From Planococcus versutus (GTDB lineage: Bacteria > Bacillota > Bacilli > Bacillales_A > Planococcaceae): a stretch of 64,000 nt of DNA. A program made the position numbers and the translations under genes. The DNA lies in contig NZ_CP016541.2 of assembly GCF_001186155.3 (NCBI RefSeq), positions 1 to 64,000 of the forward strand, given 5' to 3'. The notes under the pieces were generated by a model. That model saw only the letters and a list, made by a program, of their open reading frames with translations, was not told the DNA's origin and ran no database searches. Positions 1 through 64,000 of this stretch are shown here, piece by piece. Each line of letters starts with the position of its first letter. Position 1 is the first letter of the stretch.

Positions 1-111
1 AGTCAATTTTCTTCTCTGGCTCTTTTGCTTTGTCCCATTACTTTTCTCAAAATCAATCTATCATAAATGTTGTTTCACAATGATTTTGAAAAGAAATGGG
101 GATGAAGAAAA

Positions 112-1000
112 ATGACAGGTTTCAAATTGGCAATTTACCAGGACACTCTGGAGATTCAGAAACGTTACCACAACAGAAAAATTCATATTGAAAAAAAGAT
201 GGAGGAAATCCCAAAACAATATGAGGCGATATTCGGAGATACAAGAACTATTGCTGCAGCACAGGTCAAGTAATTGGCACAGAGGCCATGCTTGATTATT
301 TGTACATCTCACTGACTGAACAGCAAGTTAAGAAAACAACGTGGGAACGCCGATTAGCAGCTATTAGAAAATACTTGAGTGTCATTCATAAAATAGAGCT
401 CAAAGGAGAAGCAGGAGTGGCATATGAGCTTTCGGGATACGAAAAATGTATCAGGAAGATCAATACGCTCATTTGACTCAAGTTCGAGGAAAGTCAGCCA
501 TTGATAAGAAAGAGTTGACGGATATGCTCGATCGTCTCCCGATAAGAGCAAAGGCGATTTGTCTAGTTAATCTAATAACCGCTAACAGACCAAGCGAAAT
601 GGTGCGTTTAAAAATAAACGATTTCGATTTGAAAAACAAATGCGTACATTTTATTGAAGAAGCAAAAAAATGGCACACTAAGCGACTCACGCCGGAAGTT
701 ATCTATGCAATCGATGTTTATATACGTGAATACCATCTTAAAGCAGACAATTATTTCGGGGAGAGTGTATAAGAATGGACGCTATGAAGCACAGCAATCA
801 GTGAAATCGGGTATTATCAGTTTTTGCAACGCTGGACTGGGCTTACGGGATACAATTTCCGGAAAAGCCAAGTGGTGGCCATGCATGCAGCAGGCGCTGA
901 TTTACCGACTATTGCACAGCAAACAGGACATCAATCACTTGAAACGTTAATTCAGCACTATCTTACAGTGTCCGAAGTAACCGTAGACAAGTATTTATAA
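112..1000 (+). pseudogene. Tyrosine recombinase (integrase) remnant, several frameshifts
   Basis: Pieces of one integrase lie in order in different frames. An N-terminal piece runs from the ATG at 112 to a stop at 271, followed by core-binding-like and catalytic pieces around 288-476 and 446-772. The C-terminal piece is at about 860-1000 and contains QQTGHQSLETLIQHYL, the usual tyrosine recombinase GH...Y ending. The middle piece reads ITANRPSEMVRLKINDFDL, resembling box I with its arginine. At least three frame changes and an early stop make it inactive as written. It is a possible relic of the event that brought in the neighbouring accessory genes, but no attachment site was identified. Confidence 0.8.
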
Positions 1001-1038
1001 ACACAACATTGAAATGAATTTAAGAAATTAAAAATAGT

Positions 1039-1075
1039 ACAGGACAGCTGTATTTTGCGGCAGCCCTGTCCTGTT
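1039..1075 (+). terminator. Intrinsic terminator after the integrase remnant
   Basis: The arms ACAGGACAG and CTGTCCTGT pair, with further pairing inside the loop, and a short T run follows on the + strand. Confidence 0.6.
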
Positions 1076-1153
1076 TTACAATCAAGATATCTACTCATTC
1101 AACTACCAGTAGTTATATTTTTTTACTTTAAGAGATAATTTGCATAGGATTTA

Positions 1154-1197
1154 AAGAAACCCAATAACCGTAGTATAAAAAGGTTGCTGGGTTTCTT
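1154..1197. terminator. Hairpin, probable terminator
   Basis: Arms AAGAAACCCA and TGGGTTTCTT form a 10-bp stem, with ACC/GGT pairing inside. It lies between convergent remnants and could serve either strand. The rest of 1076-1387 holds no gene I can support. Confidence 0.45.
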
Positions 1198-1387
1198 GAA
1201 TTATATACTTGGTCCATCGCAGCTACCGATTATCCGGTGATATGTTAACTGAACCCTCTTATAGAGTTTAAAAATCAAGCTGTTGCAAAGATCATTTTCA
1301 AGAGAATTTTGATTAATTTATTTTCTCGTTGTTTGGAAAGCTTTGTTTAAATTGAACTAGTTCTTCAAATAGATAAAGATTTAAAAC

Positions 1388-1955
1388 TTAATTTCTATTT
1401 TCTCTTCTTATCGAGTTTGGAAGCATCACATCAATCTCTTTCTGAAAAAGTCTGCTCTTCTTCTGTTTTTAGAGCTTTTTGTGCTTCCTTATAACTCTTC
1501 GCATCGGTTCTTGGGATTGAGCATAAATTTCTGCTGTCCTATTTGCAAATCATCTCTTCGTTCCATTACATCAGTTGACTCTAGCAAGTCAAAATCTGTG
1601 AGTAATGAAACGTATTCCTCCTTATCTTCCACAGTGCATCAGCAGCTTTCTGATGTGACTGAGCTGTTTCAACTAAGTCGAAGTTTTTGGTATAGGCATT
1701 TAATATCAACAAAGCAATGGAAATAACAGCTCCCACAATACTGGCAATTACCTCGTAAGACGAAATAATTGCCAAGAAACTTCCTGTGGTTAAGGCTGAC
1801 AATATAATCTGCCAAACTTTGATTGTATTATTTTTCGACATAAGTCGGTGAACGATTTTATTATGACAAGTTAATGTATAAACTAATCGTCCATATGCTT
1901 CTCTAATTTGGGATTCCAGTTTATAACCTTGACTATCCAGGGAATTTCGTTCCAT
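1388..1955 (-). pseudogene. SLATT-domain two-TM effector, C-terminus frameshifted
   Basis: The first 124 codons read a basic N-terminal part, then two hydrophobic helices (about residues 48-90), then QSHQKAADALWKIR. This matches the SLATT family (SMODS and SLOG-associating two-TM effector). After LWKIR the frame breaks. The expected continuation is found in other frames in order: YVSLLTDFDLLESTDVMERR, then RTAEIYAQS, then DAKSYKEAQKALKTEEEQ, then IDVMLPNSIRREN, ending at 1388. At least three indels are therefore needed. Its start overlaps the upstream CD-NTase gene by 23 bp, which suggests translational coupling. In CBASS-like pairs such an effector is thought to make pores when it senses a cyclic nucleotide. 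As written the membrane part survives but the conserved C-terminal half is lost. Confidence 0.8.
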
Positions 1956-2810
1956 ATATTTCCCTCCACTTTACCTTAGATGAGTAGGGCCGATCATTAG
2001 ATTCATGATTAATAGCTTCTAGAGAAAGATTATAAGCTACAGAAGCTTTATTTTGAAAATTGCCGCCCTTCCAAACATAACGACCACTGCCCGGTGCTAA
2101 CCAGTATAGCTTTTCTTTATCTAAATCCTTCAAAAATTTAAAGAAATCTCTACTCATATAATCATAGTAAAGAAAAGATTTATCTTTATGTTCCCAATCG
2201 CTCAAGAACCTATAAGCAAGCGTGTCAATTAAGATCCCACTTATAGGAACGCTACATTCGGCTTTCCAAGAGCGTGCCATTCTGCACAATCTTTTTAAAT
2301 TTTTATTTGTAGTTTTATTTAAATTATACATGGCCTCAATTTCTTTTTTGGATCAGTAGATTTCCAGCTCCCCCCATTGTTGGTGTCTGGGTAAGTGTAG
2401 CTACCACCGTCATTGATAAATGCAGGAACAATTTCAAAACTGATTCCGTCCGAAAAGTTAATTGCAATCACTTGTCCATCCCCATTTAGATGCGATGTGC
2501 TATATGTCTTTTCCAATTCATTTTTTACTTCTTGCAATAAAGCAGATTGTCCATTACCAGTATAATCGTTAAATTTTTTATACGTTTGATAAGGTAATTG
2601 AACCATTACATCTATATCACTGGTCCATATTTTTGTTCCACGACCGTAAGAACCTACATAAAAACTATTTGCCGTCTCAGATGTACTTCCTCTATACGCT
2701 GTATTTATCCGTTTAGTTATTTGTTTATAGCGATATTGTATTTTGTTAACATTATCACTACTCATTCTTAGATTAGAACAAAATGTAGAAAAGTAATCAC
2801 TTACAGACAC
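1933..2810 (-). pseudogene. CD-NTase (SMODS nucleotidyltransferase), one frameshift
   Basis: Residues 53-70 of the first frame read GSYGRGTKIWTSDIDVMV, the GS...D-x-D nucleotidyltransferase motif (Asp65 and Asp67), with the third carboxylate in FEIVPAF (about residue 126). The frame ends early at KKKLRPCII. The second part continues in another frame from NLNKTTNKNLKRLCRMARSW through GILIDTLAYRFL to the end at 1933, as expected for this family. One extra A in the A6 run at 2344-2349 would restore DPKKEIEAMYNLN and one continuous gene of about 290 codons. With the SLATT gene it forms a minimal CBASS-like defence pair. It may be a true pseudogene or a homopolymer read error. Confidence 0.85.
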
Positions 2811-3211
2811 TGGACATAACCTCCTGATTTGATATAACGATTAATGAACTTGAAATACAACTCACATGATATATCATTGTTGAAATTTTAAAATACATAG
2901 CTCACTGAAAAGGGCAGTAGATTACCAAAGTAATTATACATTTTTCACGATTCAATATACTCATTTTAGCATAAATTCCCAACTAAAAAAGAATATGAAG
3001 TTAATTTTTCAAATCAAATCGTTCATAAAAGTCCACCTTTAAGAACACTCTATTATATAGAGGGAACAGCATCAAAAAATGTCATAGTACTTTTAACAGA
3101 ACAGACCACGATGACTCTTATGATGATTTCGTCATTTGCAGAGGAGGCACGTTCATAGAAGATATCTTCAATTTTGAAAAGTCCACTTACCTTCTCTGTT
3201 CCAAAACTCGT
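2811..3211. other. Gene-free spacer
   Basis: AT-rich DNA between the divergent CD-NTase and resolvase remnants. It must contain the promoter of the leftward pair. I see no ORF, repeat or RNA structure I would name. Confidence 0.5.
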
Positions 3212-3257
3212 CCTTTTCTGGACACGGCATTGGGTGATTAGAAAAGGATCTTTTTTT
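3212..3257 (+). terminator. Terminator-like hairpin
   Basis: Arms CCTTTTCT and AGAAAAGG are separated by about 22 bases and followed by a run of seven T. No gene directly upstream on the + strand explains it. Confidence 0.45.
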
Positions 3258-3364
3258 ATGTGTTACGTGTAATAAAACTCTGTACATTATTCTATGTTCA
3301 CTAACCATTGGTTTTTTATCTTATGGTACAATTAATTTAACGAAAAAGACGAAAGAGTGATTGG

Positions 3365-3920
3365 ATGTTAATTGGATATGCACGGGTCTCAACGGGATTA
3401 CAAAATTTGGATTTACAGATGGATGCGTTAACTGCTTACGGCTGCGATAAAACAATTTCACGATAAAATGAGTGGCACAAAAAAACAGCGTCCAGGTTTA
3501 GAAGAAGCGATTAACTATGCACGTGAAGGAGATACGATTGTTGTTTGGCGATTGGATCGGTTAGGAAGAAACATGCAGGATTTGATTCAACTTGTAAATG
3601 CCTTAAATGAACGGGGAGTTACCTTCCACAGTTTGCAGGAAAACTTGACGATGGATAAACGCAATGCAACTGGACAATTGATGTTCCACTTGTTCGCTGC
3701 ATTTGCGGAATTCGAACGGAACTTGATTGAGGAACGTTCGGCTGCCGGACGGACAGCTGCCAGAGCAAGAGGGCGTCTCGGTGGACGACCGGAGAAGTTT
3801 GGCACAAAAGATATTGAAATGATGCGTTCGTTGATTCAAGGTGGGACACCGATTAAAGATGTGGCTGAAAGATGGGGCGTTTCTCGTACCACTATTTATC
3901 GTTACTTGGAAAAACAATAA
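3365..3920 (+). pseudogene. Tn3-type serine resolvase, one frameshift
   Basis: The first frame starts MLIGYARVSTGLQNLDLQMD, with the catalytic serine in RVS (residue 9), and stops after about 32 codons at CDKTISR. The second frame resumes with DKMSGTKKQRPGLEEAI and carries RLDRLGRNMQDLI, EFERNLIEERSAAGR and a C-terminal helix-turn-helix (DVAERWGVSRTTIYRYL). One indel near 3451-3465 would join both parts into a normal resolvase of about 185 residues. It is inactive as written, unless translation starts inside, which would lose the catalytic serine. Confidence 0.85.
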
Positions 3921-3939
3921 ACTTGCACTTTCTAAAATT

Positions 3940-3985
3940 AAAAGAGGCATAACATGGATTTTAAAATCCATGTTATGCCTCTTTT
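3940..3985 (+). terminator. Perfect 46-bp palindrome, terminator of the resolvase
   Basis: The left arm is AAAAGAGGCATAACATGGAT followed by TTT; the right arm is its exact complement, giving 23-bp arms with no loop bases left over. It ends in a T run on both strands, so it can end transcription both ways. Nothing else is evident up to 4300. Confidence 0.75.
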
Positions 3986-4299
3986 AGTTTTATATATATT
4001 GTTGTAAATTTTTCTCTTTATCGTTAGTAGTGATAATCTTCTATTACAAAAGTTAAAGTAATTACAACTTAACAGTAGAAATAAACCACAAGTGGTCTAT
4101 TTTAAGATTGTACTTAAAAGCTTATTATCATTAATCAATTTCCCAGACTGATGAGTAATGTTATATTCATCAAAAAAATGCGATATACAAATATTTTTCA
4201 AAAGTTTATTGTAAATAAGAAGAATTAAATTGGTGCTTTGGATTTATTTTTCAATTTTAGTTTTTCGGGATTTTTAAATTAAAATAGGAGGTTAATTTT

Positions 4300-5115
4300 A
4301 TGAAAAAAAGGTTTTTGATTTTTTTACTTCTTCTCACTTTTACGTTTAGTTCAGTTTACGTTTTTCCCCACTCTCAAAGTGTTTCCGCAGCAAGTGCAAA
4401 GCTAGCATATGGTCCGAAAATTGTGGTGGTATGAAACTATATGTTACCAATGTCCATCCTGGTTGGGCAGGCCCAAAATTCCCGAGTAATTCCACACCGC
4501 ATACTAATGTTCATTTAGACAAAAAAGATTTAAGAGGCCAATGGAAACCATATTATAATTTTCATGTTGTTAGATACATTAAGAAGTCCAAAACATGTAT
4601 TTACATCTACGAAACGAAGAAAAAGAAAAACTGTTATAGATACGTGTAATTCCACTTCCAATTGGAACGACTTATCAAAAGTAGGAGCAAATGCAATGAA
4701 GTCTTTTGCAAAAAGTAGTCTTTCTTTTAATGATCAAACTAGTTTATTTTCAATATTCGCCATAGTTCCTGTAATTCTTTATAAGTTACTTACAGGTGGA
4801 TATGCTGTAAGACCAGCTTCTGTTGATACAGAGATACTGGTAGAATATAATGAGTCGCTATATATCACTGAACCTCAACCACCTAATGATATATCCGGTT
4901 ATGACCCTTCAGTAGAGATAGAGTCGGAAACTTTAGGCGGTACAGTCGTCAACAGTACACTTGGAGACGATATTACTAATATAACTGAACTTCCAATAGT
5001 AGAATACGAAGAACCAACTACTACCGTAACACCAACACCAGGAACTACATTAACTCCAACACCAACACCAATATATACACCTATATACACAGGTCCATAC
5101 AAAGAAGATATGTAG
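4300..5115 (+). pseudogene. Secreted Thr/Pro-rich protein, frameshifted
   Basis: A clear start (AGGAGG, then ATG at 4300) reads a signal peptide, MKKRFLIFLLLLTFTFSSVY, with a cleavage region SVSAASA, and stops at 4437. The mature part follows in a second frame (GGMKLYVTNVHPGWAGP, to 4649) and a third (DTCNSTSNWNDLSKVGANAM, to 5115), ending in a Thr/Pro-rich tail with TPTPTP repeats. One more A in the A4 run near 4423-4426 would join the signal peptide to the mature part (KNCGGMKL). A second indel lies near 4620-4640. I do not recognise the family. It could be a secreted peptide or toxin whose immunity gene is the next one; that is a guess from gene order only. Confidence 0.6.
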
Positions 5116-5240
5116 AAATTGTATATTTTAAAAAAATAGTTTACAGCTCTCTTTACTTTTCATTTTAATTTCTAATTATAAAAAATGAATATTCACTAGT
5201 TAAAGAATTATAATATAGCAAATTATAATGGAGGTTATTT

Positions 5241-5678
5241 ATGGAAAACTTTATTGTATTAGAAGACATTTCTTCTTCCTTTTCTACTTGGAATATGGTT
5301 TTAAAAGCCGCGCTCGAACACGCAGATAGTTTTTGTGTAGTTTTTCCGAATGGAGAATATGAGGAAGAAAATCCGTTACTTACAGGGAAATTAGAATTTG
5401 AACGTCTACAACTGAAAACAACTCAAAAACCTTGGAGTAATTTAGAGTGGGCAACTGAGTATACTAGTGAACTAAATGAGAGTTCAAAAGCATTTATTCG
5501 AAAATATATGTGTTTGACTCCTAGTAAATCAACAGGTACACTATGGAATTTTAGTTTACTTAAAAATGGTGTTGAATTATTGAATGTGCAAGATTTTGAA
5601 GTTTGTATCTTAAGTGCAAAAACAGAATTGATAGTTCATTTAAATAAACAAGACGGTGAATGGTTAGATAATTTTTAG
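5241..5678 (+). CDS. Hypothetical cytosolic protein
   Basis: 145 residues, with TGGAGG eight bases before the ATG. There is no signal peptide or membrane helix. It is acidic, with several aromatic residues (WNMVL, KPWSNLEWATEY, GTLWNFSLL). I do not recognise the family. It sits 125 bp after the secreted-protein remnant on the same strand, an order often seen for a secreted effector and its immunity protein, but the sequence alone does not prove that. Confidence 0.6.
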   Translation: MENFIVLEDISSSFSTWNMVLKAALEHADSFCVVFPNGEYEEENPLLTGKLEFERLQLKTTQKPWSNLEWATEYTSELNESSKAFIRKYMCLTPSKSTGTLWNFSLLKNGVELLNVQDFEVCILSAKTELIVHLNKQDGEWLDNF

Positions 5679-5847
5679 TAGTTAAGATGTCCAGTGTTTA
5701 TAATATAACGTCTGGAATTTTAACTCGAAGATGTTTTATTATATTTTCATATTTCTATTTTAATAAAATCTTCTAAATGATTATCGAATTCTTTAAAGTT
5801 CAATGCTATGTGCTGCAAGAAAAACTCTATTAAACATTGATAGTAAA

Positions 5848-5876
5848 GCAGACGAATAACATTTCGTCTGTTTTTT
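5848..5876 (+). terminator. Intrinsic terminator
   Basis: Stem CAGACGAA / TTTCGTCTG with a short loop, followed by six T, downstream of the gene ending at 5678. Confidence 0.75.
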
Positions 5877-5981
5877 AATTCTGGCTAAAATTTTTAATAA
5901 CTATAAATCCCTATTATTTAATGGAATTTTGTAGAATAAAAACAGATTATGGATTTTGCATAAACGTAAGCGTCCAATTAT

Positions 5982-6386
5982 TTGACGCTTACTTATATAC
6001 ATGGTCAGTTTGAGCATTCTATTGAAAATAGGATTAAGTTTTCCCCTCTAATTAAGCCTATTTTTGATGAAGGAATTGACGTTGGAGAAGCAAGCTTCAT
6101 TTTTTTGAAGAAAAAAGCATACAGTAAAATAGATGCTGATTATTTATTACGATTAAAGATAAGACAAGACTCCAAAGAATATTACTTGAATTTATTTTTG
6201 AAAAAAGACAAGTTGTCAAACGACTATATCCTCATCTCTTTCTTTCCTAGATTGAATAATGATTATGAAAAAACTCAAACCAGATTAACACTTTTGTATA
6301 GAAAGAAGGAAAACGGAGAGATTGCAGAAGAATTATATGTACATAAAAATTATACTCCGCCATCCTTGCCAGAGATAGAATCTTAG
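5982..6386 (+). CDS. Hypothetical protein, possibly N-terminally truncated
   Basis: 134 codons from a TTG with no good ribosome site, so the true start is uncertain and the N-terminus may be lost. The middle is beta-rich with many Lys and aromatic residues (YYLNLFLKKDKL, YILISFFPRL). It ends just before a strong bidirectional terminator. I do not recognise the family. Confidence 0.4.
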   Translation: MTLTYIHGQFEHSIENRIKFSPLIKPIFDEGIDVGEASFIFLKKKAYSKIDADYLLRLKIRQDSKEYYLNLFLKKDKLSNDYILISFFPRLNNDYEKTQTRLTLLYRKKENGEIAEELYVHKNYTPPSLPEIES

Positions 6387-6407
6387 AAAAATAACAAGTA
6401 CTAGAAC

Positions 6408-6460
6408 AAAAAAAGAACGGCACTGAAGTTATTCGTTAACTTTAGTGCCATTCTTTTTTT
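6408..6460. terminator. Bidirectional terminator
   Basis: AGAACGGCACT and AGTGCCATTCT pair, extended by AAGTT/AACTT, with A and T runs on either side. It separates the convergent genes ending at 6386 (+) and 6474 (-). Confidence 0.85.
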
Positions 6461-6473
6461 GAAGTTTCTTCTA

Positions 6474-7091
6474 TTATAATAGATTTGCTGCCTGTTCTTC
6501 GAGTGCTCTTACCAATTTATAAAAACTGGTCTTTTTAACTCCAGCCTGTTGCATGGCTTCCACTGCTGTCAGTTCTTTAGCTTTCCATTTTCTATATACC
6601 TCTTTGAATTCCTCTGAAACATAAACTGCGGGTCTGCCAAACTGAATACCATTTTGCAGTGCCAAATCGATTCCTTCACGCTGCCGTTTCCTGATGCGTT
6701 CCCGTTCTTCTTCTGCCATCCAGGAAAGAATCTGCAACACCAGATCCGCAATGAACGTTCCCATGCTGTCTTTGTATTGGGTCGTATCCAATAACGGCAT
6801 ATCCAACACCACAATATCCGCTTCAATATTTTTCGTGAGGTCATTCCACTCCTGAAGGATCTCTTCTTTGTTTCGGCCAAACCGATCCAGTGAGTGAATA
6901 TATAAAATATCGCCTTTACGGATAATCCGTTTGAGCAACTGATAGTTCGCTCGCTCGAAACTCTTTCCGCTTTGTTTGTCCAAATAAATATCCCGATCAG
7001 TGATGCCCATTTTTTTCATAGCTTCCAACTGACGGCCTTCATTTTGGTCTTTGCTGCTGACGCGTATGTAACCAAATTTGCGATGTTCCAT
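6474..7091 (-). CDS. Serine resolvase/invertase
   Basis: 205 residues. The N-terminal catalytic domain starts MEHRKFGYIRVSSKDQNEGR, with the catalytic Ser in RVS (Ser12). It then has SLDRFGRNKEE with the active-site arginines, the long helix with EEERERIRKRQREGI, and a C-terminal helix-turn-helix (TAVEAMQQAGVKKTSFYKLV). Length and motifs are those of small plasmid and transposon resolvases that break both strands through a 5'-phosphoserine. A three-part res site lies directly upstream (7138-7260). It may act as a plasmid multimer resolution system, and it is the only intact serine recombinase here. The inverted partner res site at 26.8 kb could allow inversion, although resolvases normally act on direct repeats. 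Confidence 0.93.
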   Translation of the reverse strand: MEHRKFGYIRVSSKDQNEGRQLEAMKKMGITDRDIYLDKQSGKSFERANYQLLKRIIRKGDILYIHSLDRFGRNKEEILQEWNDLTKNIEADIVVLDMPLLDTTQYKDSMGTFIADLVLQILSWMAEEERERIRKRQREGIDLALQNGIQFGRPAVYVSEEFKEVYRKWKAKELTAVEAMQQAGVKKTSFYKLVRALEEQAANLL

Positions 7092-7137
7092 AATTCACCT
7101 CTATAAACGATTATTTCCTCTCATTATACCTGAAAAC

Positions 7138-7260
7138 CGTTCGTAAAAGTGTGTGCAATTTCGTGAACGTTCGTAAAGTCATTTCATACATTTACGAACG
7201 TCATTTTCAGCCGTTTTCAGCCGTTTTCAAAGCGTTCGCAAAAGTGTACTTTTACGAACG
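7138..7260. repeat. res recombination site with three subsites
   Basis: Three inverted repeats with CGTTCGTAAA-type ends lie just upstream of the resolvase. Subsite I is 7233-7260 (28 bp, crossover type, centre TG/TA). Subsite II is 7168-7200 (33 bp). Subsite III is 7138-7169 (32 bp). The order I-II-III-gene and the 28-bp crossover site match Tn3-family res sites. The resolvase promoter must lie within or beside it, so self-repression is likely. Confidence 0.8.
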
Positions 7261-7405
7261 CTTTTTAATAGCGAAAAGTTAATACGTATTCATCTATCAT
7301 TTAAAATTCAGAATGGTAAAATAAGTATATAAACTAGATAAGGTTACCGGTAAAGGAAACAGGACTGAGTCTATCAATGTGAGAACTTTGAGAGGTAGAG
7401 TGGAC

Positions 7406-7675
7406 ATGGAGAAAAAAGAGAAAGGTGCTTCGTCTGTTTATCTGATAGTTGCTTCAATAGGTATGGTTTTACTAGGATTTGGTCTTTTAGAATATTTATT
7501 ACTTGTGGGAAATCCGGGTACACCCAATTTCTTACTAACTTTTGCGAGTTTTTTTATTTTAGTTCATTACATCTATCACTTAGAAAAAAAGACAGGTGTT
7601 AGTAATAGAGTAATCTGGATCAAATCTCTCCTTGTGGCCCTATCTCTATTTATTCTTATTTCTATCTTTCATTAG
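7406..7675 (+). CDS. Small membrane protein, first cassette gene
   Basis: 89 residues from the ATG at 7406 (AGAGGTAG nine bases upstream). There are three hydrophobic segments: VYLIVASIGMVLLGFGLL, NFLLTFASFFILVHYI and SLLVALSLFILISIF. Unknown family. The stop lies 5 bp before the first 34-bp site, as in the other cassettes of this array. Confidence 0.65.
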   Translation: MEKKEKGASSVYLIVASIGMVLLGFGLLEYLLLVGNPGTPNFLLTFASFFILVHYIYHLEKKTGVSNRVIWIKSLLVALSLFILISIFH

Positions 7676-7679
7676 AATC

Positions 7680-7713
7680 CGAATGTAACTTGTGCGCAGT
7701 TAAGTTACATTCA
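7680..7713 (+). repeat. 34-bp lox-like site R1
   Basis: Left arm CGAATGTAACTTG, 8-bp core TGCGCAGT, right arm TAAGTTACATTCA. First of ten related sites with 13-8-13 geometry. Confidence 0.8.
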
Positions 7714-7743
7714 AAAAATTTTTTACTAAAAAAACGAATACAA

Positions 7744-8097
7744 ATGGAGGTGTCTACAATAGCTAATAAAAAACTGACAGAATTCACTTTAAAAGATGTT
7801 ATTGAAAGAAAGATAACTTTTACCGAAACTAATACGATTTACGATAAAAAAGACTTTGAAGATTACAATGCAGGAAATTTGGCAGCCCTTGATGAAATGT
7901 TGGGAGACATAAAAGAATCGAATGAGGAGGAGTTTGTTAAAAAGTATCTCGAAATAATGAAGGTCATATCTAAACAGTTTGAAAAGGAAGAAGTTACTGA
8001 TACTAGAGAAGTAGAAAAATTATCAGGTTATAACAATGCCATTGTAGATATCATGAAGTGTATTAACCCTTATTATGAATATGATGTAGAAGATTAA
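7744..8097 (+). CDS. Hypothetical acidic protein (cassette gene)
   Basis: About 117 residues from the ATG at 7744. A strong GGAGGTG overlaps that ATG and would better serve an ATA codon at 7759, so the start may be a mutated or rare one. The product is highly charged (EESNEEEFVKKYLEIM, KQFEKEEVTDTREVEKL) with no membrane segment, and ends NPYYEYDVED. Unknown family. It is the only gene between sites R1 and R2. Confidence 0.55.
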   Translation: MEVSTIANKKLTEFTLKDVIERKITFTETNTIYDKKDFEDYNAGNLAALDEMLGDIKESNEEEFVKKYLEIMKVISKQFEKEEVTDTREVEKLSGYNNAIVDIMKCINPYYEYDVED

Positions 8098-8166
8098 TTT
8101 CTAAATTTATACAAACGGAAAAATTTTTAAGTTGGCTGACCTCGGGTCCGCTAAAATTTGAATCAC

Positions 8167-8200
8167 TGAATGTAACTTGATGTGAATTAAGTTACATTCA
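8167..8200 (+). repeat. 34-bp lox-like site R2
   Basis: Arms TGAATGTAACTTG and TAAGTTACATTCA, core ATGTGAAT. Confidence 0.8.
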
Positions 8201-8244
8201 AAATAGGAGTTCAAGCAAAGATATTAGAAAAGGAGATATCGATT

Positions 8245-8406
8245 ATGAAGTTGGCATGGGCAATATATTTAGTTGGATTAGTGCTCATAATAATATATTT
8301 CAATACGGGCTCCACGGTAGCTTTTGTAATAGGGTTTGGACTGCAGCTTATAGGGTTTATTATTCAAACGATTAACAAAAAGAAAGCTAATGAAAAATCA
8401 ATATGA
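8245..8406 (+). CDS. 53-residue membrane protein (cassette gene)
   Basis: ATG at 8245 with AAAGGAGATATCG before it. Two hydrophobic helices (AWAIYLVGLVLIIIYF and AFVIGFGLQLIGFII) and a basic tail (INKKKANEKSI). Unknown family. It is the only gene between R2 and R3, and its stop is 30 bp before R3. Confidence 0.7.
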   Translation: MKLAWAIYLVGLVLIIIYFNTGSTVAFVIGFGLQLIGFIIQTINKKKANEKSI

Positions 8407-8435
8407 GTTAATAAATGATTGGCGAGTAGAGGTTT

Positions 8436-8469
8436 TGAATGTAACTTATGTGCAGTTAAGTTACATTCA
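8436..8469 (+). repeat. 34-bp lox-like site R3
   Basis: Perfect 13-bp arms TGAATGTAACTTA and TAAGTTACATTCA, core TGTGCAGT. Confidence 0.85.
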
Positions 8470-8522
8470 AATTGTTGTTTTAAAGGTTTTTTAACTAAAG
8501 TTCAGAAATGGAGGGATAAATA

Positions 8523-8903
8523 GTGAGATTAAGTGGGCAAGGTGTTGAAGAGAAATTAATGGCGACGAACTACATTGATACAGAATTAAAGGAATTATAT
8601 TATGATCACAGCAAGCATTTAGTGACCATAAAATATATGGGCTCAACGGATGATGATGTGGAAGATAGAGAGTATACCGTTCTGTTTAAAGAATGTTTTT
8701 CCGCCACCTTCAATACCTGGTTGGAAGGGGCGGAAGGAGATATCCCACAATCGCCCAATGACGTGGCTTTCTATTTTCATGACATTTCGATTAGAGGAAT
8801 TGTAGTGGAAGGTGTTTCTCTTTATCAAGTTAAAATGGTTATTCCCATGATGGATTGTCAGATTACCTGTAAATCGATTGAGATAGTTAGAAGTGGAATT
8901 TGA
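8523..8903 (+). CDS. Hypothetical protein (cassette gene)
   Basis: 126 residues from a GTG start seven bases after GGAGGG. It alternates strands and acidic turns (DTELKELYYDHSKHLVTIKY, EYTVLFKECFSATFNTW), with no membrane helix. The family is not recognised; the pattern resembles small immunity-type proteins, but that is only an impression. Its TGA stop is the first triplet of site R4, so gene and site are fused as one unit. Confidence 0.6.
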   Translation: MRLSGQGVEEKLMATNYIDTELKELYYDHSKHLVTIKYMGSTDDDVEDREYTVLFKECFSATFNTWLEGAEGDIPQSPNDVAFYFHDISIRGIVVEGVSLYQVKMVIPMMDCQITCKSIEIVRSGI

Positions 8904-8934
8904 ATGTAACTTATTGTGAATTAAGTTACATTCA
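8901..8934 (+). repeat. 34-bp lox-like site R4
   Basis: Perfect 13-bp arms, core TTGTGAAT. The core is identical to that of R8 read on the other strand. Confidence 0.85.
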
Positions 8935-8977
8935 CATCTGCTAATAACCGTAGTTTATGAATTAAGGGAGGTGCGAT

Positions 8978-9325
8978 ATGACGTCTTATTATTATTTGGC
9001 TTCAAACCAAAACATGACAGATGGAACAGGCTCTCTTGAGTTTTTAGAGGTGGATGCAATGAATGTTCCAGGCTTCGATTATCCAATCCAAAGAGAAATT
9101 TTTAATGGTATAGAAAAGGCCTGGCAGCTGAGAGAATTACACCAATATATTTCAAATCACATGGCACGTCATGCAAATTGCGTAATTCAGATAGCCCACT
9201 TACTAAATTCGAATCTGGTCGAGCTTAAAGTGCAGGAAAAAAACCTGTTACTGTTTTCCGAGTTGACGGATCCTAGACAACTTTTGCTAAATGAAAGCCA
9301 ATTATTGACCATCAAAAAAGAATAG
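8978..9325 (+). CDS. Hypothetical protein (cassette gene)
   Basis: 115 residues, ATG after GGGAGGTGCGAT. It reads MTSYYYLASNQNMTDGTGSL near the start and NCVIQIAHLLNSNLVELKVQ later. There is no signal peptide or membrane segment. Not recognised. The stop is 9 bp before R5. Confidence 0.6.
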   Translation: MTSYYYLASNQNMTDGTGSLEFLEVDAMNVPGFDYPIQREIFNGIEKAWQLRELHQYISNHMARHANCVIQIAHLLNSNLVELKVQEKNLLLFSELTDPRQLLLNESQLLTIKKE

Positions 9326-9333
9326 AGAGGTTT

Positions 9334-9367
9334 TGAATGTAACTTATTAGCAATTAAGTTACATTCA
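9334..9367 (+). repeat. 34-bp lox-like site R5
   Basis: Perfect 13-bp arms, core TTAGCAAT. Confidence 0.85.
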
Positions 9368-9369
9368 AA

Positions 9370-9392
9370 AGCCCTCCATCACTGGAGGACTT
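9370..9392 (-). terminator. Short hairpin after the microprotein gene
   Basis: CCTCCA and TGGAGG pair, and AAG/CTT extends the stem. On the minus strand it is followed by four T. Probably a weak terminator. Confidence 0.45.
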
Positions 9393-9399
9393 ACAGTTT

Positions 9400-9501
9400 T
9401 TACATTGCTTTTTTCTTAAATATTTTTCTTAATAAAAAAACTAATCCAATTAAAACGACAATAGTAATAACCATTCCTGGTACGCCAATATTTGTTAACA
9501 T
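9400..9501 (-). CDS. 33-residue TatA-like membrane microprotein (cassette gene)
   Basis: ATG at 9501 after a strong AAAGGAGGGA. It has one hydrophobic helix, MLTNIGVPGMVITIVVLIGL, and a basic end KIFKKKAM. The start resembles the transmembrane part of Bacillus TatA proteins (NIGIPGLILI type), but the amphipathic helix is missing, so a transport role is not claimed. It is the only cassette gene in the left array that points backwards (between R5 and R6). Confidence 0.6.
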   Translation of the reverse strand: MLTNIGVPGMVITIVVLIGLVFLLRKIFKKKAM

Positions 9502-9657
9502 ATAGTCCCTCCTTTTTGTATCTACTATTTTTTATTTCTAGTTAAATTTTAAGGAAACCACTTTATTAAAAATTAATCAGATAACTATACCCGTTTATTT
9601 CTAATAAGGTTTCGTTTTTTTAAAATTAACAAATTTCAAGAGATTTTCTACTGGTTC

Positions 9658-9691
9658 TGAATGTAACTTAAGTCTAATTAAGTTACATTCA
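9658..9691 (+). repeat. 34-bp lox-like site R6
   Basis: Perfect 13-bp arms, core AGTCTAAT. It lies at the outer edge of the long inverted repeat shared with 24985-25243. Confidence 0.85.
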
Positions 9692-9808
9692 CTTCCTTGA
9701 TTCTGCTAGCTTTACGGGAAAATCATTTCGAACTAATTTCACTAGAAAAAATGATACATTCAGAATGCTATTCTATAAGGTTTTAAAACTTGAATCTCAA
9801 AAGATCTA

Positions 9809-9836
9809 GGTTTACATATCGCAGCTTGTCGGAAGT
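9809..9836 (-). repeat. dif-like Xer site A
   Basis: Reads GGTTTACATAT (XerD-type arm), CGCAGC (centre), TTGTCGGAAGT (XerC-type arm). Bacillus subtilis dif, as I recall it, has arms ACTTCCTAGAA and TTATGTAAACT around 6 bp; the match is on the reverse strand. Confidence 0.75.
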
Positions 9837-9854
9837 CTATAAGAGCAAACTGGA

Positions 9855-9890
9855 GAAGATGCTGGTCCTAAGCATCTTCTTTTTTCGTTC
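9855..9890 (+). terminator. Hairpin next to Xer site A
   Basis: AAGATGCT and AGCATCTT pair and are followed by a T run. A similar hairpin sits on the XerC-arm side of sites B, C, D and E. Confidence 0.6.
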
Positions 9891-10115
9891 ATGTATGTGT
9901 ACTTTTACGAATGGTTTTCTAATTTTTGTTCCTACATACTTACTTTTATTGACGGTAAGATTTCCATGCGTGAAAGACTTGGGTTTCAGTCATAAGAATA
10001 AAAAACTGTCTTCAACCGGCATGCATTTGTTTTGGTTTTTAAATAAATGTCATTGCTTTGCAAGAGAGAAAATTCATAAGCGCCTTTCTTGAGTTTTAAT
10101 TTAGAACGATTTCTA

Positions 10116-10379
10116 TTACTCCAATGCACCGATAAGTAACGGAGCAAAAATCAATAGACCAAATACAATCCAGACACTTGTTTGTGTGTCAATTCGCTTA
10201 TCTAAAAACTCAAATCGTCCCTGTAACATTTTGTCAAGCGAACTATAAGATAAGAAAATCAGTAAAAATATGACAAATGCGGCCCATCTATTAGATTCAA
10301 GCATGGGATCGATAACTAAAAGATATATGCCCATGGAAATTAAAAAGAACAAAAAACTCAATAATGTCGATACTCTCAA
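10116..10379 (-). CDS. Small membrane protein in Xer module A-B
   Basis: 87 residues from a TTG (AAAGGATG upstream). Three hydrophobic stretches: LLSFLFFLISMGIYLLVI, AAFVIFLLIFLSY and VWIVFGLLIFAPLLIGAL. Unknown family. It is the only gene between dif-like sites A and B. Confidence 0.6.
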   Translation of the reverse strand: MRVSTLLSFLFFLISMGIYLLVIDPMLESNRWAAFVIFLLIFLSYSSLDKMLQGRFEFLDKRIDTQTSVWIVFGLLIFAPLLIGALE

Positions 10380-10672
10380 TTCATTTCACATCCTTTTAAA
10401 ATCTCTTTCTAAACAAAGTTAAATAGAAAACAGAGTATTTTATCTATATGTATATATTTTATCAAATAATTCAGACACCTTCGGAAATATTTTTAATGTT
10501 TCGAAAAAAATACGACATATAAAAAGTATTGGGAGTGTGTTTTTATTGGTTTTTTGCTTACATATCAGCTAACATTTTTAGGTCATTTTATAATTTTGTA
10601 CTTTAAAACAGAACCTGGTAGTATGTTTCGAACCTTTCTTAATGTACTTTTAAATAATAATCGATTGAAATT

Positions 10673-10700
10673 AGTTTACATATCATAAGTTATCGGCAGC
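10673..10700 (-). repeat. dif-like Xer site B
   Basis: AGTTTACATAT, centre CATAAG, TTATCGGCAGC. The XerC arm is off by two bases compared with site C. A hairpin with arms GGGAGAT and ATCTCT follows within 40 bp. Confidence 0.65.
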
Positions 10701-10897
10701 TGCGCCATTAGAAAGGGAGATAAGTAAATCAAAGCTCATCTCTCTTCTTTGGTGTAAAAGTGCGATTTTACGAATAGTCGGTGGTTAAAAACTTAGTGAT
10801 TTAGAATCAAAGGCGAAGATCTGTATTTTAATATTAAAACAGCTTGACTATTGTTTTGAAAATTTGTATTATTACTTAAATGCCAAGGAGGGGTCAT

Positions 10898-10948
10898 ATG
10901 CCAGTCCAACAACTGACTTTCGCAATTTCACATCATCATATTAACTAG
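10898..10948 (+). CDS. His-codon leader peptide of hisS
   Basis: A 16-residue ORF with a strong AAGGAGGGG ribosome site reads MPVQQLTFAISHHHIN. Three consecutive CAT histidine codons lie just before the last two residues and the TAG stop. The stop codon begins the first strand of the following hairpin. This is the layout of an amino-acid attenuation leader: scarce charged tRNA-His would stall the ribosome on the CAT codons. Confidence 0.7.
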   Translation: MPVQQLTFAISHHHIN

Positions 10949-11044
10949 TCTTGCTATTGATATTTTTATATCTACATAGGAAGACTATTTCTGTTGAATC
11001 GTATAACTAAGCCGTTTGGGAGCTTATGTTTGTACGGTTTTTTT
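10946..11044 (+). promoter_or_regulatory. Attenuator: leader hairpin and intrinsic terminator
   Basis: Hairpin 1 (10946-10987) pairs TAGTCTTGCTAT with ATAGGAAGACTA (one mismatch) and has an inner GATAT/ATATC stem. The terminator (11009-11044) pairs AAGCCGT with ACGGTTT and runs into seven T. A competing pairing of CGTA and AAGC (11001-11012) with GCTT and TACG (11022-11036) could act as antiterminator. There is no T-box consensus. The folding is judged by eye. Confidence 0.6.
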
Positions 11045-11077
11045 ATTTGTCTAAAAAAAGAAAAGAGGGAAAAACTG

Positions 11078-12373
11078 ATGAGGAAAATGGATTACCAAAA
11101 TGTAAAAGGGACACAAGATTATTTGCCTAATCAAGAAATGATCAAAAGAAACATTCGTAGAACCTTAGAAGATACATTTATCGCTTACGGGTGCAATCCT
11201 TTAGAAACGCCTATCCTAAACTACACAGACTTAATGGCTTCTAAGTATGCAGGGGGGGCAGAGATTTTACAGGAGATGTATCGATTAACTGATCGGGGTG
11301 AACGTGATTTAGCGTTACGTTATGATTTGACGATTCCTTTCGCAAAAGTTGTAGCAATGAACCCGACGATTCCGATGCCGTTTAAACGTTATGAGATTGG
11401 TAAAGTATTTCGGGATGGCCCCGTCAAAGCCGGACGTTATCGTGAATTCACGCAATGTGATGTGGATATTGTTGGGGTGGAATCACAGGCTGCAGAAGCA
11501 GAATTAATGATGATGGCATTAGATGCTTTTAAGAATCTGGACGTAAAGGTAGAGATTCAATTTAATAACCGGAAACTTTTATACGGGGTATTGCAACAAT
11601 TTCAAGTCCCTGAAGATGTAATGAATCGCGTTATTTTGGTTCTAGACAAGGTAGAAAAAGTCTCGGTGGAGTCAATGATGAATGAATTATCTCAGCTCGA
11701 GCTGACGCCATCTAGTTTGGCCCAAATCAAAGCTTTTATTGAATCCAAAGGACAAATGACAATAGATAACTTCAAACGTTGGGATGAGGAAAATATTTTT
11801 TTACAAGAAGGATTAAAGGAGTTAGAGGAACTTACCTCTTACTTAGAGGGATTGGGAATTCAAGAAATGTGTATTTTCAATCCGTTTTTGGCGAGAGGAT
11901 TGGAGATTTACACGGGAACCATTTATGAAATCTTTTTAGCAGATGGAACAATCCGATCGAGCATCGGAAGTGGTGGCCGGTATGACAATGCGATTGGCGG
12001 ACTTTTAAATTCTGAAAAAACGTTTTCAACAGTAGGTATTTCATTCGGATTAGATGTTATTTTTTACGCATATGAACTGTCGGGCCGTGTAAATAAAGGT
12101 TCGGCAATCGACATCTATATCATTCCAATCGGAACAATTAAGGAAGCACTCAAGCTAGCATCAGACTTACGATCTCAGGGCAGCCGAGTAGAAGTGGAAT
12201 TATCAAACAAAAAGGTAAATAAAGCGATGGATCGAGCAAATCGTGAAGGGATTGCCAATGTCATTGTATTAGGAGAAGATGAAATCAACAGCGGTTTCTA
12301 TCAAATGAAAAACATGTACACAGGTGTAATTCAAAAAAACCTTTTATCAGTTATGGACAGCCAAGTAAAATAG
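11078..12373 (+). CDS. hisS: Histidine-tRNA ligase, plasmid paralogue
   Basis: 431 residues from the ATG at 11078 (GAGGGA seven bases upstream); a longer TTG start at 10994 would read through the terminator and is unlikely. Class II motif 2 is FKRYEIGKVFRDGPVKAGRY. The histidine-specific loop is RGLEIYTGTIYEIF, motif 3 is SSIGSGGRYDNAIGG, and a C-terminal anticodon domain follows (IDIYIIPIGTIKEAL onward). All key elements are present, so it should charge tRNA-His. Bacterial housekeeping HisRS usually reads RGLDYYTG at the histidine loop; RGLEIYTG points to a divergent second type. It is alone in the module between Xer sites B and C, behind its own attenuator. Such extra synthetases often protect against an inhibitor of the host enzyme; that role is inference. 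Confidence 0.93.
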   Translation: MRKMDYQNVKGTQDYLPNQEMIKRNIRRTLEDTFIAYGCNPLETPILNYTDLMASKYAGGAEILQEMYRLTDRGERDLALRYDLTIPFAKVVAMNPTIPMPFKRYEIGKVFRDGPVKAGRYREFTQCDVDIVGVESQAAEAELMMMALDAFKNLDVKVEIQFNNRKLLYGVLQQFQVPEDVMNRVILVLDKVEKVSVESMMNELSQLELTPSSLAQIKAFIESKGQMTIDNFKRWDEENIFLQEGLKELEELTSYLEGLGIQEMCIFNPFLARGLEIYTGTIYEIFLADGTIRSSIGSGGRYDNAIGGLLNSEKTFSTVGISFGLDVIFYAYELSGRVNKGSAIDIYIIPIGTIKEALKLASDLRSQGSRVEVELSNKKVNKAMDRANREGIANVIVLGEDEINSGFYQMKNMYTGVIQKNLLSVMDSQVK

Positions 12374-12484
12374 CAGAAGTCGATTCTAAAAAGATACATG
12401 TCTCTTTTTCGCAAAGCTATTGAATGGAAAATAGTTTTGAAACCACTGGTTGGAAATGGTTTTTTGAGATACTAAAATATCTTT

Positions 12485-12512
12485 TGTTTACATATGACAC
12501 ATTATCGGAAGT
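12485..12512 (-). repeat. dif-like Xer site C
   Basis: TGTTTACATAT, centre GACACA, TTATCGGAAGT. A hairpin with arms AGAGCAG and CTGCTCT followed by T lies 8 bp beyond the XerC arm. Confidence 0.75.
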
Positions 12513-12724
12513 TCCAGAGTAAGAGCAGGCGCTTTCTCTAAAGTATCTGCTCTTTTTAAATAACTTTATTATTTGTTTTTATCATCAATATTAAGAGAAT
12601 ATCAATAATTAAACAACTTTATTCTCTGATATCTGAAACACGGTCCTGGTATAGATGGTTTTCTGAGTTCCTTTTAAAACGACTTTATTATTAACGAATA
12701 GCTGATGTAGTAAGGAGAAATAAT

Positions 12725-12762
12725 AAAAAAGCTCTTCTCTAAAGAGAGAGGAGCTATTTTTT
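12725..12762. terminator. Bidirectional terminator
   Basis: GCTCTTCTCT pairs with AGAGAGAGGAGC, with A and T runs outside. It serves the leftward gene ending at 12761. Confidence 0.75.
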
Positions 12763-14557
12763 ATTTGCAAAGTTCCTTATACAACAAGTTAATAGGAAAG
12801 TTTTCTAAGTCATCTTTTTCTTCTTGGCTTAATAAAGAGAAGTAATACTTCGAATCAGATTTATTTTGGAGAAGAACATTACAACAAAACTTAAGTAAAT
12901 TTTCATTTACAAAAATCTTTTCTTCTTTGATTTTTACTAACTCCTGTTGCTCTTTGTCGTTCAAAGCATTATTCATTCTAAACTTCGCTTGCATTAAATT
13001 AACTGTCATTATCGCTTTATTTAAAATCGTATTGTTTTTCTCTAAAACTAATTGGGAAATATACAAAACAAGATTTAAGTATTCCATTTCTTTCTCTTGA
13101 TCGAATTTATTAATACAATCAATACAAAAACGATTAGTTTCTCGGAAAGTAATTTCATTATAAGTATGGAATTTGGGGTTAAAGGATTTCTTTACCAACT
13201 CACTACTTGTATTTGCTGCCGATTTAAAGTCTTCCACTTTAACTAATAAAAACGGACTTACACTGTAGTATTGATCGACTTCTTCACTAGTTAACATTAT
13301 TCCAACATCATTAAAATCTTCGACATTCAAGCTTTTATACATTTCTTCTTTATGAGAGTAATAAGTCAATAAAAAATCTTCTTCTATATATAATTTTAAT
13401 CCACCTGTTACCTCCTTAGGAGGTAAATTAGTGCCGTCATATTTTTTTTCGATCAAAAAACGATTTGCTTGATATGCAAGATTACTCAAAGTAGTGCTTT
13501 TTATAAAGTAGTCCAAAGAAATGCCTATTTCTTTAAAAACATTCTCAATGAATGGAATCCTTTTTAATTGGAATTCAAAATCGATAAAGTCTTCTTTCTT
13601 CCAGGTTAAATCATTAAATTGAATTGCCCCGCCAAATAAGGATATGTTCTTTTTTTGGTAAACTTCATTAAGAAATATCAGTGTTTTTTTGTATGAATTC
13701 ACACTATGTAAGTCCTCAACTTTGAAATTCACTTTGCCATCCCAATTGTTGTGCGAAATAGTAAGCGTATTTTCTAAAATTATAGTCATTTTATCTTTCA
13801 TTTCGAAGAGAGAATAATCATATGGAACTTCTTTATCATTAATTAAAATATTGGTTGTTCCATTGTGATTTATAGTGTCTAACCTTACTATACTTATAGG
13901 ATGTTCAACATCATGTTTGATTCCGTAGGCATACATTTCTTGCCCAATTATTTCAGAAGTTTTTCCAGAGGAATTTAACGATAAACTAGTGACCTTAATT
14001 TTCTCGAAATTTTGGTCATGAAAAGTATGTTTTCCGACGTAAGATGGCGGTTGACGTTTCTTTTCCCTTAAAAAGTGCATACATATTTTCTCCAATTCCG
14101 TATATTTTAAAATCGGAATCAAGTTAATGCTGACAGTTGGCGTAGTCTTACGACTAGTGTTCATTTTACTTTCACATTTCTTTAATAATGGTGTGATATC
14201 AAGAGGTAAAAGAACTTTAGCAAAAACAGTAGTTGAATTTCCTATTATTTCGGTTAAGAAGAATACAATCCCGCCTGCATTGTAATAGTTTTCTAAATCA
14301 TACATATTTACTTGAAAGTTAGCGTGTATTGGAGAGAGTTTAGTAACTGATTTTCCTTTTACTTGTACTGGGACAAATCCTAGTAAAGTGTCTTTTTTAA
14401 AGTTAGAACTCTTATAAACATTTATTCCGCCATCAAAAGAAACCCCGCGGTCTCCTACTGGAATTTCGGATTGCAATCTAGAATTAGTATTCAAAATTAA
14501 ACTCTGTACAGCATGTACGGCCATTCCTTCAATTATTGTAGTAGAAGTTTTTCCCAT
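12761..14557 (-). CDS. Large protein with DUF4365/PD-(D/E)XK-like N-terminus; candidate defence protein
   Basis: 598 residues from the ATG at 14557 (GGGGGA seven bases upstream); a start at 14614 is possible. The N-terminal 120 residues read EGMAVHAVQSL, then DRGVSFDGGINVY, then LGFVPVQVKGKS. This is the E...D...QxK arrangement of DUF4365-type restriction-fold nucleases. The remaining 450 residues are alpha/beta with no motif I know; there is a CIDCINKF pair of cysteines near residue 480 and no membrane segment. Proteins of this layout are often found in defence islands. It stands alone between a terminator and the recombinase gene, inside the Xer C-D module. The nuclease call rests on motif spacing only. 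Confidence 0.6.
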   Translation of the reverse strand: MGKTSTTIIEGMAVHAVQSLILNTNSRLQSEIPVGDRGVSFDGGINVYKSSNFKKDTLLGFVPVQVKGKSVTKLSPIHANFQVNMYDLENYYNAGGIVFFLTEIIGNSTTVFAKVLLPLDITPLLKKCESKMNTSRKTTPTVSINLIPILKYTELEKICMHFLREKKRQPPSYVGKHTFHDQNFEKIKVTSLSLNSSGKTSEIIGQEMYAYGIKHDVEHPISIVRLDTINHNGTTNILINDKEVPYDYSLFEMKDKMTIILENTLTISHNNWDGKVNFKVEDLHSVNSYKKTLIFLNEVYQKKNISLFGGAIQFNDLTWKKEDFIDFEFQLKRIPFIENVFKEIGISLDYFIKSTTLSNLAYQANRFLIEKKYDGTNLPPKEVTGGLKLYIEEDFLLTYYSHKEEMYKSLNVEDFNDVGIMLTSEEVDQYYSVSPFLLVKVEDFKSAANTSSELVKKSFNPKFHTYNEITFRETNRFCIDCINKFDQEKEMEYLNLVLYISQLVLEKNNTILNKAIMTVNLMQAKFRMNNALNDKEQQELVKIKEEKIFVNENLLKFCCNVLLQNKSDSKYYFSLLSQEEKDDLENFPINLLYKELCK

Positions 14558-14668
14558 TTCTAGTTCCCCCATAAAATCCTTTGTAAGATTTATTATTATT
14601 TTATAGTTTATCATCTTTGAAAGGAGGAAATTGGTAAAGACTAAATTTGTAATTTTATAAGATTACTA

Positions 14669-15793
14669 TTATTGAAAACCTGTTTGCTTTACTCGATTTT
14701 CTTCCATGCGTTCTAACACCTGCTCATTATCCTTATTGGATAGGTTGGTATAAAGCGAAGTCGTTTCGATATTGCTATGACCTAATTGATCACGCAAAAG
14801 GACGATATTGCCGCCATTTCGAATAAAATCTGCTGCAAAACTATGTCGCAGTTTATGTGGGCTCATGCCTTCTCCTTGAGCGAATGCAGCAGTATACTTG
14901 GTCACCAGATTCTCAATCGCACGCCGTGAAAGAGGTCGGGCAACGCCTCCATATAGCGTCACTAATAGGAAAGGGACTTCTTTAGATCCGATATACCGGC
15001 CTTCCCGGATATCTAGATAGTCCCTTAGGTGTTGGATCGCTTGATCCATGACCCTAACGGTGTCCTCTTTAGCACCTTTTCGTTTGACGTCGATCAATTG
15101 CTTCTTAAGGTTAATTTTCTTGATGAGAATGCGTGCCATTTCACCCAGTCGGATACCGCTGCCAAGGAAAAGAGAGAGGATGGCCAGATCCCGTTCCTTG
15201 TCCCGGTTGAACCGTTGTCGGGCAAGTCCACTTACCAACGTAGCTTCATATGCATGTTCGACAAACTGCAGGAAGTCGTTGATTTCATGTTCATTTAGGA
15301 TGACAGAACTGATTTTCTGCGCCCGTCGGTTAGCTGTCTCTTTTTTGGTATGAAGCACAATTTTGCTCATGACGTTTCGGTAGAAGTAGGATTCTCCGTC
15401 TTCAGTCTCGGTTTCTTTCGTCAAGTAATTGAAAAGTGATTTTAACGCATTAACTGAAAGAGTAACGACTGCAGAACCACGCCTTTTTACGCTGTTGTTC
15501 TCGTGAGTGATTGATTCTTCTTTTAAGAACTCAATGTACAGCTCGATATCCTGTTTCTTCATTTCGGCCAGTACTGAATAGGGAATCGTAGAAATTTCTG
15601 TAGTTTCCGTCAAATTCTCCCGAAGCAGCCACTGAAAAAAGTGCTGATAGCGGTAAAGGTACTGAAGCAAGGTATCAGCTGAAAGGCCAGCACGTTTTTT
15701 GGAGCGAATATATTCAACGACATAGAAGGGCATGCTGTTTAATTGATTTTCAATCCGTTGGAGGACTTGCAATTCTTCAGGTGTCATTGCCAT
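14669..15793 (-). CDS. Tyrosine recombinase, XerS-like
   Basis: 374 residues, with AAAGGAGG ten bases before the ATG. A SAM-like DNA-binding domain (residues 1-150, beginning MAMTPEELQVLQRIENQLN) precedes the catalytic domain. That domain has box I (LFLGSGIRLGEMARI, Arg), the beta-hairpin Lys (VKRKGAKEDTVRV), box II (SPHKLRHSFAADFI) and GHSNIETTSLYTNL with the Tyr. All six catalytic residues appear present. Length and N-terminus fit the streptococcal XerS type, which works alone on difSL, rather than XerC or XerD. A 38-bp palindrome 31 bp upstream (15824-15861) and an inverted copy beyond fic are its best target candidates. It is also a candidate for acting on the 34-bp lox-like sites. Confidence 0.85.
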   Translation of the reverse strand: MAMTPEELQVLQRIENQLNSMPFYVVEYIRSKKRAGLSADTLLQYLYRYQHFFQWLLRENLTETTEISTIPYSVLAEMKKQDIELYIEFLKEESITHENNSVKRRGSAVVTLSVNALKSLFNYLTKETETEDGESYFYRNVMSKIVLHTKKETANRRAQKISSVILNEHEINDFLQFVEHAYEATLVSGLARQRFNRDKERDLAILSLFLGSGIRLGEMARILIKKINLKKQLIDVKRKGAKEDTVRVMDQAIQHLRDYLDIREGRYIGSKEVPFLLVTLYGGVARPLSRRAIENLVTKYTAAFAQGEGMSPHKLRHSFAADFIRNGGNIVLLRDQLGHSNIETTSLYTNLSNKDNEQVLERMEENRVKQTGFQ

Positions 15794-15823
15794 GTGATGT
15801 TGACCTCCTTTGATTATGTATTT

Positions 15824-15861
15824 CTATATGTTCGCAAAATGTAATTTAAGCGAACATATAG
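15824..15861. repeat. 38-bp palindrome, copy 1, upstream of the xerS-like gene
   Basis: CTATATGTTCG and CGAACATATAG flank 16 bp. The inner 26 bp resemble res subsite I (shared GTTCGCAAAA). In streptococci difSL lies directly upstream of xerS, so the position is suggestive. Confidence 0.65.
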
Positions 15862-15908
15862 AGTTGGAAAGTACTTTTTCTAGAAAATAAGTAAGTTAAA
15901 TCGTACTT

Positions 15909-16652
15909 TTATAAAACGGCTTTAAAATAGGTGGTTAAACTTTCTTCTACACACTGTGCGATTAACTCAACGAAAGGCTGTGTATTTCCTAGAATGCTCG
16001 CTGTTTCCAACGTTTCGTAGTACGTTAAGCGCTGTGCATCTTCAGCTTTGACGATAGCAGGAGGGAAGCCATGACCCATGAGGATCAAGTTCATCAGCAA
16101 TCTCGCCGTCCGGCCATTCCCATCTGCGAATGGATGAATATAAACGAACTTAAAATGAAACAATGCAGCCAGCTTTACTGGGTGCATTCGGTCCTTTTCT
16201 TGATCGTACCAGGCGAAAAGCTCTTGCATTTCATTTGCCACCTGTAGGAAGTGCGGCGATTCATGTTGGCTACCAGAGATCCGTACGTTGATAGAGCGAT
16301 ATCTACCCGCATTTTCATCGTCGATGTTCTTTAAAATCAAGTGATGAATCGTCTTTAGTGTTCGCTCATCCAAAGGCTCGGTTTGAGTGACCTGATCCTC
16401 GATAAAACGAATGGCTTCAGCGTGATTGATGACTTCGAAATGCTCCTGCAGCCGCTTGCCGCCAATGGTTAAGCCATCTTCCATGACGACTTTTGTCTCA
16501 ATCAACGACAAGGTATTGCCTTCGATGGCATTCGAATTGTACGTCCATTCCACACGATACACATCGCGCAGGTTCTTCACAGCTGCCGCTGGAAGGGGTC
16601 TATGTTGATCTAATTGGTTTTTTAATTCGTCGATACGATTAAATTGATTCAC
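15909..16652 (-). CDS. Fic-domain protein, class II (N-terminal inhibitory motif)
   Basis: 247 residues from a GTG start. The catalytic motif HPFADGNGRTARLLMN is canonical, with the His as base and the GNGR anion hole. An N-terminal inhibitory helix, SNAIEGN (about residues 38-44), marks a class II, self-inhibited Fic enzyme. Such proteins transfer AMP from ATP to hydroxyl groups of target proteins. The gene is alone and is flanked by two inverted 38-bp palindromes, so it looks like a mobile unit. No antitoxin gene is adjacent, in line with class II. Target unknown. Confidence 0.9.
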   Translation of the reverse strand: MNQFNRIDELKNQLDQHRPLPAAAVKNLRDVYRVEWTYNSNAIEGNTLSLIETKVVMEDGLTIGGKRLQEHFEVINHAEAIRFIEDQVTQTEPLDERTLKTIHHLILKNIDDENAGRYRSINVRISGSQHESPHFLQVANEMQELFAWYDQEKDRMHPVKLAALFHFKFVYIHPFADGNGRTARLLMNLILMGHGFPPAIVKAEDAQRLTYYETLETASILGNTQPFVELIAQCVEESLTTYFKAVL

Positions 16653-16754
16653 TATGTAACACCTGCTTTTCAGAGGATTTAGGGAATGCTTCCTTAATTT
16701 CAGTAAATTTTATGTTAAATGCTTTAATACTCTTTATTTTATCACATACCTATT

Positions 16755-16792
16755 CTATATGTTCGTTAAATAGGTATTTTGCGAACATATAA
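16755..16792. repeat. 38-bp palindrome, copy 2, beyond fic
   Basis: CTATATGTTCG and CGAACATATA around 16 bp. Read in reverse complement it aligns with copy 1 (CAAAAT...TTAA in the centre), so the two are inverted. Confidence 0.65.
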
Positions 16793-16801
16793 AATTTAAG
16801 C

Positions 16802-17014
16802 TTAAGGAAGATAACCTATATTGGTTACCTTCCCTTTTCGTAGTTCATGATTTATTAGTTCTGGTGATCGGGAATACGCAAACTTTTCTACTTTATCTCT
16901 TATCATAGAATAGCCTTTTATGAACATGTAGAACAATTGGAAGTCATCATCAACAAATGAACTTAAAAAGATGACTGAGACCTCAATATCTGAAGTAAGC
17001 TTTTCTATCCGCAA
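16802..17014 (-). CDS. Hypothetical short ORF, possibly a fragment
   Basis: 70 codons with no clear ribosome site. It contains FLSSFVDDDFQLFYMFIKGY. The region upstream to 17180 reads open pieces in several frames, so this may be the end of a decayed gene. Family not recognised. Confidence 0.25.
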   Translation of the reverse strand: MRIEKLTSDIEVSVIFLSSFVDDDFQLFYMFIKGYSMIRDKVEKFAYSRSPELINHELRKGKVTNIGYLP

Positions 17015-17189
17015 TTGCTACCATAAAATATTTGATGGTTTTAGAATTCATTCCCTCAAAGTAGATGCCGAGGTGTTTTTTCTTCCTGGACTAATTTACC
17101 AAGCTTGAGAACAATTTTGAATCTCTTATTTTTAAATTTTCTTCGTTTTGTGAACACTTAATATCAACTATGGCACAATTTTTGTATCC

Positions 17190-17411
17190 TTAAATCCTAG
17201 GCAACTCCTCATCAAATACCTGGGCTAAAATTCTAGCTTTCATATCAATGGAGAAAGAATCTTCGAGATTTATAGGAAGTATCCCACCCATCACTTCAAA
17301 CAACTCCTGACAGGTTAAGCAGATCAGCAAGTGCTGTTCCACTACCTCCAGCCATGATTCCTCCAACAATTGAGGTTCATTGATGTACGTCAGTAAGAAT
17401 TCACATTCCAT
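17190..17411 (-). CDS. Zinc-finger protein, anti-sigma (zf-HC2) like
   Basis: 73 residues, ATG after AAAGGAGTG. It carries VEQHLLICLTCQELFEV, the H-x3-C-x2-C pattern of anti-sigma zinc fingers, with more Cys near the start (MECEF). There is no membrane helix, so it would be a soluble anti-sigma or a free zinc-binding domain. No sigma factor gene is adjacent. Confidence 0.55.
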   Translation of the reverse strand: MECEFLLTYINEPQLLEESWLEVVEQHLLICLTCQELFEVMGGILPINLEDSFSIDMKARILAQVFDEELPRI

Positions 17412-17533
17412 AAACGAAACACTCCTTTGTATTCTGAATCCTTTACCTTGTATTTATTCTCAGGACAAATAAACAGTGGGTTTCTGCGTATCATAAGTAG
17501 CTAAATATCAAAGCTATATTCAAAATGTTAATG

Positions 17534-17561
17534 AAAAAAGCTAGCCCTCAGGCTAGCTTTT
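17534..17561 (-). terminator. Intrinsic terminator
   Basis: AAAAGCTAGCC and GGCTAGCTTTT pair with a 4-base loop; on the minus strand a T run follows. It ends the LPXTG-like protein gene. Confidence 0.85.
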
Positions 17562-17577
17562 GACTGATGACACCCAA

Positions 17578-18939
17578 TTACTGTTTGCGTGTACGAACTG
17601 CTACAACTGTTGTCAATGTCGCAAGCATTAAGCCGACTAGTACCCACATGATTGGGAATGAACCTTCGTCAGCCATTCCACCCATGCCTGTTTTTGGCAT
17701 TTCAGATGGCATTTCAGTTGCACCGAATTGGTCTGGGAACTGATCTACGATCGCTGCGGACAAGCCAGCTGCTGGCATTTGCATATGTGCGTATGCTTCA
17801 CGAATCGAGCTATACGCTGCGTCAAAATCGCCGGCTACGTATGAGTCAAATGCGGCTAGGAGTTGGCCAACATGTGCTGTCAAGCCTTCTTCAAGTGCAT
17901 CGGCTGGCACGCGTCCTTCTGTTGCTGCATCTAAGAATGCCGCTTGGTCAACAATGTATTGGTCCAGTTCTGCACGGGCTTGTTCTTGCCCTTCTTTGTT
18001 GCCTTCACCAGTTGCTGTTACGTAATCCACAAAGTAGCCAATGTGTGACTTCCACGTTTCTTCAAATTGTGAACCGGCTTCTTCGCCGTATACCGAACCA
18101 ACAGCTGCCGACAAGTCATCAGCGTTCGCTAGTAACGCACCTGCTGCTTGGTCAAAACTTTCTGCGCCGTCAGCGCCGTCTTGCATTGCCATTACCGCAA
18201 GTCCTGCATGTTCAGTGAACGTTTGGTTTAATGTCGCACGCAAGTCAATTGCCGGTGTATCCGCACTTGTGTTTTCGAATTTGTCTGGGAATTGAGTTGT
18301 GATCGCAATAGACAAGCTTTCTGCGAACATGCTCATGTGTTGAATCGATTCACGCTCTAATGTGTAGGCTTTTTCGAAATCGCCCGCTACGTATGCGTCA
18401 AATGCCATGATCAACTGATCAACGTGCATGTCCAATCCTTCTTGTACAGCTGCCGCTGGTAGTAAGCCACCTGTTGCTGTATCAAAGAACTCAGATTGTT
18501 CAACTTTGTATTTTTCCAATTCTGCTAGGGCTTGGTCTTTGCCTTCTTGGTTATCTTCAGCGGTTGCTGTTACGTAATCCACGAAATAACCGATATGTGA
18601 TTTCCATACTTCGTCAAATTGCGCTGCGCCTTCTTCGCCATAAACCGATCCAACTGCTGCGGATAAGTCGTCAGCGTTCGCTAGTAACGCACCCGCTGCT
18701 TGGTCGAAATCTTCAGCGCCATCGACGCCTTTACGCATCGCTTCAACTGCTAAGAACGCATGCTCTGTTAATGTTGTGTCAAGGGCGATACGTAGTTCTC
18801 CAGCCGGTGTCGCTGTGGCCATTTCCATAGAAGCTTCGCTCGCTGATGAATGTCCCCCGTGGCTGTCGGCAAGTGCCGCCGTTGGTACCAATAATGCTAG
18901 GCTAAGTGGTAAGGCTAAAAGTACTTTGTTTAATTTCAT
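17578..18939 (-). CDS. Cell-wall-anchored protein with two duplicated helical domains
   Basis: 453 residues. The signal peptide is MKLNKVLLALPLSLALLVPT, cleaved near ALADS, followed by a His-rich HGGHSS stretch. Two homologous domains follow (about residues 48-225 and 228-405). Each begins LRIALDTTLTEHA or LRATLNQTFTEHA and contains AAGALLANADDLSAAVGSVY and WKSHIGYFVDYVTAT, probably as four-helix bundles. The DNA of the two domains is also clearly repeated, so the duplication is fairly recent. The end has the sortase-type signal MPKTG (414-418), a membrane helix and RTRKQ. It is divergent from, and next to, the cupredoxin lipoprotein; conserved His and Met residues suggest metal binding, probably copper. 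Activity unknown. Confidence 0.8.
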   Translation of the reverse strand: MKLNKVLLALPLSLALLVPTAALADSHGGHSSASEASMEMATATPAGELRIALDTTLTEHAFLAVEAMRKGVDGAEDFDQAAGALLANADDLSAAVGSVYGEEGAAQFDEVWKSHIGYFVDYVTATAEDNQEGKDQALAELEKYKVEQSEFFDTATGGLLPAAAVQEGLDMHVDQLIMAFDAYVAGDFEKAYTLERESIQHMSMFAESLSIAITTQFPDKFENTSADTPAIDLRATLNQTFTEHAGLAVMAMQDGADGAESFDQAAGALLANADDLSAAVGSVYGEEAGSQFEETWKSHIGYFVDYVTATGEGNKEGQEQARAELDQYIVDQAAFLDAATEGRVPADALEEGLTAHVGQLLAAFDSYVAGDFDAAYSSIREAYAHMQMPAAGLSAAIVDQFPDQFGATEMPSEMPKTGMGGMADEGSFPIMWVLVGLMLATLTTVVAVRTRKQ

Positions 18940-19215
18940 CTGAAATCGCTCCCTTTGTTTTGTTTTTTTTTCGTTATACAGGCATAACGCACAAGGATTA
19001 ACTTTAGATTACTTTTTCACAAAAAAATTGATTTCTTTATTTTTTCATTTCTGTATTTTAAGATATTCCTTTAAATCAAGAAGCATACCGAAGGACAAGT
19101 TAGTGATTCCTTTTATAGAAGAAGAACGAAATTTCTCGCTAATTTTCAAAAAAACAATCTATTCCTCATCTTTTTGCGTTATATATGCAAGAACCCAAAA
19201 CGAGGAGGAACATTT

Positions 19216-19728
19216 ATGATGAACAAAAAATTTAGCTTTATACTTGCAGCAGGTTTATTATCACTCACCGCTTGTGGTCAAGAACAACCGGTAGCCGAGG
19301 AATCAGCAGAACCCATGGCTGAAGAACAAGAAAGTACAGCTGAAGAACCAACAACAGAAGAACCGGAAGAAGAAACAGCAACTGAAGAAGAAGTTACCGA
19401 AGAAGAGCCTGCCGAGGAAACTACCGAAGAAGAACCGGCACAAGAAAGTACGCCTGAAGCAATGAGTGGTACAGCTTCAGAACTGTTATCCAATGGAGAA
19501 ATGACGAGTTTTGTTTTTAATGAAGCTGGAGAATTTGCGATTTTCTGTGAACCACACCCTGTCATGCAAATGACTGTAATCGTAGAAGAAGGTGCAGAAG
19601 CAATGGATAGCATAGAAGTCGACATCGCCGACTATGATTTTAGCGAAGAATCAATCACAGTTGCTCCAGGAACAACCATTGTTTGGACAAATCAAGATCA
19701 AGTTCAACACAATGTAGCTTTCGAATAA
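19216..19728 (+). CDS. Cupredoxin lipoprotein with permuted strand order
   Basis: 170 residues from the ATG at 19216 (GAGGAGG eight bases upstream). It is a lipoprotein: MMNKKFSFILAAGLLSLTAC with lipid Cys20. Residues 23-85 are a Glu/Thr/Pro-rich linker. The domain then reads SNGEMTSFVFNEAGEFAIFC and CEPHPVMQM (Cys111, His114, Met119, spacing C-x2-H-x4-M), then DYDFSEESITVAPGTTIVW and QHNVAFE at the very end (His165). In normal plastocyanin-like proteins the VxWxNxDxxxHNV part comes first and the C-x2-H-x4-M part last; here the order is swapped. All four type 1 copper ligands are present, so a circular permutation is possible. The alternative is a tandem-domain protein that lost both outer halves. 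Confidence 0.75.
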   Translation: MMNKKFSFILAAGLLSLTACGQEQPVAEESAEPMAEEQESTAEEPTTEEPEEETATEEEVTEEEPAEETTEEEPAQESTPEAMSGTASELLSNGEMTSFVFNEAGEFAIFCEPHPVMQMTVIVEEGAEAMDSIEVDIADYDFSEESITVAPGTTIVWTNQDQVQHNVAFE

Positions 19729-19912
19729 AAATGATAAGTTCTTCCCTACTTTATCTACGCAGCGCAGGCAAAAGCTTCAAGTTACCTGTGCTATTTTCAT
19801 TTTCATCGCAATTTCTGAAAAATCGGCAAGGAGGAACTAACGAAATAGATATGCAAATCGAAAAAATACATTCCTTTAGCAACTTTTTTCAGCTGCGACA
19901 ACTCCAACTCTT

Positions 19913-20143
19913 ATGCTCTATTTAGCTGAAAGTGAAAAAAATATGGGGCAAGACCTGCCACATGGCGCTTACTTAAACCAAAGTTGGTGGAAAAAATCCG
20001 AAATATCCTCTAATCGTACCCGTGCTTGGTTAGACGCGGGTTACGTGGTCAAGGGATTCCATCCAAATCACTCTGTGGTCTTTAAAAGAAGCGATTTTTC
20101 AGATAAAACTAGCTGGAATGAGGAGAATGCCCAGGAGGATATT
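19913..20143 (+). pseudogene. Fragment of a DUF7662-like domain
   Basis: Reads LPHGAYLNQSWWKK, then RTRAWLDAGYVVKGFHPN and SVVFKRS. This resembles the short domain (LPxxAYxxxxWW ... AWxxAGW) found at the end of many uncharacterised proteins. There is no start and no N-terminal partner domain, so it is a remnant. It runs in frame into the start of the next, GNAT-like, fragment. Confidence 0.5.
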
Positions 20144-20396
20144 ATGCTCATTCGTCCAACTGCACCAAAGGATATCCAGCTTCTTGCAGATTTACAGAAA
20201 AAAATAGAAGGAGAGTCAGACTTTCTGTTAGGTGGAAAAGAGCAACGTGCACTGTCTACATAAAAAGAGGCGAATCAAAGTAACCGTTCGATTATCTTTT
20301 TGGCTATATTAAATGGCCAGCCTGTTGGTTACTTGACGGTCACGGGAAATGAGGACGAGACTCAACGTGCTACGTTTGTTAGAGTTGAATATTTAC
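20144..20396 (+). pseudogene. GNAT acetyltransferase remnant
   Basis: A good start (CAGGAGG, then ATG at 20144) reads MLIRPTAPKDIQLLADLQKK, a GNAT N-terminus, and stops at 20261. AILNGQPVGYLTVTGN, typical of GNAT strand 4, follows in another frame from about 20300. The gene ends against the EAL gene, so the acetyl-CoA-binding part is missing. Confidence 0.6.
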
Positions 20397-21389
20397 TTAC
20401 TGATTGTACAAGGGCGATGCAGCTGGTTTCCCAAAATAGTAACCTTGGAATAATTGATAGCCCCGTTGTTTCAGCCAGTTAAAGTCATCGCGTGTTTCAA
20501 TCCCCTCTGCCAATGGGATAGAACCAATTTCGAGTGCTTTCTTTAAAAATTTATCAGCGACTTTTTGTTTTTCTTCATCGATCGCGACATCCTGAACAAA
20601 CTTCATATCCAGTTTCATGTATTTTGGTTTAAGATCTGCCAGCATCTCGATGGTGCTATATCCTTCGCCAACGTCATCTAATGCGTAATCGAATCCTTTT
20701 TCTCGATAGTAGGTTAGAATTTTTTTCAGGTGTTCAAGATCCTCTACTTTTTCTGTCTCCACTACTTCAAATACCAGTGATTTCGGATCTATCCCTAACT
20801 GTTGAGACAAAGAAATGGTTGATTGTAGGCAAAACTCGGGTGAATAGATGGAAGTGGGAATAAAGTTGATGAATCCCTTTCCCCCTTTTAGTGCAGCTGC
20901 ATACTTCACAGCAGTCATTCTACAAACTCGATCCAATGCATACAACCGTCCACGTATTTTGGCTGCAGGAAAAATTTCATTCGGGTAAATCATCGAACCA
21001 TCTTCATTTTGAAAACGCGCTAGCATTTCATGAGCAAAGATATTCTCATCTACATCCACAATCGGCTGATAGTGGCAGAAGAGCCGTTCGTTTTTAATGA
21101 CATCGTCTATCCATTCAGTTGCAAAAACTTGAGGCATCTCTTCTAACGGCTTCCAAGCTTCTTGATTGATCCGAAACACCACGTGGTCAATATCTAGTAA
21201 ATCTCGACAAAAGTCCAAAAATTCGCGAGCGCCTTTTTCATCCATCTGTAGTTTGTCTTTTTTCTGGATAACTTCAATTTCTCTTCTTTCCAAATGATCT
21301 ATAACAATATGCGAAGCTGAAAGATTTTTAGCTCCTTCCAACTTGATTTCAAATTGGATGGCTTCTACCGAACAGTTGTTGCATTTCAT
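20397..21389 (-). CDS. EAL-domain c-di-GMP phosphodiesterase
   Basis: About 330 residues from the ATG at 21389 (AAAGGAG at a proper distance; the ATG at 21395 is too close to it). The EAL domain starts near residue 105 (RLFCHYQPIVD). Catalytic residues seen: E in HEMLARF (EAL read as EML), N in NFIPTSIY, E in FEVVETE, DD in YALDDVGEGYS, K in KLDMKF, E in AEGIET and Q in FQGYYFGKP. All metal and base residues are therefore kept, and hydrolysis of c-di-GMP to pGpG is likely. The N-terminal 100 residues carry a short CNNC cysteine pair at the start and are otherwise unknown. It is divergent from the diguanylate cyclase gene, forming a local c-di-GMP pair. Confidence 0.88.
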   Translation of the reverse strand: MKCNNCSVEAIQFEIKLEGAKNLSASHIVIDHLERREIEVIQKKDKLQMDEKGAREFLDFCRDLLDIDHVVFRINQEAWKPLEEMPQVFATEWIDDVIKNERLFCHYQPIVDVDENIFAHEMLARFQNEDGSMIYPNEIFPAAKIRGRLYALDRVCRMTAVKYAAALKGGKGFINFIPTSIYSPEFCLQSTISLSQQLGIDPKSLVFEVVETEKVEDLEHLKKILTYYREKGFDYALDDVGEGYSTIEMLADLKPKYMKLDMKFVQDVAIDEEKQKVADKFLKKALEIGSIPLAEGIETRDDFNWLKQRGYQLFQGYYFGKPAASPLYNQ

Positions 21390-21634
21390 AATCATTGTCT
21401 CCTTTTATTTATGGTATTTATAGTATACTTCATAAGCAATAAAGACTTTTTTTTTTTTTGAAAATTCAAAGACTGGATAAAAACTTATCTTCCATTTTCA
21501 TAGCTTATCAATCCGCATTTTTATAGCTAAATCTCCGCATGTGCTTAACCGTATTTTCAAAACTCTACGTTCATTTCAAAAGTCTGCGATTATATAAGTA
21601 CGTTAATTTTGTAAGAATTTTAGGAGGAAGAGTC

Positions 21635-23257
21635 ATGCGCTTTTCGTTAAGTCTTCGGACGCAACTAGCCATTATTTTTGGCGGGACTACTTTTTTATTG
21701 ATTTGTATCTTTGGTGTTTTTTACGGAGATCGCTCGATCAAACAGGTCGAGGTTGGAATTGGAAATTCACTTAGCGAAGCTGCCTATTTGATGGAAAATA
21801 ATTTAAATCAGTATATGTGGTCCAGATACGGCGAAACCATTATGCTTAGCAGTTTGTCAGACATTAGACAGCTGGAGGACGAGGAAAAAATTGGATCTAT
21901 GCTCAACCAGACACAGTCAACTTTTCCCGCCTTTTCATGGATTGGTCTTACTGATCAAGATGGCACAGTCATTGCGTCTACAGACTCAATTCTTAAAGGA
22001 GTTGATATTTCCGAACGACCCGTTTATTCAGAAGCCTTGGAAAAAAATTTTATTGGCGATGTACATGAAGCTGTGCTGCTTGCGGATCTTTTGCCTAATC
22101 CCACTGGTGAAGACATGAAGTTTGTCGATATCAGTACACCGATTTTTGATGATGCGAACCAGTTTATAGGTGTTTTAGCGACGCACTTAAGTTGGGAGTG
22201 GGTAAAAGAAATTGAAACTTCTATGATTGATTCGTTAAAATACCGAGATGGCATTGAATTTTTGATTGTTAGTAAAATAGATGATGTCGTCATATTAGGT
22301 CCCGATAACTTATTGGGAAAACCTTTAGATTTGGAGAGCATAGAGTTGGCACGTACCAATAAAAATGGATCCATTACCGAAACATGGCCAAATGGAAAAG
22401 AGTACGTAACCGGTTATATGTTAGAAAATGGTTACATGGAGTATCCAGGTTTAGGATGGACAATTTTAGTCAGACAACCGGTAGAAGTTGCCCATGCTCC
22501 CATAAAAGAACTCGTACTGTTCTTTTTAGTATCGGGATTGATCTTTGTTGTCCTTTTTGCTGTTCTCGGCTGGTTTCTTGCAGGAAGAATTGCCTCCCCA
22601 TTAAAAGATATAGCTTCTACAGCTGATCGATTGAGAGTCGGAGAGCTTGTTCAGATTCCCTATTATAAAGGAACATCAGAACTGGAAACCTTATCTCTTT
22701 CTTTAAGAAAACTGGTTTCAGATCTTACCTCTACCGAATCGGCTTTAGTAGAAATGAAAGAAGTAGCCACACGAGATGAACTTACAGGTTTAGCAAATCG
22801 CTATGCTCTAGATGCTTATTTAGATGAATTTATTCAAAAAAATAAAATGGCGATTGTGTTGTATATAGACCTCGATGGCTTTAAATTAATTAATGATACA
22901 TTAGGACATAATGCCGGGGACGCACTTCTTGTTCAAGTAGCTAAGAGGCTGAAAAAGAGTGTAAGAGAAAACGAAATGGTTGCCAGAATAGGCGGAGATG
23001 AATTCGTTGTTGTTTTACCAGCTGGAAAAGAAAGTCTGGCTAAAAGAGGAGAACTAGTTGGAGAAAGAATGATTTCATCCATCAATAAGCCATACGCGCT
23101 AAATGGCGAAAAGGTTTCAGTCAGTTGCAGCATAGGCGCTGCGTGTTGGGAAGCCTCTAGTCTGACTACTATAGGAGAGACAATAAAAACAGCGGACGAA
23201 GCTTTGTACACAGCTAAGCGAGAAGGAAAAAATCGCATTCACATCTATGGATACTAG
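21635..23257 (+). CDS. Membrane diguanylate cyclase (Cache-HAMP-GGDEF)
   Basis: 540 residues from the ATG at 21635 (AGGAGGAAGAGTC just upstream; an earlier TTG at 21539 is unlikely). TM1 is QLAIIFGGTTFLLICIFGVF. An extracytoplasmic Cache-like sensor follows (WIGLTDQDGTVIASTD, VYSEALEKNFIGDVHEA). TM2 is LFFLVSGLIFVVLFAVLGWF, then a HAMP linker, then GGDEF with RDELTGLANRYALD and RIGGDEFVVVLPAG. The active site is complete. The position of the RxxD inhibitory site reads RENE, so product inhibition may be weak. It makes c-di-GMP in response to an outside ligand; the EAL gene beside it would remove it. Confidence 0.9.
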   Translation: MRFSLSLRTQLAIIFGGTTFLLICIFGVFYGDRSIKQVEVGIGNSLSEAAYLMENNLNQYMWSRYGETIMLSSLSDIRQLEDEEKIGSMLNQTQSTFPAFSWIGLTDQDGTVIASTDSILKGVDISERPVYSEALEKNFIGDVHEAVLLADLLPNPTGEDMKFVDISTPIFDDANQFIGVLATHLSWEWVKEIETSMIDSLKYRDGIEFLIVSKIDDVVILGPDNLLGKPLDLESIELARTNKNGSITETWPNGKEYVTGYMLENGYMEYPGLGWTILVRQPVEVAHAPIKELVLFFLVSGLIFVVLFAVLGWFLAGRIASPLKDIASTADRLRVGELVQIPYYKGTSELETLSLSLRKLVSDLTSTESALVEMKEVATRDELTGLANRYALDAYLDEFIQKNKMAIVLYIDLDGFKLINDTLGHNAGDALLVQVAKRLKKSVRENEMVARIGGDEFVVVLPAGKESLAKRGELVGERMISSINKPYALNGEKVSVSCSIGAACWEASSLTTIGETIKTADEALYTAKREGKNRIHIYGY

Positions 23258-23427
23258 AGCACAGAGTATACTTTTTTTAAAAACTTAACTACTAGAGATA
23301 GAGTTGATTTTTTTTAAAAAATTCTATATATTTTCACTGATATCGCACTGAGTTACATTAAGTGCGCTGACTCGGAGATCCTAGAAAATTTAGTTAAACT
23401 AACACATCTTTACATACAGATTGAACC

Positions 23428-23474
23428 GAACCCCAAATGGGTCACTTTTTAGAAGTACCTAACATTTGGGGTTC
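23428..23474. repeat. Inverted repeat, possible IS-end remnant
   Basis: GAACCCCAAAT and ATTTGGGGTTC are exact complements 25 bp apart. The outer bases (TTGAACC / GTTCAA) resemble IS3-type ends. No transposase is present. The remainder of 23258-23595 holds no gene. Confidence 0.4.
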
Positions 23475-23595
23475 AATTCATTGTATTGATTCTCCAAACA
23501 AAATGACAAGTTACTAAATTAGATTTAAGAACCTTTCGCAAAAGAGCATAACAAGTTAGAAAACAGCAACTATTGAGTAAATAGTCGGTAACACG

Positions 23596-23799
23596 TTAAA
23601 CTTCGTTTTTTTTCTTTCTAAATAATTGGAAAACTGAAAGAGTGACCATCACTAGCATAATTGGATAAATAAATAATAAATCAATTCTAATAATTCCACC
23701 CACTTGTGTCTTTGACCATTCTCTGATATATAATTCCCACGGGATCCATGCGATTGCCAATAGAATCGTAACTAGCTGAATTTTAGTGATTTTCCTCAT
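23596..23799 (-). CDS. Small two-helix membrane protein
   Basis: 67 residues. Two hydrophobic segments (IQLVTILLAIAWIPWELYI and LLFIYPIMLVMVTLSVFQLF) and a basic end FRKKKNEV. Ribosome site GGAGTG at the proper distance. Unknown family. Confidence 0.6.
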   Translation of the reverse strand: MRKITKIQLVTILLAIAWIPWELYIREWSKTQVGGIIRIDLLFIYPIMLVMVTLSVFQLFRKKKNEV

Positions 23800-24234
23800 C
23801 TTCTATCACTCCTTCACTATTGTTTTCACTTTGTTTCCCACTATCAAAATAAAGCGAAGTTTCGCTGAAAAGTAGTCAACCAACTATTCCTCCAAATTTT
23901 ATAATTTCACTTTTCTTTTTTATAAAGCGTTTTAATCCATCTGTTTACTTTATAAGTCTATAGTTTCCATGTTTGCAGCCCAATTCATCATAGTCATAAC
24001 CTGATTCAAAGCCACAGTACAAAAAAACAATCCATGCTAAAATGTGTTTCACATAACAGGCAAGCCACTTCTCTCTTTTAGAGCACCCGGTACACTTTCT
24101 TAAGGTTCATTTCTCTATATCAAATATATTCATCCGAACTAAGATAACTAGCTACTTATAAAAAGTAGGACGCTTACAAATGTATACAGGTTCCAGACAC
24201 AAAAGAAGAGATGAAGCGTTTTTCTAGCCTCTTC
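23800..24234. other. Gene-free spacer before Xer site D
   Basis: No supported ORF. The last 40 bp hold the hairpin AGAAGAG / CTCTTCT that accompanies site D. Confidence 0.5.
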
Positions 24235-24262
24235 TCTTCCGATAACTCATGATATGTAAACC
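24235..24262 (+). repeat. dif-like Xer site D
   Basis: TCTTCCGATAA, centre CTCATG, ATATGTAAACC. Opposite orientation to sites A-C. Confidence 0.75.
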
Positions 24263-24367
24263 AAATATGGACTTCAATTTAGTAACCCGTTCAGTTAAGG
24301 AATGTACATAGTAAATTAAAAGTGAGCCACTACAGGAGTTGAGAACATTTTTTCTCTGTTAATGAAG

Positions 24368-24868
24368 TCAGCCGTTATTTGTAGAGAGTACTTTGAAAGT
24401 ATCCCAGTCGACTATTTCTTGGTATTCCTCATCATTTACTGTGTAATTAATTTTTGCAGCTCTATTTTCATCCTCTACTACCTCGCCAAGCCGAACTTCT
24501 GCTACAATTCTGCTCTCTCCTTGAAGTTCAAATCCATTAATATCTACTATTTCCCCAATATTACGTTCTCCTGAATATAAACCCGCTTGTTTTAAAGGGT
24601 CGGCACCGTGAAATACATATTCGATACCATCTTCTCCAAACGTCACTGGTTCTTCGTTTTCTTTAACTAATTCAACAGAAGTAATTACCGCTGGTTCTTC
24701 ACCTGTCCATTCAAATGGAAGAACAATGTAGTAGCTTTCGTTGGATTCGAGTGAATCTCCGTACATATTTCCAAACATAAACTCTCCATCAACCGATTCT
24801 TCTGAATCACTGCAAGCAGCTATTAGTAAAAACAAAAACATAATAGGTACTAGCTTAAGTGTTTTCAT
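24368..24868 (-). CDS. Lipoprotein in Xer module D-E
   Basis: 166 residues. Signal MKTLKLVPIMFLFLLIAAC with the lipobox cysteine at residue 19, followed by an acidic linker (SDSEESVDGEF) and a beta-rich domain (YYIVLPFEWTGEEPAVITSV). Unknown family. It is the only gene between Xer sites D and E. Confidence 0.75.
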   Translation of the reverse strand: MKTLKLVPIMFLFLLIAACSDSEESVDGEFMFGNMYGDSLESNESYYIVLPFEWTGEEPAVITSVELVKENEEPVTFGEDGIEYVFHGADPLKQAGLYSGERNIGEIVDINGFELQGESRIVAEVRLGEVVEDENRAAKINYTVNDEEYQEIVDWDTFKVLSTNNG

Positions 24869-25064
24869 AAGTGGCCCCCTTTATTTAATATCATCTTACT
24901 TCTAATGATATCTATTTTTCAGGTTAAATGGAAGTAAATTGGCATTTTTAAACAATCTTCAATAATTATTCATCACAACTTTTAAAGCGTTCGTAAAAGT
25001 ACACATACATGAACGAAAAAAGAAGATGCTTAGAACCAGCATCTTCTTCAGTTTGCTTTTATAG

Positions 25065-25092
25065 ACTTCCGATAAGCTGCGATATGTAAACC
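25065..25092 (+). repeat. dif-like Xer site E
   Basis: ACTTCCGATAA, centre GCTGCG, ATATGTAAACC. The centre is the exact complement of that of site A. Confidence 0.78.
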
Positions 25093-25209
25093 TAGATCTT
25101 TTAAGATTCAAGTTTTAAAACCTTACAGAACAGTATTCTGAATGTATCATTTTTTCTAATAAAATTAGTTCGGAATGATTTTCTGGTGAAGCCAGTAGAA
25201 TCAAGTTTT

Positions 25210-25243
25210 TGAATGTAATTTAATTAGCATTATGTTACATTCA
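25210..25243 (-). repeat. 34-bp lox-like site R7
   Basis: Arms TGAATGTAATTTA and TATGTTACATTCA (one change each), core ATTAGCAT. Confidence 0.75.
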
Positions 25244-25285
25244 CTTAGAAGAAAAAATTGATTAATTTCGCTCGTTTGCACTCTC

Positions 25286-25783
25286 TTATTTCGAGGGAAA
25301 CACTCTCTTTCTCCGTTCCCTGTAAATACTCCATACAGCCCCTATGATATAGCAAATTAATAAGACCAAAATAAAAGTTAAGGCATTGAAAAAAATAGCA
25401 TTAGAAAAGGTACTCCATAATGGAACTTGAGAAACGGTTTCAAAGTTAACCTGTTTCTGTACAATGGTTTTTCGTAGATCCTGTGCTTTGTTTTCCGTAT
25501 AAATAATTATAATTGCTGCTGCTATTACGCTGAATATCAAGCTAGTAACTAGAGTTTTGTTTGTCTTAATTTTTTCTGCGAGTCGCATAGAGAGTTCTGT
25601 CGTACCGTATAAAAAATAAAAGAAAAATGGCATGAGAAAAACCGGAATAAACAGGGCTGGATTACCATTTCCACCCCCCGTACCGTCTTCTACAACAGTT
25701 TCTGTGAAAAAGTTCATTCCATAAAATCCTATTAATACAACTACCAAAGAAATAACGTACAAAAAAAGCAGCAATTTTCTCAT
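25286..25783 (-). CDS. Membrane protein (right-array cassette gene)
   Basis: 165 residues after AAAAAGGAGG. Four hydrophobic segments: LLLFLYVISLVVVLIGFYG, FIPVFLMPFFFYFLYG, LIFSVIAAAIIIIY and ALTFILVLLICYIIGAVW. Basic end YRERRKRVFPSK. Unknown family. It is the only gene between R7 and R8. Confidence 0.65.
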   Translation of the reverse strand: MRKLLLFLYVISLVVVLIGFYGMNFFTETVVEDGTGGGNGNPALFIPVFLMPFFFYFLYGTTELSMRLAEKIKTNKTLVTSLIFSVIAAAIIIIYTENKAQDLRKTIVQKQVNFETVSQVPLWSTFSNAIFFNALTFILVLLICYIIGAVWSIYRERRKRVFPSK

Positions 25784-25847
25784 AAATATTCCTCCTTTTT
25801 TGAATGTTTCTCAAATTGTTTTTGCCATTTGCTTAATTACTTGGTTT

Positions 25848-25881
25848 TGAATGTAACTTAATTCACAATAAGTTACATTCA
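25848..25881 (-). repeat. 34-bp lox-like site R8
   Basis: Perfect 13-bp arms, core ATTCACAA; on the minus strand this is TTGTGAAT, the core of R4. Confidence 0.85.
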
Positions 25882-25914
25882 AATTGTATTTGCTGATCTT
25901 ATTATCATTAGTTA

Positions 25915-26184
25915 CTACTCATTATTTTTTATTGGAGAATCTCCTTTTTCCCAAGTTGTTGGTCCTTCATCAACTGATATGAATTTATTCCAATACTGAC
26001 CTGATTCTTTATCAAAAATGATGAGATTATTTTCATTCGCAGGAATTAATTCATATCTATGTTCAGCATTAGTGTTAATTGCTTCGGACTCTTTTTCTCC
26101 TAATGCCGTTACTAAAGAAAACCCTAAAATTGCAAATCCTATTATAATTGCAAGACCAATAATTAATGATGAACTGTTTTTCAT
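25915..26184 (-). CDS. Small membrane-anchored protein (right-array cassette gene)
   Basis: 89 residues after AAGGAGGAAGAAA. One N-terminal hydrophobic helix (LIIGLAIIIGFAILGFSLV), then a hydrophilic outside domain with YELIPANENNLIIFDKESGQ. Unknown family. It is the only gene between R8 and R9. Confidence 0.65.
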   Translation of the reverse strand: MKNSSSLIIGLAIIIGFAILGFSLVTALGEKESEAINTNAEHRYELIPANENNLIIFDKESGQYWNKFISVDEGPTTWEKGDSPIKNNE

Positions 26185-26213
26185 TTTCTTCCTCCTTATT
26201 TTTTATAGCAATT

Positions 26214-26247
26214 TGAATGTAACTTAACTGCACTTAAGTTACATTCA
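26214..26247 (-). repeat. 34-bp lox-like site R9
   Basis: Perfect 13-bp arms, core ACTGCACT (AGTGCAGT on the minus strand, close to R1 and R3). Confidence 0.85.
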
Positions 26248-26402
26248 GTTTCAAACATTCTCTACATTTAGATTAACATCAATCCCCATAATATGGAGAT
26301 GGAATAATCAGCATTGCTTTCTCGAATAAAAGTGTTCGAAAACACACACCTATACTAAAGATGAGAAAAAATGTGATAGTGTTCGCATCTTCCCTCCTTA
26401 TT

Positions 26403-26570
26403 AACTTTCACTTTTCTCTCTTACTTCCATAATAATTAGGGCAAGTGTACTTATAAGGGCTATTACATACATAATAGTTTTACTTGTTTCTCCCCAAGTG
26501 TCTATGGCAGCAATAGAAATTACTACGATTAAAAAATATACCTTAAATACATTTTCATATTCTAAGTCCC
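26403..26570 (-). pseudogene. Remnant of a small membrane protein
   Basis: The minus strand reads VYFLIVVISIAAIDTW then IMYVIALISTLALIIMEV, ending REKSES. The only nearby ATG is out of frame, so the start is lost or shifted. It sits where a cassette gene is expected, between R9 and the degenerate site R10. Confidence 0.4.
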
Positions 26571-26613
26571 CTTAATGACAGAAATTTTTATCTAGTTGAC
26601 GATGGTGTGATTC

Positions 26614-26647
26614 TAAATTTTATTTAATTGTACTTAAGTTATATACA
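26614..26647 (-). repeat. Degenerate 34-bp site R10
   Basis: Right arm TAAGTTATATACA matches the consensus at 11 of 13; left arm TAAATTTTATTTA matches at 9 of 13; core ATTGTACT. Confidence 0.45.
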
Positions 26648-26787
26648 CATTCTAATCTTTGCATCAAAAATTTCATCGGACTTTTTTTAAAGCTTTCTTT
26701 TTTAATACCTTTAAGACTAAAATGGAACCCCTTGGTTTAATATACTTAAATCCCAAATGAATAGCTAGATAATTCTGGAAATAAAAG

Positions 26788-26879
26788 CGTTCGTAAAAAT
26801 ACACGTTTACGAACGGTTTAAAAACAGCTAAAAAGACTGGAAAAGGCGTTCATAAACGTGTCAACACACTTTACGAACG
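26788..26879. repeat. Second res site, inverted relative to the first
   Basis: A 28-bp inverted repeat (26788-26815) with CGTTCGTAAAA / TTTACGAACG ends is followed after 31 bp by a 33-bp one (26847-26879). These are the sizes and spacing of subsites I and II at 7168-7260, and the AT-rich spacers also align. No resolvase gene is attached and no subsite III is clear. Confidence 0.75.
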
Positions 26880-27489
26880 TTCTTTTGATATATACCCCAT
26901 TTACGGACTGGAAAAAATGGTATCTAGACAGGCTGCTACCTTTGATTTAAGTCATTCGTCTATCGAACTTCTCACTATTCTGTAGTTGAGTGATTTTGAA
27001 AAATTTTAGCACTATACCACGTTCCGCAACCTCATGCTAAATCAACAAATAACAAAAACCTTTTAGTGTATCTTCAATAACTTCACGAATATCAAAGTTA
27101 ATACTGCAAATGGTTCTTGCACTAATAAACAGTACGGCTGCTCAATTATTCGTTTTCTCAAGAACATTATATTTTTCAACCGGCGTCCTTCGATCTTTTT
27201 CTATTTATTCATTTACACACAATATTTTACGCTTTCGTTCGTATAATTTTATTTTATGAACAATTTGTATCTTTCGATTTATTTACTAACGGACTGAGCA
27301 AGAGGTAAGGTTCACCTATTTCTGAATAAGCTTCCCTCAGGTATAGACCAACTTATCTGGAATAGTTCACCGCCTATTTTTCCAACAAACCACCTTTCAA
27401 AATTAGTCTCTTTTCTTGCTTTTTGTTTAACAGAATCTTTGGTTCGATAGCACTTAACTGTGTAGAATTTACTAGAAATGCTTTTGGAG
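26880..27489. other. Gene-free spacer
   Basis: AT-rich with no supportable ORF or repeat. It marks the border between the mirror-symmetric region and the transfer region. Confidence 0.5.
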
Positions 27490-27843
27490 CTACTTTGTGC
27501 GCTGTACCATTCGTGCTAGGCACGGTTGATACAGCGCAGGCAATTTAGGTATGGGAAAAGTGTTCAAGTCACTATACGCACACACTACTTTCGAACCGCT
27601 GTAAATAAATTCGAGTTTTCTTGCATCAAATTTGTTTTCATTAATGATTTTTTGGAAGGTCATCTTGAATTGGTTTTCTAATGAGTAACTAACGTCGTCT
27701 CCCTTTACTGACTCTCCGAAATTTAACACATCTTCTTTCTTTAATACCAAAGCGCCCACATCATTTATGTCATGTCCCTGATGTGCTCTTGATGCCATGA
27801 TTTTAAGAGAGTGATTTCGTTCTAATGATTTTTCTAGCACCAT
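27490..27843 (-). CDS. Hypothetical protein at the end of the transfer region
   Basis: 117 residues, starting 9 bp after the ArdC-like gene, so likely its last operon partner. Hydrophilic, with KIMASRAHQGHDINDVGALV and FIYSGSKVVCAYSDL. No known domain. Confidence 0.55.
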   Translation of the reverse strand: MVLEKSLERNHSLKIMASRAHQGHDINDVGALVLKKEDVLNFGESVKGDDVSYSLENQFKMTFQKIINENKFDARKLEFIYSGSKVVCAYSDLNTFPIPKLPALYQPCLARMVQRTK

Positions 27844-27852
27844 TTTTCATCC

Positions 27853-29280
27853 TCACCTTTCGATTTCAATTTCGATGTTATTTGCTTTAGGGGGCTGCTT
27901 GTTTTCTCCGAATTCAAGACTATCTTCTTTATGACTATCTGCCCTTAACCGATTTGCGAAGTTCTTGATATATACTTCATCTTGCTTCAGCAGTTCGTCA
28001 TGATACCCATTCTCTAATACCTGATAGGTTTCTTTATTCACTAGCTGCTCTTTCTCCAATTGGTGAAGCGGATGGATGTACTCGCCTTTCTCATATTGGC
28101 TAGAGATCAGAAGAGTTTCTTTTCCTTCACTTGGAATAGCAACAAAGTAGGCAATCTGTTCTTGTTTGTATTGGTCGAAGTCTAGGTTATTCATCTCACC
28201 GAATGGACGTAGTTCCGTGCTGATGCCGTATATATACATCACAGGCTCGCTGGCATTCAATTCTTTTCCACGATTCAATGCGTGCGCCTCTATCTCTAAA
28301 TCAGAAGGAACAGACTGTTCTTTTTCTTGAAGCTGTTCCTTCTCTTTTACTTGGTCAAAATGTGAATCTATTTCGTCGATAAATTCACTGGATGTGCTGC
28401 GTACTTCGTTCAATAATTGTTCTTTGTCTTTCAACGCTGCTCCGTTTGTCCAGTTTGCTAGATAAGAGAGCGTGAAGTCTTCTGTATCGATGTCGTATCG
28501 ATTGGCGACCACATACGCGACCATCTCCGCTTGGAATTCTTTCTCGCTTGTTGATAATTCCTTAGCACGTTCTGGTGTGTGCATTTTGGCGTGCGCTAAT
28601 TCGTGAATCAGAACAGATACATTCTCAAACTCCGTGTTCCGTGGATTCAAGGCAATGATTTTTTGTGTAGGAGAAGCTGCGCCTTTTGCGGTCCCGAGTT
28701 CAAAAGGTGCTTCATCTACAATGGTGAAATCTAACCTAGTGGCGACTTTACTTAAAGCCTCCATCAGTTCTTTGTTACTTTCAAGGCTCCCGTCTCGGTG
28801 GTACTTCCCAAAGATTTCAGAGACCGATAAATTTAATTCACGGGCGTTGGTCTGCGTATATTCAAAGACGTGACCAATTTTAAAGAAGACTTTCTTGGAT
28901 GTTTCAATTTGCTTTTGGGCAATCAGTTCTCTTTCGTGCTTGTTGGCTGCTGATACGGGTACATCAATGCCATTTTTCTTATAAAACTCTACCGGCGCAG
29001 GAACGAGTATTTTAATTCCTTTCTCGCCTTTTTGAACAGCCGCTCCTTTGTCTTTCCAAAAATTAAAGGAGCCCACTGCTTGGGCTCCCATGAACTGCTT
29101 ATCGATCAATACCATATTGCGTTGCGAGTAGTTATGAAAGTTGGCCATGAAGGTCAGGTGTTCCTGCAGTGCTTTTTCAGAAACAAAATACGATTCAATC
29201 TGCTGATCCATGCCCGCTGTCAACTCTTCGATTTCCTTCATTTTCTCTTCGGGGGTTTTCTTTTTCCCTTTAAACGCCAT
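27853..29280 (-). CDS. ArdC-like antirestriction protein with zinc metallopeptidase motif
   Basis: 475 residues. The N-terminal domain (to about 150) is ArdC/DUF1738-like: NFHNYSQRNMVLIDKQF, FNFWKDKGAAVQKGEKGI and a central IKILVPAPVEF. Then comes a peptidase part with LIHELAHAKMH (HExxH, about residues 225-235) and downstream EFQAEMVAYVVANRY, which supplies the third metal-binding Glu. The acidic C-terminal 180 residues are of unknown fold. ArdC of plasmid pSa binds single-stranded DNA and protects entering DNA from restriction. Here the gene lies last in the leading part of the transfer region, a place that fits early expression in the recipient. Confidence 0.8.
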   Translation of the reverse strand: MAFKGKKKTPEEKMKEIEELTAGMDQQIESYFVSEKALQEHLTFMANFHNYSQRNMVLIDKQFMGAQAVGSFNFWKDKGAAVQKGEKGIKILVPAPVEFYKKNGIDVPVSAANKHERELIAQKQIETSKKVFFKIGHVFEYTQTNARELNLSVSEIFGKYHRDGSLESNKELMEALSKVATRLDFTIVDEAPFELGTAKGAASPTQKIIALNPRNTEFENVSVLIHELAHAKMHTPERAKELSTSEKEFQAEMVAYVVANRYDIDTEDFTLSYLANWTNGAALKDKEQLLNEVRSTSSEFIDEIDSHFDQVKEKEQLQEKEQSVPSDLEIEAHALNRGKELNASEPVMYIYGISTELRPFGEMNNLDFDQYKQEQIAYFVAIPSEGKETLLISSQYEKGEYIHPLHQLEKEQLVNKETYQVLENGYHDELLKQDEVYIKNFANRLRADSHKEDSLEFGENKQPPKANNIEIEIER

Positions 29281-29288
29281 TCAAATCC

Positions 29289-30236
29289 TCACCTTTCCAC
29301 TTCAATTACTTTCTTCGGTTCCTTTTGTTTTACGGGGGTTTTCGCTTCCACCAAATCAATGTTCCAGTCTTTGTTCTTTGGCTTATCGACTTCAAAGTTT
29401 GTTAGATAGTTAGACCAACGCTCAACGAATTGTTCACCGGCTGCATCATTATCTACCGCAAAGATGACCTGTTCCACGACCGCTCCACGCTCCTTACAGT
29501 CTTTGATCAAGTCTCGAATGCCAGTAGTCGTACTTTGGTCTTTCAAGCCGGACATGGACAGCAAACGAATGTTTTCGGGCCGTTTCAACTCGAAATAACT
29601 GAGCGCGTCAATCGGGCTTTCGAATAACGCAATCTTGTTTGGTGAACCAATATCCAACCGGAATCCGCCATCTTCTTTACTGTTGGCCATGATTTGTTTG
29701 AAGGAGCCGCGCTTGTTATCCATCTTCACAGTGCCTTGCCGATCTCCACCGACAATCTTGCCGGCAGAATCTTTCCACTTAAAAATCCCGTTCTTTAATT
29801 TGTCTTCAGCCAGCAAACCTTTTCGGACTAGAGCGGCAACAATTTTAGGATTCAGCTTCCGCTCCTCGGTTAAATACGTCGAAATGTTTTCATGTTTTGC
29901 AACTTCTTGATGCAGCGGGTATTCGAATTCCTTCGCAACATGCCGCTCCGCTTCTCTGGAGAATGTCTTTGAATGATCTTGTGTATTCACATCCCGAACT
30001 GCATCCTGGAACGTCATGTCGTAATACTCTCGAGCAAAACTAATCGCTCCATAGCCGCCTTTACTTCGGCTATTCCAGTACCAATGACCACTATCCTTAA
30101 CGACCAGCGAATCATGTTCTGGATGACGATAATAATGTCCTTGCTTCTCCATTGCTTCTCCTTTAGATTGCAAATAATCCAGTACATGAACTTCATTGGC
30201 TTTTCGAACTTCTTCTCTGTCCACTCGATCACCCAC
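29289..30236 (-). CDS. TOPRIM/DUF3991 primase-like protein
   Basis: About 315 residues from the GTG at 30236 (AAAGGAG eight bases upstream; the GTG at 30245 overlaps that site). N-terminal part VLDYLQSKGEAMEKQGHYYR and SRSKGGYGAISFAREYY, typical of DUF3991. A TOPRIM fold follows, with IALFESPIDALSYFEL (catalytic Glu) and VIFAVDNDAAGEQFVERW (DxD). Such proteins are thought to prime the transferred strand or help plasmid DNA processing. Directly upstream of the ArdC-like gene. Confidence 0.82.
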   Translation of the reverse strand: MGDRVDREEVRKANEVHVLDYLQSKGEAMEKQGHYYRHPEHDSLVVKDSGHWYWNSRSKGGYGAISFAREYYDMTFQDAVRDVNTQDHSKTFSREAERHVAKEFEYPLHQEVAKHENISTYLTEERKLNPKIVAALVRKGLLAEDKLKNGIFKWKDSAGKIVGGDRQGTVKMDNKRGSFKQIMANSKEDGGFRLDIGSPNKIALFESPIDALSYFELKRPENIRLLSMSGLKDQSTTTGIRDLIKDCKERGAVVEQVIFAVDNDAAGEQFVERWSNYLTNFEVDKPKNKDWNIDLVEAKTPVKQKEPKKVIEVER

Positions 30237-30326
30237 CCCAATCACTCCTTTTTGATTACTAGAAAAAGACCGCTCAGCGCAAAGATGCGCTCAGTAGTGG
30301 TCAACGTGGCCACTGCTGAATAGTTT

Positions 30327-30608
30327 TTATTCTTCGTCGATTTCGTCAGCCGCTCCCTGCAGTTCGGCTAACTCCATTTCCGGAAACTCTTCGCGCAATA
30401 CTGACTCTTCCGTGTTCAAAATCAATTCGTTTGTGTCTGAATCCACTGGTACTAAGAAGACATTCTCTGTCACCATATGGAGCAGCACTTCACGATCCGA
30501 TTCCTTTAGTTCGATTTCAATATCTTTACCGTTTACCGAAACCAATACATCTTCTTCTCCAACTTCCTTGATTAAACCGAGTGTGTAATTATGACTGAAT
30601 ACTGCCAT
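30327..30608 (-). CDS. Small acidic hypothetical protein
   Basis: 93 residues, beginning MAVFSHNYTLGLIKEVGEED and ending ELQGAADEIDEE. Beta-rich and very acidic. Strong ribosome site GGGAG. A hairpin (CAGTAGTGG / CCACTGCTG) separates it from the TOPRIM gene. No family recognised. Confidence 0.6.
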   Translation of the reverse strand: MAVFSHNYTLGLIKEVGEEDVLVSVNGKDIEIELKESDREVLLHMVTENVFLVPVDSDTNELILNTEESVLREEFPEMELAELQGAADEIDEE

Positions 30609-30626
30609 CCTTAACCGCTCCCTTTT

Positions 30627-31082
30627 CTATTGATTGTCTTTCCGTTGCTTCTGTTCCGTGATCCGCGACTCAACCAAATCATCCACCTGTTTTAAGAACG
30701 GAGGCGGGTTCATATCCGTGGTCATGATGTGTTCGATGTTCTGTAATTGCATCAATCCCTGGAGCAGTTCAATCAGTTTTTGCGTGTTCCGATCCGTGTT
30801 GTTGGTCCCCAAACGAATCTTGTTTACTTCTTTTGCAATGCCCGCTTCGATCATTTCTTCGACTGCAGTGGAAACGTTATGCGAGATGGTTTGCGACAGC
30901 AAGGAGCTATTTATCTTATTGGTAACCAGCTCCTTGTGTTCCTTGATGATCATTTCCAACGCCAAGGAAGCGCTATCCAGCGGCAAATTATGAGCGGCTG
31001 CGTAATCTTTAAGGTATTGATCTGTTTCCTCATCAATCCGATACCGGAACTGTTTTTTATTATGTGTGTATGGTTTAACCAT
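30627..31082 (-). CDS. Accessory DNA-binding-like protein of the relaxase operon
   Basis: 151 residues. The N-terminus FRYRIDEETDQYLKDYAAAH resembles ribbon-helix-helix or MobC-type accessory proteins (basic strand, then helices). A long helical region with LIELLQGLMQLQNIEHI follows, probably for oligomerisation. It lies between the relaxase gene and the small acidic gene with short gaps, so likely one operon. Confidence 0.55.
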   Translation of the reverse strand: MVKPYTHNKKQFRYRIDEETDQYLKDYAAAHNLPLDSASLALEMIIKEHKELVTNKINSSLLSQTISHNVSTAVEEMIEAGIAKEVNKIRLGTNNTDRNTQKLIELLQGLMQLQNIEHIMTTDMNPPPFLKQVDDLVESRITEQKQRKDNQ

Positions 31083-31126
31083 GCGACTACCCCTTTCTTA
31101 GATGTGTCCAATTTCAGACTGATGTT

Positions 31127-32269
31127 TCACGTTCTTTCGTATTCCTGTTCTTTCTGCAACTCTTCATAAGCCTTTTGGTTTTTCACTTTTTCCAAATCAT
31201 CTTTGGCATAACGGCTCACCAGATAGACCGCCTTATTTAAATCACGCTGGACAATAAGTTTGCACGGCTTCTTGTTTTTTCTAGCAATCTCTTTTTGTTT
31301 CGAATCATATTCACTCACTTCTTTTAAGATGGTATTGCCCATCCGTGTATACAAGTCCTTCATCTTTGTATCCCGATAGTTCTCCGACTTCTCGGAGTTC
31401 CCGTACATCCGTTTATGAATCTCAACTTCCCTCTCCAGTTGCTGCCGGAAGTCTTTGAACTCTTCCTTGAAATGTTTTTCAATGTACATCGTTGTCAGCT
31501 TATCAATCTCCGGCCGGACATCTTCAATAGCCTTCATGTTGTAACGCCACATCCGTTTATCCTCCGGCAGCTGCTTATGGATCTCCTTAAACTGCCGAAC
31601 CAAATCGGGATTCATAATTTGATTCTTTAATCTATTGAACGGGTCATCGCGCTTGGAATTAATGACTCGCTCCCGGATAAAAACATTGAGCTTTTCGTTG
31701 TGTTTGGAGCGGTCTTTAATTTTGTTAGCCACTTTTGATTTCATGGAATCGATGGAAGCTTGCTTTCGTTTGCCCCGCTCCTTAAAGTCTTTCGTCTGCA
31801 CGATAGCCACATGGACATGAATGTTGTCTGTGTTGTAATGGATAGCCCCTGTCCAGATGGCCGAATCAATCATGCCTTCCTTCTTTAGCATATCTTGAAC
31901 AGCGGAACGGGTTGCTTCTTGAATTTGTTTGTTGTCGATATTTTTGCCTTCTAAGACGCCGCTTTCTTTCAGCCAATCGTTATCAAAAGAGATGACGTCC
32001 TGCCATAAGACACTGCCGCTCTCCTGTGCCTTTTTAAATTCTTCTTTGAAGAAATCCTTATCCGCATCGTTAAGACTGTCCCTGCTTAACGTGAAGAGCC
32101 CAGTCGACTTCTCTTCGTTGCTCATGTAGTCCTGGTACTTCTCAAAAGCATTTGCCTTGTCATGCGTTTCTGCCCGGTCCATGTAGTTCAGGTAGTCATT
32201 GAACGACGTTCCTCCCTCACTGCCGGCGATAAATTTCGACTTGATGACAACCGCTGGTCTACTCGTCAA
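31127..32269 (-). CDS. MOBL/MobP2-family relaxase
   Basis: 380 residues. The start MTSRPAVVIKSKFIAGSEGG and YLNYMDRAET are typical of MobP2 (MOBL) relaxases. The metal-binding HUH motif is HYNTDNIHVHVAIVQ. Likely catalytic Tyr candidates lie in the N-terminal YLNYMDR stretch. The C-terminal half is basic and helical (KSKVANKIKDRSKHNEKLNV). The enzyme would nick oriT, stay bound to the 5' end and be taken to the coupling protein. Its start overlaps the upstream small gene by 11 bp. The family includes the relaxase of Bacillus plasmid pLS20, in agreement with the VirB6-like gene here. Confidence 0.88.
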   Translation of the reverse strand: MTSRPAVVIKSKFIAGSEGGTSFNDYLNYMDRAETHDKANAFEKYQDYMSNEEKSTGLFTLSRDSLNDADKDFFKEEFKKAQESGSVLWQDVISFDNDWLKESGVLEGKNIDNKQIQEATRSAVQDMLKKEGMIDSAIWTGAIHYNTDNIHVHVAIVQTKDFKERGKRKQASIDSMKSKVANKIKDRSKHNEKLNVFIRERVINSKRDDPFNRLKNQIMNPDLVRQFKEIHKQLPEDKRMWRYNMKAIEDVRPEIDKLTTMYIEKHFKEEFKDFRQQLEREVEIHKRMYGNSEKSENYRDTKMKDLYTRMGNTILKEVSEYDSKQKEIARKNKKPCKLIVQRDLNKAVYLVSRYAKDDLEKVKNQKAYEELQKEQEYERT

Positions 32270-32513
32270 CGGCCATCAACTTCTTCAGCAAATCGACCAG
32301 TTCATAGACGCTGTCGGAAGTCTTTTCCATGAACAGCGTATTAACCTGCAATTGTTTTTCAAAACTGTTGTCGGCTTGTGAAACCATTTCGAGCAGCGTT
32401 GTCTTTTCAATCAATTCTTTAAGATAAGATTGCCGAGAAAGGTTCTTTTTCTTTGCCCATTCATCAATTTTCTTCATAGCGTGCGGATCTACATCGCGAA
32501 TTAATATGTCCAT
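32259..32513 (-). CDS. Relaxosome accessory protein (ribbon-helix-helix-like)
   Basis: 84 residues: MDILIRDVDPHAMKKIDEWA followed by KKKNLSRQSYLKELIEKT, the strand-helix-helix pattern of RHH proteins. First gene of the relaxase operon, directly next to the candidate oriT, as for auxiliary genes in pLS20-like plasmids. Confidence 0.75.
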   Translation of the reverse strand: MDILIRDVDPHAMKKIDEWAKKKNLSRQSYLKELIEKTTLLEMVSQADNSFEKQLQVNTLFMEKTSDSVYELVDLLKKLMAVDE

Positions 32514-32589
32514 GAGAGTGCCTCCTGTGTTGTGTTATCTGTGCTGCTTGTTTAACCCCAAACCTAGAAATGGAAAGAGAAGAGCATAA

Positions 32590-32717
32590 GGGAAATCTGC
32601 TATCACTTTCAGTGTTAGACCAGGCGGAGCCTGGGATTAAGGTGATATCACGAAAACAAGTCAAATGCCTCCACGTGGAGGCACGTAAAACCACCTATTT
32701 GCCTCCACGTGGAGGCA
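32590..32717. other. Candidate oriT with nested inverted repeats
   Basis: Between the end of the secretion operon and the relaxase operon. TATCACTTT pairs with AAGGTGATA around an inner CCAGGC / GCCTGG stem (about 32603-32648). Two identical perfect 18-bp palindromes, TGCCTCCACGTGGAGGCA, lie at 32666-32683 and 32700-32717. The first structure fits an oriT hairpin; the palindromes may be protein sites or terminators. The nick site cannot be read from sequence alone. Confidence 0.5.
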
Positions 32718-32731
32718 TGTAAAAGTCATGG

Positions 32732-33577
32732 TTAAATGTTCAAATCGTATTGTTTTTGTTTCAGCCGCTCCACTTTTGAACGAATATTTTTGATGTCGCC
32801 GGCCATAGTTTCTTTCTCTTTTTCGTAGCCTTCAATGCTCTTCTCCAATTGGAAAACCTCATTGTTTGTTTCGACTTGCTCATCTACTGTTTGATAAAGA
32901 AGGTTCACTTGGAGCTGCTCAATCTCTTTCTGAATCTCAACAACCACATCGTCAACCATGCCGCTCTTGTCTTCCAATTCCTCGATGTCCCGCTCTGAAT
33001 CTGCAATCAATTCGCCGGTAATTTCCAGTGCGTATTCCGTAAAGTTACGGTCAGGTATCGTTTCTTCACTGACCACGCGCTGATCCGTATAAATGGTGGA
33101 AATCACTTTGTCTTCCGCTTCTTCAGTTTGCCCTTCGGTGAATAAATCATCGTAACTCTTTTCGCCTTTGGTGAAGCGGAGAGCCATCTGATTGAAATCT
33201 TTTGGAACATTTTTAACGTGGATAATGTAGATATCACTTTCGGCATAAACGATTTCCGTCGGCAACTCTGCAGATAATCTCTCTCGACTGACCGCAGTAA
33301 AATCCAACTTCGTCATGTAGTCTTCAATACCATTGGTGATCAGTGTGACCTCCATCATGTTCTGTTCTTGATCGTATGCCCATTCCTTAATAGTGAAATT
33401 CCCATTTGCTTTTAAATCAAATTCTTCGTTCAATGCCGTTTGATTGAGCGGAATGTCTCCTGCCATAAAGAGCTTCGAGGTTCCGAAAAACCCGAAGCCA
33501 ATAATGAAAAGAAAAGCCAGTGTGATGTACAGCGTTGATATGTTGAGCTTCAGGTTTTTCTTTTTCTTTTTCGCCAT
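32732..33577 (-). CDS. Membrane-anchored coiled-coil protein of the transfer operon
   Basis: 281 residues. A short Lys-rich start (MAKKKKKNLKLNIS) and one helix (LYITLAFLFIIGFGFFGTS) anchor an outside beta domain. The C-terminal 100 residues form a predicted coiled coil (VVVEIQKEIEQLQVNLLY, LKQKQYDLNI). Last gene of the secretion operon, abutting the VirB8-like gene. No named homologue is recognised. Confidence 0.65.
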   Translation of the reverse strand: MAKKKKKNLKLNISTLYITLAFLFIIGFGFFGTSKLFMAGDIPLNQTALNEEFDLKANGNFTIKEWAYDQEQNMMEVTLITNGIEDYMTKLDFTAVSRERLSAELPTEIVYAESDIYIIHVKNVPKDFNQMALRFTKGEKSYDDLFTEGQTEEAEDKVISTIYTDQRVVSEETIPDRNFTEYALEITGELIADSERDIEELEDKSGMVDDVVVEIQKEIEQLQVNLLYQTVDEQVETNNEVFQLEKSIEGYEKEKETMAGDIKNIRSKVERLKQKQYDLNI

Positions 33578-34207
33578 CTAAATCCCTCCGTATTCATTTT
33601 CAAGTGGTTCAATTCGATCTACCTTTAATTGATTTCCTTCTACTATGAAAAAGAGTTTTGCATACAATTCATGGTCTTCTTCATAACTCGACGATGCTAT
33701 TTTTTCGTTATACGTGTAATGAACGATTGCCTCATCTTCACTTTCGAAGTCAGTAAATACGTTGATTTTTTTGATATCGATTACTATGTCTTGAAGGTTT
33801 TCGTCTTCCCCATCTGATGGATATAACGTTTCATAGAGAGTTTCAGTCATGTAGTTTTTTGCCATTTTTTTTCGAGTGGTATAGGTTTCTGAATCACTTT
33901 CAAAGGCGTATTCAATAAAGCGTTTGGATGCGTTTACGATTTCGGCAGCATCTTGATCGCCTTCAATATTCATTGGAACTTCTTCTGATTCTGTTTCATC
34001 ATCCGATTCTTCCTGCTGCTTTAGTTGGTCTTTTAAAGAGTTAATTTGTTCTTCTTTTTCTAGTAACTCACTAGTCATTGTTTGGCTACTTGGTTCTTCT
34101 TGGTTACTCGTAGCCTCTTCTTTTGTGAAGGTATAAACATTAGCTGCTAATGAGATTAGTAGAATAAAAGAGACGAGAAAAAGAATGTGTTTCACCGAAA
34201 AATTCAT
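33578..34207 (-). CDS. VirB8-like conjugation protein
   Basis: 209 residues. One N-terminal membrane helix (ILFLVSFILLISLAANVYTF), an acidic coiled linker, then a domain of about 120 residues (AAEIVNASKRFIEYAFESDS ... VHYTYNEKIASSSYEED ... KLFFIVEGNQLKVDRIEPL) with the pattern of the NTF2-like fold of VirB8/TcpC/TraM proteins. In type IV secretion this part ties the channel to the membrane. Spacing to both neighbours is a few bases. Confidence 0.65.
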   Translation of the reverse strand: MNFSVKHILFLVSFILLISLAANVYTFTKEEATSNQEEPSSQTMTSELLEKEEQINSLKDQLKQQEESDDETESEEVPMNIEGDQDAAEIVNASKRFIEYAFESDSETYTTRKKMAKNYMTETLYETLYPSDGEDENLQDIVIDIKKINVFTDFESEDEAIVHYTYNEKIASSSYEEDHELYAKLFFIVEGNQLKVDRIEPLENEYGGI

Positions 34208-34218
34208 ACGCGCGCCTC

Positions 34219-35340
34219 CTAAAATAGATAACTAGTGGGATCTAAATAACCGCCCCATTGTTGTGTTTTGATTTCAAAGTGCAAGTGAGGACCCGTGGAA
34301 CGTCCGCTGTTCCCGCACATCCCAATAGGTTGTCCGCTCTTTACAGTGGCTCCATTACTAATTTGTATTTTGGATAGGTGAGCATAGGTTGTGAATACGG
34401 TAGCTTCATGTTGAATGGTAATAAAATTCCCATAGCCAGGCGCTCCGCTCGAGGTGCCGGCATAAACAATTGTTCCATCGAAAGCGGCATTGATGGAGAT
34501 ACTAGCATCACATTTCAAATCAAGTCCGTCGTGGTGATCGAGTCCACCGCCAATATTCCGGTAGCCATATCTAGAGTTAATGGCCAAGTCTCTATCCACA
34601 GGAGATGAGAGTCCTTCTGTCAGTTTCATAGAGTTTCCTCCGACAGCGGACGGGAGGTACTTCAACACTGCATCGACATATTCAATATCTCCGTAACAGG
34701 CATGATGCTCGATAGCGGAAGGACGATGGCATTTATAAATGCCTGTATGTGCTAGCTTTTTATACTGCAATTGTGAAAAAGAAATGGCGAGTTCCTTTGT
34801 GTAAGAACCGCCATTCGCTAACACGTAATCAATAAACCCACTCCCAAAATTGTAGCTTTGCAACGTCAGTTTGATGTCCTTTCCTGCGCGTTCAAATACT
34901 GAAACAAAATGCTTCACCCCGTATTGAATACTTTCGTCCGGATTTGTAATGCAGCCAATAGAACCGCATTTCGATTCGCTGGCTTGCATGGGATCGTTTC
35001 CTTTCCCACCGGATTCCTGCATCATCAGTGCCAATAGCAATTCGGTCTGTCCTTCCATATCGTACTTGGCAAGCTCGTTTGAAATGGCGTCACGGTATTG
35101 GGTGACCTCTGGCGAAACGGATGCTGGACCGGTGCCGACACCGATGCCATTTCCCGAAGAACCATCATCTGGACTGGAGAACATTGAGAAGATCCCTGCT
35201 GTAAAAATCAAGATGATTACGATGGCCAGAGCAGAACCGGCAACGATTAGCTTAGTTTCCATGCCAATTGGGTTGTACTTGAGCAAAGCGAGTTTGAGAG
35301 CGGTCTTAGCAAGTTGTGCCTTCGAACGCGGTTGCGCCAT
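34219..35340 (-). CDS. Lytic transglycosylase plus M23 peptidase (VirB1-like wall hydrolase)
   Basis: 373 residues from the ATG at 35340, one base after the VirB4 stop, with GGAGG inside the VirB4 end, so translation is coupled. One membrane helix (LIVAGSALAIVIILIFTAGI). A lysozyme-like domain has LALMMQESGGKGNDPMQAS (catalytic Glu in QES) and LTLQSYNFGSGFIDYVLANG. An M23 domain has LDHHDGLDLKCDASI, TTYAHLSKIQISNGA and GPHLHFEIK, with the zinc ligands His, Asp and His. It opens the cell wall for the transfer channel. Two activities in one chain is usual for Gram-positive systems. Confidence 0.9.
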   Translation of the reverse strand: MAQPRSKAQLAKTALKLALLKYNPIGMETKLIVAGSALAIVIILIFTAGIFSMFSSPDDGSSGNGIGVGTGPASVSPEVTQYRDAISNELAKYDMEGQTELLLALMMQESGGKGNDPMQASESKCGSIGCITNPDESIQYGVKHFVSVFERAGKDIKLTLQSYNFGSGFIDYVLANGGSYTKELAISFSQLQYKKLAHTGIYKCHRPSAIEHHACYGDIEYVDAVLKYLPSAVGGNSMKLTEGLSSPVDRDLAINSRYGYRNIGGGLDHHDGLDLKCDASISINAAFDGTIVYAGTSSGAPGYGNFITIQHEATVFTTYAHLSKIQISNGATVKSGQPIGMCGNSGRSTGPHLHFEIKTQQWGGYLDPTSYLF

Positions 35341-35341
35341 G

Positions 35342-37300
35342 CTATGCACCTCCTCCAAATATAGCGAGTTCCTGTTTTGATACATCGACTGAAAAGACAA
35401 TGTTTTCGTCTCCTGAGATAGAAAGAACGACCTTCCCTGTTTCAAGATGTGGGATGACACGCGTCTCTGATTCCGTTAACTGCCCTTTGAATACGTTCTG
35501 GATAGCCGATAAGGATTGAGCGTCCTGTTGACCGATAAATTTGTATTGCGTCAAGTCGAACAAGGCTTTGACGTTTTCAGCGTATTCGTTGTTGGAACCA
35601 TCTGGAACGAAGTCAGAAATAAGATGTGAAGCGAAAAAGAGACCGCCAAAATACTTTCGAGCCTCGCGCATGAACTTGTTTAAATACAACACAGCCGGCT
35701 GTGAAACTTCTCGCGTGTTGATCAAGTGATGCCCTTCATCAATTAGAACTAAGAATTTCGAAGCATCTTCGAAAGCCAGTGCTCCTTTGTTGTACGCATT
35801 GAATTGCGGCGCCCCTTCTGAAATCATGCTGTCCCACAACATATTCAGAATGCTAAAGATTTGTGCCTGGTAGATTTCCGGTTTTAAGTTGGTTAAATTC
35901 CGCAAGGGGAACGATACAATGCCTTCCTCATTAAAACTCTCAATAGAAGAAGTGCCATCGAAGATGCTGCCGTAGTTGTCGACCAAGTTCGTTAGGGACA
36001 ACTCAATGTTCGATAGACGCAGCTCCCGCTCTTGTGCTAAATGTTCATGCCGTATTTGCTGGCCAAAGTCTTTGTACAGTTCCGCTCTCACTAGAGCAAG
36101 AAGGTCTGAAAATGTCGGGTATTCACTCGCTTTGAACTTGGTGATTGGAATGATTTCATCCGGATCTCTGGACCACAATTTCCGTTCAACGTACAGTTTA
36201 CGAAGCAGAATTTCAAACTCCGTACTCTCGGTCGCATTGGCCTGCGGATTGATGAAGTTGTAGAAGACGCTCATTTTCGATAGGTGCTGCGTAAAGGACT
36301 GCATTTCGTTTGTGGAGCCGTCTTCCTCATTCGTTACCGTTTTGAATACTTGGAGCGGGTTAATGATGCCGCGAGAACCATCTAGCGCAATCTCTTTGCC
36401 GCCCATCTCTTCTACCAGGCTTCTGAACTCACCGGTCACGTCCAGAATGCGGACTTTGTTGCCTTTGCTGGCTTGATCCATCACCGTCTTCTTTAGCAGC
36501 GTAGATTTACCGGAGCCCATCTTTCCGACCATCAACGCGTTATAGGACTTCCGGTTTTTATCTTTGTGGAACAGGTCAAAGACCACGCTGCCGTTTGTTT
36601 CCGTCGTCCCATAATAGGTGCCATGCTCGTCCGTTAAGCTGGTGTAATGAAAGGGATAACCACCGGCAACCGATAAAGCTTGAATCTCCTTCCCTTTCCG
36701 CTTGTTGATGAATTGCAATTGATTATCGTAGCTGGCAAAGATACCGGACCACAAATAATCCTGCTCATTCAGCAAAACTGAGCCCCGGAAGTTCAAGCTT
36801 TCCAACTCATCCAATACCTGACGCACGCGCTGCTCCAGCTCCTCAAACGTCTTGGCTTTCACATACGCCCGGAGATGGATTCGCTTCATGATTTCGCCTT
36901 TGGTGATTTGCTTGTAGACGCCATCAAGTTCTTCGTAACTGGCTTTGGCATCGATACGATCCACATTGTCTTTCGCTGTTTGGTAGCGGGTATTCTGTTC
37001 GGCCATGGATTTGTTGATGGATTCAATGATTTCTTTTTTGTCCGCTGTGGCCACGTCCAGCGTGACGACTGCGTGTTCAATCCGCATCAATTCTTCCAGC
37101 CAGAAGTCACTGACCAGCGATTGGTACTTGTAGACATGAATGCAAGAGATATAGCCGTCTCCTGTCTTCACGTAGCCACTCTCGAATTTGATGCCGCCTT
37201 GTGGTTGAATCTTTGAAAGCAGGTAGGGATTGAATCCTCTTTCCGCTTTCACCTCATTATCATTTTTCGGTTTCAGTAATGCGCTTAAAACATTCAACAT
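35342..37300 (-). CDS. VirB4/TrsE-like conjugation ATPase
   Basis: 652 residues. Walker A VGKMGSGKSTLLKK (about residues 263-276), Walker B KFLVLIDEGHHLI (about 523-535), and the C-terminal Gln/Arg region FIGQQDAQSLSAIQNVF. The N-terminal 200 residues are the VirB4 docking part. It powers assembly of the secretion channel with VirB6 and VirB3. It follows the TrsD-like gene by 11 bp. Confidence 0.92.
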   Translation of the reverse strand: MLNVLSALLKPKNDNEVKAERGFNPYLLSKIQPQGGIKFESGYVKTGDGYISCIHVYKYQSLVSDFWLEELMRIEHAVVTLDVATADKKEIIESINKSMAEQNTRYQTAKDNVDRIDAKASYEELDGVYKQITKGEIMKRIHLRAYVKAKTFEELEQRVRQVLDELESLNFRGSVLLNEQDYLWSGIFASYDNQLQFINKRKGKEIQALSVAGGYPFHYTSLTDEHGTYYGTTETNGSVVFDLFHKDKNRKSYNALMVGKMGSGKSTLLKKTVMDQASKGNKVRILDVTGEFRSLVEEMGGKEIALDGSRGIINPLQVFKTVTNEEDGSTNEMQSFTQHLSKMSVFYNFINPQANATESTEFEILLRKLYVERKLWSRDPDEIIPITKFKASEYPTFSDLLALVRAELYKDFGQQIRHEHLAQERELRLSNIELSLTNLVDNYGSIFDGTSSIESFNEEGIVSFPLRNLTNLKPEIYQAQIFSILNMLWDSMISEGAPQFNAYNKGALAFEDASKFLVLIDEGHHLINTREVSQPAVLYLNKFMREARKYFGGLFFASHLISDFVPDGSNNEYAENVKALFDLTQYKFIGQQDAQSLSAIQNVFKGQLTESETRVIPHLETGKVVLSISGDENIVFSVDVSKQELAIFGGGA

Positions 37301-37311
37301 GTCGTGTCCTC

Positions 37312-37941
37312 CTAGACTTCGGATAGTGGTTTAGAATTTAAGTTCGCTAACTGATACAGGATGCTCAGTTTCTTTTCCAGCGATAATTCACGGAGCGGGT
37401 TGCTGCGTGCCATCAATTTTCGTGCATGAACTTTGTTCTCCAGCATGGTTTTCAAATCATTGCTGTAGATGAACAGGAAGAATTCGCGGTCTGTGCGGTT
37501 GTTTTCTAGAAACTCCAGGTCTTTCAATTTCTTTTCCAAGTGTGGCAGGTAATAGGGATTCTGATTCCGTCGAATATCGCGCATGACGTGCCGTTTTGGA
37601 ATCTCCAGATTGACCGGCGTATTGAGCGGGACCACTTTAACGGATGGCAAGTAGGCTTGAAAAAAGTGAGCCAGCGAATAGATATCGTTGTCTTTATCTG
37701 TTTCATTCAATGAATAGATATCCTTACTGGTGATTTGAAGGATCTCCATGAATTCACCATTCCGCATTTCAAAGAATTCGGAATCGGTGATGTCGACGAT
37801 GGGTGCAATATCCGCAAAAGAGGACAGGACTTTCTTTTTCGTGTTGTGCGCTTTCCGGTCCGCGGCAATGTCCCGCTCATCTAGCAGGGCAGTCCGGCTT
37901 TTGGATTTCGCACGTCTCTTTGTTTCTTCAAATAGGGCCAT
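37312..37941 (-). CDS. TrsD/TraD-like conjugation protein
   Basis: 209 residues, hydrophilic: FADIAPIVDITDSEFFEMRN then FMEILQITSKDIYSLNETDK and FFLFIYSNDLKTMLENKVHA. This resembles the separate VirB4 N-terminal-like subunit called TrsD in staphylococcal pGO1/pSK41 systems. It starts 3 bp after the TrsC-like gene stop and runs into VirB4. Confidence 0.75.
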   Translation of the reverse strand: MALFEETKRRAKSKSRTALLDERDIAADRKAHNTKKKVLSSFADIAPIVDITDSEFFEMRNGEFMEILQITSKDIYSLNETDKDNDIYSLAHFFQAYLPSVKVVPLNTPVNLEIPKRHVMRDIRRNQNPYYLPHLEKKLKDLEFLENNRTDREFFLFIYSNDLKTMLENKVHARKLMARSNPLRELSLEKKLSILYQLANLNSKPLSEV

Positions 37942-37943
37942 CT

Positions 37944-38237
37944 TTATTCCTCCTCCTCGTAATCAATTGCGCTATACGTGTCTTTTTTTCGGACCATTGC
38001 GTACAGAATCGCTTGATTCATTCGTTTCTGCGGATTCGTAGTAGGGCGGATGATCAGAAAGAGCCCGAACAAAACCAGAAATCCGGTAAACGGCCAGACC
38101 AGCGATGAATGAACGAACGGCAAAGCAATCATCCGGAAAACAATCAAGCCAATGATGAGAAACAGATCGAACAGGTACAGTGCTTTGTTGATTTTCAATT
38201 CCGTCGTGATTTCATTCGGAATTTGGTAGATTCTCAT
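37944..38237 (-). CDS. VirB3/TrsC-like membrane protein
   Basis: 97 residues from the ATG at 38237 (GGAGCTGATATCC just upstream). MRIYQIPNEITTELKINKAL, then two membrane helices (FDLFLIIGLIVFRMIALPF and FTGFLVLFGLFLIIRPT), then RMNQAILYAMVRKKDTY. Typical small protein encoded before VirB4 in these operons. Confidence 0.75.
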   Translation of the reverse strand: MRIYQIPNEITTELKINKALYLFDLFLIIGLIVFRMIALPFVHSSLVWPFTGFLVLFGLFLIIRPTTNPQKRMNQAILYAMVRKKDTYSAIDYEEEE

Positions 38238-38283
38238 GGATATCAGCTCCTTTAGGAACGAAAAAAGAGACAGCTGCAAGCAG

Positions 38284-40661
38284 TTATCTCCCTCGCCGGT
38301 AATTCTTGATGCGGTCTATTGTGTTCGAACTTTCTTGGTTCAAATGATGCGTATGTGGCCTGCGCATATCGTTCACGTTTGTTTGGTCCGTTTGTTGCGT
38401 ATGCTGCGGATGATTCCGGTTAACCATTGTTTCATTCACGATGTTTTCGCGGGAAGCACTGTCTTGATTAATCGTCCGGTTAGATCCGCTGCTTGATGTG
38501 GATGAAGCACCTGGCGCAGCAGGTGTATCGGAATGGAATTCGCCCCCACCAGAAGCGCCGCTCGTATTCGAGGTCACGTTTCTGGTGCCTTGTGTCGTGT
38601 TGCCTTGTGTTTCGTTCACCCTGACGTTTTCATCAATCGTTTGATCACCGCCAGAGCAGTTGATGGTAGTGGTGCTTTGTTGACGCGCAGAAGGACCACT
38701 GCTGGTTTTAGTGCGGTTTGGTCCTACCGTTGACGCTGGAGCCGTTGCAGAGTTGCTTGGATTCGGACTTGCTGTCATACGCGGACCAGAAGTGGAACTT
38801 CCTGCTGAGCTGTCACGAACTGCGGAATTGCCTTCTTTTTGTTCATGGATGCTTTCAAGTTCGTCATCTGTTCCAGCTGTTGGGTGTTCCATACGCTGGT
38901 TCTGGATACTGCCAGTAGTCACTGCCGGTGATGATCTGCCACTTGTACGATTTGTATCGTTTAGCGATGGAGCAGAACCACTTGAACCAACCAATCTTGG
39001 ACTAGCTCCAGAAGCGTTAGAATCGCTGCTTTCTAAATCATTTGGCGAAGGTATTTGTCCTCCAACTGCTCCCGCACCTTGTGGGGGCTCCTGAGGCCCT
39101 TTTTCATTGCCTGGTAAAATAACTCTTCCTGAATGTGTGTGTCTAAGAGAGGTCCCATCATTTCCAACAGTTTTATTTGATTCCGTACTTCCTGTTGTGT
39201 TTTCTTTCGAAAGTTCACTGTCATCATTCGGAGAAGGTAACTGTCCGTTTTTCTCACTATTTTCCTTTTCATCTGATTCCATATGAGGTCCCTTTTGGCC
39301 AGCTGACCCACTAGCATGTGCTAAATCAGCGGAAATTTCACTGCCAGCCAAGCCGGTCTGAGTCCCCCTTTTTTCGCACTGTCATTCGGAGATGTGGCAT
39401 TTTCAGTAGCTGCTCCATTCTTATTCTGACGACCTGCCAGTTTCTCACCCTGTCCATTCTCTTCTTCAGAACTGCCAGAACCACGGAAGCGGCTCATGGT
39501 GTTCATTGCCGCTCCACCGGCACCGGAAATCAACTTGCCACCGGCATAAGCTCCTGCCAAGACACCCCAGCCGTTTTTAAGACCGGCATCGATGCCGAAT
39601 AAGCGCTCCACAATGTTCGGTCCATCTATAACGGCGACCGAGAAAGCGATTAAGGCAATCAAATAGGCCAAGCCATCCAATTCAGCAGCTACGTACGCAG
39701 TGCCAATCATATAGATCTTCATGGAGAGAAAAATCAAGATAATCACGAGAAACGTATTCAAAATGGATTGCATGATTTTTTTCGTTTTTTGTCCATCGTG
39801 TATATCGGCTGGAGCCACAAGTAAGGCCAGGATGTAGTTGAATGTTAATTCAAAAGACAGCCTGGCCAATTTGTATGCGATTGAGAAAAGCGTAAATGCC
39901 ATAACAGCTAGGGTCGTCAATAATGTGAGCCAGTTGATATTATAGCGGTAATAGAATTCGTTTGTCCAAGGCATCAATGTGCTGTCTTCGAGCTCTACCA
40001 ATTCTTTCTCAGTGATGGACCAAGTTAATTTATGTGATACAATATCTCTTCCTTCCGGTGTTAATTCTAACTCATCTCTTTTTGCATCCAGCTTTTCTGT
40101 GACAGAAAGGTGGGCAATCATGGAAAGCGGAAGTGTATTCGGTGGATCGAGTTCGGTTGTTTCCCAATCCTTTTTATCGAACTCCAATAAATCTGTGAGC
40201 TGCCTTGAAATGATGTTGTCAGATAAAGAGCCTTCGCCTTCATCATATAATTCACTCGTATTGATGGCGTTGATGGCACCATCCGTAAATTCGTTGGCCT
40301 TGCCCATCCCTTGAGACAGCGCCACTACAATAGCCAGCGCAATAAACAAATTCATGGCTATGCCTTCGCGATCAAATTTCTTCTGGAATATTAGCAAGTA
40401 ACCGGTATAAAGCAGACTGAACGCTAAAAGAATGTACAAAAAAGGACGTATCGTGTCAACGAACGTCGCAATTTCTGGATTTTGAAAGAATTGTTTGACG
40501 AGCAGTACTTCGTCTGTCACTTTTTCGAGTCCATCTACTATAAAGGCAAGTCCTTTAACAAACACCCACCCCAACCAGCGAACCATGTCGCTGATTGCGG
40601 TGCCGATGCTTAAAAACTCACTGAATTCTTCAATTTTTTCTACAATTTCTGTATCTTTCAT
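38284..40661 (-). pseudogene. VirB6/TrbL-like channel protein (pLS20_p028 type), split by a homopolymer frameshift
   Basis: The first frame (39321-40661, 446 codons) has an N-terminal amphipathic start MKDTEIVEKIEEFSEFLSIG and six or more membrane helices (FLYILLAFSLLYTGYLLIF, MNLFIALAIVVALSQ, WLTLLTTLAVMAFTLFSIAY, LLVAPADIHDGQ, IILIFLSMKIYMIG, YLIALIAFSVAVI). The second frame (38284-39351) is a 355-residue Ser/Thr/Asn/Gly-rich tail. The frames meet at A6G5 (about 39364-39374): one added base joins AKKGG... to TGLAGSEISADLA. The whole would be about 790 residues, normal for VirB6-like proteins with a long soluble tail. As written the protein ends early after the membrane part. Read error, true loss of the tail, or slippage on the run are all possible. 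Confidence 0.75.
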
Positions 40662-40707
40662 TCTACTTCACTCTCCTGTAATCCTAAGAACCGTATAGTC
40701 CTTGTTG

Positions 40708-41106
40708 TTACTGATGGAGTTTCACAAAGTGAGTGAGCTCTTCAGTCAAACGTGTACCCTCATAGCTTTCTACTTCAAAACTCCCTTTTACTTTATTGTC
40801 TTCGACATAATAAAGTTCATTGTAAGTATCAAAGCCATCAAAAGGCAATACAGGGCGATTATCTTCTGCACCTTCTTCCGACTGATAAACGTTGTATATG
40901 CCAATTTCAATTTCTTCGCTCTCAGCTACACCCTTTACATATTCTTCGAATTCTTCGCCGTTGTCATTCACAACCAGGAGAAATCCATTCTTATCTTCTT
41001 CCATATATTCTTTTACATCTTCAACGTAAATCTGCTTGAAGTATTCTTTTTCGCCACAGCCGACCAACATCAGAACGGCAGTCAACAGAATAACCATTTT
41101 TTTCAT
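40708..41106 (-). CDS. Lipoprotein of the transfer operon
   Basis: 132 residues from the ATG at 41106 (GGAGTGATTTTA upstream). Signal MKKMVILLTAVLMLVGC with lipobox Cys17. The domain reads YMEEDKNGFLLVVNDNGEEF and EEIEIGIYNVYQSEEG, which suggests a thioredoxin-like fold without the CxxC. Surface partner of the channel by position. Confidence 0.65.
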   Translation of the reverse strand: MKKMVILLTAVLMLVGCGEKEYFKQIYVEDVKEYMEEDKNGFLLVVNDNGEEFEEYVKGVAESEEIEIGIYNVYQSEEGAEDNRPVLPFDGFDTYNELYYVEDNKVKGSFEVESYEGTRLTEELTHFVKLHQ

Positions 41107-41148
41107 TAAAATCACTCCTATATAGTAATTATGAGAATGCGTCACTGC

Positions 41149-41367
41149 CTATAATTGATTCACCAGTAAGTCCTTAATCGTCATATCCAGTTGATCATCG
41201 AACTTTTCAACCAATGTCACATGCTTCTTCTTTCCGCTTTCGAGATCCTTTTCTTTATAGACCGTCAACATTCCATCTATCAGTTTAACAGTTAACACGT
41301 CCCCTGCATTGAGCCGATTTTCACGGGTTAACAAATAGCGGTCCAGCTGTTCCAGCTTCACATTCAT
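41149..41367 (-). CDS. Small hypothetical protein of the transfer operon
   Basis: 72 residues. LTVKLIDGMLTVYKEKDLES is beta-rich, and the end KFDDQLDMTIKDLLVNQL helical. Its start overlaps the coupling protein stop by 4 bp (ATGA type), so translation is coupled. Confidence 0.6.
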   Translation of the reverse strand: MNVKLEQLDRYLLTRENRLNAGDVLTVKLIDGMLTVYKEKDLESGKKKHVTLVEKFDDQLDMTIKDLLVNQL

Positions 41368-43925
41368 TTGGTTACACGCTCCTGTTCTTCTTTTAGTTTC
41401 GTTAAGACGCCGTTTATCTTCGTTAAAATGACAGAACAGAACTTGTCTTCGAATTGGTGAGTACTGGCCAAGACGAATTCCCGAAAGTCGATGATGCCCA
41501 TATCCAGGTAGTGTTCCGGATTTTCAGTGTCTATATTTCGAAGGAAAGTGCTATTGAAGAGGTGCTCTACTTTGTAATGCTCGTTCACATACTCATTGAA
41601 TGCTGCTTCTTTTTGCATGTCGGCTTTTCGTTTCTGGTGTCTATTGGACCTGCTGTTCTGTTTGGTCGAAGCAACCTCCGCTTCAACCATTTTTTGTTTT
41701 TCTCGCAACTGCTTTTGTTCCTCCTGCCTCTTCAGAGAACCCTTTTTGACCGTCTGTAAGTTGTCGGCAAAGTTATTGGTGTAGAAGGAAGCGCGCAGCT
41801 GATTCAGATCGGTCATGGAATGTTCGCACGGGATGTCGATGTCATTAATGGAGTTATCGGTGTTGTAGAACTCCGACAGGTATTCCCAGCGGTATTTCAA
41901 TGCGGTTTTGCCAGTCAAGAAAATCGGGTAAGACTTGATTCGTTTCCGCTCCTTATCTTGCCGTTTGATAATGCGGATCACAATCATCTCTCCTTCTTTC
42001 AGTCCCATGACTTCCGTAGCCGTCATTAGTCTTCTAGAATCCACGCTTTCTGTTTTAGATTTACTCATGGACAGAGTCTGGCCGGAGCGGGACTTGGTGA
42101 GGATGGTTTCTTCTCCCAGCTTCTTGGAAATCAATTCAGCTGTTGATTCATCCGCGGTCAACAAATAGAGCGTATTCCCACAGTTTCCGTCAATGGTCTT
42201 CCAATCGTCGCCATACAGGTTCTCCAACTGGGCATACGCTTGGATAACCAAGTTAAAACGGATATTCCGCCCGAGACAGACGGTCACAATATTGGCCATG
42301 CCTTCAATCGCCGGCATGTTTCCGAATTCATCGAGGATGAAAATAACTTCCCGGTGGCATTTACCACCTTCTGAATTCGAAGCAATGCGGGCCAAGTTGG
42401 TATAGACTTGCTTCACATAGAGCGAAGCAATGACATTCAACGTAGCATCGTAATCGGGTACAATCATGAATACTGCTGTTGGCTTGTCGAAGTCCATGAT
42501 GGCCATCATTTCAACGTTCGCATTGTTCACTTCATATTCTAGGAGTCCTTCGTGAACTTTCTCTTTATCTTTCCGCTCCCGCGTAATCAATCCGGTGATG
42601 TTCACCACGGTTACCTTTTTTTCAGCCGTTATCGTAAAGGAATCACCAACCTGTAGCGGGTTCTTATGGAATAACGTAAACATGCCATCCGCATCCGTTC
42701 GAATCGTCGCTGTTTTATTCCCAGAAAAGATCACATGGATTCGCGTGTCGGGTGCGGCCTTTCCTTTGATCCAACGCGAAAACCCGATTTTGGACATGTC
42801 GTATGAATTACGGGAGGTCAGTTTAGCCGTGCCATCGAGCGTGAAAACACCGAGTTTGGCATTCGCGTTGGCCAAAATACTAGCTCTGGTTTGCCCACTG
42901 GAGAAGTTGATGGTGGCGTACTGCATTTTAGCCGGATGATTTTCTGGAAACTTGGAAAAGAAATCATCTAGGGCACTGACTTCCTCCCCATCTTCATTTT
43001 TCATCATCCGCGTGCCCAAATCCGAGAGCATCAATGCCACATTGTACATGTTAATCTTTTCCCGCTCCATTTTGCATTGCTCGCACAACGCCAGAATCAG
43101 CGCGGTGCATAAATCCGTTGCCGAGTTCGCCCAGAAGGGATCTTTCGCTTTCGGATCGTGATAGAGCATAAAGGCTACGGAGCGGGCGTATTGTTGGGAT
43201 AACGAAAAGTTGCCTTCCATAAACGCGTCAATGGTGAGCTGCAGTAGATTGTAGGACATACTCTGAATCGGATTCATCAGATTCAGCACTTCGACATGGT
43301 AACCGAGTCCTTCGAGCGTTTCTTTAGAGGCGGCGTATAGCTCGCCTTTGGGATCGTTTAAAATCATGCTGGCTTGTTGTTCTGCGCGGCTGTAAATGTC
43401 GATGGCTGAAAAGACGAATGTTTCGCCTTTCCCGCTTCGAGTCGTCCCAATTACCATGTTGTTTACCGGACTGTCGTCGATAAAGAGTCTTTTTTTATAG
43501 CGACCTACGGGCACCCCACCATTCCCGTTGAACCGCTCCCCTTTTTCGGGAACATCTCGGTATTGGTCTTGGATTTCCTTAAACGTGGTAAAACGGGCAC
43601 TGCCCTTTTGTTCTTTCTTAATTTGACCGTAGTTTGTGATGTATTTGAAGACCAGGACTGCAGCCGCTATGAATGAAACCAGAAACAGCACGACATAAAC
43701 AGCCGACGCTGTACCCAGGAACGGAAAACTGTAAATCATGGATGTTGTCAGATTGACCGATTCGGGTTCAAGTAAATTACCGGTGCCAAGTGTTTTTTGG
43801 AATACTTCGGCTACCACATTCACCAAAAAGTTCAGTGTAAGAAAAAAGAATGTGAATGAACCGGCTAGGATCAGCAATGGAATCCCAATCTTTTTCAGGT
43901 AAAAGGTAAAACGGTCATTAAACAT
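41364..43925 (-). CDS. VirD4/TraG-type coupling protein
   Basis: 853 residues. Two N-terminal membrane helices (IGIPLLILAGSFTFFFLTLN and AVYVVLFLVSFIAAAVLVF). Walker A GTTRSGKGE near residue 155, ASMILNDPKGELYAAS, Walker B VIFILDEFGNMPAIEG near residue 530, then GNCGNTLYLLTADESTAE. An insertion with a beta domain (ADGMFTLFHKNPLQVGDSF) sits between the Walker motifs. The basic, helical C-terminus is a likely relaxase contact. It takes the relaxase-DNA complex to the channel. Confidence 0.93.
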   Translation of the reverse strand: MFNDRFTFYLKKIGIPLLILAGSFTFFFLTLNFLVNVVAEVFQKTLGTGNLLEPESVNLTTSMIYSFPFLGTASAVYVVLFLVSFIAAAVLVFKYITNYGQIKKEQKGSARFTTFKEIQDQYRDVPEKGERFNGNGGVPVGRYKKRLFIDDSPVNNMVIGTTRSGKGETFVFSAIDIYSRAEQQASMILNDPKGELYAASKETLEGLGYHVEVLNLMNPIQSMSYNLLQLTIDAFMEGNFSLSQQYARSVAFMLYHDPKAKDPFWANSATDLCTALILALCEQCKMEREKINMYNVALMLSDLGTRMMKNEDGEEVSALDDFFSKFPENHPAKMQYATINFSSGQTRASILANANAKLGVFTLDGTAKLTSRNSYDMSKIGFSRWIKGKAAPDTRIHVIFSGNKTATIRTDADGMFTLFHKNPLQVGDSFTITAEKKVTVVNITGLITRERKDKEKVHEGLLEYEVNNANVEMMAIMDFDKPTAVFMIVPDYDATLNVIASLYVKQVYTNLARIASNSEGGKCHREVIFILDEFGNMPAIEGMANIVTVCLGRNIRFNLVIQAYAQLENLYGDDWKTIDGNCGNTLYLLTADESTAELISKKLGEETILTKSRSGQTLSMSKSKTESVDSRRLMTATEVMGLKEGEMIVIRIIKRQDKERKRIKSYPIFLTGKTALKYRWEYLSEFYNTDNSINDIDIPCEHSMTDLNQLRASFYTNNFADNLQTVKKGSLKRQEEQKQLREKQKMVEAEVASTKQNSRSNRHQKRKADMQKEAAFNEYVNEHYKVEHLFNSTFLRNIDTENPEHYLDMGIIDFREFVLASTHQFEDKFCSVILTKINGVLTKLKEEQERVTK

Positions 43926-43950
43926 GCTCTAATTGCCTCCCCCTCTTCAG

Positions 43951-45072
43951 TTATAGTGCAGCCAGTTCCTCTTTTTTCTTTTTCAATTCAGCATTGAGGG
44001 CTTTAATCGCCTTGGTATCCTTCTTCGCGTCTTTTTTTGCATCTGCTAAGTTAGTCTCAAGAGTTTTGATTTCGGCAGTCAGCACCTCGTGCAAATCGAT
44101 TTTCTGCTTCAATTCGTCGCTGTTGTTGTTATTTAGTTCTACTTTTGCCTCTTCGATCTTCCCGAGCTTCAGGAGACCGTAGGTTTTCATTTCAGAACGT
44201 TCAACCGTCATGTTAATCGAAGGAAGGTTCATTATTAGTTTGTAATCCCCTTCAAAGTAAGCCAAATCGAATCGCGCTTCGTTTGTGGGGTACAGTTGGT
44301 TAAATTCGTTGATTTTCTGGGTCTTTTCCGCTTTGTCCAATTGTGGATTCTTCAGGATGAGTGTTTCTACATACACGGTATCCTCCATGATTTGGACAGC
44401 TTTTTCAAATTCGCTCTTCTTCAAATAAAGAGTAGCTAGGATCCGTTTTTGACTTTCGGTTAACTCCTCTTTTGCCTCGAGGGATGTTAGGAATATCTCC
44501 TCTTCTCCTAAAAGACCGTACTCATAGGTTTCAATGGTTTCTTCCTGCTGACTGACAATGCTGCGCCCTTCCTCTAGAGCCTCCTCATATTGGGCTTTCT
44601 GCAGGAAGTACAAAACTCCGAGGAACAGCAGCCCCACTCCTAAGACAGCGACGAGTGAATACACCGTGACCCGCTGCCACTTCTTTAATCGAGAAATGCG
44701 ATCTTTATTGACGTTGATCAGCGCGCGATCTATTTTCTCTTCTTTCTTGAATTCTTCTGGCGTTAGCTTTTCAAGCTGTTCCAGCAAAAACAGCTTGTCC
44801 GCCTGTTTTTCTTTGTCGACACGGATTTTTGTCGCCTTGTCTTTGATTTGATGGTAAATGTTCGGGTAATCATAGGAGCCAAAGTTGAACACGCCCTTAT
44901 AAAGATCGAGACCGTCTTTCCCAATCACAAAAAACTCAGCAGTGGCTTCACGTTGTTCATTCCGGTACGTCAATTCCAATTCATGTGTCAGTGCAACCGC
45001 TTGACCAAATTCAATCTTTTCATGATTCGCGATGGCGTCGGCTGGTGCGCCTACAAATAGTATCTTTAACAT
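43951..45072 (-). CDS. Membrane protein with pseudokinase-like N-terminus and TPR-like C-terminus
   Basis: 373 residues. A soluble N-terminal domain of about 140 residues (FFVIGKDGLDLYKGVFNFGS), one membrane helix (VTVYSLVAVLGVGLLFLGVL), and an outside part of helical repeats (LATLYLKKSEFEKAVQIMED, FDLAYFEGDYKLIMNLPS, LLKLGKIEEAKVELNNN) ending in a coiled coil rich in Lys and Ala. The layout recalls EssB/TrsJ-type proteins. It lies between the pilin-like and coupling protein genes. Confidence 0.6.
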   Translation of the reverse strand: MLKILFVGAPADAIANHEKIEFGQAVALTHELELTYRNEQREATAEFFVIGKDGLDLYKGVFNFGSYDYPNIYHQIKDKATKIRVDKEKQADKLFLLEQLEKLTPEEFKKEEKIDRALINVNKDRISRLKKWQRVTVYSLVAVLGVGLLFLGVLYFLQKAQYEEALEEGRSIVSQQEETIETYEYGLLGEEEIFLTSLEAKEELTESQKRILATLYLKKSEFEKAVQIMEDTVYVETLILKNPQLDKAEKTQKINEFNQLYPTNEARFDLAYFEGDYKLIMNLPSINMTVERSEMKTYGLLKLGKIEEAKVELNNNNSDELKQKIDLHEVLTAEIKTLETNLADAKKDAKKDTKAIKALNAELKKKKEELAAL

Positions 45073-45143
45073 TGAACAGTTCTCCTTTAGCTAGTTAATA
45101 GAAAAAAGCCACTCATTCCGAAGCGGCTCTTCCTCTGTACTTA

Positions 45144-45371
45144 TTAAAATTTAATGTTGCTGTCAATGCCTTCTGCAAGCCCATAAGCTCCCATCACAAT
45201 GACCAACCCGACGGCTGCACCGATAAACCAACCGATGGCTTTCCCACGTCCGCGATCTCCACCCAGCATCAACGTGAACCCACCGATACAAAAAGCGATA
45301 GCTGCAGCAATCAACCCTAATCGTTGGGCCCATTCCAATATACTTAAACCCGTTTCGATTAATCCATCCAT
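45144..45371 (-). CDS. VirB2-like small two-helix membrane protein
   Basis: 75 residues: LIAAAIAFCIGGFTLMLGG and AIGWFIGAAVGLVIVMGAYG joined by a short basic loop DRGRGK. This is the shape of VirB2/TrbC pilin-type subunits, here without a cleaved signal peptide. A short hairpin (AGCC / GGCT) follows at about 45103-45131. Confidence 0.65.
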   Translation of the reverse strand: MDGLIETGLSILEWAQRLGLIAAAIAFCIGGFTLMLGGDRGRGKAIGWFIGAAVGLVIVMGAYGLAEGIDSNIKF

Positions 45372-45398
45372 TTAAACCCCTCCTTTGCCGTTTATCTC

Positions 45399-45590
45399 TT
45401 AGTTTTGTGAACCCGTGCTAGGACTTGCGGCTTTCCGCTCTTTCTTCAAGAGGTTCATTAACAACGGAATGTTTTCAGCAATCACTTCTTGATGCTTCTC
45501 CTCTAACCAGTCGTCGTAATCTTTGCCGTTATAAGCAAGGAGGTGCTCGGCATTTGTCTTCAGTTCTTTTTGCTCTTTTGTTGCTGCCAT
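45399..45590 (-). CDS. Small first gene of the transfer operon
   Basis: 63 residues from the ATG at 45590 (MAATKEQKELKTNAEHLLAY); a start at 45629 is possible. Hydrophilic, helical, with DWLEEKHQEVIAENIPLLM. No known family. Confidence 0.5.
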   Translation of the reverse strand: MAATKEQKELKTNAEHLLAYNGKDYDDWLEEKHQEVIAENIPLLMNLLKKERKAASPSTGSQN

Positions 45591-45619
45591 TTCTAAAACC
45601 GCCTTTCGATTTGGTAGGT

Positions 45620-45878
45620 AGTAGCACACCCTTAAGAACAGTAATGTTCGGCGAATTTATAGCAGGTTCATTCGCTAACTCTCTGCAGCCTATAGCTGCA
45701 GCGCACAAGGTTTTTAGGGTACCCTAGAACTATAATCTGGCAACGGAACAACAGCCAATTTTAGGCGACTTTGGCCAAACCATTTCGTCGTATATCCATA
45801 CCGCAAGTTGCCATCTGCGACAGACACGAACTATGAAGTTGTTTTGGTGTTGCTTACTGTTCTTAAGGGTGTGCTACT
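45620..45878. repeat. 259-bp element with perfect 25-bp terminal inverted repeats
   Basis: Left end AGTAGCACACCCTTAAGAAC then AGTAA; the right end is its exact complement. Inside are smaller palindromes (CTGCAGCctataGCTGCAG and AGGGTACCCT) and no ORF. It fills the gap between the XRE regulator and the first transfer gene, so it includes or displaces the operon promoter. Either a MITE-like insert or a large regulatory structure. Confidence 0.65.
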
Positions 45879-45885
45879 GACTTAC

Positions 45886-46377
45886 TTACTTAATTTTTTT
45901 GATGCCCGCTATTTTCATCAAGTCATCGTGCTGATTTTTTCGTTTGGCCAGCAGTCGTTTTTCTGAAATCACTGAGCGCGTGCGATAATAGAGATCCGTG
46001 ATATGACGAACGTCTCCGGATTCTTTCTCTACACCGACTGCCCCCTTCAATTCATACGTTTTTCCCTCGAATGTTTTTAAACTGGACGCTGACGCTAAAT
46101 CGTATAAATAAAACCTCTCTGCCATCTGGTGATTCCTCGCTTCCATGTTCTTATCCTTAAAGAGAATAGATTCCCAAGGAAAATTCCTCATGGGAATTCC
46201 CAGTGATTCCACTACCAGCCGTACATTTTGAGCGGACGGGTTTTCATTCTTCCGCCGCTCCCACATGCTGATGGTGCTTTGCGGAATCTGGTTGCCGGTC
46301 CTATCGGATAACTCAGACTGAGAAATACCGAGTGCCACCCGCTGTTCCTTGATCCAGTCGCCAAACCATACCGACAT
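45886..46377 (-). CDS. XRE-family regulator with a C-terminal domain
   Basis: 163 residues. HTH at residues 8-65: WIKEQRVALGISQSELSDRT, then PQSTISMWERRKNENPS. The C-terminal 80 residues (FEGKTYELKGAVGVEKESGD) are beta-rich and may bind a ligand or form dimers. It lies at the head of the transfer operon, behind the large palindrome at 46436-46487, and is the best candidate for controlling transfer. Confidence 0.8.
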   Translation of the reverse strand: MSVWFGDWIKEQRVALGISQSELSDRTGNQIPQSTISMWERRKNENPSAQNVRLVVESLGIPMRNFPWESILFKDKNMEARNHQMAERFYLYDLASASSLKTFEGKTYELKGAVGVEKESGDVRHITDLYYRTRSVISEKRLLAKRKNQHDDLMKIAGIKKIK

Positions 46378-46435
46378 CTCCTCCCCCTCCCTTCTGGTGT
46401 ATGATGCGGATCATCGTTGATTAGTCAGAGTCTAA

Positions 46436-46487
46436 CAGTATACCGATATTATTTCAACAGTATGCTGTTAATAATATCGGTATACTG
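46436..46487. promoter_or_regulatory. 52-bp near-perfect palindrome, likely operator
   Basis: CAGTATACCGATATTAT and its exact complement (17-bp arms) enclose a second palindrome, AACAGtatgCTGTT. It lies 58 bp before the leftward XRE gene. Size and position suit cooperative binding by a dimeric regulator. Confidence 0.75.
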
Positions 46488-46806
46488 ATACAAAAGTAGG
46501 GGTAAGTCATAAGATTAGGATTTTCAGAAAAAAGCTGTTTATCGAATTTAGCAAAAAAAATGATTGGATAAGGGAGTTAAAAGTAACAATTTCTTAAAAA
46601 TAGGAAGTTATCGAATGTAGGCAGTAGGAGAATACACCCCCTCGCAATGACCATCTGATCATTTTTAACTTTTGATCTTTTTTCTTGAAAAAGGTCTATT
46701 ACCATTGTTAGCACTTCTTGTTTGATGGTAAAATATCTTGGATTAAAGATTTCTTAATGACCTGCGAATTCTATGGCGTCTGAAAATTCAAGATAATGAT
46801 TAGAAT

Positions 46807-47052
46807 GTGAATGAGATGAGGTATTGTATGCAAATTGATGAGGCCGTAACGACTCGTATCCAGCAGCTACTGACTGAAAGAGGATGGACAACCAATGAAT
46901 TGATTAAACGCTCTGGTGTAAAACAATCAACCATATCTGAAATCATGGCTGGTAGATCTAAGTTTCCACGAATTAGTACCATTAAAAAGATAGCTCATGG
47001 TTTTGGAATGACATTATCGGAGTTTTTCAACCATAAAATGTTTGAAGATTAA
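46807..47052 (+). CDS. Small XRE-family regulator
   Basis: 81 residues. HTH QLLTERGWTTNELIKRSGVK followed by QSTISEIMAGRSKFPRISTI and GFGMTLSEFF. Single-domain Cro/CI type. Transcribed away from the larger XRE gene, with the 52-bp palindrome between them. Followed by a terminator. Confidence 0.85.
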   Translation: MNEMRYCMQIDEAVTTRIQQLLTERGWTTNELIKRSGVKQSTISEIMAGRSKFPRISTIKKIAHGFGMTLSEFFNHKMFED

Positions 47053-47111
47053 GTATGTTGCTGACTAAGTAAAAATTTACGGATATGTATTTGTTAAATA
47101 ATAGAAAATAC

Positions 47112-47146
47112 AAAAAGGGCTGAGAATCATTTCTCAGCCCTTTTAG
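47112..47146 (+). terminator. Intrinsic terminator
   Basis: AAAAGGGCTGAGA pairs with TCTCAGCCCTTTT, 4-base loop, ending in T. Confidence 0.85.
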
Positions 47147-47328
47147 TTTGCTCTATAAATATTTATTTTATTTGAAGTTCATTCTAATTTTTTCATTTTT
47201 AGTCCAAGATAATAGTTCACTTAATAGTTCAAAGTTATATATTTTACTATTCAGCAGGTATATACGAGTATATCAGCATGCTAGCATACTTTAGATTAAT
47301 CAATTAAAAGATTATCTAAAAGAAGTAG

Positions 47329-47380
47329 AAATATCTACCTAACAAAAGTAGAATTATCCACTTTCGTTAGGTAGATATTT
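47329..47380. promoter_or_regulatory. Inverted repeat with partition-type motif
   Basis: AAATATCTACCTAAC and GTTAGGTAGATATTT (15-bp perfect arms) around 22 bp that contain AAGTAGAA. It uses the same TAGAAATATCTACC core as the iterons, here just after the partition genes. May be an extra binding site and a terminator. Confidence 0.6.
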
Positions 47381-47421
47381 GTTAGAATGAATGTGTGAAT
47401 AACTCTTTTTGCTAAATAATA

Positions 47422-47889
47422 TTACTCTTCATTTTCATTAAAGAAATCTGTCATGTATTCAAACTGCTTTTGCTGTCGATCAGTTAACTCATTTTTTGTA
47501 TAATACTCAACAAGCTCTGAAATAATAGCATAGGTTTTATTTTCGTCCATGAACTTTCCAAGTACTCCAATTTGAATGTGAAGATCTTGTGGAACTTTAA
47601 TGGATTTTACGTTATTATTTTTTCCAACAATGGACTTTGTTTTACGGGGCTGTTTTGCTATTGTTTCGGGAACAGGGATCATCGACTTATTCTCAATTGA
47701 CGGAGCCGATATAATGTTTTGTTTAGTGGTGGATTCTTTGTCCACCGGTTTGGTTGGAGTTGATGGTGTATTATTGAATTTAAAATCGTTTTGGCTATTT
47801 ATTACTACTGGTTTTGGTCTTTCAAGCGTATTGGCTCTTGTCTTTTTCTTAATTAAAGGACCTTTCTTTGAGATTTCAGACATCGACAT
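47422..47889 (-). CDS. Partition partner protein (ribbon-helix-helix type)
   Basis: 155 residues. The first 95 are unordered, with basic and Pro/Thr-rich stretches. The last 60 read KNNNVKSIKVPQDLHIQIGV then FMDENKTYAIISELVEYY, a strand-helix-helix DNA-binding fold. It overlaps the ParA gene end by 14 bp. Like ParR/omega-type proteins it would bind the repeat arrays and ParA, and likely represses the operon. Confidence 0.7.
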   Translation of the reverse strand: MSMSEISKKGPLIKKKTRANTLERPKPVVINSQNDFKFNNTPSTPTKPVDKESTTKQNIISAPSIENKSMIPVPETIAKQPRKTKSIVGKNNNVKSIKVPQDLHIQIGVLGKFMDENKTYAIISELVEYYTKNELTDRQQKQFEYMTDFFNENEE

Positions 47890-48684
47890 TTTCCTCCTCT
47901 AACCTTTCGAGTTTTTCCTCTATTTCATCGACGACATCTAAAAAGGTTTGATGTGCTTTTCTGTCATGGTGATCTTCATTTTTAATTCCGGTCATATCCC
48001 AAGCTTTTAAACGTTCTAAGTGTTTAATAACATTCTTAAAAACATTGTCTTCACCAAAAAGTTCAGTTGCCCGTTCAACAGTACTTATGTCAACACGTCC
48101 CCCAGCTCGCAAAAGAACTGGCAATACTCCTAGAACCTGAATATCGGCTTCGTATTCATCTGCCATAAACTGCAAATAGGATACATAGGTTTCTGCACCT
48201 TCCAATGATAGCTCTTGGGCTTGCAATATTATAAGAACATAATCAGAAGCCATCATAGCATTGTCTGAATAGTCACTGATTGTTGGTGGCACATCAATAA
48301 AAATATAGTCGTAGTTTGCTTTTAGAGGCTCTAAAAGCGTTTTCAATAAAGTGATTTGTTCTAAATCATTCTGATAGTTTTGGTATAGAAACTTTGAAAA
48401 GTTTTTAAATGATACGGCTGCGGGAATCAAATCAAGATTTTCAGAAACATTCACAACAACATCTTGGAGATTTTTGTTCTTAAAACCATCGAAAATGGTT
48501 TGACCAATCTCTTCAATTCCTGCTGAACGAGCAATCAAAGTGCTGGCATTCCCTTGTGGATCCATATCGACGAGAAGAACCTTCTTTTTATGTATAGTTG
48601 CGTATTCCCAACTTACCATGACCGAGACCTTGGTTTTACCCACTCCCCTTTAAAATTTCCAACAACGATTGTTTTAGCTGTCAT
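47876..48684 (-). pseudogene. parA: ParA-family partition ATPase, one base missing in the P-loop
   Basis: The true start is the ATG at 48684 (AGGAGGAATAATA). It reads MTAKTIVVGNFKG and then shifts. The remaining frame reads GKTKVSVMVSWEYATIHKKK, LLVDMDPQGNAS, YDYIFIDVPPTISDYSDNAM and GVLPVLLRAGGRVD. Adding one G to the four at 48645-48648 gives KGGVGKT, the deviant Walker A motif, and one gene of about 269 residues. Everything else is conserved, which makes a read error or a very recent mutation likely. It overlaps its partner gene; together with the iterons it should form the segregation system. Confidence 0.88.
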
Positions 48685-48728
48685 TATTATTCCTCCTAGA
48701 TTTTTTATTACTACAAACTTCTACCTAG

Positions 48729-48777
48729 CAAACTTCTACTTCTGTATAGTTCTGATAATAACACAAGTAGAAGTTTG
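48729..48777. promoter_or_regulatory. Operator-like inverted repeat upstream of parA
   Basis: CAAACTTCTACTT and its exact complement AAGTAGAAGTTTG are 23 bp apart in the parA promoter region. The AAGTAGAA half is the motif of the iterons, so the partition proteins probably repress here. Confidence 0.65.
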
Positions 48778-48836
48778 TGAGAATTAAAAATGAAATGTAA
48801 TATAAATGTAATATTTAGGGGTTGTTCCCTACACAG

Positions 48837-49402
48837 GTAGAAAAGTGGAAATATCTACCTCTGCGAGAATGAGATTCATTATAACAAAAGTGGAAAAGTA
48901 GAAATATCTACCTCTGCGAAAATGGAATTTGTTCTAACGCAAGTAGAAAAGTAGAAATATCTACCTCTGCAAGAATAGAGTTCGTTCTAACGCAAGTAGA
49001 AAAGTAGAAATATCTACCTCCGCGAGAATAAGATTCATTATAACAAAAGTAGATATTTCTACTTTTGTTATAATCTTTTAAAAAAATAATCTGTTTTTAG
49101 ACTGTTAAATGGATGTTTCAATCTATTTTTTTAAAAATTATTTTTAATTTATATATGCAGAGGTAGAAAAGTAGAAATATCTACCTGTGCGAGAATAAAA
49201 TTCATTCTCACACGGGTAGAAAAGTAGAAATATCTACCTCTGCGAGAATAGAGTTCATTTTCACACAGGTAGAAAAGTAGAAATATCTACCTGCGCGAGA
49301 ATAGGATTCACTCTCGCACAGGTAGAAAAGTAGAAATATCTACCTATGCGAGAATAGGGTTCATTCTCGCATAGGTAGAAAAGTAGAAATATCTACTTTT
49401 GT
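48837..49402. repeat. Two blocks of 53-bp iterons (centromere or origin)
   Basis: Units start at 48837, 48890, 48943, 48996 and 49049, and again at 49163, 49216, 49269, 49322 and 49375: exactly 53 bp apart within each block. Each holds GTAGAAAA then GTAGAAATATCTAC (itself a palindrome) then CTCTGCGAGAATA. The two blocks flank an AT-rich stretch (about 49075-49160). 53 bp is about five helical turns, so bound protein would sit on one face. Position between parA and the initiator gene fits either parS or replication iterons; the TAGAA halves shared with the parA operator favour parS. Confidence 0.88.
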
Positions 49403-49523
49403 ATGTACTCAAAACTTGATTTCAAGCTATTTACAGAGTAGGTTCCTTGCTTTAGTTTATGAACTATAGAGAAGTTTAGTAGAGTCGATATTGAATGGGG
49501 AAGGGGAATGCTTTGTGGTAAAG

Positions 49524-51026
49524 ATGAATAATATTTTCGATTTACTTCTGCATGAAGGAATTCATACATATAAGCAAAGGTATTCTTCCGCAACCCTTCC
49601 TCAAGTCATTAATGAGCACAAGAAAACGCAGAAACATAAAAAAGGTGCAATCTCTGTGACCCGATCTAAAGAAGATCTATCGACACCAGGAGGTGTTAGA
49701 GGGTATGTGGTTACCTCGAAAGAGACTCTCTTGGAGGATTTTGTTGAACTTTCGCATTGGAATCCCAATGTACACAACTACTTGGGGTACAGTGATGTTG
49801 AAAGACGGCACCTCAAGGGACACACAGAAAAGAACCTGCAGCAAATCAATACCTTCGTTGTTGACATCGATACGAAAAAACAACCGTATACGGAAATTCT
49901 AACCGCTGCGCTCGATCACAGCGTCGGAATCCCCACACTCATCCTGGAGACCCCAAAAGGCTTTCAGGTCTATTTTGTGCTGGAAACACCGCTATTCATC
50001 AGCAATCAGAACGACTACCGCGGACTGAAGGTAGCCAAACGAATTTCTGAGAATATCAGGCGCAGCTTGGCGAAGGTCCTACAGGGAGTCGATCTATCCT
50101 GCAATGACTTTGGCTTTTTCCGCATGCCCAATGAAGAAAACATCCGCTGGTTTTCCGCAGACATGGTCTTTTCCATGCACAACCTGATTGGCTGGTCAAA
50201 ACGACAGGACGATGACCAAAACCGCGGATTATTTGTCGTGGAATCAAAAGGGGAGGGGCTGGATCCGACACAGACCGAATGGTTCCAGGAATTAGTGGCC
50301 ACACGTCATGTAAAAGGAAGTCATGGGCAAATTGGGCGTGACAACCTGATGTATACGCTCGCTCTGGCTTGTTACAGCGCAGGAAAAGGGATAGGGGAGA
50401 CACTGGACCTGCTGGATGAATACAATTCATCCCTGGAAGTACCTGTACGCCACAGTGAGGTCCAAAAAATCGTGAAGAGTGCCTACAAGGGCCGCTTCAA
50501 AGGGGCAAGCCAAATCTATATTCAAGAACTGCTGGAAGCATGGCTTCCAGGAAAAGATGTGCCAGTCACGAATCACCTGGGAGGCTGGTACAAATTCAAG
50601 AAGGAACGAAAGGATCGGGTCCGCAGCCACTACGCTGAGTGGGAAGATGATCTGCTGGCGTATATCCAGTCGGAAACCAGTACGGTCCAGCCAATTGTAT
50701 GGACTACACAGAAGGCATTGTGTGTAGCAATCGGAATGTCCCGCAGCACGTTCAACGAAGTTATCCGTAAATCCAAGAAACTTCTCATCAAACGAATCGG
50801 AAAAGGACGCAGTGCACAGACCGGATTGACCTCTGTCGACGTGCTTCTTCAGTGTGCGCTTGAATACAACCAGCAACATCGTTCCCTGTATTATGAGGCC
50901 CTTACTTTACTAAATGGATCACGTGAGAATGCTAGTGCTTTATGGGAACTTGAAAATCAGTTGACGTTGCTGACGAAATTCCCTGAAAGTTCGTCTTTAA
51001 TTGGGAAAAAATTCAATTCTTCGTAA
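49524..51026 (+). CDS. repE: Replication initiator, RepE/RepR/RepS (Inc18) family
   Basis: 500 residues from the ATG at 49524. The GTG at 49515 has the better ribosome site (AAGGGGAA), but MNNIFDLLLHEG aligns with known starts. Conserved parts: GVRGYVVTSKETLLEDF, HWNPNVHNYLGYSD, LQQINTFVVDIDTKKQ, PTLILETPKGFQVYFVLETP, CNDFGFFRMPNEENIRWF and QIGRDNLMYTLALACYSAG. They match the pAMbeta1/pSM19035 initiators, which run one-way theta replication. A primase C-terminal-like region and a winged helix (QKALCVAIGMSRSTFNEVI) follow. Inc18 origins lie just downstream of the gene, so the origin is expected near 51.0-51.1 kb. Confidence 0.9.
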   Translation: MNNIFDLLLHEGIHTYKQRYSSATLPQVINEHKKTQKHKKGAISVTRSKEDLSTPGGVRGYVVTSKETLLEDFVELSHWNPNVHNYLGYSDVERRHLKGHTEKNLQQINTFVVDIDTKKQPYTEILTAALDHSVGIPTLILETPKGFQVYFVLETPLFISNQNDYRGLKVAKRISENIRRSLAKVLQGVDLSCNDFGFFRMPNEENIRWFSADMVFSMHNLIGWSKRQDDDQNRGLFVVESKGEGLDPTQTEWFQELVATRHVKGSHGQIGRDNLMYTLALACYSAGKGIGETLDLLDEYNSSLEVPVRHSEVQKIVKSAYKGRFKGASQIYIQELLEAWLPGKDVPVTNHLGGWYKFKKERKDRVRSHYAEWEDDLLAYIQSETSTVQPIVWTTQKALCVAIGMSRSTFNEVIRKSKKLLIKRIGKGRSAQTGLTSVDVLLQCALEYNQQHRSLYYEALTLLNGSRENASALWELENQLTLLTKFPESSSLIGKKFNSS

Positions 51027-51172
51027 GTGTCCAGTCTGCCAATACATATCTGTATACGTGTTTAATTTTAGAGATTGTTTTCCAGCTGTTATTTCTTTTG
51101 TTTGGAGGATTGATTTGGGGAATTTTCTTTTATCCTGTTAAACTAGATGAAAAGAAAGGCAGGGGGGATTGG

Positions 51173-52015
51173 ATGTTAGGTGGCTATGAAGCGTATCGAT
51201 TAAAAGAAGGCATTTCTCCTGTAACATTGGTGACGGAACTGGAACTATTGAAGGCATTTGTTCGTTTTGTTAATCTTCGAAACAACAAGCAGCTGGAGCC
51301 GTATGAAATCAAACCGGCTGATGTTCGGGCATTTTTAGACCAGGAAAAGGACAAAGGGTTAAAGGCGAGTACAGTTAAGCGGAAAATGTACCATATTCGT
51401 CAGTACTTTCATTATCTTTGGAAAGTAGGGAAAGTACCGGTTGATTTTATGCCTAAATTTGAATATGAATTAGTGATAGAGAAGCAACCGGCTACACTTT
51501 TATATGCAGATTTTGCGAAGGAGAAGAGAAAGGTGTTGCAGTACCCGACTTTGGCATTGAATGCCAAGCTTTATTTTTTGTTTGCGATGGCTGGATTTCG
51601 GATGAGGGAGATTGAACGGTTACAAAGCAAGCATTTTCGTGATTTAGGGGATCGAATAGAAATGAATTTTGTGACATCCCAAGATGTTTTTTGGCAGTTA
51701 ATTTTCGAAGATTCTGCGGAAGTTGCTGTGATTGTACAGGCGATGGAGAGGGCTTTGTTTCGGGAACACGATTATTTGGTTGCATCCGATAAAAAGTATG
51801 GACCAGATTATTTGCGGAACAATATGAAAGAGATTTATTTGGGCTTAACTAGTTTGCTGCCAAAGCGGTTTAAGACTGAAGAGGTTCGGATGGCTTATAT
51901 TTATGACTTGTATAAGGTCCAGGAGAAGTCTTTCGATGAAATGGTAGAATTATTGGGTGTTACCCCTATGTCGCTTACATCGGCTTTGAAGCTTGTTTTT
52001 GAAAGTTATAAGTAA
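51173..52015 (+). CDS. Integrase-like protein lacking most catalytic residues
   Basis: 280 residues from the ATG at 51173 (GGGGGG upstream). The N-terminal core-binding domain is typical (YRLKEGISPVTLVTELELLK, VRAFLDQEKDKGLKASTVKR, IRQYFHYLWKVGKVP). Box I is kept (FAMAGFRMREIERLQ). Box II, normally HxLRHxF, reads LLPKRFKTEEVRMAYIYDLY, and the GHxxxxTTxxY part reads LLGVTPMSLTSALKLVF. The His and nucleophilic Tyr are not where expected. It may be a DNA-binding protein derived from a recombinase, perhaps with a role near the origin. Confidence 0.7.
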   Translation: MLGGYEAYRLKEGISPVTLVTELELLKAFVRFVNLRNNKQLEPYEIKPADVRAFLDQEKDKGLKASTVKRKMYHIRQYFHYLWKVGKVPVDFMPKFEYELVIEKQPATLLYADFAKEKRKVLQYPTLALNAKLYFLFAMAGFRMREIERLQSKHFRDLGDRIEMNFVTSQDVFWQLIFEDSAEVAVIVQAMERALFREHDYLVASDKKYGPDYLRNNMKEIYLGLTSLLPKRFKTEEVRMAYIYDLYKVQEKSFDEMVELLGVTPMSLTSALKLVFESYK

Positions 52016-52105
52016 CTTCAAGATGAATAAATAAAGTAGGTATAAGTGAATTATTTTTTGCTTTACTAAACAAGGTAAACTTAGTTTTTAAAAAAGGGGA
52101 AACGA

Positions 52106-52516
52106 ATGGGGGTTTTTATTTTGGAACATCAGATAATTAATGAAGGAAAATATATGATGGAAATATACCAAGGAAATGCGCTCACTGAAATGGAGAAGAA
52201 GATTATTTTTATAGTAGCGAGTTTGGTAAATAAAACTGACCAAGAAGATCAAACCTATGAACTTCCTATCGATGAATTGTATAGGTTTCTTGAGTTAGAA
52301 GGCTTAAACAGTCATTTACAGTTTAAAGAAATTATCGATGAACTCATGTCTAAAGTAGTAGAAATTCCTCGTGAAGATGGGGGATGGCTGATGACCCATT
52401 GGCTAGCAAGTGTTAAGTATATAAAAGACACCGAAGTAATTCAATTTACTTTTTCATCAAAGCTAATGCCCTATTTCTTACAGTTGAAAAGATATCTTTT
52501 CAACTGTAAGTCGTGA
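52106..52516 (+). pseudogene. Truncated Rep_3 (RepB-type) initiator
   Basis: The first 125 residues read the N-terminal winged helix of Rep_3 initiators: ALTEMEKKIIFIVASLVNK, YELPIDELYRFLELEG, IIDELMSKVVEIPREDGGWL and TEVIQFTFSSKLMPYFLQLK. The chain ends at RYLFNCKS inside a perfect palindrome, where the second domain should follow. Ribosome site GGGGAAACG is intact. A relic of a second replicon, cut at a rearrangement point. Confidence 0.8.
52478..52509. repeat. Perfect 32-bp palindrome at the Rep_3/GNAT junction
   Basis: TTACAGTTGAAAAGAT is followed directly by its complement. It holds the stop of the GNAT gene and part of the last Rep_3 codons. Looks like a fold-back rearrangement joint; it may now also act as a terminator. 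Confidence 0.7.
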
Positions 52517-52982
52517 TGATGTCACCTTTTAATCTAGAATATATATACAAATCATCGAATTTACCACAAGTAAATTCATAATGCCTTAGTAATCCTTCCT
52601 GTTTAAATCCGTTTTTCTCTAACAATTTTGATGAAGCTGAATTAGCAGGCTCGACTAATGCTTCAATTCGTTCTAATTGGAAGTGTTGAAACCCATAAAG
52701 AATGATAGCTTCCAATGCTTCACTGACAATGCCTTTACCCCAATACTCTTTACTTAATTCATAACCAATCTCAGTTCGGGAATGCTCGGGGTGCGTATAA
52801 AAAAAACCACAACTTCCAATAACTCTTCCATTTTCTTTGTGTGTTATTCCCCATCTAATTCCTGTGGACTCTTTGAATATTTTTTGGTACCAGCCAATTT
52901 CATCAAGTGTCTCTTTTTCTGTCTGAAAAGGTTCTAGCTCCATATGTTTCATTACCTCTTTATCCGATAAATAGAGGAACAT
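52500..52982 (-). CDS. GNAT acetyltransferase (RimJ/RimL type)
   Basis: 160 residues from the ATG at 52982. Carries GITHKENGRVIGSCGFFY, EIGYELSKEYWGKGIVSEAL (acetyl-CoA loop) and IEALVEPANSASSKLLEKNG then HYEFTCGKFDDLYIYS. The first 20 residues usual for the family (ERLxLRxLxxED) are only partly present: upstream in frame reads SSKTEVLKEDSAD before a stop, so the start may be frameshifted. Likely acetylates a protein N-terminus or small amine. Confidence 0.8.
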   Translation of the reverse strand: MFLYLSDKEVMKHMELEPFQTEKETLDEIGWYQKIFKESTGIRWGITHKENGRVIGSCGFFYTHPEHSRTEIGYELSKEYWGKGIVSEALEAIILYGFQHFQLERIEALVEPANSASSKLLEKNGFKQEGLLRHYEFTCGKFDDLYIYSRLKGDIITTYS

Positions 52983-53237
52983 ATCAGCTGAATCTTCTTT
53001 TAGTACCTCAGTTTTAGAGCTATCTATCTTCTAAGAAATCCATAACATCAACAGCCACATTACAACTTCATCAAATAGCGTCGTTTCATTTTAGTAGTCT
53101 TCTATATAATTCAGCGAATTCTTGTCATAAATATAACATTAGATTATAAAAATAGAGGAATGACTTAAAGAACAAAAGGAGATTTTCAAAAAAAGCCAAA
53201 TCTTCCTCAAATAAGGGGAATTCAGCTTTCATTATTT
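52983..53237. other. Spacer with partial intergenic repeat
   Basis: Contains AATAGAGGAATGAC and neighbouring motifs that recur in other spacers from 54.8 to 63.9 kb. No gene. Confidence 0.4.
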
Positions 53238-54076
53238 TTATTGAATGCTCATTTTCCACAACCGTAATACGGCGTTTTCGATGGCTTTCCAATTAATATC
53301 GGTAGCATACGGATACTGTTGCTGATACCGAGTCCACAGTTTTTCCATATAATCGCTCTGAAAGACTTCGTTTAGAATAGCTTCTCCATCTTTTAGCAAT
53401 CCTTCAGATCCGCGGTGGTTGGCAGTAGAGAGGAATGCTTTTTGCAGCAGGTCATTATTGAAGCCGGCTTTTTTGGTTTCGAGTAGCGCATAAATATCAT
53501 AAAAATCCCGAAGTCGGGTATTAGTTGTTCCTCTTGTAATCATCGTCTCGAGCTTTTCAGCGAGGACTGTTTCAATTGGATAGGCGAGTACCTCGATTTT
53601 CCGATTTTCCAACAAAAGCTGATACTGGTATTCTATTTCCTTCGGTGTGATTTTGTCTCCAGTTGTCAAATCAACCTTTAAGGGAAGCCGAACTTGATCG
53701 AGCTGCGCCAATATAGACAAACGGAAGCCGTTGTAATCTGCTTCGTCACGAATCGGTTCCACCTTTTCTAAACTCAGGATGACGCCATCCTCGAGGGAAA
53801 TGGACACGATATCCAAGAAGGCTTTCTCAATCGCATCCTGGTTCACGGGATACCCTTGGATTGTTGCATCCATATCCATAGTGGAACGCAAATCAACACC
53901 AATAATAGAAGCTACCAAGACGCCGCCTTTTAGTACAAAATGTTGATTGAAATCCGAATGACGATACGCTCCAGTAAGCGTTCGAACATGTAATTCCGCA
54001 AAAGAAGCTGCGCGTGAATTCCACGTTGTTTGGACATATTTTTAATGAGGTCTTTCACTTGTCTAGAACTTTTCAT
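53238..54076 (-). pseudogene. abiEii: AbiEii toxin (nucleotidyltransferase), one frameshift
   Basis: The start ATG at 54076 overlaps the AbiEi stop as ATGA. It reads MKSSRQVKDLIKNMSKQRGI and MFERLLERI, then shifts near 53955-53970. The second frame has FNQHFVLKGGVLVASIIGVD then RSTMDMDATI (the GG...DxD nucleotidyltransferase core) and AEKLETMITRGTTNTRLRDF with YDIYALLETKK. Restored, it would be about 280 residues, normal for AbiEii, a tRNA-targeting nucleotidyltransferase toxin used in phage defence. As written the N-terminus is cut off from the active site; an internal TTG start at 53918 would lose the GG motif. Confidence 0.85.
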
Positions 54077-54675
54077 AAGAGAATCTCCACATACTTTCGA
54101 ATCGGGGAAGAAACCCGGAATAGGTCAGCATAGCGTAGCAGCTGCGGAATATTTTTTTCTTTCCGCGTTAAGTAACGCTTCATGCTGTCGTTCAATAGGT
54201 CAGCATCTACTTTGTTCCGTTGCCTGAACAGGTCACATAAGGTACGTTCGGCATTGTATAGACGAATCTGCCGGCCATAAACTGTAGAAGATTCTGTTAC
54301 CCCAAGCTCATGCCATTCTTTTTTTACCGTATAAACTTGTAAGCCATTATTCATAAGGAGCTGGTTATGGTAGCCTGTTGGCACAGTAACGGAATACGAG
54401 ATAGGGTCCCGATCCGTCAAATCGTGCAAATACAGAGCCGTTTCGTGAGAAAAAATGAGTTGTGGACTTCGTGCCTGTAGCATATAGAGGTCATCTTCGA
54501 ATGTGTCAGGGGTCAAGTAGACCCCATGACCCACGCGCTCAATGATCCCTTCACGGGCCAATAACGTTAAATAATACCTCGGAATTCCTGCTGTTTCAGC
54601 ATCTCGTGTCAAGACGAGTCCATCTTGCCTATCAATCAATTCAAGGAGTTGTGTTGTGTAGGACACTATGGTCAC
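54073..54675 (-). CDS. abiEi: AbiEi antitoxin and autoregulator
   Basis: 200 residues. The N-terminal winged helix DGLVLTRDAETAGIPRYYLT then LAREGIIERVGHGVYLTPDT is the usual AbiEi_4 start. The C-terminal domain includes FSHETALYLHDLTDRDPISY and YNAERTLCDLFRQRNKVD. It binds the operon promoter and blocks the toxin. Intact, and the first gene of the pair. Confidence 0.92.
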   Translation of the reverse strand: MTIVSYTTQLLELIDRQDGLVLTRDAETAGIPRYYLTLLAREGIIERVGHGVYLTPDTFEDDLYMLQARSPQLIFSHETALYLHDLTDRDPISYSVTVPTGYHNQLLMNNGLQVYTVKKEWHELGVTESSTVYGRQIRLYNAERTLCDLFRQRNKVDADLLNDSMKRYLTRKEKNIPQLLRYADLFRVSSPIRKYVEILL

Positions 54676-55481
54676 CTTCTTTTGCGTTTATACTACGATT
54701 CTATACTAATAACGTGTAAATGCAAAAAAATAGAAACCAAGATCTAGAAATAAAACGACCCACCGTGGTCCACATTGTGAAGAGGCGTGGTGGGTTCTGT
54801 AACTAGTCATATAAAATTAATCATTTAAGGCGGTTATTCTTTCGTTAGTTGTGTTAATAGAGGATTGTCGATATTAATGTATCAAGAGAAATTGCCAGCA
54901 CTGAACGACTGTTTACGCATTTGTCGTTGCGAGTTGGGCATTCATCTCCCACTAACACAAGGATTCGGTAATCCGCCATCTGATAACCCCGCTTAACCTT
55001 ATGATTAGCCACTAGTGACTTTCCATGAAAACATGGATAGGTGCAGTTGACCAATTTTTTAAATTTTCTAGCACAACGTTTGAAAAATTAGCAGTATACG
55101 TGCCGTTTTACAAGCCCAATTCCTTTTTGACTTCGTCCAATGAATAAAGTGTTTCCGTTTAAAGTCATCTGATTCGCTTCTTTGGTTGCTTTTATTTCAC
55201 CTATGTAGTCAATAAAAATTATTTTATCTACCATGCGTAATATTATCATCGAATATTTGTGTATTCCAATTCCCTGTAATTTATTGTTTCTAACAGTATA
55301 TTATTTCGTATTGTGTATTTATCCAAAGTGTAAAGTGGAACAACTGGTTCTTGTGGTAATACACAGTTTGTTCTATGAATTCACTTTTTTACTTTGGTAA
55401 ATTTAAATGAAAAATTTTAAATTTTTGATAAAGGATAGCTATACAACGAACAAGAGGCTATACTTAAAAAAAGTTCCAATT
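54676..55481. other. Gene-free spacer, 0.8 kb
   Basis: Holds a hairpin around 54758-54795 (ACCCACC / GGTGGGT, arms flanking CACGCC-like bases), a partial copy of the intergenic repeat near 54850-54880 (TAATAGAGGATTGTCGATATTA) and the promoter of the iron operon. Short leftward ORFs here have no support. Confidence 0.45.
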
Positions 55482-55500
55482 GATAATGATTTTCATTATC
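55482..55500. promoter_or_regulatory. Fur box
   Basis: GATAATGATTTTCATTATC differs from the classic 19-bp Fur box (GATAATGATAATCATTATC) only in the centre. It lies 39 bp before the siderophore-binding protein gene, so iron repression of the operon is expected. Confidence 0.9.
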
Positions 55501-55538
55501 AACGAGGTCTTAATAAAATAAGGAAGAAGTGAAGAGAT

Positions 55539-56522
55539 TTGTATTCGAATCAGAGTAGAAAGAAAACAATGTTTTTAAGTATAGCGTTATTATCATTATT
55601 TTTAATGATCGCAGGGTGTAGCAACTCGGCATCATCTAATACAGAAGCAGGGTCGGCAAGTGATGTGGAGAGTCAAACAATCACACATGCGATGGGAACT
55701 ACAGAAATTAAAGGAACACCACAGCGAGTTGTGACGCTATATCAAGGTGCAAACGATGCAGCCGTCGCCCTCGGCGTAACGCCCGTTGGCATTGTGGAAT
55801 CATGGGATGAACAACCCGTTTACAATTATTTAAAAGAAGAGCTAGGTGAAGTTCCCATCGTCGGACAAGAAACACAGCCAAACTTAGAAGAAATCGCCAA
55901 GTTAAAGCCGGATTTAATTATTGCGTCTAAAATTCGACACGAAGAAGTATATGAACAGTTGTCAGCCATTGCGCCAACGATTGCTCATGAAACCGTATTT
56001 GTTTTTAAAGAAACGGTCGACCTGATGGGGCAAGCCTTACATAAAGAAACTGAAGCTCAAGAAATCATCGAGGATTGGGATAACCGAGTCATTGATTTTA
56101 AAGAAAAGTTAGAAGTGAAGATGGGTGATAAAGCTCCAGAGCATGTTGCGGTGTTGAATTTTAGAGCAGACCATTCACGTATTTACTACACTGGTTTTGC
56201 AGGGTCCATTTTAACAGAACTTGGATTTGAAGGACCTAAAAATATGCAAGATGACAGTCCAGATATCATCAAATTAACAGACAAAGAAAGCATTACAGAA
56301 ATGAATGCGGATGCTTTTTATATTTTCATGGATAAAAACGATCCAGCGGTGGTTAAAACATACGAAGAGTGGACCAACCATCCGTTATGGGAAAATCTTG
56401 ACGCTGTCAAATCAAATCAAGTTTATGGGGTAGACGAAATTGTTTGGAATCTTGGCGGCGGCATCATTTCAGCGAATCTCATGTTGGATGATATGTACGA
56501 TCGATTCGGATTAGAAAAATAA
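55539..56522 (+). CDS. Ferric-siderophore binding lipoprotein
   Basis: 327 residues from a TTG (GGAAGAAG upstream); an ATG at 55569 is possible but lacks a ribosome site. Lipobox LFLMIAGCSNS. FecB/FhuD-like domain: TPQRVVTLYQGANDAAVALG, EIAKLKPDLIIASKI, HPLWENLDAVKSNQVYGVDE. The two lobes would hold a ferric siderophore and deliver it to the permease encoded next. First gene of a five-gene iron operon under the Fur box. Confidence 0.9.
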   Translation: MYSNQSRKKTMFLSIALLSLFLMIAGCSNSASSNTEAGSASDVESQTITHAMGTTEIKGTPQRVVTLYQGANDAAVALGVTPVGIVESWDEQPVYNYLKEELGEVPIVGQETQPNLEEIAKLKPDLIIASKIRHEEVYEQLSAIAPTIAHETVFVFKETVDLMGQALHKETEAQEIIEDWDNRVIDFKEKLEVKMGDKAPEHVAVLNFRADHSRIYYTGFAGSILTELGFEGPKNMQDDSPDIIKLTDKESITEMNADAFYIFMDKNDPAVVKTYEEWTNHPLWENLDAVKSNQVYGVDEIVWNLGGGIISANLMLDDMYDRFGLEK

Positions 56523-56588
56523 AACGGTAAGGGGTGGGGAAATCCCATCCCTTACTTTCTTTAATGGCTATGGAAAGCAGGGATAAAT

Positions 56589-57605
56589 ATGAGGAAGTTG
56601 TCATCTCATAAACCTTTTAAATTAGTTGTTTTGTTTGCTTCTATTGTGGTGATGATTTTTTCATTTGTTTTGAGTCTCTCATTAGGGCAAAATTCAATTC
56701 CATTTTGGACGACGATCGAAGCACTTCTTTACTTTGATGCAACGAATACCGAACACATTATTGTCACAACTTCTAGAATGACAAGGGCCATTATCGCAAC
56801 CTTTATAGGGGCTAACTTAGCTGTGGCAGGTGCATTAATGCAGGCGATGACGAGAAACCCATTAGCCTCTCCAGATATCCTAGGTGTCAATGCAGGTGCG
56901 TTATTTTTTATTGTCTTGTCAGCGACCTTTTTTTCTGTAGATTCCCTGCAGTCCTATATGTGGATTGCTTTTTTAGGTGCAGGAGTGGCAGGGGTTTCTG
57001 TTTACTTTTTAGGATCGTTGGGGAAAGACGGGTTGTCGCCTATTAGACTAGTTTTAGCAGGCGCCGCCATTTCTGCCCTTTTTGTTTCATTTACACAAGG
57101 GTTGCTCGTGGTTGATGAACAACGACTACAGAGCATCTTATTTTGGTTAGCAGGATCGGTATCGGGAAGAAGTTTAGATATGATTATTCCTGTCTTACCC
57201 TATATGCTAATCGCCTTATTCATTGCTTTATTCTTAGGGAAACCCGTGACCATCTTACTTGCAGGAGAAGATGTAGCGAAGAGCTTAGGTCAACGAACGG
57301 CCTTGCTGAAAGTGATCATTGGTATAGTCGTTATTGTATTGGCGGGTGGCTCTGTAGCGGTGGCAGGTTCAATCGGATTTATTGGTTTGATTGTTCCTCA
57401 TTTAGTTAAAGGAATCGTTGGACCTGATTACCGTTGGGTGATTATTTTGAGTGCTTTAATGGGAGCTAGCTTACTGTTACTGGCAGATGTGGTTGCTCGA
57501 TTTATTATTGCTCCCCAGGAAATGCCCATTGGTGTGATGACAGCGTTAATTGGCACACCGTTTTTCATTTATATTGCTCGGAAAGGCGTGGTGAAGAATG
57601 GGTAG
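56589..57605 (+). CDS. FecCD-family siderophore permease 1
   Basis: 338 residues with nine or ten membrane helices. Family motifs: TTSRMTRAIIATFIGANLAV, AMTRNPLASPDILGVNAGAL and GSIGFIGLIVPHLVKGIVGP. It overlaps the second permease gene by 8 bp, so the two subunits are made together and form a heterodimer. Confidence 0.93.
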   Translation: MRKLSSHKPFKLVVLFASIVVMIFSFVLSLSLGQNSIPFWTTIEALLYFDATNTEHIIVTTSRMTRAIIATFIGANLAVAGALMQAMTRNPLASPDILGVNAGALFFIVLSATFFSVDSLQSYMWIAFLGAGVAGVSVYFLGSLGKDGLSPIRLVLAGAAISALFVSFTQGLLVVDEQRLQSILFWLAGSVSGRSLDMIIPVLPYMLIALFIALFLGKPVTILLAGEDVAKSLGQRTALLKVIIGIVVIVLAGGSVAVAGSIGFIGLIVPHLVKGIVGPDYRWVIILSALMGASLLLLADVVARFIIAPQEMPIGVMTALIGTPFFIYIARKGVVKNG

Positions 57606-58632
57606 ACACATTACGGTTAAAAGTAAATCAGAAAATTTTTCTTTTCAAGTCGATAAAAAAACCATTACTACTGTAATAGCACTCGCTTTATTAGCTATCG
57701 CAATATTGATGATGAGTCTGTCGATTGGAAGTAGTTTTATCAGTCCATGGGTCATCATTAAAAATTTAATGGGTATTGTAGAACCGGACTTTATACTGAA
57801 CGAACTGAGATTGCCACGCGTGTTACTTGCCTTTATGGTGGGCGCAGCTTTAGGCGTGGCAGGATCTATTTTGCAAGCAATTATACGGAATCCTTTAGCC
57901 TCGCCAGACATTATCGGTATAACAGCCGGAGCTTCTGCGGGCGCAATTATTTTTATTGTGGTTTTCTTAGGAACGGTTAGTGCAGTATTTATGCCACTAG
58001 CTGCCATTTTAGGGGCAGTAATTGTCGCCTCAATCATCTATTTGCTGGCATGGAATAACGGAGTAACACCCATTCGTCTTGTGTTAATCGGTATCGGAAT
58101 CGCGGCTGCGATGAAAGCAATTGTCTTAATGATGATCGTGTTGAGCGATACAGCTGTAACCACCAAAGCCTATCTCTGGTTGACTGGCAGTTTGTACGGT
58201 TCAAATTGGGGACATGTCTATTCGATGTTACCTTTTGTTCTCCTATTTATTCCGTTGACGGCTTTTCTGGCTCGCTCTGTAAGTGTCAAGGAATTGGGAG
58301 ATGATATTGCGACGGGGCTTGGTGTGAAAGTTCAATCTAGGCGTTTTTTATTGCTATTGATCAGTGTGGTGCTTGCGGGAACGGCGGCAGCTTTCGCGGG
58401 AGGAATCGAATTTGTTGGTTTGATTGCACCGCACATTGGGCGATTACTGATTGGTCGCTCATTTGCTGCACTTATACCGGTATCGGCATTAATCGGCGGA
58501 ATGATTGTGGTGTTAGCTGATTTTGTGGCGCGCACTGCATTTTTACCCTTAGATCTTCCGGCGGGAGTATTTACGGCTGCCATTGGCGCACCATTTTTCA
58601 TTTATCTCCTATTTCGAAATCGAAATGGATAA
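57598..58632 (+). CDS. FecCD-family siderophore permease 2
   Basis: 344 residues. Motifs NELRLPRVLLAFMVGAALGV, AIIRNPLASPDIIGITAGAS and GGIEFVGLIAPHIGRLLIG. An N-terminal hydrophilic stretch of about 25 residues precedes the first helix. Overlaps the preceding gene. Confidence 0.93.
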   Translation: MGRHITVKSKSENFSFQVDKKTITTVIALALLAIAILMMSLSIGSSFISPWVIIKNLMGIVEPDFILNELRLPRVLLAFMVGAALGVAGSILQAIIRNPLASPDIIGITAGASAGAIIFIVVFLGTVSAVFMPLAAILGAVIVASIIYLLAWNNGVTPIRLVLIGIGIAAAMKAIVLMMIVLSDTAVTTKAYLWLTGSLYGSNWGHVYSMLPFVLLFIPLTAFLARSVSVKELGDDIATGLGVKVQSRRFLLLLISVVLAGTAAAFAGGIEFVGLIAPHIGRLLIGRSFAALIPVSALIGGMIVVLADFVARTAFLPLDLPAGVFTAAIGAPFFIYLLFRNRNG

Positions 58633-58661
58633 TGCGATAGAAAGGGGACGAGGAAATACGT

Positions 58662-59447
58662 ATGTTAGAAGCAAATTCTTTATCCTTAGGCTATGGTCAA
58701 ACTAAAGTCATTGAAGATTTACAATTAACCATCCCAAAAGGAGAAATCACCGTTTTTGTTGGAGCCAATGGCTGTGGAAAATCGACCTTGCTAAGATCTT
58801 TAGCAAGGCTTATCAAACCACAAACTGGAGAGATTTTGCTAAATGGGATGGGGTTAAAAAAACAGTCCACAAAAGAAGTAGCTAAGAAACTGGCTATTCT
58901 TCCTCAAACTCCGTTAGCTCCAGAAGGTCTAACGGTTTTACAACTAGTTAAACAGGGCAGGTATCCTCATCAGAGTTGGTTAAAGCAATGGTCGGAGGAA
59001 GATGAGTCTGTCGTCAATCGTGTGTTAGAACTAACCGATATGAAAGAATTTGAAGAAAAAACGGTGGATTCGTTATCAGGTGGCCAAAGACAGCGTGCCT
59101 GGATTGCGATGACACTCGCTCAAAAAACAGATGTAATTTTATTAGATGAGCCAACAACCTATTTGGATTTAGCGCATCAAATCGAAATTTTAGATCTTCT
59201 GTTTGAGTTAAATGAAAAAGAAAACAGAACCATCGTGATGGTTCTTCACGATTTAAATTTAGCGTGCCGGTATGCACATCACATTGTAGCCATTTGCGAT
59301 AAGAATGTTTATTCACAAGGCAAACCAGAAGAAGTGATCACCCCTCAAATGGTCAACGATGTATTTTCCATGCGCTGTGAAATAGGGAAAGATCCCTTAT
59401 ATGGGACCCCTGTATGCATTCCATATGGCAAGGGTAGAAAAATTTAA
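58662..59447 (+). CDS. Siderophore ABC transporter ATPase
   Basis: 261 residues. Walker A VGANGCGKSTLLRS, Q loop LAILPQTP, signature LSGGQRQRAW, Walker B VILLDEPTTYLDL, H loop VMVLHDLN. FecE/FhuC type. It drives uptake through the two permeases encoded just upstream. Confidence 0.95.
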   Translation: MLEANSLSLGYGQTKVIEDLQLTIPKGEITVFVGANGCGKSTLLRSLARLIKPQTGEILLNGMGLKKQSTKEVAKKLAILPQTPLAPEGLTVLQLVKQGRYPHQSWLKQWSEEDESVVNRVLELTDMKEFEEKTVDSLSGGQRQRAWIAMTLAQKTDVILLDEPTTYLDLAHQIEILDLLFELNEKENRTIVMVLHDLNLACRYAHHIVAICDKNVYSQGKPEEVITPQMVNDVFSMRCEIGKDPLYGTPVCIPYGKGRKI

Positions 59448-59463
59448 AGAAAGGAGTTTTTCG

Positions 59464-60519
59464 ATGAAGCCTAAAGAGATTTTTGACGTGAGTATCATTG
59501 GTGGTGGACCGGCGGGGCTTTTTTCTACGTTTTATAGTGGGTGTCGTGAGATGAAAGTGAAATTAATCGAATACCATTCAGTGCTTGGAGGAAAACTAAA
59601 TGTTTATCCCGAAAAATTAGTTTGGGATGTCGGAGGGGTTGTTCCGACTCCGGCGCATCAATTAGTTGACCACTTAGTGAGACAAGCCAACACATTTCAG
59701 CCAGAAATTGTCCTGGATACAAAAGTGACTTCCATTTCTAAAGACGAGGTTGGTATCTTTACTGTGCACACGCAAACGGGTGAAGAGCATTACTCAAAAG
59801 CCGTTATCCTAGCGGTTGGAGGAGGCATACTGCAACCTACACGACTAGATATTGAAGGGGCAGAGCGCTTTGAAGTGACAAACTTGCATTATACGGTGAA
59901 GTCACTTGCTCAATTTAAAGGAAAACGCGTCTTAATTTCTGGCGGAGGAAATTCTGCGATTGATTGGGCGAATGAATTAGAAACGATTGCAGCTAAAGTA
60001 TATTTGACGTACCGAAAAGATTTATTAAAAGGACATGAAGCCGAAATAGCCAAACTGCAAAAAAGCTCCGTTCAATGTTACTTGAACACCAAGATTGAAA
60101 AATTAATCGCATCACCTAATCATGAAACAATTCAACAAGTGGTGTTAAGTGATGAAAATCTAACCGAAACCCACTCAATAGACGTTGATGAAGTCATTAT
60201 TAACCATGGTTTTGAAAGAGAAAGAGAATTAGTAGAAAACAGTCCCATTCCAATTGAAATGGCTTCTCCACGAACCGTGGCAGGCAATTCAAAAGGAGAA
60301 ACGTCGGTTGCTGGGTTATTTGCCGCAGGCGATATTTTAGAACATGATGGCAAGTTGCGTCTTATTGCTGGAGCTTTTACAGACGGTGCTACTGCAGTTA
60401 ATCATGCGAAATCATATATTGAACCCGATGCTAGTAATCGGGGGATTGTTTCTACGCATAACGAAATGTTCAAAGTAAAGAACAAAGAAATTTTCAGGAC
60501 TATGCAATCTAATAAATAA
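59464..60519 (+). CDS. Ferredoxin-NADP reductase type 2 (YumC/YcgT family)
   Basis: 351 residues from the ATG at 59464 (AAAGGAG upstream; the earlier start overlaps the ATPase gene and is unlikely). FAD motif SIIGGGPAGLFSTFYSGC, NADPH motif VLISGGGNSAIDWANE, second FAD motif GLFAAGDILEHDGKLRLIAG. The thioredoxin-reductase CxxC is absent, as in this family. Last gene of the iron operon: it probably supplies electrons to release iron from the imported siderophore. Confidence 0.9.
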   Translation: MKPKEIFDVSIIGGGPAGLFSTFYSGCREMKVKLIEYHSVLGGKLNVYPEKLVWDVGGVVPTPAHQLVDHLVRQANTFQPEIVLDTKVTSISKDEVGIFTVHTQTGEEHYSKAVILAVGGGILQPTRLDIEGAERFEVTNLHYTVKSLAQFKGKRVLISGGGNSAIDWANELETIAAKVYLTYRKDLLKGHEAEIAKLQKSSVQCYLNTKIEKLIASPNHETIQQVVLSDENLTETHSIDVDEVIINHGFERERELVENSPIPIEMASPRTVAGNSKGETSVAGLFAAGDILEHDGKLRLIAGAFTDGATAVNHAKSYIEPDASNRGIVSTHNEMFKVKNKEIFRTMQSNK

Positions 60520-60526
60520 AACAGAA

Positions 60527-60571
60527 AAACCTAAAAATCCATCGGTAGTATGACGATGGATTTTTAGGTTT
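60527..60571. terminator. Terminator of the iron operon
   Basis: AAACCTAAAAATCCATCG and its exact complement form an 18-bp stem with a 9-base loop, with T and A runs on either side. Shared by the convergent toxin gene. Confidence 0.9.
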
Positions 60572-60587
60572 AGCAAAATAACCTTAT

Positions 60588-60935
60588 TTAGTTTTCTAAA
60601 TTCTTTAAGAAATCAGCAAGTCGGTTAGAAGCGTCTTTAAATGCTTTATCTTCGTCTCGATCTCCTACACCAAGAATCATGACGATTTCTAACTCGTCCT
60701 CTGTTCTACCCGTAATTCGATAAATAACGCGAATGCCACTGCCTTTAAACTTCAATTCCTTACAACCATGCAATTTCATATTCCGTTTATTTTCAAGTTC
60801 TTTTCCAAGTGTATCCGCACGTATGCGTAACTTTGCTAATCCCTTATTCACATGTCCTTTTACGCTGCCATCTAGCTTATCGTATTCCCTTTGAGCCTTT
60901 TTATCGAATCGAATCTTATATCGATCTTGACTCAT
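60588..60935 (-). CDS. RelE/ParE-type toxin
   Basis: 115 residues. YKIRFDKKAQREYDKLDGSV, then MKLHGCKELKFKGSGIRVIY and LEIVMILGVGDRDEDKAF: the RelE fold with basic groups on the central strands. It lies directly after the antitoxin gene. Probably an mRNA interferase. Confidence 0.88.
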   Translation of the reverse strand: MSQDRYKIRFDKKAQREYDKLDGSVKGHVNKGLAKLRIRADTLGKELENKRNMKLHGCKELKFKGSGIRVIYRITGRTEDELEIVMILGVGDRDEDKAFKDASNRLADFLKNLEN

Positions 60936-61295
60936 TTATTCAAATAACTCGTCATCTGCAATTTCATCCGGATCACTAGACATAATTTGAGCATAACTAA
61001 CTTCCCCTACAGCTTCGCGTAGTGAGATAGAGTCTTCGGGATGGGCATCAGCATATTCAGCACGACGGGCAATTTCGTCCATATAAAATAATTCACGATA
61101 AGTTTCAAGCTCTTGATACATTTTAAGGTAGTATGCGTAATCTAACACAACACTGTCGAGCTTGTTGTTTGACAAAATGTATTGAGGTGAATTCTTTGCA
61201 GCAGCTCGTACTTTGCCGAACGTTTTAGAAGCAATTCCAGCTGCTGTGATTTGTTCATCGCTGAACTTAGGTCTTTCTGGAATATGAATACTCAT
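60936..61295 (-). CDS. Antitoxin of the RelE-type pair
   Basis: 119 residues from the ATG at 61295 (AAGGAG nine bases upstream; the TTG at 61304 is too close to it). The first part IPERPKFSDEQITAAGIASK and GKVRAAAKNSPQYILSNNKL contains a Phd/YefM-like DNA-binding pattern. The acidic end (DPDEIADDELFE) suits toxin binding. Stop and toxin start nearly touch. Confidence 0.8.
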   Translation of the reverse strand: MSIHIPERPKFSDEQITAAGIASKTFGKVRAAAKNSPQYILSNNKLDSVVLDYAYYLKMYQELETYRELFYMDEIARRAEYADAHPEDSISLREAVGEVSYAQIMSSDPDEIADDELFE

Positions 61296-61644
61296 CGTTA
61301 TCAACTCCTTATTGTTTCATTTAAATAAAGTATACTATAAAATATTATTCGAGTACAGAAAAAAATCCGTATTATCATCCGTGTTTTCGTACGTACTTTG
61401 TTTCATTATGTTTTTTTACAGCTACAATTTTAATTTTTTTAGGAATGATCATACCTAGTGTCAATTAGTTATAGAAACAGAGGATTGTCTATACTGTTCA
61501 TATTTTCTACTGTAAACATCGGATGATGACACACTTCACCTCAACCTTGAAACTAAGAAAAAAGAGTAGCTAAAGCTACATTTTTTAAAAAATTTACTCA
61601 ACAATCGCCCGCGATTTTATTAGAATGAACAATTCATTTTGGAG
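61296..61644. other. Spacer with part of the intergenic repeat
   Basis: Toxin-antitoxin promoter on the left. AACAGAGGATTGTCTATACTG near 61479-61500 matches the repeat seen at 54.9, 62.1 and 63.8 kb. No gene. Confidence 0.45.
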
Positions 61645-61998
61645 TTATTTCTCTACAAGTCCCCATACATTTCCAAAAGGGTCAATAAGTTGGCAAATCC
61701 ATACCTTATCTACTCCGAAAATTGGACCTCGGAACAGCAAACAATCATGTGATTTGAAATGCTTTATGGATTCTTTGATATCCGCTACACGCCAATATGT
61801 CACTTGTCCAGCGACACCAGATGAAATTTTATCATCACTCGGATGAATTCCAATAGTGGAGTTTGCTAAATAAAAAGCACAGTAATTTTCATTATCAAAA
61901 TAAGGATTTTCACCGAGCAAATCTATAAACCATTGCTTAGCTTCCTGAACATCAGGAACAAAAAACAATACTTCTTCAACACCTAATATTCCATCCAT
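61645..61998 (-). CDS. VOC (glyoxalase/bleomycin-resistance) family protein
   Basis: 117 residues. LGVEEVLFFVPDVQEAKQWF, then YCAFYLANSTIGIHPSDDK and VDKVWICQLIDPFGNVWGLV: the paired beta-alpha-beta-beta-beta units of VOC proteins. Possible metal ligands are few (His in GIHP). Substrate unknown. Confidence 0.85.
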   Translation of the reverse strand: MDGILGVEEVLFFVPDVQEAKQWFIDLLGENPYFDNENYCAFYLANSTIGIHPSDDKISSGVAGQVTYWRVADIKESIKHFKSHDCLLFRGPIFGVDKVWICQLIDPFGNVWGLVEK

Positions 61999-62046
61999 AT
62001 ATTCCTCGTCTCCATCCTTATCCTGGCCCGTTTATTAAAGATTAGG

Positions 62047-62190
62047 CTCTCTTAATTATATAATTATTTAACCCGATGTCCCAGTAAGCCACTACATCAT
62101 CAGTCGTGTTTATAAGTTTTCCATAAATTCATCATTTAAGTCCAGGAAAAAGAGAATTGTCGAAACTGTTTGCATTTCCGATCAAAATAT
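62047..62190. repeat. Intergenic repeat, copy a
   Basis: CTCTTAATTATATAATTATT and following bases align with 63747-63890. Both copies end with a version of TTTAAGT..AGGAAA.AGAG. Confidence 0.55.
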
Positions 62191-62357
62191 CGATTTAATT
62201 TTACCTACTCCATAGAAATTTTTGCTATTAAAATCGTATTCATCTCAAATTTGAAAAAAAGGTATAAAAAAAGAGTAGCGCTGGCTACTTTTTCTAAAAC
62301 GTTTACTCAAAAGCTGTCCGGATTCTTGAGTATATAAGTACACCTATGTTTGTTAAA

Positions 62358-62753
62358 TTAAAATCGTTTATGTGTAAATTTGTCTTGAGTAAAAGGGAAT
62401 TTATATAACGAATTATAGGATATTAAGGTATCTTGAGTTAAAATTAAAACCTTCTCACTATCCATCATTCCACTAGAATTGAGTTGTTTTTTAATAGAGA
62501 AGTCGTTTTCGCCTTCTTTATTTTTGAGTTCTTTCACTAACGTATATATAGGTGATTTCATTTCATTCGATATCGAACGAATGAAATCAAAATAATCATT
62601 GCTGATACAATGGCCTTCTACAAAACCCTCTGTTTGTTGACGGGCAAAAATATAAAAATTCCCTTCCTTTTTAACAAATGAGTGCTTATTAAATCTATCT
62701 TTCTCAATCAGTGAGCTTTTTTCAGATAGTATAAAAAAACTGAACGTAGTCAT
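62358..62753 (-). CDS. Hypothetical protein, third gene of a small operon
   Basis: 131 residues: FSFFILSEKSSLIEKDRFNK, FYIFARQQTEGFVEGHCISN, KVLILTQDTLISYNSLYKFP. Ribosome site AAAGGAG lies inside the preceding 35-codon ORF. Not recognised. Confidence 0.6.
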   Translation of the reverse strand: MTTFSFFILSEKSSLIEKDRFNKHSFVKKEGNFYIFARQQTEGFVEGHCISNDYFDFIRSISNEMKSPIYTLVKELKNKEGENDFSIKKQLNSSGMMDSEKVLILTQDTLISYNSLYKFPFTQDKFTHKRF

Positions 62754-62756
62754 ATC

Positions 62757-62864
62757 TTATCTTCTCCTTTCATTTAAAAATTTATCCCAATAGCGTGCAT
62801 TAATTTCCTCTAAAATGCTTAGTAAACGATCGTCCATGTAAGTGTAAGGGTCGTTATTCAACAT
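62757..62864 (-). CDS. 35-residue ORF between two operon genes
   Basis: Starts ATGTTGAATAA, overlapping the last codons and stop of the 259-residue gene by 11 bp, and ends 3 bp before the next ATG. Reads MLNNDPYTYMDDRLLSILEE then INARYWDKFLNERRR. Helical and charged. Coupled on both sides, so probably a real small protein. Confidence 0.6.
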   Translation of the reverse strand: MLNNDPYTYMDDRLLSILEEINARYWDKFLNERRR

Positions 62865-63633
62865 GATAAAACGCCTTTAAGTTTTCATCAAATGCTTTCC
62901 AAGTTAAGGCGATAGATGGTGCTTCCATATCCAATACAGTTTTTATTCCTTCTGCTACTACTTGTACTCTTTTTATTGGGTTATCTCTTTTACCAGCGGG
63001 GAAAATAGCTAATGCGTTTAACTCTTGATGACCATTTTCCCACGTCCATTTTCTTAATTCTAATTCACTAATTTGTTTTTTGGGAGGAATCTCTTTCCCT
63101 GTCCAATCACATATTTCGAAAAGTGGATATTTGTCTCCAGTCCCTTGTTCAATAATTCCGATGACCTTAAGGAGAATAAAATTCCCTGAAACTAATTCAT
63201 AGCTAATGGCATCACCAGCTTTTAAAAATGTCTTGGTTACAAACCTCTTTGGAATTCTTTTAGCTGGTGATTGCGGGGACTGTAATTGTTCTTTTAGTTT
63301 CAGGAGAACAGATTCACGTTTTTTATGTAATTTTGGATCTTCTTCCCAACGTTCAAGGTCCACACCACTATCAATAATTTCAATTGCTTTATGTTTGACT
63401 TCTTCTTGAAGCCTTCCTAACTTCCACTGTATTAAAGTGAATGACAACCAAAAGACTGTAATTTCTTCATCATCTAACTCATGTTGAAATTCTTTAATTA
63501 CTACTTTACTTGCTTCTTCATTCGAATAATTTTCTCCTAATAAATCCTTATATCTAAAACTGATATCTTCAGCCACATCATCGGATAATATTGCTACTCC
63601 CCAAACACCCACATCAACACTCCCAGATTTCAA
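62854..63633 (-). CDS. Hypothetical protein with DUF4259-like N-terminus
   Basis: 259 residues. VDVGVWGVAILSDDVAEDIS recalls the GxWGxxxxxDDxAxD start of DUF4259 proteins. Then comes a helical part (FWLSFTLIQWKLGRLQEEVK) and a beta-rich C-terminal part (KAGDAISYELVSGNFILLKV, ICDWTGKEIPPKKQ). No motif for catalysis is seen. First gene of the three-gene operon. Confidence 0.6.
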   Translation of the reverse strand: MKSGSVDVGVWGVAILSDDVAEDISFRYKDLLGENYSNEEASKVVIKEFQHELDDEEITVFWLSFTLIQWKLGRLQEEVKHKAIEIIDSGVDLERWEEDPKLHKKRESVLLKLKEQLQSPQSPAKRIPKRFVTKTFLKAGDAISYELVSGNFILLKVIGIIEQGTGDKYPLFEICDWTGKEIPPKKQISELELRKWTWENGHQELNALAIFPAGKRDNPIKRVQVVAEGIKTVLDMEAPSIALTWKAFDENLKAFYHVE

Positions 63634-64000
63634 AATGTAATTTTTTAAAAATTCAATGAAGAAATTCGAAGTACCTTATTCAACTAACCGTGCTCTAATT
63701 GTTCAAAAGCTCTATTTTTAAAAAATAGGTTCGTTTGTTGAAAAATAATCTCTCTTGATCACATAATTATTTAACCAACATGCTAAAAAGCTAACACATC
63801 AATAGTCAATTTTTAAATTACTTCTCATAAATATACCATTTAAGTTTAGGAAATAGAGGAATACCAATACTAATATACCCTCGCTTACCTTCTACTTTTG
63901 TAAGCGTCCAATATCAAAAACCTAGTTTCTTGAATCAATTTCATAAATCGCCCTTTTAAAAAAGTTTAGACGGTTTTTCGGACCATTTTTCCTGTTTTTA
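63634..64000. repeat. Intergenic repeat, copy b, and window end
   Basis: 63747-63890 aligns with 62047-62190. The rest is AT-rich without a gene. Confidence 0.5.

Follow-up and report, generated by a model that had tools for sequence, protein, structure and literature searches.

The capture of single genes as mobile cassettes is known mainly from integrons. In the Cre/loxP and FRT systems, palindromic arms surround an asymmetric core whose identity sets the choice of recombination partner, and an engineered set of heterospecific lox sites with unlike cores permits cassette exchange. Complete integrons are nearly absent from Firmicutes, and the IntegronFinder 2.0 report gives one complete Firmicutes integron, in Limnochorda, plus a few CALIN (PMC9024848). 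A report on Acinetobacter plasmids describes pdif modules, which are bounded by short sites that host Xer enzymes act on (PMC7315799).

Here we describe arrays of small genes from Planococcus that differ from each of these systems. Based on comparative sequence analysis, we consider it likely that they form a mobile cassette system with a dedicated recombinase. Recombination would occur mainly between matching cores, and the cores would therefore serve as slot addresses.

Palindromic sites with typed cores

Our starting point was a stretch of 64,000 nucleotides from Planococcus versutus (hereafter the window), which makes up the initial 64 kb of a 70,675-bp contig. The six sites proposed in its initial annotation are all present, with both 13-bp arms exact in four of them, one mismatch in site 8167 and two in site 7680. 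Three further sites at 25210, 25848 and 26214, absent from that annotation, run on the minus strand, both in the orientation of their cores and in their genes. The cores sort into types A, B, C and D, which unexpectedly follow one another in that order along arrays (type D being a mixed class of any core ending in TAA). The features of the two arrays are as follows.

First array, 7680-9784
7680..7713, plus strand: site 1, array start, A-like core GCGCAG, two arm mismatches (pattern match)
7690..8097, plus strand: ORF between sites 1 and 2, no Pfam match
8167..8200, plus strand: site 2, type B core TGTGAA, one arm mismatch (pattern match)
8245..8406, plus strand: 53-aa ORF in cassette 8201-8435
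8436..8469, plus strand: site 3, type A core GTGCAG, exact arms (pattern match)
8523..8903, plus strand: 126-aa ORF in cassette 8470-8900
8901..8934, plus strand: site 4, type B core TGTGAA, exact arms (pattern match)
8978..9325, plus strand: 115-aa ORF in cassette 8935-9333
9334..9367, plus strand: site 5, type C core TAGCAA, exact arms (pattern match)
9400..9501, minus strand: 33-aa ORF in cassette 9368-9657
9658..9691, plus strand: site 6, the last site, type D core GTCTAA, exact arms (pattern match)
9692..9784, plus strand: conserved tail downstream of site 6, containing a second half-site-like GATACATTCA (profile match, E 1.7e-6)

Second array, 25115-26247
26214..26247, minus strand: type A site, core GTGCAG read with the genes (pattern match)
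25915..26184, minus strand: 89-aa ORF in cassette 25882-26213
25848..25881, minus strand: type B site (pattern match)
25286..25783, minus strand: 165-aa ORF in cassette 25244-25847
25210..25243, minus strand: last site, type D core TGCTAA, two arm mismatches (pattern match)
25115..25209, minus strand: conserved tail after the last site (profile match, E 2.3e-8)

The 13-8-13 geometry originally assigned to the sites has to be revised to 14-6-14, given that 480 of 488 sites carry A or T at position 14 and 411 carry T at position 21. Both arms are essentially one 14-mer in inverted orientation, and the typed, variable portion of the 34-bp site comprises positions 15-20. This 488-site set was called with up to five arm mismatches allowed and each site was given the orientation in which its core best fitted a type; 27 of the sites match no type and 41 deviate from one by a single base. 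Of 300 pairs of neighbouring typed sites, 292 have cores that point the same way.

In 100 dinucleotide shuffles there were zero matches with three or fewer mismatches in the 26 arm bases. Across the whole genome (three contigs, 3.33 Mb), 59 sites are present with at most three mismatches in 22 arm bases, and a reversed control pattern found 0 sites in the same genome. A search of Rfam with the window returned no match, and searches of viral contigs and phages found none with the pattern or site used.

In the first array, four intervals out of five fit the expectation of a single small gene (ORFs ending at 8097, 8406, 8903 and 9325); the last does not, its sole ORF encoding 33 aa on the minus strand. 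The listed start of the ORF at 7690..8097 is a TTG inside site 1, and an in-frame ATG is found at 7744. As had been pointed out, one ORF (8523-8903) ends on the first triplet of a site (8901).

Cassette exchange and the point of crossover

The initial annotation interpreted the locus as a cassette system and suggested comparing related plasmids for exchange at the sites. Such exchange is indeed seen in related replicons, with breaks inside the core, and the interpretation is supported by near-identical intervals that lie beside unrelated neighbours. If neighbours without a blastn hit at 1e-8 are classed as unrelated, full-length cassette pairs of at least 90% identity have unrelated neighbours on 36 of 45 left sides and 35 of 44 right sides. 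For example, the A-B cassettes of L071 and L017 are 100% identical and their B-D neighbours are unrelated. In break-point alignments identity ends in the site, and the only DNA common to the break points is the site itself. These patterns suggest that site-bounded intervals act as mobile cassettes, with recombination as the probable cause.

Cassettes from the window illustrate the same behaviour. The first (ORF 7690..8097) has a partial relative in a B-C slot of L039 (70.7% over 338 bp), and cassette 8201-8435 has a 95.3% identical copy in P. halocryophilus (L073), which occupies a B-C slot and has unrelated flanks on both sides. Relatives of cassette 8470-8900 occupy a B-C slot (83%) and an A-B slot (79%) on the chromosome of the same genome, cassette 8935-9333 has an 88% relative in Gracilibacillus boraciitolerans (L015), and cassette 9368-9657 has a 90% relative in a chromosomal D-D slot. 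In the second array, copies of cassette 25882-26213 that are 96.7% and 95.8% identical sit in A-B slots of L097 and L101 with unrelated right neighbours, and cassette 25244-25847 has no homologous interval among the 330 compared. These 330 intervals fall into 159 cassette families, a large and open gene pool. Among 145 cassette ORFs, which were called mechanically, PADLOC matches fell in 15 families, in a single member of each and with no theme. The two halves of plasmid pPA05-1 are 99.6% identical, and therefore no gain or loss can be read from them.

The most recent junctions locate the crossover. At 16 junctions of at least 97% identity, arm mismatches number 0 on the cassette side versus 9 on the neighbour side, and boundary base mismatches number 0 versus 4; random pairs of like type differ by 0.75-0.82 mismatches per arm. 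The 0 versus 9 split therefore places exchange within the central 6 bp. The split is weaker (14 versus 21 arm mismatches) at the 39 junctions of at least 95% identity and mapping is ambiguous at 90% or more, such that the clean split belongs to the 97% set only.

Order and matching of core types

When successive sites with gaps below 4 kb are counted as one array (which merges a few arrays), steps from one core to the next are ascending in 259 cases, descending in 31 and equal in 25, and 10,000 shuffles give at most 168 ascending steps. The order persists in 55 arrays without any common cassette (87 ascending, 7 descending and 4 equal, versus no more than 62 ascending in shuffles). Type A is the first site in 107 of 122 arrays, and the longest run has nine sites.

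Recent exchanges tend to preserve the core. An identical 6-bp core is found at 33 of 39 junctions of at least 95% identity, where chance predicts a fraction of 0.14-0.20, and in 15 of 21 cases when each cassette family and side is counted once. Unlike cores accordingly occur at 2 of 16 junctions of at least 97% identity, 6 of 39 at 95% or more, and 6 of 21 family-sides. Matching declines with divergence, to 16 of 32 at 90-95% identity and 26 of 67 at 70-85%. Furthermore, homologous cassette pairs occupy the same slot in 113 of 187 cases (permuted mean 31, maximum 57). This and the other main counts include duplicate loci; when the second half of pPA05-1 and L169 are dropped, 171 of the 187 pairs remain and 101 are in the same slot. 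Restriction to one slot is seen for 28 of 68 families (permuted mean 7.5, maximum 17).

Some cassettes do change slot. The largest family spans seven slot types, and in the window's own genome a 3.2-kb stretch occurs in two copies that are 97.4% alike, the chromosomal one after a D core and the one on contig 3 after an A core. Slot shifts that fit a one-core circle amount to 35 of 74, a weak excess over the 39% expected (119 of 5000 permutations reach that value). Core matching could be a cause of the array order, but by itself it does not explain why A precedes B, C and D.

A recombinase gene and conserved tail beside the arrays

On small plasmids, the gene for a 187-aa tyrosine recombinase is located just past the last site. 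All 18 relatives have the same catalytic residues (R47, K71, H135, R138, H161 and Y170), and the copy on contig 3 of G002 carries an internal stop. Of 43 recombinase matches in the collected loci, 37 follow a site of the same orientation (in 19 cases at a distance of 203-207 bp), although this linkage is partly selected because the loci were fetched for holding a site, and orientation is less sure for the six whose upstream core is untyped. The count that begins with the protein is free of this selection: in 46 genomes, where coordinates were used to assign genomic copies to loci, 32 of 39 close copies follow a site of the same orientation, five of the remainder lie at a contig edge and two have an oppositely oriented site.

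The last site, the tail and the recombinase gene make up one conserved unit, even at 74% protein identity (L173). A search with an HMM, built from 8 of the tails it then recovers, finds the tail after both arrays of the window; an exact site-plus-tail pattern had no match in 186 loci. The recombinase gene was not found directly after the tail at 9692..9784, and in this genome it resides on another small contig. We infer that the 187-aa protein carries out the exchange, that it can do so in trans, and that circles are the intermediate.

Relatives of the recombinase outside the genus were also examined for sites. In Macrococcus a single similar palindrome lies 97 bp upstream of the gene, in Salimicrobium a weaker palindrome lies at 102 bp, and no convincing site-like palindrome was seen within 900 bp of the Enterococcus, Alkalihalophilus, Bacillus and Halobacillus relatives (L183-L186).

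Distribution in the genus

Sites occur in 45 of 46 genomes of the genus Planococcus (order-level and family-level searches took in an identical set of 261 genomes). Many arrays are chromosomal, and therefore the system is not restricted to plasmids. The single genus genome without a site in a two-mismatch search, G025, still carries two strong tyrosine recombinase genes, each of ~300 aa, which presumably encode XerC and XerD. A close recombinase copy is missing from 28 of the 46 genomes, and sites are nevertheless present in 27 of these 28. Plasmids may have been lost from these assemblies, or another enzyme may be acting.

Proposed mechanism and alternative explanations

In the mechanism that we favour, small genes would sit between 34-bp palindromic recombination sites with 14-bp arms and a 6-bp core, and the 187-aa catalytic-domain tyrosine recombinase would act in trans to exchange DNA within that core. 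Whole cassettes would be gained, lost and swapped among plasmids and the chromosome. A preference for like cores would keep arrays ordered and stable, and less frequent recombination between unlike cores would allow a cassette to change slot. A bolder version, for which we believe the odds are only marginally favourable, is that one recombinase reads A-B-C-D as a positional code, permitting genus-wide, slot-by-slot swaps without scrambling, and that this represents an independent Gram-positive origin of integron-like capture.

The most serious competing proposal, although we regard it as rather unlikely, is that insertion and excision are untyped and integron-like and can happen at any site, with the A-B-C-D order reflecting position or history and no control over partners. 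It would readily accommodate the 74 of 187 homologous pairs in differing slots (a few of which have both cores changed at 95% identity), the seven slot types of the largest family and the unlike cores at 6 of 21 recent family-sides. However, untyped insertion should scramble the order, and it does not predict core retention at 33 of 39 recent junctions against a chance of 14-20%, the drop in matching with divergence, or the 28 single-slot families. We assign a negligible probability to the arrays being a genuine integron or a CALIN (clustered attC sites that lack an integrase). The single-gene cassettes of mostly one orientation, their 159 families in 330 intervals, and the existence of arrays both with and without a recombinase gene are all integron-like, but the sites are short palindromes and no protein in five genomes reaches the integron-integrase cut-off.

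Another question is which enzyme acts. The same cassettes might be moved by a host enzyme of the XerC/XerD or XerS type, as for pdif, while the 187-aa recombinase only resolves small plasmids. This arrangement seems improbable to us, but several observations are in its favour: the 27 genomes that have sites and lack a close recombinase copy, an XerS-type gene in the window at 14669-15793, and a 6-bp spacer also in pdif (11-6-11) and an XerD half, TTATGTTAATT, resembled by the inverted left arm of many D sites, TTATGTTACATTCA (PMC7315799). Against it, pdif has unlike XerC and XerD halves whereas here one 14-mer essentially makes up both arms, the unit of last site, tail and recombinase gene is conserved, the Macrococcus relative is also preceded by a similar palindrome, and G025, without a site in the two-mismatch search, keeps its two presumed XerC/XerD genes. 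Finally, intergenic inverted repeats can be operators or terminators, and it is conceivable, but very unlikely, that the palindromes have such roles or are repeat elements, and that ordinary homologous recombination shuffles the cassettes. Nothing but the site is common to the break points, sequence variants in the sites of the closest junctions divide at the core, Rfam finds no match in the window, and core orientation is common to neighbouring typed sites in 292 of 300 cases. On balance, a dedicated recombinase with core-guided exchange remains our preferred reading.

Comparison with known systems

A further system, with its own enzyme, its own kind of site and what looks like an address code, would mean that arrays of single-gene cassettes have originated more than once, and would help to explain the genus's large pool of small accessory genes. 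If the favoured mechanism is true, it includes addressing by core, which integrons lack, and unlike cores within one array would be a testable way for cassette arrays to avoid self-deletion.

Like integrons, the Planococcus arrays have tandem single-gene cassettes, mostly in one orientation and drawn from an open gene pool, a tyrosine recombinase gene at one array end, and chromosomal arrays without a recombinase. Unlike integrons, they have a 187-aa catalytic-domain enzyme, 34-bp palindromes with a 6-bp core, typed and ordered cores, an array upstream of the recombinase gene and in the same direction, and runs of at most nine sites. Mobile tandem single-gene cassettes are thus shared, but assignment to integrons fails on the IntI profile and on attC ends. 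With TIGR02249 (IntI), 0 of 5 genomes exceeded the cut-off, as did none of 14 control genomes, and the 187-aa recombinase scores 29.7 bits where the cut-off is 265. The initial view that the sites are unlike attC is borne out by their being 34-bp palindromes. GTTRRRY (either strand) does occur in 114 of 488, but by our reading the motif in type A sites is GTTAAGT formed from core and arm, and not a paired attC end.

The pdif modules are alike in having short sites with a variable 6-bp spacer that bound movable plasmid modules, and unlike in having two differing 11-bp halves, XerC plus XerD, and inverse sites (PMC7315799). Here the arms are alike, sites are directly repeated (292 of 300 in the same orientation) and a dedicated recombinase accompanies the array, such that membership among pdif modules fails on the unlike halves and on the inverse orientation. 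Recombinases of Gram-positive plasmids from Macrococcus, Salimicrobium, Enterococcus, Alkalihalophilus and Bacillus are 40-49% identical and of the same family and size. These enzymes probably serve plasmid dimer resolution, and the five compared differ in having one site and no array seen.

Two features of a tyrosine recombinase cassette system, namely the catalytic R, K, H, R, H and Y and a crossover in the core, are found. The arrays share palindromic arms and an asymmetric core with Cre/loxP and FRT, and may share core-based partner choice. They differ in being natural, in their 6-bp core, and in that four or more classes of core follow a set order throughout the genus. One recombinase with several core classes would be a natural toolkit for ordered DNA assembly.

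Sites, core types and distribution

The window carries two arrays of a 34-bp palindromic site with 14-bp arms and a 6-bp core:

7680-9691, + strand: first array, six sites, core order a-B-A-B-C-D
25210-26247, - strand: second array, three sites, core order A-B-D

All six sites proposed in the initial annotation are real by pattern search of the window, and the second array adds three. The 64-kb window begins a 70,675-bp contig, one of three in a 3.33-Mb genome. That genome has 59 sites, grouped on the chromosome, within the window and on the 9.8-kb third contig.

Site calling in 125 contigs (1.33 Mb, redundancy kept) yielded 488 sites, in which the inverted arms occupy positions 1-13 and 22-34, 480 sites have A or T at position 14, and positions 15-20 form the asymmetric, variable portion. 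Three exact cores recur, GTGCAG (type A), TGTGAA (type B) and TAGCAA (type C), and type D comprises cores that end in TAA after a free first triplet (TCCTAA, TGCTAA, GTCTAA, TGGTAA and others); 41 sites are one base away from a type and 27 are untyped. Core orientation agrees in 292 of 300 neighbouring typed pairs less than 1.5 kb apart.

The site is matched with at most two mismatches in 45 of the 46 whole genomes of the genus, and a looser pattern (ATGTAAC-N14-GTTACAT, no mismatches) occurs in 44 of these 46 versus 12 of 215 genomes outside it. Only G062 (three matches) has inner bases like those of Planococcus sites among the 10 of these 12 outside genomes (all except G191 and G201) for which such matches are listed. 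The genome collection has at least 118 matching stretches; of those listed, all come from Planococcus or Planomicrobium except one from Gracilibacillus and one from Exiguobacterium. Sites are also present in 20 plasmid records from Planococcus and in one plasmid from Lysinibacillus. Eight weak Escherichia and Citrobacter plasmid records (68-74% of the site, E 0.3) look like chance, and viral contigs and phages searched for the site gave no match.

Cassette contents and mobility

The 330 intervals between neighbouring sites, whose median lengths are about 500 bp for common slots (a slot being the core types of the two bounding sites), fall into 159 families, 85 of them singletons. ORFs of at least 50 aa are present in 321 intervals and run in the direction of the site in 89 of 99 cases in the A-B slot and 25 of 49 in the C-D slot. 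When the 145 family representatives (out of 159 families) with an ORF of at least 60 aa were scanned against Pfam, 70 Pfam families were matched, each in at most three representatives, including SUKH, DUF1871, GNAT, NUDIX and many DUFs. Immunity-type families in the cassette pool (alignment A1) include SUKH, WapI-like and others, like those of polymorphic-toxin immunity loci. The five ORFs of the first window array were searched against Pfam and had no match, and all five of its intervals have relatives elsewhere, one of them only partial and one 88% alike in Gracilibacillus.

Homology between intervals begins and stops at sites, and among pairs with at least 90% identity 36 of 45 left sides and 35 of 44 right sides adjoin an unrelated neighbour. 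For example, loci L071 and L017 share an identical A-B cassette followed by unrelated cassettes, and two arrays of one contig (L092) share a 100% identical B-D cassette preceded by unlike A-B cassettes. The window cassette at 8201-8435 and a B-C cassette of L073 are 95.3% identical and have different flanks beyond both sites, and the window cassette at 25882-26213 is 96.7% identical to a cassette of L097, again with unlike flanks.

Crossover position and core matching

At 16 junctions between a cassette at least 97% identical and an unrelated neighbour, arm mismatches number 0 on the cassette side versus 9 on the neighbour side and core-edge base mismatches 0 versus 4, where random like-type sites differ by 0.75-0.82 mismatches per arm. 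At the 39 junctions of at least 95% identity the counts are 14 versus 21 and 6 versus 11, respectively. The simplest reading of these alignments is strand exchange inside the 6-bp core, which is what a tyrosine recombinase should do.

The same 6-bp core is found at 33 of 39 unrelated-neighbour junctions of at least 95% identity; for the ranges 90-95%, 85-90% and 70-85% the counts are 16 of 32, 14 of 29 and 26 of 67, respectively, the chance level being 0.14-0.20. With each cassette family and side counted once, the core is kept in 15 of 21 cases (95%) and 9 of 11 (97%). The 187 full-length cassette pairs occupy the same slot in 113 cases (permuted mean 31, maximum 57) and different slots in 74, and 28 of 68 families are confined to one slot (7.5 on average and at most 17 under permutation); given that cassette pairs are non-independent, these slot and core statistics serve as guides. 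They fit an exchange between matched cores in which slots would change more slowly. Counting against a strict matching rule, unlike cores occur at 2 of the 16 closest junctions, and a 3.2-kb cassette-like stretch, 97.4% alike in its two copies, follows a D core on the chromosome (L124) and an A core on the 9.8-kb contig 3 (L131) of the window's genome. A circle with one core would shift that core to the opposite side of the cassette; such shifts make up 35 of 74 slot changes, where 39% would be expected. The excess is weak, being reached in 119 of 5000 permutations.

Order of cores along arrays

When arrays are read in the direction set by their cores, the types follow one another as A, B, C, D, and type A is the first site in 107 of 122 arrays with two or more sites. 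There are 102 steps from A to B, 56 from B to C, 51 from C to D, 32 from B to D, 23 from D to D and 14 from D to C, and none from A to A. Across 117 arrays, 259 steps ascend, 31 descend and 25 are equal, versus an ascending mean of 144, never above 168, in 10,000 within-array shuffles. This order cannot simply reflect copies of one array, because it persists in 55 arrays without homologous cassettes in common (87 ascending, 7 descending and 4 equal steps; shuffles never exceed 62 ascending). Selection against self-deletion explains the unlike cores within one array, but not why A comes first and D last.

The recombinase and the conserved tail

The 187-aa protein encoded on small plasmids is a tyrosine recombinase catalytic domain alone (PF00589, residues 31-175), whose sequence matched only two chains of solved structures, both Xer-type enzymes; its catalytic residues R47, K71, H135, R138, H161 and Y170 do not vary among 18 relatives. 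Among 43 tblastn matches in fetched loci, which were chosen for having sites, 37 lie downstream of a like-oriented site (203-207 bp away in 19 cases), four lie at the start or end of a stretch with no upstream site, and two have an oppositely oriented site. A protein-first sample of 39 close copies (at least 87% identity, nearly full length) from the 46 genus genomes, with coordinates matched to loci, places 32 behind a site in the same orientation, five at a contig edge and two with the opposite orientation. Close copies occur in 18 of the 46, including the window's genome (contig 3).

The site before the gene is of type B, C or D or is untyped. DNA 3' of the last site is conserved, with a second half-site-like sequence, GATACATTCA, about 70 bp downstream. 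A profile search, built from 8 of the 101 tails found, located this tail behind 101 of 481 sites, 93 of them array-last; these include the last site of each window array and no type A site.

A similar palindrome with a D-like core (TGGTAA) lies 97 bp upstream of a Macrococcus relative (44%), and a weaker one 102 bp upstream of a Salimicrobium relative (49%); inspection of four further relatives (L183-L186) revealed no such upstream palindrome. We infer that the ancestor was likely a single-site plasmid resolution system.

Other features

Three other features of the window are:

6474-7091: serine resolvase gene (PF00239), with upstream repeats at 7140-7260, adjoining the array start
10994-12373: histidyl-tRNA synthetase-like gene (PF13393, E 1.9e-39), just past the array
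14669-15793: XerS-type tyrosine recombinase (NF003462, 395 bits versus a cut-off of 267)

The repeats upstream of the resolvase gene follow the pattern GTAAAAGTG/ACTTTTACGAA and from their sequence are perhaps the res site of this enzyme; similar stretches occur near 9900 and 10755. Several plasmids (e.g. L164, L168 and L170) have a gene for a MerR-family regulator whose end lies about 20 bp ahead of the A site, and one leader family is common to 27 of 109 A-led arrays at this upstream position. In the Lysinibacillus capsici plasmid pFN9D (L175), which carries cfr, lsa(B) and repeated units, the recombinase accompanies a single unoccupied site with the core TATAAA, an arrangement also seen in Planococcus citreus pNM8 (L165). 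The 31-kb record of Planococcus antarcticus pPA05-1 (L166) consists of two 15.5-kb halves that are 99.6% identical, so that it is either stably dimeric or was duplicated in assembly.

Comparison with known systems

Among the matches listed for open-access literature on gene cassettes, integrons, tyrosine recombinase and recombination sites in Planococcus, and on the arm sequence itself, there is no account of this system, although a paper elsewhere could exist. The portions consulted of a tyrosine recombinase survey (PMC8138268) cover integron-like and other small groups and contain no cassette system of this kind. The system works like an integron, yet is not one: it has no attC, and no integron-integrase scored over the cut-off in the five genomes searched. 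As described in PMC7315799, pdif modules have a 6-bp spacer in common with the sites described here, but differ in arm symmetry, site orientation and dedicated enzyme.
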